Shown: piece after piece, positions 1 through 64,000 of the stretch | How positions within the stretch are numbered: the first letter of the stretch is position 1 | Layout: every line of letters begins with the position of its first letter | Source: Panopea generosa | Taxonomy: Eukaryota > Mollusca > Bivalvia > Adapedonta > Hiatellidae | Direction: 5' to 3' | NCBI GenBank assembly: GCA_029582155.1 | Contig: CM055901.1 | Location: 45,857,728-45,921,727 of the forward strand | Length of the DNA: 64,000 nt | The notes under the pieces: generated by a model | What the model saw: the letters and a program-made list of their open reading frames with translations, nothing else | What the model was told of the DNA's origin: nothing | Databases searched by the model: none | Translations under genes and position numbers: made by a program

Positions 1-355
1 GAAGTTTAGCTATCGATGTGCGATTAAAGGCTACACAAATATCACATCATATGTAGATAAACTACAGCATTTTGCATTTGTCTGATATATATATTATGCG
101 TACAGTTACAAATGTTAATATGTCTGGTAGTCTATCCCAGAACCTGATATCTTCTCAATCAGGTATTTAAGTCCCCAATGAAAAAGCACGGAATGCTATG
201 CCTGTTCAACAATGCATAGTAATTGAACGCTTACTAAACTGTGGCGTCATTCAAACTTTCAATTGAAGCAACTGACCAATCAACGTGCTCAAACGTGACT
301 TTCCCCGACATTGCCTTTTAACAGAACCAATCGGGAGCTGGGTTCGTTCTGGAAA
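1..355. repeat. Dispersed element, copy 1 (with CCAAT motif)
   Basis: From about base 57 the sequence is closely similar to 2480-2770, and its right half (about 130-352) to 12830-13030. Shared landmarks are AACCTGATATCTTC, CTATGCCTGT, CGCTTACTAAACTGTG, ACTTTCAATTGAAGCAACTGACCAATCAACGTGCTC (read in pieces) and GGGTTCGTTCTG. Three copies in 13 kb mark a mobile or amplified element. It lies in the intron, or upstream, of the channel gene. I see no exon in 1-937. Confidence 0.6.
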
Positions 356-937
356 ATAATAAGTATGGGCATCAGGTTAAACGATATGTGTATTGCTTTA
401 CAGACCATGACTGATTTTAGAAACAGAGATAGACGAGAGAGAGAAAACACTGAAACTTTTGTATAATATGGTCAAGGTTTTCAATATCAGTACGTCGTCT
501 TGAGTAACAGTACCTATTATACAACTGACCGATGCATGCAAGAAAGGTTAGGGTAGTATGAGTTTGTACGGAGCATTCAAGGGATATTCTATGATAGGTC
601 TGGGCAGCATGTGTCTAGGTCATTAGTAAGTTTAACTTGATGTTAATAATATCATTATACCTACAGAATGTTTCATATATTATACAAGTGTAGGTTTAGT
701 TATATTATTATTAAAACAATCGACTTACATATAGTTCTTTTAACATTGCGTAAAATTTCAAACTGTGCATAAAACATTTTGTTGATACGAAGGCGCCGAA
801 ATAAGTAGGCCGAATATGACTATTGTTGCTTTGTTTTGAGACATTACTTGAAACTTTGCTAACTAAACAACTCTAGCTTAGCACATATATACATATTGTT
901 GCCTCGCATTAAATAGTGTTTAGTGATCTTGTTTCAG

Positions 938-18097
<17,160 letters not shown>

Positions 18098-19573
18098 AGG
18101 ATTAATATGGAATCTCTAATCATTTGAAAGAAGTTTGGAAGAATTAATACTAGTAATGAAGATGTACTTCATTCACTTTTAAACTTTCAATGGATAATGT
18201 TTAAATCCGAGGTTCCATAAAATGGTGCTTCGCAAAAATGACTTTTATTTATGATGTTGGTAGTGTTGATTTTTAGAATTGTCGAAAAACAACAACTCGC
18301 TTCATTTAGATTATTGTCGTATATTTGGTTTCTAACATAAGACTACGTTAAGTTAGATCCCTTGGTATGTTTCTTTTATTTGTTGTGTTTATATTGTAAT
18401 ATTTGTAACATTATTAATTGATGTTTTTAGAAAAGATATGCTTCATTGATTATGTTTATTGTTAGATATACTGTTGTGATACAGGTGTGCTTAGCTAATA
18501 TAACTATGATATGAGTATGCGTAGTTTACCAATGATGTTACTTAATACTTTTAACTTTTCCAATGTTACTTTAATAACGTATATATTGTTGGCTTTACTG
18601 ATACCGTAATGAAGAATGCGTACTTTGCTAAAACTGTTGCGAGATATGCATACTTTGTGAATTTCGGTGATACTATCGCGATGGGAATAACCGATACTTT
18701 AATGATAACTGTTTAGTTTGCTAATACACGTATATGCTGTGGATTTTAATACGGTGTGTACTTTACTGATACCGATAAGACAAATATGTAGTTTACTTTA
18801 GTGATGCTGCGGTAAATGTGTAATTTGCTAATACCTGTGCGATGCTTGTTTACACTGTGGTGTTTGGCGATACTGTTGCGATACATGTGTAGTTTGCTAA
18901 TTCTTATAATAATATATAGTTATGTTCGGCCACAGCATGACCCACTTAATGATTGCATTTATTTTCGAAGGGAGATATAAACAAAGTCACGCACACACGC
19001 AAACTCATACATAACGACATACGCATAGTCTGCATGACCGAACTCTTACCGTGGGATCAGAGCGAAAACTAAACATTCAATGGTAAATACATACATATGT
19101 ACCTGTGATATGTATTTAAGGGAAATAATTTGTAGGAAATACATATATGGTAAGAAAAATATGATGAGATGCAAGTGTTGTAATTAGCATTGATTTCTTA
19201 TATCATGTAGCTTACTGCAACAATTTACTTATTATTTCATCTTGTTTCGTACATTCGAAATGTTTGATAACATGTAATGATAACAGGTCCTTATCAGAGA
19301 AGAAAGATAGACATATATTACCAGTGCGCATATTCTTTAATATAAGAAATTTAACCAAACAGTCAACATGCAATAAATAGTGGAGTTCATTCATGACCAT
19401 ATCCAACACAAAGATTATATTGAACGGATATTATGTTTAGTATCTTGTTAACCTTTTTGTTGTGTATATTAAACAGTTTTACTTATACTATGTTTAACTC
19501 GTGTTGTGTTCATATGAAAGTCGTTTATTTAATAGAGAAGTTTGCCACACTGTTAATTGTTTCAACCTGACAA
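18098..19573. other. Intergenic: 3' end of channel gene to 3' end of lysozyme-lobe gene
   Basis: Convergent genes end on either side. From about 18400 to 18930 the DNA is a weak, degenerate repeat built on GTTGCGATACATGTGTAGTTTGCTAATA. No coding exon was recognised. Confidence 0.6.
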
Positions 19574-19929
19574 TTAACCTCTGCGTCCTGGCCAACAGTC
19601 CTCCTCCATCCTTTGCTGCAAATCTTCCATTATCTTTGCTAGTTCTTCTGCTCTTGCACGATTTCTTCTTCCCCAGTCGCTCTCTCTAATTATCCGAGCA
19701 GCAGTATTGTAGTTGTTTGATTTCATCCCATCAAACTGACGTTTGAATTCTACCGGACCGACATATATCATGAGTTTGATGAGGATGTATTTGGCCTCCG
19801 GATATATACAATCCCAAAAACCAACACCACCAACTCCAAGCCAGTCTTTGACAGCCTTTATTGCCGTCTTGATTTCCTGGTCGAGTAAGTGTCTCAGTGC
19901 TTTCAACTCGTCAGCACTGAGACATTTCT
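19574..19929 (-). CDS. Exon 10 of lysozyme-lobe gene: lobe module 5 and stop
   Basis: Residues 659-776. KCLSADELKALRHLLDQ, VKDWLGVGGVGFWDCIYPEA, LIKLMIYVGPVEFKRQFDGM, NNYNTAARIIRESDWGRRN. The whole module is in one exon, unlike modules 2 and 4. It ends with a charged tail (LQQRMEEDCWPGRRG) and a stop at 19574-19576. Confidence 0.87.
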
Positions 19930-21787
19930 CTGAAAAAAATATTTTATTGTTATATACATTCGAATTCGGTAACAGAATATAAAAAAATATAAATCAGTAA
20001 TACACACTTATGGTTACCTAAACTAAATGACTTCAATTTTTGTATGTAATTAGAAATTAAACTAGTTCCTTTTTGCACGAAACCCGAACATAATTGTTTG
20101 ATAGATTGAATATTTATTGTCTTTTTATGCCAAGATGGCTAACAGACGATAAGTTAACCTAGCGACTGTTTACTGGGATCCTGAAAGGTTATCCAATACT
20201 CTAGGACACCCTATCTTCGCAAGTAACTGACAACTTTCCCACTTAAATCATCGGTGAATGACGAATGATAATGAGACACAATGTCGCTCATCAATCATCA
20301 CGGAGACTGTTGCCGGGCGGGGGTTCGAACACACGACCAGGTTGTATGTAAGGAAGTTGCTTTTACGTGTATGAATTTAGTTGTCTTACAGTATGGGACT
20401 GCATATTGTTGTTATCCGTGTGTCGGTGAAACATACTCATATGTAAAGAAACAACCGGTTAAAGATGCATCGCCTGTAACTTTCTGTTCAGTAATGATGG
20501 AAATTTGTCGAACCACACAGAGGAATGTACCATTCGAAGATAATGATTAATTCCGTCCTTGTAGTTCATCTTATTTATGAGAAATTCGTAAATACACAAA
20601 GTCAAAGTTTTAGCATAACCCGATATTGGTCAATGCGTGACTTTATCACGTGTCACGATTTAGTATTTGATCAACAAAATTAAACAAAAACACTATAGAA
20701 ACAAAACGCAATGTAAGTTATTGAACAGAATATCAATAATATATGTTGTTTGATATAAATGTGCAGTTTTACTTGTAAGATAGATAATATCGGCGATATA
20801 GGTGGGGCCTTTTTAAATAAGTGATAACATCATGATACGATATGACTTGATTAAGTAGAAATACCACATACTTAATGCAAGCTCACAAAATCTCTTTGCC
20901 CAATCAGCTGCTTTATTTGGATTCTCCTTTGCCCAATCACTCCCCTCTATTGCTTTACCGGTGGCATCGTAATCTTTCTTCATCAAAGCATCCTATGTGA
21001 GCAATTTAAATGAATAAATATAAATAGATTCAACTGATAATGAGAAGAATGTTGCTTTTGTAATTTATATTCGACAAAATAACGTTTCATATTTCTAATA
21101 CAATTAAAACAGCATATTTCTAATTACACATTTGAATTTTATTCTTTGTTCTAAATAAAATAAGATTTAGGATTTCAACGGTAAAAATATTTCACATATA
21201 ATTGATTTTAAAATATTTGTTTTTCATAGCAAGGATGTATACCCAAATAAAAATGCACAATTACTGAAATGTTTTATAAAGACTGCGCAGTGACCCACTA
21301 AGATTTTTAAAAAAAGAAATCATCAAATGCTCATAAATACATGCAATGTGTTAAAATCCTATAAAAGTCGCCTTTTTTACATCAGTGATTTCTTATTGCA
21401 GTATATACTCTGCCAGCTTTTGTTCTACTCATCTGCAGCATAAAATCACAACCACTACGAACCATTTTGAAAATATTTCAAACCAAATTGCAGAGGACTA
21501 TTTTAAGCGCAAGAATCCTGTTACCGTGGCAGAAAGATATACTGCTGATAATTATTATGAGTAAAAATAATTCACATTTTCTTGCTTGTTCTTAAATCAT
21601 AACAAATCAAAACTAATGCAATTGCAATTTGTCATAAATGACAACAGCTGTTCGAAACATATAAAGGCACTGCATACACAATGGGGAAATTTTGTTTTTA
21701 ACTTTTGCATCGTATAAAAAAATAATATCAGAAATTGTGTTAAGCGAAAAGTATATTAAAATTGTCCCTTAAGTAATATTGTAAACT

Positions 21788-21830
<43 letters not shown>

Positions 21831-24800
21831 CAATTTAAGTTGTTTAGAACTGTTGTTTGAAGCATGTACCTTTAATCCAGGTATACTGTTCATGCCATTT
21901 TCTCCTAGTACTATCCACATTTCTATACAGATGCACTGAGCCTCGGGATCCAATGCCTTCCATGCGTCGGTTCCAAGCCATTTTCTCAGACCAAGTAATG
22001 CATCAATGGCTTTTTGTGCAGCAATCTTCCATAGTTTCAGTTTTTCGGTCTCAGACAAACACAAGTCTGTGTCAAAAATGATAAACATCGGAACCAAAAT
22101 CGTATATTCCGTAAGTCTATTTGACAATCACATGTGGTTTGTTTTCTGTATGGTTTTAGCAATTTTGGATTCATTTCGATGAACATTGCAAATATTATGA
22201 ATAAGTGTAGGTTTACATTTACGACGAGTTGTGTTGTGAAACGAACTAATAAGTTCATATACCAAAAAGTAAAAGAAGAGTTTTATCTATTCAGGTAATA
22301 ATCAGACGAATAAACGTGTTTGTTTTATTAGTTTTGCTTTATTTACGCATAATATGTAATATACAAGTACATTGTTTTCATACTGACCGTGACCGAGTGG
22401 TCTCAAGATCACTTACCTCGAACCGTTAAGGTCGAAGATTCGATTCTCGTTCGCTCCAAAAACCTTATGTTAGGACGTTTGCCAGTAATTAGCGAAAGGA
22501 CGGTGGTTCATTCTGATGTTGTCTTCACCAATAAAACTGGATATGCCAATTATAACATGAAATTTGTTAAAACAGCGTTAACCGCATTCAAATTAAAATA
22601 AACATGTGTAAGCAACATTATTGTCACCTAATTACCTTTAGGGATACAACACTTTCCACTTGGGCACCAAAACAGACAACGGGTCCCATCACATTCCTCA
22701 TCGTCCTGTTTACAGCTTCCACCACGTCTTTTACATTGCTTGTCATCAGCTGAAAGCGTCGGGAAAAATCTTTGTACATTTCTCTCTGCATTTTATTTTG
22801 TTAAAGAATACAGATGTTACGACTTTGTGCTATCCTATATATCCATGCTAGATAGTGTCTGATCGGGTAAATATTAAAAGACAAAGAAGGTCGATATGCA
22901 TAAAAGACAAAAGTAATTCAAGTGAATGACTAGTATGTCACTTTTAGTTTTGTATCTAGTTTATAACGTCCTTATATAATAACCGTATAGCCAGCATGAA
23001 ATAACTTACATATTGAACGTAACAGTAACATACCAAAGTACGCATAACCTCTACAATCTTTTTTCTACAAACTTAAACAAGTGCTACAACCATGTGTATA
23101 TTCACCTATGTTGATTTAAAACAGTTCAAGTTTGTTTATCAACTTTTATATTCAAACTTTAATGTTATAACACCACAATAATGTGAAGACGATGCTTTAC
23201 AATTCTACATCATTAAATCAATTGTTTGTTATACTGGAAGTACATTAACTTATAAACGTTGAATAACTTATATTTTAAGACATCTTAGTCGTCACTTTCT
23301 GACCATAGAGTATCTGTATTGCGTTCTCTAGACACATATACATGTATTTAAAACTATAAGTTTAAAAGTTTACTTGACAATATAGCAGTGCATGCTCCTA
23401 CCTGAGTTGACAGGTAAAGTCTTCATTCCTTCCTTCTGGAGTTTAGCTGCGATCTCTTCCCCCTTCACTGGATTTTTGCTGTACCAGGCGGATCCACGCA
23501 ATAGTCCAGCTGCAGCGACATAGTTTCCCTCTCTCATCTTCTCTAGAAACGTGATCAGCTTGCTTAGTTCTTCATCCATCATCAGCATCAGATCAATATA
23601 GCAAAAACGTACGACCTCTGGCAAACAATCCCATGACTCCTTATTAAGCAATTTCTTCGCCTTTTCCGCCGTCTTTTCCAGAATCGTTCTCACTTTCTTT
23701 ATCCATTCGAGTGCTTGCTCAGCATTTTTTTCTATAAGTTTATACAAACTTCGTAAACCCTCAATATGCAGTGGATCAGCGGTTTCGTGTTGTAAATGCA
23801 AATGACAACTATTGAGAACAAAGTTACCGTCTCAGACGGACATACCAGCCTTTTTTGGGTCAGTAAAAGACAGAACATGTCGTTATGGTCGAAAGCAGAC
23901 GGTTGTGATAGTCAACAGCAGAAAGCATATTCTGTTATGGTCAGTAACAGACAGAACGTGACCTTATGGTCGGTAGCAGACGGTTGTGATAGTCAGTAAC
24001 AGAATGTATATTCTGTTATGGTCAGTAACAGACAGAACGTGACCTTATGGTCGGTAGCAGACGGTTGTGATAGTCAGTAACAGAATGTATATTCTGTTAT
24101 GGTCAGTAACAGACAGAACGTGACCTTATGATCGGTAGCAGACGGTTGTGACAGTCAGCACAGAAGGCATATTCTGTTATGGTCAGTAACAGATAGAACG
24201 TGACCTTATGGTCGGTAGCAGACGGTTGTGATAGTCAGCAGCAGAAAGTATATTCTGTTATGGTCAGTTACAAACAGAATGTGCCGTTACGATCAATAGC
24301 AGCGGAAAGTATATTCTGTTATGGTCAATTATATACAGAACGTGCCGTTATCGTCAGTAGCAGACGTTTGTGATACACAGCAGCAGAAAGTATATCCGTT
24401 CTGGTCAGTAAAAGACAGCACGTGCCGTTACGATCAATAGCAGACGGTAATAATAGTCAGCAGCAGAGAGTATATACATTATGGTAAGTAACAGACAGAA
24501 CGTGCCGTTATGATCGGGAGCAGACGATTGAAATAGTCAGCAGCAGAGAGTATATACTATTATGGTAAGTAACAGACAGAACGTGCCGTTATGGTCGGTA
24601 GCAGACGGTTGTGATAGTCAGCAGCAGAGAGTATATACTTTTATGGTTAGTAACAGACAGAACGTTCCGTAATGGTCGGTAGCAGACGGCTGTGATAGTC
24701 AGCAGCAGAGAGTATATACTATTATGGTAAGTAACAGACGGAACGTGCCGTAATGGTCGGTAGCAGACGGCTGTGATAGTCAGCAACAGAGAGTATATAC

Positions 24801-26810
24801 TTTTATGGTAAGTAACAGACAGAACGTGCCATAATGGTCGGTAGCAGACAATTGAAATAGTCAGCAGCAGAGAGTATATACTATTATGGTAAGTAACAGA
24901 CAGAACGTGCCGTTATGGTCGGTAGCAGACGGCTGTGATAGTCAGCAGCAGAGAGTATATACTATTATGGTAAGTAACAGACAGAACGTTCCGTAATGGT
25001 CGGTAGCAGACAATTGAAATAGTCAGCAACAGAGAATATAAACTATTATGGTAAGTAACAGACAGAACGTTCCGTAATGGTCGGTAGCAGACGGTAATGA
25101 TAGTCAGCAACAGAGAGTATATACTATTATGGTAAGTAACAGACAGAACGTGCCGTTATGGTCGGTAGCAGACGGCTGTGATAGTCAGCAGCAGAGAGTA
25201 TATACTATTATGGTAAGTAACAGACAGAACGTGCCGTTATGGTCGGTAGCAGACGGCTGTGATAGTCAGCAGCAGAGAGTATATATTATTATGGTAAGTA
25301 ACAGACAGAACGTGCCGTTATAGTCGGTAGCAGACGGCTGTGATAGTCAGCAGCAGAGAATATATACTATTATGGTAAGTAACAGACAGAACGTTCCGTA
25401 ATGGTCGGTAGCAGACAATTGAAATAGTCAGCAACAGAGAATATATACTATTATGGTAAGTAACAGACAGAACGTTCCGTAATGGTCGGTAGCAGATGGT
25501 AATGATAGTCAGCAACAGAGAGTATATACTATTATGGTAAGTAACAGACAGAACGTGCCGTTATGGTCGGTAGCAGACGGCTGTGATAGTCAGCAGCAGA
25601 GAGTATATACTATTATGGTAAGTAACAGACAGAACGTGCCGTTATGGTCGGTAGCAGACGATTGAAATAGTCAGCAACAGAGAGTACATACTATTATGGT
25701 AAGTAACAGACAGAACGTGCCGTTATGGTCGGTAGCAGACGGTTGTGGTAGTCAGCAAAAGAGAGTATATACTATTATAGTAAGTAACAGACGGAACGTG
25801 CCGTTATGGTCGGTAGCTGACGGTTGTGATAGTCAGCAGCAGAGAGTATATACATTATGGTAAGTAACAGACAGAACGTGTCGTTATGGTCGGTAGCAGA
25901 CGATTGAAATAGTCAGCAACAGAGAGTATATACTATTATGGTAAGTAACAGACAGAACGTGCCGTTATGGTCGGTAGCAGACGATTGAAATAGTCAGCAA
26001 CAGAGAGTATATACTATTATGGTAAGTAACAGACAGAACGTGCCGTTATGGTCGGTAGCAGACGGTTGTGGTAGTCAGCAAAAGGGAGTATATACTATTA
26101 TAGTAAGTAACAGACAGAACGTGCCGTTATGGTCGGTAGCAGACGGTTGTGATAGTCAGCAGCAGAGCGTATACTCTGTTATGGTAAGTAACAGACAGAA
26201 CGTGACGTTACGAGCTAAAGCATACGATTGTGATAGTCATCAACAGAGAGTATATACTATTATGGTCTGTAACGGACATAACGGGTCGTTATAGTTGGTA
26301 GCAGACGGTTGTGATAGTCAGCAGCAGATGGCAATTATATTATTCATTATCAGTTACATATAGTTGTCATGGTCAGTAGCAGCAGGTTGATGTGGTCACT
26401 AGCAGATAGTTAATATGGACAATAGCAGACGATAGCGTTTAATTCCGATCAGCAAAAAGTGGTTTTGTTATGGTCGAAATCAGTCAAAATCAATTATTGA
26501 TAAATATTTGACGAAAATAAATATATGTCTTTCTCTCTCCGAGTTTTTACTATTCAAAACATTTAAACTAACCTCAATATAACTCATATCTGAGTATAAT
26601 AATTCCATTTTTAAAGATAATCTTATTAATTATAATATTTTTTATTACAAATGCATACGAACCATGGGCAAGGGCATCGAATTGTTTAGCAACCTGCGCA
26701 GCTTTCTCGGGGGTTCCCCCTACCCAGTCGCTGTTCCGTATGGCTTCAGAAACTGCCCCGTAGTCGTTGTTTTCTAAAGCTTCCTTTATGTTACAAAAGT
26801 AATCATAGAA

Positions 26811-26842
<32 letters not shown>

Positions 26843-28282
26843 AATAAAAAAAAAAAAAAAAAAAATAATAATAATAATAATTGTTACCAGTATAATAGTA
26901 ATTATAATAAAAATGATGATAAAGCAAAACAATAACCAACAAGACTTTATCTTACAAACTTTCTACATCACAAACGTTTCATATAAAACTTAGCACGATC
27001 TGTATCTCAACTACATGATCGAAACAATATTCTAATCTACCACGAATAAGTCCAAATTCTTAGGCACTATGTTGTCTTTTCTATTTCTCTGCATTGTCAA
27101 CTATTATCTAAATGCACGCACTTTAGACGGTGTCGGCATTTTTACACGGCAGTTTTAATGCATTTACATTTAACTCATTGTCTTTGAAAAATATGTATTT
27201 TTAACATTGTCCAGGGTGCTTTTAAAACTTGCTTAAATATAAATATTGGCGTATATCATTATCATTATGGGTTTGGTTATCATATAGTTCGTCGCCGATA
27301 CTTACTTTCTAAATTCTATTGAATTATTTTAAATAAATATATATGCATATATTATCTAAACTCTATTTCTGGCAGTATGTCAGCTATAATATACACCTAA
27401 TGTAATAATATTTTTGACCAAACTATCTTAACTTTAACGTAGTAATGGATCCAAGAATAAGCTCTCAAATTGATCTGAAAAGAGCATCACCGACTTGGAT
27501 AATCGAATTACAAATATTTGCATCATTTGGATGTGTCGTGAAAGAAGCAGTTATCTCCATTTTCATGTTTCTAAAATTTTTTTTTGCTTAATGAAATAGT
27601 ACATGACTTACTTAAAATCCAAAATATCTATTGAATGAGACATCTTTTTTTGATAAAATTGTGGTCCTTTTCCGTTTAATTTAAACACTTTTTAACAAGA
27701 TTAATTAAATATGTTTTGTTTTATTTCTTTGTTTCTTTTATGAAATGCTGATATAAACATCTGCATGATTATCATTCCTAACCTGCTGTTATGGACATGT
27801 TGATAATATCAACTATGATTTTCTGCACATATCTACATAGATAGTGTTTTATATGAATGAATGGTTGTCTCTAATATTTCTGTTTAGAAAAATACCGCGG
27901 CGTGGTCTAGTGGTAGAGCGTCCGCCTCGCATGCGGAAGGTCATGGGTTCAATCCCCGGCCGGGTCATACCAAAGACTTTTAAAATGGTACTAGAAGCTT
28001 CCTCGCTTGACGCTCAGCATTTAAAGGAGAGTTCTAGGTCTGGTCGGCCCGGTGTCAGTATAATGTGACTGGGTGTAGTATCATACCATGTGTCTGCGGC
28101 ATGATACTCCAGTGTGACAGCGCTTAGAATACTGTTTCAAGTAGACACCGTCGCGATATGACTGAAAAATTGTTGAAAGCGACGCTAAACACAATACAAC
28201 AACAACAACTGTTTAGAAAGGCAAATGTGGTTTTATAGTTTCTATGAGTGCAATATAATATACTGTTATACATGTAATGAGA

Positions 28283-28321
<39 letters not shown>

Positions 28322-31300
28322 CAATAGGATTTATGTTAATGTATTGAACAGTTCCGATCTAATATTTAAAGTCTAAGCAATCACTAATGAAACATCAGCT
28401 TTTGCACAAAACGATCTCGTCTTATTATGAACATAACAGTGTCAAACAATGAAGCAAACAGCATAACCTCGTCTGTATACGCATTTCCTATATACGGACA
28501 CGGGCTTTCTTTCGTTTTAAGCCAAATAACAGACCCTATTGATACTCTTGCCATATTACACACACACCTTTAATCCTGGAATGTTCCGTATATCTTCACC
28601 GAGTACAACATACATCTCAACTAATATGGCCCTAGCTTTAGGGTCTAGCTTATTCCACGTATCCGACCCCAGCCATTCGGTTAGAGCATCTATGGCATCG
28701 ACGACCTTCTGAGCGGCTCGCATGATCACTTCAAGCTCTTCCTCCTCGGAAAGGCAAACATCTGACAGAATTATACATTTAGATTATGATAATATTAATA
28801 ATAAATATATATTCCATCTGTTGATCGTTATCATCAATAATATAGATATCAGCTAAGCTTGTACAAAACGATGAGGTAAAAGAATAAAATGGCAAATAGG
28901 ATGATGATGATAATAAGAAAACGAGAAAAAGAAACCAATGATGAATAATGAAGAATGTTTATTTTTTTAAAGATTTTTGAAAGTGTAAACAATTTACATC
29001 ATCACCTGCTAAGGTGATAGCTTCGAATCCCGTTCGCTGCAAAAGCTTTATGTGAGAAAGTTTGCCAGTAACTTGCGATAGTTCTATACAGATGTATTCT
29101 GAGGTCTTCTTCCACAAATACAACTGGATATGCCATATATAACTTGAAATGTGTCGAAAAATGGGTAAACCACATTGCAAAACAACAACAAAGTTTAGTT
29201 TTCTTCTTTCCGTCTTCCTGTTTACTAAGCCGGGAGTATGGCTCTCTAGAACACTGATCAGATTTACGAATTTACGAAGTCTAAAGTTCCTGAGTGGTTT
29301 GGGTAGTAAATCATTCAGCATTGCATCAGCAATTTTACCTGCAGGTATGCAACATGCCCTGATGTTTGATCCAGGGGGGTGGGTTGCGCTCGAATTACTG
29401 GGATCGGTTGCCGCGCACCAGAAGATACAACGTGTTCCATCACAGTCTTCCACCCTGCACGTGCCACCGCGCTCCAGACACTGCGAATCATCAACTATGA
29501 AGTATCGTGGATTGTGTTAATCAGTATTAGCATGTCAGTAAAACGAGCCGCCATAAATTTACCTAAAATGTTTGTGAGTTTTGTTCATATATGTATATTA
29601 CAGACTACTTGATTATTTATGTGTGACATTGTGTCTTAATATCATTTGTCTCTCACCGCTTATTCAAATGGGAAAGGTATCAGTTACTTGCGGAGGTGGT
29701 GTGTGCTAAAGAACTGCTTAACCTTTCAGGTCCCCGGGAAACAGTGGTTAGGTTAACCGATCGTCTGTTAGTTCTCGATGACATAAAAATAACGCTCAGT
29801 ATTCAATCAATCAATCATAAACATATTGTATGGACATTAAAACCTCTGAATATTTATTTGGCAAACTACAGTAGAACTTCGATAGCTGGAACTCGGTTGG
29901 CTGGAACACCACCGATCGCTCGAACAACTAACCCGGTCCCTGCCAAATTCCTATTTAATTTCTATTGTTCTACCACCGATGGCCAGAACACTGATAGGTG
30001 GAACAGTCGAACTAGAAGTTAGGTCCCGCCAACACACTTACCTGTGTTTTTCGCACCTTTCGATCGAACAGCTAATCAAAGAGAAAATCGGAGAAGTTTG
30101 CCATGTTTGTTCACGAATTCAAAGGTGTGAAGTAATTTCTACACGTCATAATAATCCCACTGTCTTAAAGAGCGAGAAGTTTGTTATGATTATTTGGCGA
30201 GTGTGTTTATAATTGGTTACACGTTTACTTTAATTGTATACCGCATGTTTCATTAATTAAGTTAACTTGATTCCTAATTTGATGTTTACTGGTAATTTAA
30301 AATCAAAATAAAACCAATTTATATGGCAAACATTGAAAAGTAAAGAATGTCACATACAATTTTACCCTATAAATCTTAGACATGGGAAGTTCAGTTTCAT
30401 TGCACAATGTCACATTTACCTGAAGAAGAAATGGCTGAGCAACTTAGTGACGGACCCAGTAACCGGGGGATTACTAAGTCAGCCTCGTTGACGATTGCCG
30501 AGTAACTTAGTGAAGGACCCGGTAAAACCGGCGTGTGATTAACATGTCATTTACATTCTCACACACAACGAAAGCTAAATATAGCTATTTATATATGAAT
30601 ATATAAAATTATGATGATCAAAGGTAAATTAAGTAATTTTAGTGTAATACAATGAATTATATTTGGAAATTATCTTTTCTGGTGTATTGTTTTTTTCTAC
30701 ATAAACAAGAAATACACATCATTTACATCGGAGTTATATATTGCACCTGTTCAAAGCGTACACATGGGATTCAATAACACGCTCATCAGCGTACATGCAC
30801 GATGATTGTTGTACCAGGCTTAACTCGAACTACCGCTGACTTGAACTATTTTGTCCAGTCCCGTCCCGTCGAGCTCGAGCGATCGAAGTTCGACTTAACT
30901 GCTGTCTTTAGTGCTACATATACATAGATAATACGTAGATTATTGGCAAATGTGTATATTTAAATGTGATTTTCTCTTTGGAGAGGGTTGTTGCTAATGG
31001 TGTTAAAACCTATTTGCAATATACATATAAAATATAACTTTATTGTTATTATACATGTAATTGTATATAATAGATGCAATAAAATGTTATTAAATATTAT
31101 ATAATCGAGATCGGTATATCAGGCAGTTAGCCTGGTTATGTTCATCTGGAACTTCAGTCTCTTGACCATACCTGAATTTGTTGGATCTGTCGCTTGTCCT
31201 GCGCTTTCCAAATGTTTAGCAATTTCCTCACCCTTCTCTTCATTTTCGCTATACCAATCTGTTTCTCGCAGTACTGAGGCGGCTTCTACAAGGTTTTCAC

Positions 31301-33738
31301 TTTGAAGGGCAGCAAGAAATGCTTGTAGATCATCCATTGCTTCTTTTCCGGTCATTAACATCATTTCTATCAGGTCAAATCGGACATCCAATTGCAGGCA
31401 ATCCCAGACAGTTTTGTTTACCCACAACTCTTTAACATCACCAGCTGCTTCTTGCATCATGTCTGCAACTGTCTTAATTAGCTCTGGTAATGAGTCTGGT
31501 GCGTCGTCACTTGGGTCGCCTACAAGATGAAAATATGTATTATGATGCACTTTATAATAAACAATTGAATACAGCAGATTTTCTCTACGTTTAAAAAAAA
31601 GATTTTTTATTTGAAAAGGGTTTAACGCCAATTTCAACCCATTGCATGTTATATATGGCATATCCAGTTATATTGGTGCAGGAAGACCTCAGAATGAATC
31701 TGAAAAGAACCACTATCCTTCCGCAAGTAACTGGCAAACTTTCTCACAAAAGTTTTTGGAGTGAGAGGGAATCGAAGTTACGACCTCAACGATGAGAGGT
31801 AAAAAAAAAAAACAACAACAGATTTAATAACCTCGTAATAAGTGTTTTATACAACGAGACTACGACGTTGAAAAGTCGAAATAATTCGACTTTCATTATC
31901 GTAGTTTCGACTTTTCACCATCGTTTTTTTTTTTTTGGTTGTTTCGACTTTTCTTAATTTAATAAATATGTCGCGATGGCACCATAAGCACACCGTAACT
32001 GTTGATTTTCTTCTTAATATCAGTGACATGTGGTATACGTCACTGTTAATGTATCATTGACATGTGGTATACGTCTGTATTAATATATAGTATTGAACGA
32101 TTGCTCTTAATCACACAACACGGCTACGGTTGTCTGTTAAGACTAGTATCCTTCCGCATGTCGTGATAAGATATGTGTACCCAAGTAATGTCTCTATTGG
32201 TTATATATTTATGGAAAATGTTGATGTTTATAAATTGTGTATGTTAACAGTTAAAAAATAAGAAACCGATTGAATACCGCCCACTTACACAAAGTCGCAC
32301 TTTGTCAATTTTGCGCCAAACTTCAATACTTCATTTGACCTATTGCGGTAGCAAGGTAATCAGGTGATCGCATATTAGCACAGTGTGACACAATGCAGAA
32401 ACATGGTATACATTTCACATAAATTATCAAAATTTACAGTTCAGAAACCATACCAGAGAAAAAACATATTTTGGTAATTAATTTTATATTGACAAGCATC
32501 TCTATATCATATAAAGGAATAGTTAGGTTGATTACACGGTTTCAATAGTTTTGAACGTGCCATCTATGACATTGGCATAGAAATGGTGCATACAGGAGGC
32601 ACATGATATTATGTAATTAAGGCTGTGAGATGCATGTGAAACGAAAAGTGTTATTTTTCTTCTTGTTTCAAGGAATTTTTCGTGCTTAGACATAATGACT
32701 TTGATCGTGTTATATGTAGTTTGCATTTTTATGCCTATAGCTAATATTCTACATCAACACCTAAAAGTAAAATACAGAAAGAAAGCCATATTATGTCTTT
32801 TATGAGGATCGAATTTAAACCGGAAATGCCAGAGAGCACAAAATGTCAACTTTCCCAATTTTGATTATTCGAATAAGCCAGTTCAAGAACTTTTCCCAAA
32901 TAGTATATTTATATAACTACATGTAGTGTATAATTTTAGTAAAGTGCGGGTGTTAGAATGGAAGCCAGTGTAAATAACGCATTTTATAATGTATATGATA
33001 TTTACATCAACTATCCGATTTGGCCTGTTCAATGATAGTGTAAGTTTGTTGGTGAATGAAAACTGCGGATGATATAGTGCTTACAATGTCAAATAACACA
33101 TTTTATGTCAATATAAAGGCCACAATTTCCCCATTAATTACCCAATATAGGCAATTATAGAACTTTATATTATGGTAATATAACTATTGCGTAAGGTGCA
33201 TTTTTGACAATTCAATGTTCATAGCTCTGGTATTTACTATCCAATTTGGCAAGTTTAAGAACGTGCTGCTCTAGGTATTATTAGCATTAACGGCAGAAAT
33301 AACAACATCAACAGTAAAGAGAAATTGTGATTGCAATATCACTAACAAAAAGTAGCAGCAACACTACCATTAGTAGAATTAGTAGTTGTGTTAAGATAAC
33401 ATATATTCTATATACTTATTCCTATAATAAAAACAACGGGTACCTGACTGTCCCGAATCCTCGCCAGCGTCATCAGCTGCTGCGTCAACGGTGAACATAT
33501 CAAATTTGTCTTCAAATCTCTCCAGAGTAGATTTTACCATGTTAACATCGTCCGAAGAACAACAGCCATCTCCGATTCCAGTGTCAATCTTATCATCCAG
33601 ATCGTTGAGAAGATTTGTTATTTTGTCAAGTTTGCAGAACAAGGACTTCTTTGAGAACCTTGAGGATTTCATCGAACCAATGGCAATCGTTGAAGAAAAA
33701 CAGAAAACAAAAATATAAGCGGCACGTAGATATTTCAT
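19574..33738 (-). CDS. Secreted protein with five T4-type lysozyme C-lobe modules and two Cys-rich modules (10 exons, 776 aa)
   Basis: Minus-strand exons in order: 33738-33444, 31519-31172, 29494-29339, 28761-28568, 26783-26663, 23830-23402, 22749-22636, 22066-21870, 20992-20872, 19929-19574. All junctions are GT..AG and in phase, and the sum is exactly 777 codons including the stop. Order: signal peptide and linker; lobe module 1; Cys module 1; lobe 2 (two exons); lobe 3; Cys module 2; lobe 4 (two exons); lobe 5. Modules align without gaps to roughly residues 91-146 of T4 lysozyme (GH24, Pfam phage_lysozyme), including the I-x-M, G-x-x-G and S-R/D-W positions. The N-lobe with catalytic Glu11/Asp20 is absent everywhere. 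Bivalves are known to have phage-type lysozymes, but I know of no C-lobe-only tandem protein. Hydrolase activity is not expected. A binding or membrane-active defence role is inference. The least certain boundary is 23830. Confidence 0.85.
20112..20348 (-). mobile_element. tRNA-derived SINE, family B
   Basis: Read on the minus strand: GGTCGTGTGTTCGAACCCCC as B box, then GTCATTCACCGATGA.., AAAGTTGTCAGTTACTTGCG.., and the tail GGTTAACTTATCGTCTGTTAGCC. It is homologous to 35365-35590 (minus) and 29635-29830 (plus). It lies in the intron between exons 9 and 10. Confidence 0.7.
20872..20992 (-). CDS. Exon 9 of lysozyme-lobe gene: second half of lobe module 4
   Basis: Residues 619-658. DALMKKDYDATGKAIEGSDW, KENPNKAADWAKRFCELAL. 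Acceptor CATAG|GATGC, donor TTAA|GTATGT. Contains the S-D-W, P-N and A positions that match Ser136/Trp138/Pro143/Asn144/Ala146 of T4 lysozyme. Confidence 0.87.
21130..21535. mobile_element. Dispersed ~430-bp repeat, copy 2
   Basis: Colinear with 6690-7160 (see that entry). It sits in the intron between exons 8 and 9 of the lysozyme-lobe gene, in the same orientation on the plus strand. Confidence 0.75.
21788..21832. repeat. (CAG)n/(CAA)n microsatellite
   Basis: About 12 CAG and a few CAA triplets, in the intron 40 bp past the exon 8 donor. Confidence 0.96.
21870..22066 (-). CDS. Exon 8 of lysozyme-lobe gene: first half of lobe module 4
   Basis: Residues 553-618. DLCLSETEKLKLWKIAAQ, KWLGTDAWKALDPEAQCICI, EMWIVLGENGMNSIPGLK. 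The run from ALDPEAQC to GENG aligns without gaps to T4 lysozyme helix 92-110, sharing Leu, Asp, Cys97, Ile100, Met102, Gly107, Glu108 and Gly110. Donor AAG|GTACAT. A (CAG)n microsatellite lies 40 bp beyond the donor. Confidence 0.88.
22385..22605 (+). mobile_element. tRNA-derived SINE, family A, full-length
   Basis: Head GACCGAGTGGTCTCAAGATC with B box GAAGATTCGATTCTCG; body TTTGCCAGTAATTAGCG; tail CACCAATAAAACTGGATATGCC, ending in an A-rich stretch. It lies antisense in the intron between Cys module 2 and lobe module 4. A related copy sits in the equivalent intron at 28985-29192. Confidence 0.8.
22636..22749 (-). CDS. Exon 7 of lysozyme-lobe gene: Cys-rich module 2
   Basis: Residues 515-552. 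DDKQCKRRGGSC, ECDGTRCLFWC, GKCCIPK: spacing C-x6-C-x6-C-x4-C-x3-C-x4-CC. Seven cysteines, so at least one may be free or pair between modules. Basic N-terminal half (KRR). Same flanking phases (1-1) as Cys module 1. Confidence 0.85.
23402..23830 (-). CDS. Exon 6 of lysozyme-lobe gene: lobe module 3
   Basis: Residues 372-514. The module reads ADPLHIEGLRSLYKLI, NKESWDCLPEVVRFCYIDL, MLMMDEELSKLITFLEKM, GNYVAAAGLLRGSAWYSKNP and VKGEEIAAKL. The 3' end (TCAG|GTAGGA, phase 1) is firm. The acceptor GTCTGAG|AC at 23830 was chosen because it alone keeps phase with exon 5. It adds about 14 residues not seen in other modules and sits only ~20 bp from an 81-bp satellite array, so this edge is uncertain. 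Confidence 0.78.
23850..26305. repeat. 81-bp satellite array (~30 units) with 27-bp sub-repeats
   Basis: Unit: GGTAAGTAACAGACAGAACG, TGCCGTTATGGTCGGTAGCA, GACGGCTGTGATAGTCAGCA, GCAGAGAGTATATACTATTAT. Three diverged ~27-bp parts (GTAAGTAACAGAC, GTCGGTAGCAGAC, GTCAGCAGCAGA) show an older short repeat. Because 81 is divisible by 3, frames stay open on both strands, but this is intron DNA of the lysozyme-lobe gene. Degenerate edges extend to about 26450. Confidence 0.96.
26663..26783 (-). CDS. Exon 5 of lysozyme-lobe gene: second half of lobe module 2
   Basis: Residues 332-371. EALENNDYGAVSEAIRNSDW, then GGTPEKAAQVAKQFDALA. Exactly 121 bases, like its homologue at 20992-20872. Acceptor ATAAAG|GAAGC; donor CATG|GTTCGT is weaker than usual. 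A (GAT)n/(A)n/(AAT)n microsatellite lies just upstream on the minus strand. Confidence 0.85.
26808..26880. repeat. (GAT)n, (A)n and (AAT)n compound microsatellite
   Basis: Adjacent pure tracts just upstream, on the minus strand, of exon 5. The poly-Met, poly-His and poly-Tyr frames across it are artefacts. Confidence 0.96.
26900..27880. other. Intron of the lysozyme-lobe gene with no recognisable feature
   Basis: AT-rich sequence between exon 5 and the SINE at 27890. I see no exon, repeat family or RNA gene in it. Confidence 0.5.
27893..28210 (+). mobile_element. tRNA-Ala-headed SINE, family D
   Basis: The head has A box TGGTCTAGTGGTAGAGCG, an anticodon-arm-like CCGCCTCGCATGCGG (Ala CGC-like) and B box GGGTTCAATCCCCGG. 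The body runs on for about 240 bp and ends GAAAGCGACGCTAAACACAA then (CAA)n, a tail style common in bivalve SINEs. The acceptor stem is not paired, so it is not a working tRNA gene. Confidence 0.8.
28281..28321. repeat. (TAAA)n microsatellite
   Basis: About ten TAAA units downstream of the family D SINE. Confidence 0.96.
28568..28761 (-). CDS. Exon 4 of lysozyme-lobe gene: first half of lobe module 2
   Basis: Residues 267-331. Begins DVCLSEEEELEVIM, then WLGSDTWNKLDPKARAILVE, MYVVLGEDI and NIPGLK, ending in phase 0 at AAG|GTGTGT. It is nearly the same length and layout as the exon at 22066-21870. It corresponds to T4 lysozyme from about residue 59 to 120. Confidence 0.87.
28985..29192 (+). 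mobile_element. tRNA-derived SINE, family A, head degraded
   Basis: B box CTTCGAATCCCGTTCGC, body AAGTTTGCCAGTAACTTGCG, tail TCTGAGGTCTTCTTCCACAA, ACAACTGGATATGCC, ending (CAA)n. It lies between Cys module 1 and lobe module 2, the counterpart of the copy at 22385-22605. Confidence 0.7.
29339..29494 (-). CDS. Exon 3 of lysozyme-lobe gene: Cys-rich module 1
   Basis: Residues 215-266. Cysteines are arranged C-x6-C-x4-C-x4-C-x3-C, then a Ser/Thr/Pro insert (TDPSNSSATHPPGS) and a CC pair (ACCIPA). RGGTC and CDGTRCIFWC recur in the second Cys module. The pattern resembles small defensin- or knottin-like folds but matches no family that I can name. Confidence 0.8.
29635..29830 (+). mobile_element. 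tRNA-derived SINE, family B (3' part)
   Basis: Matches the inverse of 35365-35590: GGGAAAGGTATCAGTTACTTGCGGAG, CAGTGGTTAGGTTAACCGATC, TTAGTTCTCGATGACATAAA, ending (AATC)n. Confidence 0.65.
29868..30020. mobile_element. Degenerate relative of the TIR MITE
   Basis: Starts ACAGTAGAACTTCGATAGCTGG, close to the left TIR at 13163, with internal CTGGAACACCACCG and CCTATTT as in that copy. The right end is decayed. A further fragment with CTCGAGCGATCGAAGTTCGACTT ends near 30900. Confidence 0.55.
31172..31519 (-). CDS. Exon 2 of lysozyme-lobe gene: lobe module 1
   Basis: Residues 99-214, a whole module in one phase 1-1 exon. Landmarks: TVWDCL, FDLIEMMLMTGKEA, LQAFLAALQSENLVEAASVL, ETDWYSENEEKGEEIAKHL. 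An ungapped comparison with the T4 lysozyme C-lobe gives about 16 identities in 58 positions, including W-Y of helix 137-141. It ends with a short linker TDPTNS. Confidence 0.88.
31650..31800 (-). mobile_element. tRNA-derived SINE, family A
   Basis: Inverse orientation: CATATCCAGTTATATTGGTG, AGGAAGACCTCAGAATGAATC, AGTAACTGGCAAACTTTCTC, then an inverted B box ATCGAAGTTACGACCTC. It lies in intron 1 of the lysozyme-lobe gene, just upstream (minus sense) of exon 2. Confidence 0.75.
31810..33390. other. Intron 1 of the lysozyme-lobe gene, no clear feature
   Basis: AT-rich. A short inverted motif GAAAAGTCGAAA/TTTCGACTTTTC occurs around 31869-31954. Nothing else was recognised between the SINE and exon 1. 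Confidence 0.5.
33444..33738 (-). CDS. Exon 1 of lysozyme-lobe gene: signal peptide and acidic linker
   Basis: Residues 1-98. ATG at 33738, with a hydrophobic signal (LRAAYIFVFCFSSTIAIG) and probable cleavage near residue 20. It is followed by a heptad-like stretch (LDKITNLLNDLDDKI), a CC pair (GDGCCSS) and an acidic end (DAAADDAGEDSGQS). The donor CAG|GTACCC leaves phase 1, as do all module borders in this gene. No known domain recognised. Confidence 0.85.
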
Positions 33739-33823
33739 TGTCTGCAGTTCACAGTTTAAACAAAATTGTCATAAACTCGCACTATAAAACATAAACTTTT
33801 TCATCCTAATGTTTTCGTTACTT

Positions 33824-33838
33824 GTTTATATATAGTTT
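33824..33838 (-). promoter_or_regulatory. Candidate TATA box of the lysozyme-lobe gene
   Basis: The minus strand reads ACTATATATAAACAAG about 90 bp upstream of the ATG at 33738. A second TATA-like TTTTATAG lies nearer, around 33783-33790. Position is plausible but not proven. Confidence 0.35.
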
Positions 33839-34184
33839 TATAAGTACACCATGTGACTGCTTTCATTCAATGAAAAGGCAAGATACTTTTATTAATAATA
33901 TCCAGAAATAGTTTTTAGTGGAAATACATTGAAAATGTCATGTGTACCTGTACTTCAATATTTATATGTGTGGTACTGTTACGTAAGAAGCTATTTTTGG
34001 GTTTCTTCTTTCGATATTCAATGGGAAACGTTTCAATAATGGAAGTCGAGAAAGTAACGAATTTGACTAGTTTGACAAAGTTTGTTTTCCATATCGAAAG
34101 GCGAAACTTGAATATCAGACTCACTAAGTCTGCATGTGAAGTTTTTTTTCCTTCTATGTGTGAATTTAGAAGACGAAAAATATA

Positions 34185-34490
34185 ATACAGTACACTAAAC
34201 GTCTGGACAATTAAAAACGATGATCAATGATAATTTTATATAGTTATATAATACAGTACACTAAACGTCTGGACAATTAAAACGATGGTCAAGGATAATT
34301 TTATATAGTTATATAATACAGTACACTAAACGTCTTGACAATTAAAACGATGGTCAAGGATAGTTTTATATAGTTATATAATACAGTACACTAAACGTCT
34401 GGACAATTAAAAACGATAGTCAAGGATAATTTTTAATATAGTTTGTATATATAGTACACTCAACGTCTTGGCAATTAAAAACGAGCCCAA
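34185..34490. repeat. ~64-bp tandem repeat, 4-5 units
   Basis: Units of ATACAGTACACTAAACGTCTGGACAATTAAAACGATGGTCAAGGATAATTTTATATAGTTATATA (read in pieces), decaying to the right. It lies 450-750 bp upstream of the lysozyme-lobe gene. Confidence 0.92.
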
Positions 34491-35144
34491 TGTATAATTC
34501 TTAACCAAGCTATGCCACGTGTGCACACACAACGTCTGAGTCATTAAAATAGTCATGCATACTTAACAAAATCATGACGCAAACTTTCGTCAGCAGCTTC
34601 TGAGCATGTGTATGGTTGAGGTTCGATCCACTGCCGCGTAATAGCGAACATTTTGTAAGAAAAAAGGTATTCATAGATTCACAGCTTGTTTCCCGCCATA
34701 GTTATTCAGATGGTAGTTATCTGTAATTTTTAAATAAATATAACTTCTCTTACTGATGAAAGAATGCTTGAAACAACCAACATTGAATACATAAAGTTCA
34801 TTTGGTATATAGCATCAAGGAAATACTATTCATATGCTTCATTGTTGCCATGGTATACTTAAATGTTTTTGATGTAGGTATCCTTAATTTTAATTAACAT
34901 CTCTAAAGTATTAATAATTTGTTGGTTGTATTAATAAAGTTAATATTCGCCAGGAACACGTTTTGTTCTATTGGCCTCATTCGGAAATGATTAATTCTCG
35001 ACATCTGTGTTCAGTTTAAGTAAAAAACGTTGATCCATGTGTTTGTGTAATCAAAGTGATTCAGAACATGGTTGACATATGCTTAATCTGCTTAATACTG
35101 ATTTACCTAAACATATTCAGCATATATATGTATATTAATGTGGT

Positions 35145-35290
35145 GTAACGCCATTTTCAACATATTTCAGGTTATATATGGCGTATACAGTTTAATAGGT
35201 GGATGAATACCTCAGAATGAATCTGAGTCGAACCGCGGGACTCGAACCTACGACCTTAGTTATGAGAGGTAATATATCTTGAAACGGCGC
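35145..35290 (-). mobile_element. tRNA-derived SINE, family A
   Basis: TATGGCGTATACAGTTTAAT, GAATACCTCAGAATGAATCTG and inverted B box GGGACTCGAACCTACGACC. The middle (TTGCCAGTTACTTGC) is deleted. Confidence 0.7.
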
Positions 35291-35364
35291 TTTAAACATA
35301 TCAGCCACGGAAGACTCATCTATATTTAAAAACATTGCACCGTGTTTGTTTGAATATTTAGCGT

Positions 35365-35590
35365 CATTTTATGCCATCGAGGACTAACCGACAATTAGCC
35401 TAACCACTCTTTTCTGGAATCTGGATGATTAATCAGTAATCGATCTCCGCAAGTAACTGATAACTTTCCCGATTGAATCAGCGGTGCGAGATGAATGACA
35501 ACCAAACGCAATGTGGTACATGTATATCAATCATCAAAGAGTGGGGATTTGAACTCACGACCCTTGGATTGATAGTCAGACGCTATTGCA
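35365..35590 (-). mobile_element. tRNA-derived SINE, family B
   Basis: Inverse strand: CGTCTGACTATCAATCCAAGG head, B box GTGAGTTCAAATCCCC, GTCATTCATCTCGCACC, AAAGTTATCAGTTACTTGCG, tail GTCGGTTAGTCCTCGATGGC. It is the best-preserved copy of this family in the window. Confidence 0.75.
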
Positions 35591-37847
35591 TTATGTAAAA
35601 GTTCTTAAAATTATTTTGTTCATAGTCTGCATGAAGTAATAAAATATACTAATGACGATTAAAACAATACATTCACGTAAAACATTCCAGATTCGAGTAC
35701 TTGAATAGCACCGATTGAAGATTATTTTGGTCTTTTGCGTATTTCTGCATTCAACGTGAAACTAACTCACGTCTTAATCACGTCTAATAAAAGCCGACTA
35801 ATCATCAGCCGTTAATCAGCTGTGATATATCTGTCTATAAATTTCGCACTTCAAATGGCGCGAGTCGATACATGTATATATGCAGATGTTCATGCAAAAA
35901 TGAAAACGCACCAAACTGCTTGGCTTATCCAGGTCGTTCTTTATACAGCCAATTAAATACCTCAGTTACCTTGCATGATCCGTTGTCAGTGCACCAGTCT
36001 CGTGAACCCAGTGCAAGTCGTTGCTGACAATCGTGTGTATTATAAAGAAGACACAAGCATACGTGGTAGCGTTTTAATTCTATGCTTTAGGCTGTTCAAA
36101 CGCCAAGACAAAAGCTAGCTCTGTTTCACGTTATGGGCCGTTTCTATAACGGCGAACGTCACGAAGACGTCGGTTAGTAACCGGTGCATACCAGTAAGTA
36201 ACGCGCCGAATGCATTGTTCTTATTCCACTACCGTGCGGTTAGTCAAGAGACAAAATAGACTGGCTCTGTGGCTGAACTGTCACGCACAGGACGCCTCAA
36301 CAAAAAGACCGCCATATTGTTCTTATGCACATCCGAGATAGCGTTCAAACAGTTACAGGACTCACACCACTATTATCTCCCTTGAGTACTTCGGACCTAC
36401 AGATGAAGGAGGTAGAAATAAAACTTTAGTTCTCTTTTTCTGCTTTTTTCAGGGCTTTGTACTGCAGTGTTTTGTTTTTTGCTAGCATGAGTTAAATGGT
36501 CAGTATTTTAGAAATCACCACTAAAAAATTTGTTGCTGATACCAGCTTTCTGGACAATTCTGTGTCATTTCGGAATTGTTGGTTCGAATCGCATCTAGGG
36601 CGAATAGTTGACATATCGTTACTCTGGAAATTGATAGGTCTCACAAAAGCATTGAATTTAAAAAAAACCCAACTTGGTCAAGGTATACTTTTTTTTCTTT
36701 ATAATTGCATATCTTGAACCAATGAAGAATTTGAGCCCAGACACATGCTGCAGAATTTAATTTTTCACTCTGTTTTGGACATAAATGTTACAATGGGGCC
36801 CTATGGGAAATGTAATTGTGGTGTGAGACGTACACGTGCTGTCCAGTGAACAAGGGGATATAACCAGTAACACTGACATATGCTAGTGGTGACTTATTGA
36901 CAGCTGAGGCAATGTTTTATGTAGATTTGCACGATTTAAGGCTGACCATGTGGCATCGCAGTATGCTAATTTCTAAGTGTCACGTTTCTACAAGACAACG
37001 TTTGGACGCATTATGCCAGAATTCGTTGTGCACATGCCAACCTAGTAGTCAATAAATGATTTTATTTTCTATTACCATAAAAAACAAATGGCAGAAATTC
37101 CAAAATCTTCCGAATCCGGAGCATAACTCCAAACAGTTCAAGATACATTTCTACACATATTAACCTAGTGGTCTAGTAGTGCCTTGTGGTATGAAGAGGT
37201 TTTTATTTTCAATATTTTTTTCATAACCATAAAAACAATTTAAACATCTAAAAACGTTTAAGATAACTTCGCGAAAAATAAGAAATTCTCACAACTCTTT
37301 AAAACGTTCAAGATAACAAAATGTTTTACACGTGGTACCTTAGTGGTCTAGTATGGCCTTTTTCTATGAGGAAATTTTCATTTCTCCACGTTGGTTCGGT
37401 GTATGTGGATGCTTTCGTGCAAAAATCAAATATCATTTTTAATTTGTTTGCATCTGATAAAGTACATGCATGTAAGCATCCTCAATTTGTTCAGATCATT
37501 GTATTTATTTTACCATTAACACAAAGCCCTAAGGTTTCTAAACTACTACATGATTATTGATACTAAACTACTTATGGTACTTTTACAATATGGTCAGCTC
37601 CTGTTTCATGTAAACAAGGCATTAATTAAACAAGCAACCATCAAGATCTTCTTAACTACGGTCTTCTGATTGTTTTACATTTATTGTGAGTTTGCATGGT
37701 TGTTCAGATATTGAGATTCTGTGAATATAATCATTTTCTTAGAATGTTGTCACAATGATAAAAACACAAATTAGACCAAAATATGTACTCATTTATATAT
37801 TCATTTCAATTTTAACACAACTCATAATTGATTTTTCATTTGTAATA

Positions 37848-37956
37848 GGTTATTTAAGTCCCTGCACAGGTTATTTAAGTCCGTGCACAGGTTATGTAAG
37901 TCCGTGCACAGGTAATGTAAGTACGTGCACAGATTATGTAAGTCCGTGCACATTTA
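37848..37956. repeat. 21-bp satellite, left part, split by a LINE
   Basis: Five units of AGGTTATGTAAGTCCGTGCAC. The last unit ends CACATTTA instead of CACAGGTA; the same variant reappears on the far side of the LINE as its target-site duplication. Confidence 0.95.
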
Positions 37957-40900
37957 GACGAAAGAAATATCATAATAATAAATATTTACGGTTCAAATAA
38001 CGATGATCCATCGGTGATAAAAAATTAGACAATTTCATATTAGAAAACGAAGAACACGATTTTATTATAGGTGGTGATTTTAATGCTATACTAGATGTTG
38101 AGTTAGATAAAAAGAATGGTCGTGCCAATACTCATAACAAATGTAGAAGTAAGTTAACGTCTTTAATTGACACATACTCTCTCTCCGATTTTTGGAGACA
38201 GCAGCATCCATCAAAGCGTCAATATACATGGCATTCAAATACTTCACCACCGATCTTTTGTCGATTAGATTATTTTCTTGTTTCGAATAATATTTCAAAT
38301 TGCATAACATCTAGTTGCATAAAAACTAGTTATAAATCGGATTATTCAATTGTTACAGTTTCTATTGACCTAGTACGTAAACCTAGAGGACCTGGATATT
38401 TTAAATTAAACAATAGTCTTTTATTACAAACAGATTACCAAGAAATAATTCGAAAAAACATTACTGAGATAGCTACAATAAATAATGAAGCAACCCCAAA
38501 TGTTCTTTGGGATATCATTAAAGGTGTTATAAGAAATGAAACCATTAAATATGCTTCTAAAAAAAAAACAGAATTAAAAAAATGAAAAACAACTATATTC
38601 AGACATTGAAAAAATTGAATCAAACATTGGAAATAAGTGTAATCAAAAAGAAAATGAATTAAAAAAAGAATTAGATCAAAAGAAAAATGAGCTTAACAAT
38701 ATACAGGAAACAAAACTAAACGGAATTATCTGAAGATCAAAGTCAGAAAAAGTTGAATATGATGAAAAAAAAATCAAAATACTTTGCAAGTCTTGAAAAA
38801 AAAAAGATCAGAAGCTAAAATCATATCTAGGTTAAATGTAAATGGACAAAGTATTATGAATACAAATGCTATTTTAAATGCTCAGAAATTATTTTATACA
38901 AAATTATACACTAAAAAGAATTCAACCTACTCTAATATTAACTTTTTTAACCTATCTATGCCAAAATTGAATGAAATTGAAAAGCAAAAATGTGAAGGTT
39001 CTTTAACAGAATATGAATGTGCATGTGCCTTAAAAGAAATGAAAAATTGTAAAAGTCCTGGTTCAGATGGTATTAGAGCTGAATTTTTGTAAAATATTTT
39101 GGAATGATATAAAACTTTTTCTTATCAACTCTTTGAATTATTCTTTTAATCACGGTCAGTTAAATGAAATGCAAAAACAAAGTTATATTACACTATTACC
39201 TAAAACAGGAAAAGATACAGCAAATCTAGAGAATTGGAGACCAATTAGTCCCCTTAATACAGATTATAAAATTGCAACCAAAGCCATTGCAAACAGAGTC
39301 AAATTAATTTTAAATTCTATAATAAATAATAGTCAAACTGGATTTATTAAAGGAAGGTATATTGGTGAAAACATAAGGCTCTTATTTGAAATTTTGGATT
39401 ATGTAGAGGAAGAAAATATACCAGCACTATTATTTTTCTCTGATTTTGAAAAGGCTTTCGATAGCCTTAGCCATACCTTTTTAATTGACGTTTTAAAACA
39501 CTTTAACTTTGGCAACACCTTGATAAGATGGGTAGGATTATTTTATAAAGACGCCAAAAGTAGTGTTATAAATAATGGTCATGCAACTGATTTTTCCCTA
39601 TACAAAAAGGTGTTCGACAAGGCTGTCCACTATCGCCTTATCTCTTTATTATTTGCATTGAGTTGTTGTCGTTTGAAATTGTAAATAACAAAAATATTAA
39701 AGGAATACACATGGCAGGTTTAGATATAAAAAAATACATTTTTTGCAGATGATGCGACTTTCGTCACCGATGGATCAAAACAATCATTTGAAAACTTAAT
39801 TAATATACTTGATTCGTTTAGTTATGTATCTGGGTTAAAACTCAACCCCTCGAAATGTAACATATTAAAAGCCGGTTCATTGAAAAATACACGTATAAAA
39901 TACTCCGAAGAAAAGAAATTCTGTTGGTCATCAGATAAGGCAAAAGCATTGGGAATGGTTTTTAGTACACAAAAACAAGATATTTTTAAACTTAATCTGG
40001 CTCCTAAAATAGAAGAATTCAAAAACTGTATTAAAAACTGGCAGCATAGAAAATTAACACTACTTGGTAAAAATTACAGTGCTAAAAACGTTTGCTCTCC
40101 CCAAACTAATTTACCCATTAACAGTTTTACCAAACACTCCAAAAGACACAATAAAACATTTATCGAATATATGTATAAATTTATATGGAACAATAAACCG
40201 AGTAAAATAAAACGATCTACACTTATACGACAATTTGAGGAGAGGGGGGGGGGGGGGGGGACTTAAAATTCATATTTTCTCTTAAAGCAAGTTGGATCAA
40301 GCGAATTACGAACAATAGCACAGGACTATGGAAAAATATATATCTAAATCAATTAAAACATTATGGTGGTAACCTAATTTTTGAATGTGATATAAATTGT
40401 ACTGATATAAATAACTTATTTCCAAAAAACGCTTTTCTCCAAAATATTTTAACTGCATGGAGGACAATATGTAAAGATGATACGTCTGAAAATATAAGTA
40501 AATGTGTTATTTGGAATAATTCGAATTTGAAAATAAGCAACAAAACAGTTTTTTTTTACAAAGGATGGTTTGACAAAGGGGTAAAATATATTGAACATAT
40601 ATATGATTATAGATTGAAAACGTTTTACACTTTTGACTACTTTTCATACTTATATGATATACCAAGAACAGATTATCTCAAGTATTTATCACTGATATCG
40701 TGTATTCCAAAACACTTTAAAGCTAAACTAAAAGACGAATAACCAAATTGTTAAACAATCTCTTCTAGATAGAATAAAACAGTCTAAACATGTCAATAAA
40801 ATGTTATACAATTATCAACTTCATAAGGAACCTACCTACATAAACACACAACAACAAAAATGGGAAAAAGAATTTCAAGATGCAATTATTGACTGGAAAC

Positions 40901-41728
40901 ATATATATACCATTAAAATGTGTTATTTCCACTAAACCACGCAATTTTCAATATAAATATATAATGAGAATAGTTGCAACAAATAAAAAGTTATTGAAAT
41001 TCAAATTAGTTCATTCAGAACTATGTGATTTTTGTGCTATGGGCACAGAAACCGTTAACCATTTATTTTGGGAATGTGTTCATACACAAACTTTCTGGTC
41101 AAGTTTACAAATTCTTTTGCGTAAATTTTACATTGATGTGACATTTAATTTATTTAACATAACTTTAGGATATTCAGCCAATAATACAAATAAAGCTGTG
41201 ATAAATTTTATAATAATATCAGCAAAATATTATATTTTCATAAACAAATGTAGAAAAAACATTCCTAATGCCATTGGATACAAGTTATACTTATTTAAAT
41301 GTATTGAAATTGAAAAAATGATTGCCTTTGAAAATGACAAATTGCATTTACATAATGAAAAATGGAGATATTTTATCGATTAATGTTTTATTAAAATAAT
41401 TTTGATATATTTATGTTGTTAATGGGATGATGCAAACAATCTTTATTTATAATATTGCATTGCATTGCACTTCTTTACATGCATGGCTGCTGGCTATCCC
41501 CACTTCTCTCTGTGTCTGTCCACCTCTGTTTCTCTCTCTCTCTTTCTATCTCTGTCTTTCTCTATCTTTATCTCTATCTACTCTCTCTCTTTATTATTTT
41601 CACAATACAAAGACAATTTTATTTTGGTTCATTAAAAAATCTATGTATATGCTGTATGTGAAAATGTAAATAAATGTAAATAAATGGGTTACCATAATAA
41701 TGGTAACTGAAAATTAAAAAACAAAAAA
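37957..41728 (+). mobile_element. 5'-truncated non-LTR retrotransposon (LINE), L1/Tx1-like
   Basis: Flanked by a 17-bp direct repeat AAGTCCGTGCACATTTA (37940-37956 and 41729-41745). The element begins inside the AP-endonuclease domain (IIGGDFNAILD near 38070, then QYTWHS and CRLDYFLVS). It runs through the fingers linker (KSKYFASLEKK) and reverse transcriptase blocks: KNCKSPGSDGI, WRPISPLNTDYKI, NNSQTGFIKGRYIGEN, FFSDFEKAFDSL and FADDATFV (about 39745-39768). A C-terminal knuckle follows (CDFCAMGTETVNHLFWEC near 41030). At least five frameshifts or stops break it, for example at 38583, 39090, 39680, 40080 and 40740. It is dead. It ends in an A-rich tail. Confidence 0.93.
41688..41707 (+). other. 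3'-UTR hairpin of the LINE
   Basis: GTTACCAT-AATA-ATGGTAAC, a perfect 8-bp stem 21 bp before the 3' end of the element. Such terminal hairpins are recognised by the reverse transcriptase in several LINE groups. The assignment here is inference. Confidence 0.55.
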
Positions 41729-41972
41729 AAGTCCGTGCACATTTAATGTTAGTCCGTGCACAGGTAATGTAAGTCCGTGCACAGGTAATGTAAGTACGTG
41801 CACAGGTAATGTAAGTCCGTGCACAGGTTATGTAAGTCCGTGCACAGGTAATGTAAGTACGTGCACAGGTAATGTAAGTACGTGCACAGGTAATGTAAGT
41901 ACGTGCACAGGTAATGTAAGTACGTGCACAGGTTATGTAAGTCCGTGCACAGGTAATGTAAGTCCGTGTGTT
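41729..41972. repeat. 21-bp satellite, right part
   Basis: About 11 units of AGGTAATGTAAGTCCGTGCAC, alternating AAGTCC and AAGTAC. GTGCAC is palindromic in each unit. Originally continuous with 37848-37956. Confidence 0.95.
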
Positions 41973-43025
41973 ACCACGTTGTATACGAAGCTGTGGCTGA
42001 ACCTCACTTCCGAAGTATTAAGAATTCACATTTGCATTAAACCTCCTTCCTAGATACGTATATGGCAGCAATTCTGCGGTCGATGTAGATATTTGATAGT
42101 TTGCATCAACATTAATTTGCTATTCATTTTCGATGACCCTCAAACTTTAAACCGATATTTAGCCATACAAAATACTCATCATAGTACTGGTAAATTGCAG
42201 GAAGCTCTATTTGCATACAAACGCTCAAGGTGATATTTTTCTTGTAACAGTGATTGGTCAAACAATAAGCTAAGTGAAGGTTCAAAGCTGCAATATTGCC
42301 AAGTTTTACTGCGGCAAAAAACTGCATTATATCACAATTTCATTATTTGTGAAATAATGCCCATTTATCGGTTACTATCCAGCTAAGTTTGGTTAAAATA
42401 TAAAATACAACCGAGTCCTCTTAAAACAACAAATATTCTTTCAAAAAATAAAAACATAAAATATCAACCATGTACATTTTAAGTAATAAATATAAAACAA
42501 AACAGGGAAACAATCCAGTATTAGTGTATATGTATAAAGTAATGTACGAGTTATTTTGTCATGAATTTTCTTTCCTTGAGCCGGATGACAGTTAATGTAA
42601 TCACTTTACAAGGGTATAAGAGCACGGAGAAGTAAGGTGGGTTGGGTGAGGTAGAGGTGGTGGTGGTGGTGGGAATAAGCTCTTTATCAAAATTACTGAG
42701 ATGAGAAGAAGGTCTCAAATAAAGTTTTTTACGCTACCACATCCCCACCCCGACATTTGTAGTAACAGCTTAAGCCAGATTTCATAATTAGGCATGGAGA
42801 GCGTTTTTGTTTGTCAATATACTAATACTTTTTCAGAGAATTAAATACCAAAATTGCCCTTATCTCCAATTTCTAAATCGTTTCAATGTACAAAGGATGT
42901 CGGCAAGTTTGTTCTTATGATCTTATAAATCACCATTTTCTCACATCCCTACAAACAAATCCATTTTGTTTTCGTTGATTGTATGTCTGCTGAAACTGCC
43001 ATTTCGTTCCTTTTTGTCTATCAGT
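41973..43025. other. Intergenic upstream of the de-epoxidase-like gene
   Basis: No gene recognised. A short GGT-rich run lies at about 42651-42672. Confidence 0.5.
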
Positions 43026-43032
43026 ATAAACT

Positions 43033-43040
43033 TATATAAG
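43033..43040 (+). promoter_or_regulatory. Candidate TATA box of the de-epoxidase-like gene
   Basis: CTTATATAAGGC centred 70 bp upstream of the ATG at 43107, a normal spacing for a short 5' UTR. Confidence 0.5.
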
Positions 43041-43106
43041 GCATATTTCCTTATCTGAAAGTGCTGACCTACTTGCAGGTCACTTCGACGGTACTTACTT
43101 TCCACA

Positions 43107-45208
43107 ATGGCTGTCTTCAGAAGATTGCTATTTACTGCTTGTGTGTATTTATTAAGTTCTACACCAACTTCAGCCTTTCTCGAATCATTTTTTGGTCACC
43201 ATGGCGATAAAAGTAATCCGGATGTATTTTGCATTATGGAACACTGTGGAAGCCAGTCAGCTGCGTGTATGGCAGACGCTTCGTGCAGAAGTAACATGGA
43301 ATGTATGACCAAATGCGGGTTGACCAACCACAGCTGCATGTATAAATGTATGAATACTTACGAGGATAAAATATTTGACGCCATGATGAAGTGCTTGGTT
43401 GACGATTTCCACTGTCTGACACTGGAACCTCCAGACCCGTCTTTCCGGTGCAAACCTCCAAGTATGATCGTTAAGAATTTTACAATGCCACAACTGACCG
43501 GGCCTTGGTACATAGTCCGAGGTCTCAACCGGGACTACGACTGTTTTGACTGCCAGATTTCAACATACGCACCGGAGAAAACGTCTAAGAATTATACCGT
43601 GAGTGAGAGATACGACGTGGTGATGTTAAACGGGACAACCCGGCATCGTGTAAATGTCCAGCAGGTTCAGCAGACGGATCCAACAAACGGCGGCATGTTG
43701 GACTACACGAACGTCATCATGGGGCTGACAATGTACGAGAAATGGCAGGTCCTCGGTGAGTAATAGATATATTAATTATTAAAATCCTGATACGCACATT
43801 TGGTTTACACGTTACGTGGAACATTGTTATCACGTTTGTTTACCATGATTAAATTACATATATATCTTAAAGTTTAAAAGGTTAAATGTATTTCATGAAT
43901 AAAACAGTATTGGTTGTTTGCACCTTTGAATGATTTTGAAAGCATCCACAACACACTTTTTTTTTCATTTTAAGTATTTGGTTTAACGCCATTTTCAACA
44001 CATGCCACGTTATAATATGCATATCCAGTTTTATTGGTGGAGGAAGACATAATGAATCTATAAGTAGAACGGCCGTCCTCCCGCTTGTAACATTTATCAT
44101 ATAAGTTACGGACCGATCGTGGGTGTAGGCCGCTGTGCTGCAAACCTCCCATAGATTTAAAAAATAGCCAACTTTAATCAGTTCGGTATTCGTGTTTCTT
44201 TCATTGATATTACTAACTACTCAACCGTCAGCATTGAAGAGTTACGCAATATCAAAAGACGAAAAGACAAATGTCAAGATAACTACTTTTTAACTTTTAT
44301 TGTTTCCTGATATACAGATGATAAAAATGTTCTTCCAAAAACGTCATTGTTTCATTAATAAACATATGTACACTTTATCATTTGGTGAAGAACATGTTAA
44401 CCCAAACCCGGCAATGAGAGGCGTTAACTAGATCCATGCGACTGTATTCCTTCATATTTCTCGTCAGATCACGCTGCCGGCGTTAACTAGATCCATGCGA
44501 CTGTATTCCTTCATATTTCTCGTCAGATCACGCTGCCGGCGTTAACTAGATCCATGCGACTGTATTCCTGCATATTTCTCGCCAGATCACGCGGCCGACG
44601 TTAACTAGATCCATGTGACTTTATTCCTTCTATTTCTCGCCAGATCACGCGGCCGACGTTTACTAGATACATGTGACTGTATTCCTTCATAGTTCTCGCC
44701 AGATCACGCGGCCAACGTTAACTGGAATCATGTGACTGTAATCCTTCATATGTCTCGCCAGATCACGCGACTGACGCAAACTGGATCCATGTGACAGTAT
44801 TCCTTCATATTTCCCGCAAGATCCGCGGCCGACGTTAACTAGATCCATTTTACTGTAGTCCTTCATATTTCTCGCCAGATCATGTGGCCGACATTAGCTA
44901 GATTCATGTGACTGTATTCCTTCGTATTTCTCATTAGATCTCGCGACCGACGTTAACGAGAACCACGTGACTGTATTTCTTCATATTTCTTGTCAGATTT
45001 CGCCGCAGACGGTAACTATATGATCGTGTACTACTGTGGACAGATGACCAAGGACTGGTGGTATGAAGGGAACCTAGTCTACTGCCGGGACCCTGTCCTT
45101 GGACCCCTTGATCTCTCTGATATCGCCACGTTCTTGCAACGGACAATGGGGCACACGATGGACCAATATTGCGTTCCCAACACGAAAAACTGCCAAACTG
45201 GAGTGTAG
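43107..45208 (+). CDS. Violaxanthin de-epoxidase-like secreted protein (2 exons, 286 aa)
   Basis: Exons 43107-43755 and 44997-45208, joined in phase 1 (CTCG|GTGAGT .. TTGTCAG|ATTTC). Residues 1-23 are a signal peptide (RLLFTACVYLLSS). A Cys-rich domain follows (DVFCIMEHCGSQSAACM, CRSNMECMTKCGL, CMYKC, MKCLVDDFHC), then the lipocalin-like VDE domain with KNFTMPQLTGPWYIVRGLN, DCFDCQISTYAPE, MYEKWQVL, YMIVYYCGQMTKDWWYEGNL, VYCRDP, and a C-terminal CVPNTKNC. Block order and spacing match plant VDE, which in chloroplasts de-epoxidises xanthophylls in an ascorbate-dependent reaction. An animal protein would act outside the cell, and its substrate is unknown. Three N-glycosylation sequons (NFT, NYT, NGT). 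The intron carries a 59-bp array copied from its own 3' splice site. Confidence 0.9.
43975..44155 (-). mobile_element. tRNA-derived SINE, family A (partial)
   Basis: TTTAACGCCATTTTCAACACATG, CATATCCAGTTTTATTGGTGG, AGGAAGACATAATGAATC. The tRNA head side is decayed. It lies in the intron of the de-epoxidase-like gene. Confidence 0.65.
44423..44996 (+). repeat. 59-bp satellite made of copies of a 3' splice site
   Basis: Nine full units starting GTTAACTAGATCCATGTGAC, TGTATTCCTTCATATTTCTC, GCCAGATCACGCGGCCGAC. The final copy is the real acceptor (ACTGTATTTCTTCATATTTC, TTGTCAG) and the first bases of exon 2 (ATTTCGCCGCAGACGGTAAC), which match ATCACGCTGCCGGCGTTAAC of the unit. Confidence 0.93.
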
Positions 45209-45404
45209 TAATGCCATTTTAAAATGAAATTTATTATCACTTTCATTTTCATGATTATCGTGGATTTTAAAAAAAAGAATTCTACATCTCTTTCAAACAT
45301 TGATTTGATACATGTTTAATAACTGGTATACAAATTAAACCGTCAAAAATTAAAATGTGTTGTTTCAAGTATCTGATTGTCAAATCACAAATTTTTGTTC
45401 AGCT

Positions 45405-45610
45405 ATACTAGATCTAATCTTAACGCATCGAACCCAGGATCGATGGATGGTGAGTTCGATCCCTGGCTAGAGTCATATGTCGTGTCCTTAATAATAACAC
45501 TTTACTCGCATATGTTCGGTACTGGTTCTAACCAGGAAGGCCTAGAATGTGATTTGCTGAAATCATGGAAAACCAACAGTTCAAATAAAATAATCCTATG
45601 CGCAGTATTG
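45405..45610 (+). mobile_element. tRNA-derived SINE, family C
   Basis: B-box region GGTGAGTTCGATCCCTGGC, then GTGTCCTTAATAATAACACTTTACTCGCATATG and GTACTGGTTCTAACCAGGAAGGCC (read in pieces). Confidence 0.7.
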
Positions 45611-45679
45611 ATAATGACCAAATTAATATGTTGTTTTTAAATAAGATTCGACGAGACTGATGCGTCTTTCATTTATAAA

Positions 45680-45855
45680 AGCGTGTGGCCTGGTGGTAGG
45701 GTATCGGATTTTGATCATTCGCCATGGTTATGTGCTATGTACCTGAGCTTTATTCGCACGTGATTAGTTCTGGCCCAGCCAGGAAGAGCATCACACGTCA
45801 CTTAACCATAAACAGTGGGCCAGCGTCTAGTTGATGATCCTTTACAATCTCCAAA
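45680..45855 (+). mobile_element. tRNA-derived SINE, family C, second adjacent copy
   Basis: Head GCGTGTGGCCTGGTGGTAGG; body GGTTATGTGCTATGTACCTG, TTATTCGCACGTGATTAGTTCTGGCCCAGCCAGGAAG. More diverged than its neighbour. Confidence 0.6.
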
Positions 45856-45859
45856 TATT

Positions 45860-47465
45860 TACAAATGAATATGCTTGCTGTAGATTCGGTTTGGATTAGA
45901 CATTGGTTAAGTTTTTCAACACTTTATGTGTATGCATCCAGTATTATTGGTAAATGTAGATCTGAACGAATCCTAGTACAGCCATCACCCTTCTGCAAAC
46001 TTGTACATTATGTAACTCTCTCACACGTTTTTCATGCATTAATCTGGAACCATAAGTAAGTCATCATTGCCTTGACAAACTATTTAGATTGGATTATGTT
46101 TAGACAATATCGATAATAAAAATGTAGGTTATCGTATCGGTTCCGTTATAATAGCTCACAAACAACATGCATATATTTTCTCTTTTGGCTAATATACGGA
46201 TTTTACTATATAAAATAGTGAATGGCAACTGAATCGTATATGTACCAGTGTTCAGGTGGGCATACACACGGTTGGACTAGAAATATAAGGATTTTCGATA
46301 ATTACTGCGGTAAACCTCTTTTTTTTGTGAATCCCTTATTTATCATAAGGTGCATAAAAATGAAAACCGAATATAAAAATAGTCTCGAGTAGAGTACCCA
46401 GACGCATAGTGTGGCATACTCAGTTACTCTGCTGAGTAACATTTGAAATTGACGCCTTGAAAGTCGATAAAAGCAATAGAAAAACAGGAGGGGTACAAAT
46501 AGGTAACCTACTTAAGAGTTGAAGTATGAACTGTTCCATGCATAACGCAACAGTTTGTCCTCTGTGTAGAAGTGTGTAACCCGAGAAGCCATATCCGATT
46601 AATAAGTTAATATTCTGTTTAAGTAATGAGTTCTAGACCAATGAAACATAAAAGTTTGAAAAGTCAGCAGAAGCCATTATTTGTATTTCTATTTCTAAAA
46701 TTTTCTCCGGACCACTATCACCGGAAATGGGAATCACCCTCGTACACTTTATCCTTGAGTAACTTCCAAAACTGTCACGCTTGGTACCAAACATCCGGTT
46801 TGGAGATTTTAAGACGATCGTAATTAAATACAAAGGTTAAGATAATCGGAGGTTATTGCAATAACGCGTTCATGGTCAACATGTTTTACAAGATCGATTT
46901 TCCAAAAAATTAAAAATAAGTTTTTAGTCACCAATTGAATTTATATAAATTATGTGACATTAAAAACACTGGCTGAAAAGAACGCTTTGTTCATATCAAT
47001 ATTATATATAGGGCTCGTTGTCATCGACTTTCTTATCTTAACGGCTATACTACGGGCAATTATACATCGGTGTTCCAGTTAGCGATGAAATTTCTTCACG
47101 GAACGGAATTGTAATATAATTATATTTTTTATTTTATATCTGATGACTGTCATGTCTGTCACGGTCAAAGTCTGGTTTTATTGCATTGCCCACCGGATCG
47201 GAAACCCAGTTTTTTTAATCAAGATGGATTGGTCGAATGTTCACATGTGTTAAATACTATCGACATATAGTATTTGTAACTAGTCTCTATCAGAAGTATA
47301 ATAGTTGCGGCTAGCCATTATCTGTACTTTCCCTCAGAAGGGCAATGATGGTGTCCTTTTATTATATAACCCCGGTGAAGACATCCTTACAATGACAAAC
47401 TATCGAAAATGCAACAGTTGTGTTAATAACGATAATCTGACACATTGTTAAAGTGTTAAAGATAT
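45860..47465. other. Intergenic; holds a lone unit of the 70-bp satellite
   Basis: At about 46051-46088 the sequence CCATAAGTAAGTCATCATTGCCTTGACAAACTATT (read in pieces) matches the satellite that starts 1.4 kb further on. No gene was recognised. Confidence 0.6.
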
Positions 47466-47469
47466 TCTT

Positions 47470-50270
47470 GCCTTGACCAGGTATTAGCAGGGCAATACAT
47501 ATCTCCAGAAATTACAAGACCCATAAGTAAGTCATCATTGCCGTGACAGTCTATTGGAAGCGCAATACATATCTCCAGTAATTACTAGACCCATAAGTAA
47601 GTCATCATTGCCTTGACAACCTAATGGAAGCGCAATACATATCTCCAGTAATTACAAGACCCATAAGTAAGTCATCATTGCCTTGACAGTCTATTGGAAG
47701 CGCAATACATATCTCCAGTAATTACTAGACCCATAAGTAAGTCATCATTGCCTTGACAACCTAATGGAAGCGCAATACATATCTCAAGTAATTACTAGAC
47801 CCATAAGTAGGTCATCATTGCCTTGACAACCTACTGGAAGCGCAATACATATCTCCAGTAATTACTAGACCCATAAGTAAGTCACCATTGCCTTGACAAC
47901 CTACTGGAAGCGCAATACATATCTCCAGTAATTACTTGACCCATAAGTAAGTCGTCATTGCCTTGACAACCTATTGGAAGCGCAATACATATCTCCAGTA
48001 ATTACTAGACCCAAAAGTAAGTCATCATTGTTTTGACAAACTATTGGAAGCGCAATACATATCTCCAGTAATTACTGGACTCATAAGTAAGTCATCATTG
48101 CCTTGACAAACTATTGGACGCGCAATATATATCTACAGTAATTACTGGACCCATAAGTAAGTCACCATTGCCTTGATAACCTTTTGGAAGCGCAATATAT
48201 ATCTCCAGTAATTACTAGACCAATAAGTAAGTCATCATTGCCTTGATAACCTATTGGAAGCGCAATACATATCTCCAGTAATTACTAGACCCATAAGTAA
48301 GTCAACATTGCTTTGACAACCTATCGGAAGCGAAATACATATCTCCAGTAATTACTAGACCCATAAGTAAGTCATCATTGCCTTGACAAACTATTGGATT
48401 ACTAGACACATAAGTAATTCATCATTGCCTTTACAACCTATTGGAAGCGCAATACATATCTCCAGTAATTACTTGACCCATAAGTAAGTCATCACTGCCT
48501 TGACAACCTATTGGAAGCGCAATACATATCTCCAGTAATTACTAGTCCCATAAGTAAGTCTTCATTGCCTTGACAACCTATTGGAAGCGCAATACATATC
48601 TCCAGTAATGACTAGACCCATAAGTAAGTCATCATTGCCTTGACAACCTATTGGAAGCGCAATACATATCTCCTGTAATTACTAGACCCATAAGTAAGTC
48701 ATCATTGCCCTGACAACCTATTGGAAGCGCAATACATATCTCCAGTAATTACTAGACCCATAAGTAAGTCATCATTGCCTTGACAACCTATTGGAAGCGC
48801 AATACATATCTCCAGTAATTACTTGACCCAAATGTAAGTCATCATTGCCTTGACAACCTTTTGGAAGCGCAATACATATATCCAGTAATTACTACACTCA
48901 TAAGTAAGTCATCATTGCCTTGACAAACTATTGGATTACTAGACCCATAAGTAAGTCATCATGGCCTTGACAACCTATTGGAAGCGCAATACATATCTCC
49001 AGTAATTACTAAACCCATAAGTAAGTCATCATTGCCTTGACAACCTATTGGAAGCGCAATACATATCTCCAGTAATTACTAGACCCATAAGTAAGTCATC
49101 ATTGCCTTGACAAACTACTGGAAGCGCAATACATATCTATAGTAATTACTAGACCCATAAGTAAGTCATCATTGCCTTGACAACCAATTGGAAGCGCAAT
49201 ACATATCTCCAGTAATTACTAGACCCATAAGTAAGTCATCATTGCCTTGACAACCTATTGGAAGCGCAATACATATCTCCAGTAATTACTAGACCCATAA
49301 GTAAGTCATCATTGCCTTGACAACCTTTTGGAAGTGCAATACATATCTCCAGTAATTACTTGACCCATAAGTAAGTCACCATTGCCTTGACAAACTATTG
49401 GAAGCGCAATACATATCTCCAGTAATTACTACACTCATAAGTAAGTCATCATTGCCTTGACAAACTATTGGATTACTAGACCCATAAGTAAGTCATCATT
49501 GCCTTGACAACCTATTGGAAGCGCAATACATATCTCCAGTAATTACTGGACCCATAAGTAAGTCAACAGCGCTTGACAACCTATCGGAAGCGCAATACAT
49601 ATCTCCAGTAATTACTACACCCATAAGTAAGTCATCATTGCCTTGACAACCTATTGGAAGCGCAATACATATCTCCAGTAATTACTGGACCCATAAGTAA
49701 GTCATCATTGCTTTGACAACCTATTGGAAGCGCAATACATATCTCCAGTAATTACTAGACTCATAAGTAAGTCATCATTGCCTTGACAACCTATTGGAAG
49801 CGCAATACATATCTCCAGTAGTTACTAGACCCATAAATAAAGTCATCATTGCCTTGACAACCTTTTGGAAGCGCAATACATATCTCCAGTAATTACTGGA
49901 GCCATAAGCATAAGTAAGTCATCATTGCCTTGACAACCTATTGGAAGCGCAATACATATCTCCAGTAATTACTAGACCCATAAGTAAGTCATCATTGCCT
50001 TGGCAACCTATTGGAAGCGCAATACATATCTCCAGTAATTACTAGACCCATAAGTAAGTCATCATTGCTTTGACAACCTATTGGAAGTGCAATACATATC
50101 TCCAGTAATTACTAGACCCATAAGTAAGTCATCATTGCTTTGACAACCTATTGGAAGCGCAATACATATCTCCAGTAATTACTAGACCCATAAGTAAGTC
50201 ATCATTGCTTTGACAACCTATTGGAAGCGCAATACATATCTCCAGTATTAACCAGACAAATACATAAGTA
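47470..50270. repeat. 70-bp satellite array (~40 units)
   Basis: Unit: TAAGTAAGTCATCATTGCCT, TGACAACCTATTGGAAGCGC, AATACATATCTCCAGTAATT, ACTAGACCCA. Most units differ by 1-5 bases. Several units near 48395, 48930 and 49465 share the same internal deletion (CTATTGGATTACTAGAC), showing copying of a multi-unit block. Highly degenerate units continue to about 50750. Confidence 0.97.
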
Positions 50271-50759
50271 ATTACTGCCTTGACAAAGTATTAGTATTAG
50301 ACGAGTAATACATTTCGCCAGTAATTACCAGAGCCGTTATGTAAGTAATTCTTGCTTTGACAATCGGAAGAGAATACCAATGCCTAGCTCTCTGTGAAAG
50401 CAACATTATTGGCTTGAAAAACTATCGAAAATGCAGTAGTTGTGATTTGCGACTGTCTGAACACATGTGAAAGACATTCTTGCCTTGACAAACCATCGGA
50501 AGGATTCTATTTGCATCTAGCGATTGTCAGACCGTATGTAAAGCCATTCCTGCCTTGACAAACCTTTTGAAGTGTAATATTTGTATCAAGTGATTATCTG
50601 ACCATAACCCCCTTTGAATTCGTCATGACCTTGACTAACTACCGAAACTTTGTACTTGGCAATTATCTGACCTTCATTGAAGTCACGCCTGCCTTTAACA
50701 ACTATCGAAAATGCAATTTTTGTGTTTAGCATTGTCTGATTCCCGGTGAGTAATTATTG

Positions 50760-52028
50760 GTATGCCTATAATTGGATCCACTATCATATCCTTCTTATAA
50801 ACAGCATGCATAGACATACTTTCTTATGCTACATTACAACCAATTTATTGTTTATAAAAAAAAAAAAACAGTAATATTTACAAAAACAAAAAAGTCAAAC
50901 ACATTCTAGATATGTTATGCGTGATATATTTATTCTCTAATATATAATGTACATATCCATGCAGTTTCAACAATTATCTATATTTGATATATTTGTTAGG
51001 CTGGGTGAATACTTAGGGACTTATATGTGATTTTTTTTTGTTTTAGATTATACAGTATTTGTTTGGGGGTTGTCAGAGCTTAAGCATATACACATAAAGT
51101 TATACAGTTATCTCATATACAAATGCTTAACCTGTCAGAGGTTAACTAATCTGCCAATATATTGAACTAACTCAAATTAAATTGTGGCCAATGATTTAAA
51201 TTATATTGTTTTGCATACATGCACAAATGAATAAATTTTGGTGGCCATAAAGGCGCTGGTCCCAGCTCCATTAAACATCATAACTTGAGATTGGACTCAA
51301 TGTTGTTCAATGCTGTAACCTCATTTATATTGATTATTTTGCATGATATGTGGCAACCCTTGTCCTTTACCAATAAAAACAGATGTGTAACGACTGTAAT
51401 TGTGTGGGGTGATTTTATGTGAAATGATTTCAAGTAATCATTTAAAGGCTATCAGAAATTACTAAATTCACATCAAATATAATTGTCATGAAATGCTCTA
51501 TTTATGTACAATCATGTCCTAATTTGTAAAACCAATTGGAAATAAAGTTTAAAAAAACTAAACGATAAATTATACAAACGACGATATAATGTAAATGTAG
51601 ATATTGCACCGTAGGTTTCAGTTAAAGAGTTTTATGCATTACTAATAAACATATACATGTAATATAAAACATGATACAGCTTCTAAATGAAATGGTTTTC
51701 GTTTTAAAACAATATACATGTTACAAATATGAAATACAAATGAAAGTATAGTAAAGATTTTTATCAATACTGTGACAATTAAAAATATGAATATAATGTT
51801 CACTGAAACGTATGAAATAAAGAAAATTTGTTTAACCCATGCAGCACTTTATCTTCAATAGATCGATTAATCAAACACTGTAAAGTCTAAAATACTATGA
51901 AGTATCGTTTTTGATGCAATTCAATAAATCGAATATATATTGAAAAAAAATCATAAGTTATTTACCAAATAAATGGCAAGGCGAATATTTGCTTAATTAA
52001 AGTTATCACCATCATTAGCCCACACAGA
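50760..52028. other. Intergenic / probable 3' UTR of the mucin-stalk receptor gene
   Basis: AT-rich, no gene seen. On the minus strand the region below 52028 would hold the 3' UTR and polyadenylation signal. AATAAA-type sequences on that strand are frequent and cannot be ranked. Confidence 0.4.
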
Positions 52029-55000
52029 CTATGCTTGAAGAATATTTCGTTGGGTTCTACTTGGAACATCATATATATCATCATCGTCCATTTCACCTAT
52101 ATCAACATGTCCATTTTCAACGTTTTGCTCGAAAAAGGTAGTGTTCGGTAGTGCTCCATTTATAGCAATGGACTCATGCGCCAAGTTCCCATTCATGTTA
52201 CTCATGGGGAATTCCGTTTCGTTGCCAACAGTGTGGTCAGTATCTTTAGAACTTTCTCGTGTTGTATAGTTTTCATTAAGAAATAAGGGTTTGGCTTTAT
52301 TGACACCCGACGCATTTAATTGCAAATCAAAATCGCCATGAACTGATATTCGTCTTTGCTCAGCTTCACTTATTTCTGGAGTATTGTCATCCATGTCGAG
52401 AAAGTACGAATTGCGCGCCACATGATTACTGATTTGTCTGCCTGGTCTCATGTGTACTGTTGTTATCTCGTCGTGTGCTTCTCCAGGTTGTGTTAATGTG
52501 TCTGGAGAACTGGACGATGTTTGTTTGGTGACAATGTCTTTTCTTGGGGGAACCTTAGGGAAATTCATAATTTGGTTTTGCCCTTGTTCTTTGTTGATGG
52601 AACTTATATCTTCTGAAAAAGATGTTTTGTTTGTTTGTAAAATGTTTTTGTTCATTTCGTTATTTTTATCCGCACTATTAATTTCTTCTTCAAATTCCAT
52701 TCTTTCGTTGCTAGGCAATGTCGACTCCGCCTTGTCAGTACTAGTGTCACTTGTATGCTGAAAATCTTCATAAAGTTCCAGATCATCTATGTTACCTTCA
52801 GTGCCATCGTCGTACTTTACATCGCCGTCCTCATAAATAGGCAATGCGTCTATGTCGTGTTCAGGATTATTGGCGGCGTTATCCTTAGTAAGACTCGCGC
52901 TAGGTGACCTGTCAAATTCTGCAAGTTCCCCATCTTCATATAGAGTAATGTCGTCGTTATCTTCAATGCCAAACTGTAAATCATTTCCAGGCAGACGCCT
53001 ATCTGAAAGGTCGTTTCTTTCCATTGATTTTTTAGTGTTTGTTTCTATTTCTTCCACGTCATCGTAACATTGCAGGTCATCAAACGTTGCCAGTGCTGTC
53101 ATATTTGGCAAACCGCTATCAATTTCAATTTGACCGAAGCGGGCATTGTCATAGAGGTCTTCATTAATACCTTGCAGTGGAATGTCTTTTTCCTGCTCCC
53201 GACTCTCACTTCGCATATTAATCATATCAGGAAGACCAGTTGATGAGTTTTGTCGTCTTATAAATTCATCGGTATTATCAGATGATGATTTCACTGGTTC
53301 TTCATAAGTTGTTAGATCTTCAAGAACAGTATCTTCTAAATTGTCCTCTGCGTCATGTGTTTCACCAATTTTGTTTAAGACGTCTTCTATCATTGCAGAA
53401 TTATATTTTTGCGTGTGTTGATACTTTTCGTACAAATCTTCATCGTCATCGTCGTCGTATAATCCTGACGATACAATGCCGGTGTTTGTCGGTGAGCTGT
53501 TCATAGTTTTACTCTGACTTGGATTTTCGTTTTGATAGAATGCTTCATTGTTAATTCCTTTATTTACATTTTGATTTGATTTTAAGTCCTTCTTAGAGGC
53601 GATTTTCCTGGGTGGTGGTAAATTTGGGGGTTCTCTGTTTGGAACGGGAGGCCGTATAGACAGACGGTGCGAATGGAATGGCGGTGAAGGAGAAAACACT
53701 GGGCTATCAATCACTTCTTCATTGTGCATTTTTGTCATTGCTTTCAATTCAACTTTCACTTCGGCTTTCTTTCGGCCGCTGGGAGTCAGATCCTGGTAAA
53801 CATGGTCATTCCCACCAATGTAGAGGGTGTGACATTTTTTAAGTTTTCGTTTCCTGAAACAATGTACATATACATGTTTAGCAGTTTTGTTATCTAGACG
53901 CGGGTTTTATCAAGATGATGCGGTTTAAAAACTGTTCAAACGGAAAGCAGCTACAATTTGGCACTTGAAACTCAAAAATTATAGAATAAGCACATAAATG
54001 AAATATTTTAATTGTTTATCCATATTTTATTTTGATAACTGATGTTTCAAATCACATTCAAAAACTGTTCCCTAAATGAAAATGTGCCATTAATTATTTT
54101 GCATTAAAATACAGCGTTTATACGAAATAATTGAACAAACAGCAGACGCCATAAACTATTGCACATACATTTAAAAATTGCAGCAGGGTGATATAAATGT
54201 TTGAACTTGTACTATTTCAAGTAGATTAATTCAGACTACTTACAGTGTAAATATTACAATCAAGGTGACGATACACACGACAAGAAGCAGGAAGCAGGTG
54301 CCTGTCAGGCCATACGTCATATCTGTCGTAGAAATACACGATTGTACAATTATGGCAGTATTATTCGGAATTGCATAACATAAATATTGGCTTTACTTGT
54401 CTAAACATGTTAATCATTAGTTCGTTAAATAATTTACATAAAGAACAGATTAAGTGGTTTATGTCAGTACAATCAATCGCATTTACCAACGAGGCTTTCT
54501 TCGGGTGCCTTTCCCATTCGTTTTTGTGTTGTGCCGCTTATAATTATGCCATCGGGTTTCCGTTTCGATGGAAATAAGTAAAATGTACAAACTGAAATAT
54601 CAATGTGTAACATCTGGAACTGAACACATATTTATGATCACGGTTAAGTCAACATCATACAATATATGACTTTATGATTTTAAATAAAACTAAAGATAAA
54701 GATTGGCAAACTGGATAAATTGTGTTCGCCTTGGTTGATATTTTAGATAACAGCTCGTGTAACTCGTTCTGACTAGCGACGATGAACATGACATATATTA
54801 TAAACAAAGGTCAAACGTTGATACTAGTTAAGGAGTACTCGCATAGTATTAGTATATATATATATATATTTGGTATGAATTGGATTCTACTTTCTCTTTC
54901 AACAGTACTTCAGTCATTTAATTCTCGGCCAAGCGCAGTTAACCATCGTTGCTTCCTGAAATCCGCTAGGCGGTGAACCAGTACCAGACACGCATTATCT

Positions 55001-55580
55001 CTGTAAGTCAACGGCTTCTTCCCCACATATTCAGAGGTGGGATATGAATGGCCGTAGAACAACGTTCACAAAATGTGGCCGGTAGAGGTTTGAACTACCG
55101 ACCCCTGAATTTACAATCAAATGCGTAACCGATTGAGCAAGCCGGGCCCAGTCGTTTTATTACGTTTTATTGAACACCATTTTCAACACATTTCAGGTTA
55201 TATCCAGTTTTAGTGGTGGAGGAAGACTTCAGAATGAATCTGATTATTACCATCGTCCTTCCACAAGTAACTGGCTTATTTTCTTACATAATGTTTTTGG
55301 AGCGAGCGGGACTCGAACCTTCGACCCTAGCGGTGAGAGTTAAGTGATCTTGAGACTGCACCTTAGACCACTCGGACAAGGAGGGCCCTAGGGCCCAGTC
55401 GTATAAAATAGAATAACCGTCATATGATCTGTTTAAGCTCCCACCGTAGAACAAAAACTAGAATCATTACCTTTCCATGGTATTGAAGATTGTGTTGTTG
55501 TTTGGGCCGTGTTTCCTTAAAATAATTGTAAAGCTCAAGTGTTATAATTTGCAAAACATTAACAATAACAATAATAACAA

Positions 55581-55642
<62 letters not shown>

Positions 55643-56278
55643 ACAACATCATCATAAGCATCATCATCAGCAGCAGCATCAGCAACAGCAGCAACAACAA
55701 CAACAACAACAGCAATGACACCGGCGGCAGCAAATCAATTAATGTTATAACAATCTATTATGCCTCATTCTCTCATTTCCTTCTATGTTCAATGTGTCAT
55801 ACTGTCATTAATATATAAATGCGAAGGAAAGCGTTTAAAAGTTAATATTTGATTTGATTTGATTTTCCTAACAATTACAATGCCGAGAATATCGAAAATA
55901 ATACGGGGAAAACACTTAATATGCTAAATGCAACTGTAGATTAATTTCTACACATTCAGAGGTAGGAGACTTATAGCCGTAGAACATAGATTAAATATCA
56001 CAGAATATAGCATTGGCGGTTCTAACTCCAGAACCCTAAACTGATAATACGTAATCGACTGAGCGGGTCAAGTCATGTTATATACAATAGAAGAACCGTC
56101 TTACATATGATCAATTTAAGCTTCCACCAAAGAACAAAAAATAGAATCATTACCTTTCCATTTTATTGAAGATTGTGTTGTAGTTTAGGCCGTACTGTTT
56201 GTAAACAATTGTAAAGTTCAAATATTACAATTTCCAAAATAATAACAACACCCATAACAACAGTTGTAGCAGCAAACC

Positions 56279-56354
<76 letters not shown>

Positions 56355-58243
56355 GCAGCAGCAGCAGCAGCAGCAGATCTAATATTAATAATTGGCAATC
56401 ATAGAATTGAATTATATATTCCTTATTTTCACATTAAATAATTTGTTCAATGTGTTATCCGGTCAGTGCATTAGTATATGGACCGGATATGACGCTATCC
56501 GGTCCACTATGCAAACTGTTCAAGTTTCAATGCAGCATTCCGTGTTTGAATATAAACGGTATTACATAACCCAAAAATAGTTATGCATGGTGTTTCGATC
56601 TAAACGATAACAGGCTGGACGGTGCAATCAGATTTAACATGCTTCACGGATCTTTATAACATTCTGGGTTTAACTGCCAAGTCCGTAAAGTTGCATAATA
56701 TGGACCTCATCTGTATCTGTAAAACAATGTTTCAATGTGAAATTAAACCATAAGCAATCTACTATCTGAGCAACGGAACGACTGTACTGACTTATTACTG
56801 AACAACGTCTCGTGCACAACGTTTCAAATTATATATATATATATTGCTGAGTTATGTCAAATATATTACCTGACCACGAGGAATGTGTACTTGGTGGAGT
56901 GCTACCTGAAAAATAAAAGTAAATCTTACTCATCGTTATATATAAAGATACTATCGTCAGGTCACATGTGTTGCTTTAATGTATTAGTATGTCAAAATAC
57001 ACACTAAACGTGAAATAACGTGGCTGTGCCATATATCGTATTAAGTATTGTTTTATAACAGTCCAACTCAATTACTACTACCAGTGCTGCGTTCAGCACC
57101 GTTACACAGCAAACACGCTTAATGTTTGGTTCTCTATAATTATCGCGTACTGCGTGAAAATATGAGGTCGAGCCGGTGTCCAGGAAAATATGTTAGCTAA
57201 CGTTAGCAAACGTTTAACCGAACTGAACACAGCCCTGCTACACATTCGTACAGTGTATGGACCACAATCAGATAAATAACAAACGATCGGTAACTGTTGA
57301 ATCAAGGGCGCTGAATTGGAGTAATTCTGATTGTGCTGTGTGGCATTTAATGTCAGTTTTTACAATATTGTAGTAAAAACACGACAGAAGCTTTAAAAAA
57401 GAGTTCTGTTTACGACAGCACTCATTTTAATTGTACACCGTACGACTGTACTGAGCATTCAAAACATTCAGTACTGATTTAAAAGTGTTGAGAAGTTGTA
57501 ACTGTAGGGTGGGGCGAGGGGTAATTATGATAATATCGTACGACTATAAAAGTGAAAACCAGTTTTCATAAATTATGACTGAAACCAAACTATGTAATTG
57601 CCCGCACAAAATTTTGGATTTAACGTTTGTGTTTGTTAAGAACTATCAACTTGAGCACACTTTTCTCGAAAAAGACTATGTATAGTGCGTTTAGCACGTG
57701 TATTGTATATTTCAGTATTTCGCTCTACACCCTTCCAGTTTCACCGTTTGCATATGAATACAAGAGGATATAACAGTAAAGATATACATAAAGTTAGTCC
57801 ACAAAGGTTACTAACTGAATTATATCTTTGACATGTTACTATCATAGAGGTCAGGGTTAGGAATCAAATGGTGATTAAATTGTTCGACATAATTGATAAG
57901 TACGATAAAAAGGTGATGTATACATTACTTGTCTCGCAGAAATTACCTTTAGAATGTACGTTTGACTGAGTCGTTATGTCGATGGTTGAATTATTTGCCA
58001 ACGACGTCAGAACCGACGAGGTTGTCTCTACTGTAGAGTTTGCTGTTCTTATTGTTGTAGCTGATGTCGTGTTCGTTGTTTGGTATGCCTTTGTTATTGC
58101 TGTCACATTGGCATCGTTTGTCTGAGTCTTTGTTGGTGCTGTTGTGGATGTTGGTACTGAGTTAACTGTTGGTGTTCCTGCTGAAGATTGTCTGGAATGC
58201 GTACTCGGAGTGCCAGTTGAATGTATTATTTCTAACGTCGGAC
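52029..58243 (-). CDS. Type I membrane protein: mucin-like stalk, TM helix, long tyrosine-rich acidic tail (3' part, 4 exons)
   Basis: Minus-strand exons 58243-57947, 56905-56870, 54322-54244 and 53853-52029, all GT..AG and in phase (1-1, 1-1, 1-2, 2-stop). The first two encode Ser/Thr-rich stalk (NSVPTSTTAPTKTQTND; STPPSTHSSWS) with several N-x-T/S sites. The third encodes the transmembrane helix (YGLTGTCFLLLVVCIVTLIV), followed by KRKLKK as stop-transfer. The last exon gives a ~607-residue cytoplasmic tail, mostly Asp/Glu/Ser/Asn, with proline runs (PPVPNREPPNLPPPRK) like SH3 ligands. Repeated acidic tyrosine motifs include YEEP, LYEKYQHT, LYDNA, CYDDV, LYEDG, IYEDG, LYEDFQHT and a C-terminal IYDVP. 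Signal peptide and any N-terminal domain lie in exons not found to the right or off the window. Family not recognised; role as a phosphotyrosine docking receptor is inference. Confidence 0.82.
54960..55146 (-). mobile_element. tRNA-like SINE remnant, first copy of a local duplication
   Basis: Minus strand: GGCTTGCTCAATCGGTTACG (A-box region), GTCGGTAGTTCAAACCTC (B-box-like). A similar, more decayed sequence lies at 55925-56090. Confidence 0.55.
55155..55392 (-). mobile_element. tRNA-derived SINE, family A, well preserved
   Basis: Inverse strand head CCGAGTGGTCTAAGGTGCAG, B box GGTTCGAGTCCCGCTCGC, body AGTTACTTGTGGAAGGACG, tail TCTGAAGTCTTCCTCCACCA, CTAAAACTGGATATAACCTG. It lies in the intron between the TM exon and the stalk exon. 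Confidence 0.8.
55400..55735. repeat. Local duplication unit 1, ending in (AAC/AGC)n
   Basis: ACCGTCATATGATC, GTAGAACAAAAACTAGAATC, ATTACCTTTCCATGGTATTGAAGATTGTGTTGTTGTTTGG (in pieces), then AAC and AGC triplets at 55560-55715. Colinear with 56095-56375. Confidence 0.8.
56095..56380. repeat. Local duplication unit 2, ending in (CAA)n(CAG)n
   Basis: Same flank as 55400 onward (AGAATCATTACCTTTCCATT, TTGAAGATTGTGTTGTAGTT). It ends in about 28 CAA and 8 CAG triplets at 56278-56376. Confidence 0.8.
56480..56505. other. Perfect 10-bp inverted repeat
   Basis: GGACCGGATA-TGACGC-TATCCGGTCC. It lies in an intron of the receptor gene; no family assigned. Confidence 0.6.
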
Positions 58244-58249
58244 CTGCAA

Positions 58250-61200
58250 TCACAAATAAACCTGATCAATGACTTTATGTTTACTTTCGCACATTTAGAA
58301 AATTTATATGAACTTGTACGATACCAAAAACAGTTGTAATGTCTGCAATTAAAAAATATTGAATTTGAGAGTAGCTAGAAATACAACTAAAAATCATAAA
58401 ACATTTTATAAAAATATAGACTTTTAATATGTTGCCTTTCATTTATTAAGCATGTAGGGTTAGGGTTTGTGCCCCAATGGAATCGTGCAGTGTATGTACC
58501 ATACTCGGATCATTTATTATAACAAACAATCTGTATCTATAGAAGGAAGGGCACTGAACTGGAGTAATCGTGATTGTGATATGTGGCATTTAGTGTCAGT
58601 TTTTACAATAGTGTAGCACCCATTTTGGATGCATCAGTCTTCCAGGAGACCCCTAAAATATTTACAAAGTAAAACATCAAATTTGATATACATGAAGTAT
58701 ACATATACACATAAATAACCGTAAAATGATATCGATACACTGCTTTGTTCAATCCATGAATAGTTTCTGCTCAATGCATTGTAAATATTAAGTTCAAACT
58801 GATTAATGAAGTTTGTGTTTTAGCGGACATTTATTCCAAATGCATGTCCTGTTTATGCCAAATTACATTGTGGACACTGTATTTTTTTTTTTTTATAAAT
58901 AAACCATTTATATCATCTGTAAAGTGACATCTAAATCAACGATTTCCCACGGCTGCATGCGTTGCCCACGACCTAACGCCGAATAACGTCAAGTCAAACC
59001 ACTTACCGGTGTCACGTTAGATTCACACGCGCTCCCGATAGTCAACGCGTGTGGATCTGCCGTAGGGTCATGAGTTTCACATGCGGAAAAATCACACGCA
59101 TTTTTTACTGTTTTGAATCGAATAATTCTATTTGTTTAACGGTCATTAATTATTTGAAAACGCGTGTCTTTGTTTAAACATAGGTTGAACTGGCAAAAAA
59201 AACACTGGAGTGTTATTTTACTCTTAAAACGTACACTTATGACAATAGAAAATAGACGTGTTATTAACCGCTATAAGAAAAGGAAAATCACCAACAGTGA
59301 ATCACGGTTCAACACAATTTTTACTAAATTAATAACTGTTATTTTAGTGAAACATACACTGATCGAAAGCTGAACTATTACCTAATCGAGTGATGTTAAC
59401 ATATTAATAGAAACTGGCTTAACTACAGAGAATTAAGCATTTATTCACGGGCATAGACCATTCTTAATATTATCTCATGAATATGCATATCTACACCAGA
59501 ACGAGGTTAGGAGCACGTCCTTAGTTTAATCTTACAGCAACACTAGCGTACATAGAGATTACATGGCTACCTCAGATAATAATTGAGATATAAGTCTGAC
59601 TACATCTGTTAATTTAAATTTTTTGACCATTTAATTAATGTAAAGGTAAAAAAATAATATTTAATTATTGATTTAAGTAGTTCATAATTTGAAAATTAAG
59701 TTTTTATATCATTCAGCATGTCTATTGCTATACTGGTTAAACCGTGTTTTATGATCTGATAACTTAATGTTTTTACAAATTCTCAGGGGTGTTCGGGATG
59801 GAGGAAAGGGTCTGCTGTAAATCAATTCATTCACATCTGACGTGTGTAAACATTCCTGAAGATTAAGGTTAATTAACACCTCTCTTTGAAAGTGATTTAG
59901 ATACAAACCGTCTGTATAATGTCAGGTTCCATGAATATTCGTGCCTTACCATGTGTACTCATATAAGTGTCCATTGTCTAGAACACAACAGAACAGTTAA
60001 ACATTTTATTTTTGTTCAAATCCTTCTATTCTTTTATTGTATAAAACAAAAAAAATATGGGGGAGGGGATATGACATAATAGGGGGTGTAACAGCTCACA
60101 GAGAAATAATAAAAAACATATAAAATTATTAATATTAACGTTTTGTTTACTGAATATACATGTTCTAACTCGTCTTATTACAAGTATGTCTCAAAACAAT
60201 GTCTACATTTAAATAAAGCTTATAATTTACTTTACATATCAGTTGTACAGACAGAAGCAGAGTAGACCCAACTGTTTTGGAAGCTGATTGTTATTGCATG
60301 TAGTAATAGAAGTAATAGTAGTAGTAGTAGTAGTAGTAGTAGAAGCAATTGTGGTAAATTAATAACCTGACAAATAAAGCGATTAAAATTTCAAAAGTAA
60401 TGAATAAAAGCAACCCTCATACTAATTTCATTTAAATTGATGACAAGCAGTCTTGGACTTGTCCTCGTGCTTGAAAATAGTATTTGGATTTAGTAGTCAC
60501 TCTATAGTAATTCATATGAAACGTGCAATACTCCTCATATCAGTTCCATGATTCCAAGAAAGCAGAAATAATAATAACACTGGAGAGGCAAAATTCTTAA
60601 ATCTGACAACGGACAATTAAAACATAATATGTGTCACTTGTTTTCGAAAGAACGGTTGTGTAACACTTGACAATTCTGTTATTCCCAGACTGATTACATC
60701 CCATTTGATGACATGTAACTTTGAACCGACTAGTCAAGATAACTTATTGCAAAGACAAAATGTAACTATGTACATGTACATGTATATGTATTGCTTCTCA
60801 ATCACACGTGTTCGTTGACAGATCGCGATGAAACCTGTGAAGATGCCTTTGGCAATGGATTATCAATGCTATTGATAGCTATTTCAATAAACCATATATT
60901 ATGTCCCTTTTTCTTTTAGAATAAATAAACAAATTGAGTAATATGGTGAAACTAAAAATGTGGAAAATATAACAACAGATAAAATATTTATTCATTTATA
61001 TAATGACGAAATACAAATATTTTTATCATTCAATTATAATCATGGTATGCAAATGTTTGTAACGTGATAAAAGTTTTATCTTAGGTATATAAAAACTCTT
61101 AATATATGTTTGTCTATCGTTACTGTATATCGCGGTGGTTTACCAGTTAGGTGAATAGTCCCTTGTTTATAAATCCCCATCCATGGGGGTCAACCACACT

Positions 61201-61260
61201 ACGGTTGTATTCTTACAATTGCTTAATCACCGGTCGTGGAGGATTAAGCGCCTTTCCTAT
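58250..61260. other. Upstream intron or intergenic; no exon supported
   Basis: Minus-strand exons for the receptor N-terminus should lie to the right of 58243, but none could be identified with confidence. A weak candidate is around 59950-59980 (TTCTAG|AC .. CATG|GTAAGG), whose phase does not fit. (AGT)n occurs at 60313-60343. Confidence 0.4.
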
Positions 61261-61264
61261 ATTC

Positions 61265-61612
61265 TTACATATTCTCATATACTTCTGCACAAACTTTTAT
61301 TTTCTTCAAATGTCTTAACTTACAATACTTTTTTTCTTTCCATCCTTACTTCATTATTGTATTCTTCATTCTTGTTTTCCTTCACAACCTTACTTTATTA
61401 TTGTTTTCCAATCTTTTCTTACCTCATTCTTATTTTCCTTTCTTCTCATACTTCATTCTACCTATCCTTTTCCACCCTAACTTAATTCCTGTTTTCTTTT
61501 TCGTTCTTATTTCAATCTTGTTTTCTTTTCAATCCTTACTTCATACTTGTTTTCCTTTCCATCCTTACGTCATTGTTATTTTCCTATTTTTTCATACCTC
61601 ATACTTATTTTT
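61265..61612. repeat. Pyrimidine-rich ~28-bp tandem repeat, left part
   Basis: Variants of CTTACTTCATTCTTGTTTTCCTTTCCATC repeat about 12 times. The same repeat resumes at 63345-63450 after an inserted element. Confidence 0.85.
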
Positions 61613-63329
61613 ATGCCCCCTCCCCCCAAAGAAATAAAAAATAATTTTGAGGTCGAATATAGTAATCGCAGCGTCCGTCTGTCCTTCCGTCCGGTATTTC
61701 GTTTCTGGTCTGTATCTTTGTCATGCATAAATGGATTTTGATGATACTTGCTACAAATGATCAATATGACGACGTGTCATGAGTAAGACCCACACCCGTA
61801 CCTCAAAGGTCAAAATCACAATTTGAGTTTGTTTGAATACAGTTTGAGTCTGTGTGAGATTTCGTGTCCGGTCTGTATCTTTGTCATGCATAGATGGATT
61901 TTAATGATACTTGCTTCAAATGATCAACAGAACATGACGACGTGTCGCAAGTAAGACCCACACCCGTAACTCAAAGGTCAAGGTCACTATTTGAGTTTGT
62001 TTGACAACACTTCTAGTTTGTGTGAGATTTCGTGTCCGGCCTGTAACTTTGTCATGCATATATGGGTTTTATATATACTTGCTACAATTGATCAACATAA
62101 CATGACGACGTGTCGCGAGTAAGACCCACACCCTTAACTCAAAGGTCAAAGTCACACTTTTAGTACTTATGACAACACTTTGAATCTGTTTGAGATTTCA
62201 AGTCCGTCCTTTAACTTTATCATACATGGATGGATTTCAAAAACACTTGGCTCAATTTATAAACAATTGATCTGTTACTTTGTGTAACATTTAGGGATTT
62301 TAAAATAGCTTGACACAAATGATCAGCATGCCATGATAATGTTTCAGCAGCATTTAACTGTTGAAATACCCAGACCATTATATTAGCTGTTACTTAATTA
62401 ATCTGTAACTTTGTCTAACATTGAGGGATTTTAAAATAGCTTGACACAAATGATCAGCATGCCATGATGATGTTTCTGCAGCATTTAACTGTTGAAATAC
62501 CCAGACCATTACATTAGCTGTTACTCAATTAATCTGTAACTTTGTCTAACATTTAGGGATTTTAAAATAGCTTGACACAAATGATCAGCATGCCATGATG
62601 ATGTTTCTGCAGCATTTAACTGTTGAAATACCCAGACCATTACATCAGATGTTACTCAATTAATCTGTAACTTTGTCTAACATTGAGGGATTTTAAAATA
62701 GCTTGACACAAATGATCAGCATGCCATGATGATGTTTCTGCAGCATTTAACTGTTGAAATACCCAGACCATTACATTAGCTGTTACTCAATTAATCTGTA
62801 ACTTTGTCTAACATTTAGGGATTTTAAAATAGCTTGACACAAATGATCAGCATGCCATGATGATGTTTCTGCAGCATTTAACTGTTGAAATACCCAGACC
62901 ATTACATCAGATGTTACTCAATTAATCTGTAACTTTGTCTAACATTTAGGGATTTTAAAATAGCTTGACACAAATGATCAGCATGCCATGATGATGTTTC
63001 TGCAGCATTTAACTGTTGAAATACCCAGACCATTACATTAGATGTTACTCAATTAATCTGTAACTTTGTCTAACATTTAGGGATTTTAAAATAGCTTGAC
63101 ACAAATGATCAGCATGCCATGATGATGATTCAGCAGCATTTAACTGTTGAAATACCCAGACCATTACGTCAAGGTTACTCAAAGGCCAAAGTCACGCTTA
63201 AATGTAAAAAAAACCATGAAATTGCATGTCTAATCTGAAACATCAGAACATTACTCTTTATATTCATGGATACATTGCTACCTATTATAACATAATATTG
63301 TTATTTTTCAACGACCATTTGGGGGACAT
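61613..63329. mobile_element. Nonautonomous element with C/G-run ends and two internal tandem arrays
   Basis: Begins ATGCCCCCTCCCCCCAAAG and ends CATTTGGGGGACAT, an imperfect inverted pair. It interrupts the pyrimidine repeat. Inside are three to four ~180-bp units (61660-62250; CTTTGTCATGCATAGATGG, GACGACGTGTCGC, AAGACCCACACCC, CTCAAAGGTCAAGGTCAC) and then the 131-bp array. No coding capacity. Confidence 0.65.
62270..63175. repeat. 131-bp tandem array (~7 units)
   Basis: Unit: AATCTGTAACTTTGTCTAAC, ATTTAGGGATTTTAAAATAG, CTTGACACAAATGATCAGCA, TGCCATGATGATGTTTCTGC, AGCATTTAACTGTTGAAATA, CCCAGACCATTACATTAGCT, GTTACTCAATT. Units are nearly identical, so the expansion is recent. Confidence 0.96.
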
Positions 63330-63344
63330 GCGAAATTTACAAGT

Positions 63345-63450
63345 CACATTTCTTGTTTCCTTTCTTTTCATACTTCTTACTTGTTTTCTTTTCCATCCTT
63401 ACTTCATTTTTGTTTTGCGGATCCTATCCAACCTTATATTCTTGTAATCT
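63345..63450. repeat. Pyrimidine-rich tandem repeat, right part
   Basis: CTTGTTTCCTTTCTTTTCAT, ACTTCTTACTTGTTTTCTTTTCCATCC: continuation of 61265-61612. Confidence 0.8.
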
Positions 63451-63584
63451 ATTTTCCTTTCAGTTCTTTGTGTATATCCATAAATAATCCAATAAGGATA
63501 TATCACACGGACATTTTTGGTAGAATTAGGGAATGATGTGTTAAAAAACATAGAAAGTTTACCAAAATCGGAGATGTTTACACA

Positions 63585-64000
63585 AGACGGGCACTAAAGG
63601 CATGATAACCACACTTTTAATGCCTGAATTATACAAGATATAAAAAATCTGCGCGATAAGCACGTGACACGTGATTGGTACTTAAATTAAAAAAGATAAG
63701 CAAAATATATGCACTGGTTTGGTACCCAAATAAGACTATTAAAGCACCAACAGCATGGCAAACTTGCTTATTTGGTACTTAAATTACAAAAGAAAAGCAC
63801 CAACGGCACGAGAACCACACGTTTGATACCAAATAACACAATTAAGGCACCAACAGCATGAGAACCACATGTTTGATACATATAATACACAAGACAAGTA
63901 CCAACGGCATGAGAACCACACGTCTGTTACCAAATAACACAATTAAGGCACCAACGGCATGATAGCAACGCGTTTTATGCCTAAATTGCACACGACAAAC
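63585..64000. repeat. ~50-65-bp diverged tandem repeat running off the right edge
   Basis: Units built on AAGGCACCAACGGCATGAGA, ACCACACGTTTGATACCAAA, TAACACAATT, with variable spacers. About seven copies are visible. Confidence 0.88.

Follow-up and report, generated by a model that had tools for sequence, protein, structure and literature searches.

Five phage-lysozyme C-lobes without a detectable catalytic lobe, arrayed with two cysteine-rich modules, in a predicted protein of Panopea generosa

What might an animal protein do that carries five copies of the C-lobe of a phage-type (GH24) lysozyme and no detectable catalytic lobe? The question is raised by a gene in the 64-kb window analysed here (i.e. 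the whole stretch of DNA, C8:45857728-45921727), for which an initial annotation had proposed ten phase-consistent exons. These were reproduced in our manual splice model, in which the gene, on the minus strand, opens with an ATG at 33738 and a hydrophobic leader and ends with a stop codon at 19574, its ten exons joining in phase across nine introns (GT-AG in 9/9). The leader was judged hydrophobic from hydropathy alone; between 19000 and 34500 the same strand holds 14 leader-like ATG frames, among which that of exon 1 was picked because it reaches a phase-compatible donor. The donor of exon 9 chosen initially gave a stop at the join with exon 10 and was rejected in favour of a GTATGT donor lying 15 nt beyond it, which is in frame. 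Under the splice model used, the product has 770 residues, and exons 1 to 10 likely encode one single protein.

The order of its parts is a leader and N-terminal region, M1, C1, M2, M3, C2, M4 and M5 (M, C-lobe module; C, cysteine-rich module), a repeat pattern of M-C-M, M-C-M, M. Exon 1 (33444..33738, minus strand, like all exons) contributes the ATG, the leader and an N-terminal region with three cysteines past the leader (residues 1–98). Three C-lobe modules occupy single exons: M1 is encoded by exon 2 (31172..31519; residues 99–214, phase 1-1), M3 by exon 6 (23402..23808, with the 5′ end at 23808 or 23731; residues 373–508) and M5, together with the stop, by exon 10 (19574..19929; residues 653–770). 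The other two are each interrupted by a phase-0 intron at an identical place in the module alignment, M2 (residues 267–372) being divided between exon 4 (28568..28761) and exon 5 (26659..26783, with the 3′ end at 26659 or 26663) and M4 (residues 547–652) between exon 8 (21870..22066) and exon 9 (20872..20992). The cysteine-rich modules, recognized by their cysteine spacing, correspond to exon 3 (C1; 29339..29494, residues 215–266, phase 1-1) and exon 7 (C2; 22636..22749, residues 509–546, phase 1-1). An AATAAA hexamer resembling a polyadenylation signal lies 44 nt past the stop (19524..19529, minus strand). Most of intron 5 consists of an 81-bp minisatellite of about 30 copies (23858..26328), and intron 4 contains a tRNA-Ala(cgc)-like sequence (27895–27966, plus strand) that is perhaps the head of a SINE. 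In the five pairs of module copies compared, pS was 0.76–0.86 (saturated) and pN 0.24–0.48; between M1 and M3, M2 and M4, and C1 and C2, pN was 0.24–0.39 with pS of 0.76–0.86. Saturated pS combined with low pN indicates that the reading frames have long been maintained by selection.

Homology of the modules to the C-lobe of GH24 lysozymes, as first annotated, was borne out by two approaches. Searched alone against the PDB with phmmer, M4 found T4 lysozyme residues 74–147 as its top match (E = 3e-4 with a mutant and 0.02 with the wild type), and 58 of the best 60 of 417 matches at E up to 10 were lysozymes or endolysins, the other two being helicase HrpB (E = 0.018). A profile of all five modules placed T4 lysozyme first, with E values of 2.6e-9 to 1.6e-7 among the best 60 of 578 matches, of which 59 were named lysozyme or endolysin and one 'Artificial protein L056'; in nearly all of these 60 it covered T4 lysozyme residues 62–153 at most. 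We also compared the modules by hhalign with a GH24 profile of 17 sequences, namely 12 phage lysozyme regions (11 of the 40 matches listed, of 1739 records, and one M4 match from annotated phages), four of five IMG/VR loci (L030, a partial match, was left out) and the complete GH24 lysozyme encoded in this same genome, hereafter the host GH24. The five modules together scored 98.4% (E = 6e-15) and singly 93.2% (M1), 95.7% (M2), 95.1% (M3), 97.2% (M4) and 95.8% (M5), against at most 2.7% for 60 column shuffles and 0.5% for the reversed module alignment; a rotated alignment is no control, because local alignment still picks up the true part. A convergent helical fold without homology was rejected on the basis of the PDB profile search and of hhalign against the GH24 profile.

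The residue matches to T4 lysozyme that had been listed for M4 agree with the phmmer alignment. The range given for the homology, T4 lysozyme residues 91–146, falls inside the one found here, which is longer, starting at about residue 59 in the GH24 profile comparison and extending over about 59–153. The alignment is free of gaps, as had been claimed, for M4 against T4 lysozyme over 91–146 but not for the other modules; relative to M4, M1 has one extra residue in the module alignment, M2 and M3 have one fewer, and M5 has three more and three fewer. Within the window, the five-module profile matched seven of 2027 six-frame open frames, all inside the gene and being those from which the profile was built, and the GH24 profile recovered five of these seven module-bearing frames at E 0.1, missing the first halves of M2 and M4.

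Neither the full protein nor any of the five modules matched PF00959 in a Pfam search, even at E 10, while the host GH24, as control, scored 38.8 bits, above the gathering cut-off of 22.3; NCBIfam gave no GH24 match for M4 or M5. PHROG 13211, a model of 887 positions for a baseplate hub and tail lysozyme, matched M1, M2, M3 and M5 only near its C-terminus (positions 824–885; E = 3e-4 to 0.03) and did not match M4. Against annotated phages, M4 matched 326 records (E ≤ 1), the best 20 having a lowest E of 4e-3 and all less than 60% identity. Scans sensitive to close relatives only yielded 66 pattern matches for M5 in prokaryote contigs and four for M4 in viral contigs, none of either being confirmed. 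One further phage family, phrog_33534 (94 positions, unknown function), matches the C-lobe only of GH24 (host GH24 residues 114–175, E = 5e-12; M5, E = 0.006) and could represent a split endolysin or a phage protein consisting of the C-lobe alone.

The modules share with the C-terminal lobe of T4 lysozyme (part of PF00959) a sequence homology over residues ~59–153, but they have no N-lobe, lack Glu11, Asp20 and Thr26, and go unseen by Pfam. Glu11, Asp20 and Thr26 are the catalytic residues of T4 lysozyme, and the initial annotation had already reported the lobe with Glu11 and Asp20 as missing; the aligned region of the modules begins at the inter-lobe helix, and a profile of the N-lobe built from the same GH24 rows found no window match better than E 2.3, against 2.8e-21 for the host GH24 as control. 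The catalytic motif was absent from the 64-kb window and, in a search of the window, the host GH24 locus and 50 kb of C10, was found only in the host GH24. Helix A of T4 lysozyme packs on the C-lobe, and it has no clear counterpart in the modules. A man-made protein offers a partial parallel: the module profile matches residues 25–110 of the 121 of 5i14 ('mutated and truncated T4 lysozyme'), a construct known here from the PDB match listing alone and unlike the modules in being artificial. At the level of sequence, the locus is shown to encode an array in which five GH24 C-lobes are accompanied by two cysteine-rich modules and no catalytic lobe is detectable.

Which parts of the lobe have been kept was assessed by comparing the 17 GH24 rows with the five modules, in T4 numbering transferred via RB69. 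W138 is found in 17/17 rows and 5/5 modules, and G107 in 17/17 and 4/5. Three further positions invariant in the 17 rows vary conservatively in the modules: M102 (M in three, L in two), S136 (S in four, T in one) and R145 (K in four, R in one, hence basic in 5/5). In contrast, F104 (16/17 rows) reads L/V/L/I/I in M1 to M5, F114 (17/17) L/I/L/I/F, D70 (15/17) M/K/I/K/E and Q141 (15/17) E/G/K/E/R. F104 and Q105 of T4 lysozyme have a role in substrate contact. It seems that the C-lobe fold has been kept and the ancestral ligand side has not.

We favour, with a probability of about one half, the interpretation that the gene encodes a secreted, non-enzymatic, multivalent extracellular binder that arose from a GH24 C-lobe and grew as a [C-lobe]-[Cys]-[C-lobe] unit was duplicated. 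Given the sequence homology, the gene would descend from a phage-type lysozyme whose catalytic N-lobe was lost and whose helical C-lobe, beginning with the inter-lobe helix, was kept as an autonomous module. A unit of single-exon C-lobe, cysteine-rich repeat and two-exon C-lobe would then have been duplicated in tandem, as the exon layout and the tree suggest, with a fifth C-lobe closing the protein. Five C-lobes and two beta-defensin-like repeats could provide multivalent extracellular binding in immunity or mucus, the ligand face having presumably been remodelled in each copy. The binding function is deduced from non-catalysis, repetition and the leader.

Among the alternatives, a peptidoglycan-binding protein or lysozyme decoy, both raised in the initial annotation, is unlikely but fares best; here the C-lobes would still hold the stem peptide in the manner of T4 lysozyme, tethering the protein to bacteria, or would titrate bacterial lysozyme inhibitors. 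The C-lobe homology itself and the retention of W138 and of a basic residue at 145 in all five modules are consistent with it, as is the bivalve fusion of GH24 to PGRP described in PMC5303276. Against it stands the replacement of the near-invariant F104, D70 and Q141 in 5/5 modules, and of F114 in 4/5, so that peptidoglycan binding in the ancestral mode is weakened.

Distinctly unlikely is that the model joins two genes, exons 1–5 (M1-C1-M2) and exons 6–10 (M3-C2-M4-M5), with the minisatellite between them. The junction of exons 5 and 6 is the sole ambiguous one found in the model: at least two in-phase site pairs exist, giving by arithmetic on exon lengths 770 or 743 residues, and the 743-residue alternative brings phase 1 to every inter-module boundary. 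The 776 residues previously reported are neither proven nor excluded. In favour of two genes, an AATAAA occurs 12 nt past the end of exon 5, whose open frame continues to a stop at 26574. However, exon 6 offers no ATG ahead of its module within its open frame, so that an earlier exon is required, and phase-compatible sites exist for one gene; the leader-like ATG frames between the two exons are at 26279 and 25689, inside the array, and at 23878, in another frame.

The phylogeny of the modules is in keeping with growth by duplication of a compound unit. They form one clade against the 17 GH24 rows (support 98/97), within which M1 pairs with M3 (96/89) and M2 with M4 (100/98), as expected if the M-C-M unit was duplicated. 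A pairing of M4 with M5 was rejected (p-AU = 0.013), whereas a group of M2, M4 and M5 was not (p-AU = 0.146). As to origin, the free tree places the modules beside lysozymes of Pelagibacter phages (93/94, not starred), but a clade of the modules with the host GH24 was not rejected either (p-AU = 0.237).

Without its first 20 residues, the protein has a pI of 4.8 and a net charge of −36, and the modules M1 to M5 carry −19, −11, +4, −2 and +4. For comparison, the C-lobe has a net charge of about +6 in the host GH24, about +9 in RB69 and about −7 in the lysozyme of phage HTVC119P; in the light of this last value, acidity is not peculiar to the C-lobe array protein. We give little credence to an acidic protein of a structural or matrix kind (shell, mucus) that would use the C-lobe only as a stable helical bead, a role with which the acidity, leader, repetitiveness and cysteine content would agree, together with the replacement of several near-invariant GH24 positions.

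The presence of interleaved cysteine-rich modules, part of the original description, was upheld, and their number is two. Counting six cysteines, the spacing is C-x6-C-x4-C-x8-C-x20-CC in C1 and C-x6-C-x6-C-x8-C-x4-CC in C2; with the first cysteine of the next exon included, each module has eight. C1 and C2 share 67% identity across 36 codons. A regular expression for the cysteine spacing hit three open frames in the window (C1, C2 and one simple-repeat cysteine run), and a C1 + C2 profile gave a third, weak window match outside the gene (4897–5010, plus strand, E = 0.005). Pfam returned no match for C1 or C2, and NCBIfam none for C2. Against the PDB (E up to 10), C2 had three weak matches, of which two were to toxin-like peptides; knottin-like PDB matches of the cysteine module (E = 0.044 and 0.26) were not accepted.

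A close parallel is with rusticalin, whose repeats (Cx6Cx6-7Cx8Cx7CC) are described as resembling beta-defensins and the tick carboxypeptidase inhibitor (PMC6339383). Repeats of this type occur fused to cell-wall hydrolases, including, in eukaryotes, phage-lysozyme domains, which PMC7379824 reports for 26 of 124 proteins having recognized domains; a placozoan GH23 lysozyme is also preceded by cysteine-rich repeats (PMC12855814). The spacing in C1 and C2 is close to that of rusticalin-type repeats (PMC6339383, PMC7379824), but differs by an extra cysteine pair and by a gap before CC that is shorter (C2) or longer (C1), and here the repeats sit between C-lobes and the lytic domain is incomplete. 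The form had been called unfamiliar in the initial annotation; this no longer applies to the combination of cysteine-rich repeat and phage-lysozyme domain, already described in PMC7379824, but does apply to the C-lobe-only tandem, of which we found no report in the open-licence literature.

It is very improbable that the cysteine-rich repeats are the active part, as in the tick carboxypeptidase inhibitor, with the C-lobes as spacers: the spacing is close to that of the rusticalin repeats likened to this inhibitor (PMC6339383), but there are two cysteine modules against five C-lobes, and the inhibitor is absent from the three matches that C2 has in the PDB up to E 10. Least credible is a non-enzymatic, cationic, membrane-active antimicrobial, for which the terminal helix of the C-lobe and the defensin-like repeats would be the active parts; the initial annotation had contemplated a non-enzymatic antimicrobial. 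Positive charge of the C-terminal helix is described as important for the activity of several endolysins (PMC11929351), and, despite the near match of the cysteine modules to rusticalin spacing and the net +4 of M3 and M5, the whole protein is acidic. Moreover, the helix equivalent to T4 lysozyme 143–155 (helices picked by hand) carries −3, 0, +1, +1 and 0 in M1 to M5, compared with +5 for RB69 and +4 for the host GH24.

A multivalent binder of the kind preferred here would sit beside known bivalve co-opted phage lysozymes (BCPLs), with which the gene shares GH24 ancestry, an animal host, introns, duplications and fusions; BCPLs are, however, reported as lysozymes in PMC5303276, one of them, HcLyso1, with measured lytic activity, whereas the gene described here has C-lobes only, five per protein, and no catalytic residues. 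Phage lysozymes borrowed by animals are known as enzymes; here, once the catalytic lobe had disappeared, the other lobe has seemingly been retained and multiplied, in what seems a clean case of an enzyme half turned into a non-catalytic repeat domain. The array also offers a test, set up by nature, of whether the C-lobe of T4 lysozyme, so familiar from folding studies, can function by itself in binding. More tentatively, and as something we consider rather doubtful, it may represent a new animal protein family in which the substrate-side lobe of a horizontally acquired phage lysozyme was freed as the repeat of a multivalent binder, possibly with a capture separate from that of the catalytic GH24 of the host. 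As PF00959 is blind to the modules, we suggest that Pfam-based surveys of phage-derived animal genes can miss such remnants.

Related loci were sought by querying the genome (1.47 Gb) with M1, M4, M5, C2, the host GH24 and PF00959, M2, M3, C1 and exon 1 being left out; all counts are lower bounds. PF00959 had at least one match (C8:11658442-11658822, E = 7.8e-7). The host GH24, a gene of the kind known from heterodont and palaeoheterodont bivalves (PMC5303276), is a 188-codon open frame with a leader, in which the residues equivalent to Glu11, Asp20 and Thr26 are present and whose best phage matches are to phage C48C1 (45%) and Pelagibacter phages (43%). It lies at 1444–2010 of its extracted locus (L001; C8:11656942-11660322) as one open frame, its coding part being apparently intronless; the bivalve GH24 genes studied in PMC5303276 are described as having at least one intron each. 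Outside the window, the module and cysteine queries found at E up to 1, again as a lower bound, only C10:47847920-47852078 (L022, L005, L011), where a cysteine-module exon, an M4-like exon and an M5-like exon follow in the same order and on the same strand. Because each of these exons carries one in-frame stop, this locus is probably a copy of the C-lobe gene that has decayed.

Two other features of the window lie on the plus strand. A LINE-like element, in pieces, with endonuclease and reverse transcriptase domains occupies 38007–39678. At 43068–43757 an open frame combines a leader with the lipocalin domain of violaxanthin de-epoxidase (VDE, PF07137; E = 2.3e-34), an enzyme family of plants and algae, and is the one match of this kind that the genome yielded, again a lower bound. 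In the Manila clam genome, VDE is listed among five reductase families seen only there, of four mollusc genomes (PMC5499747).
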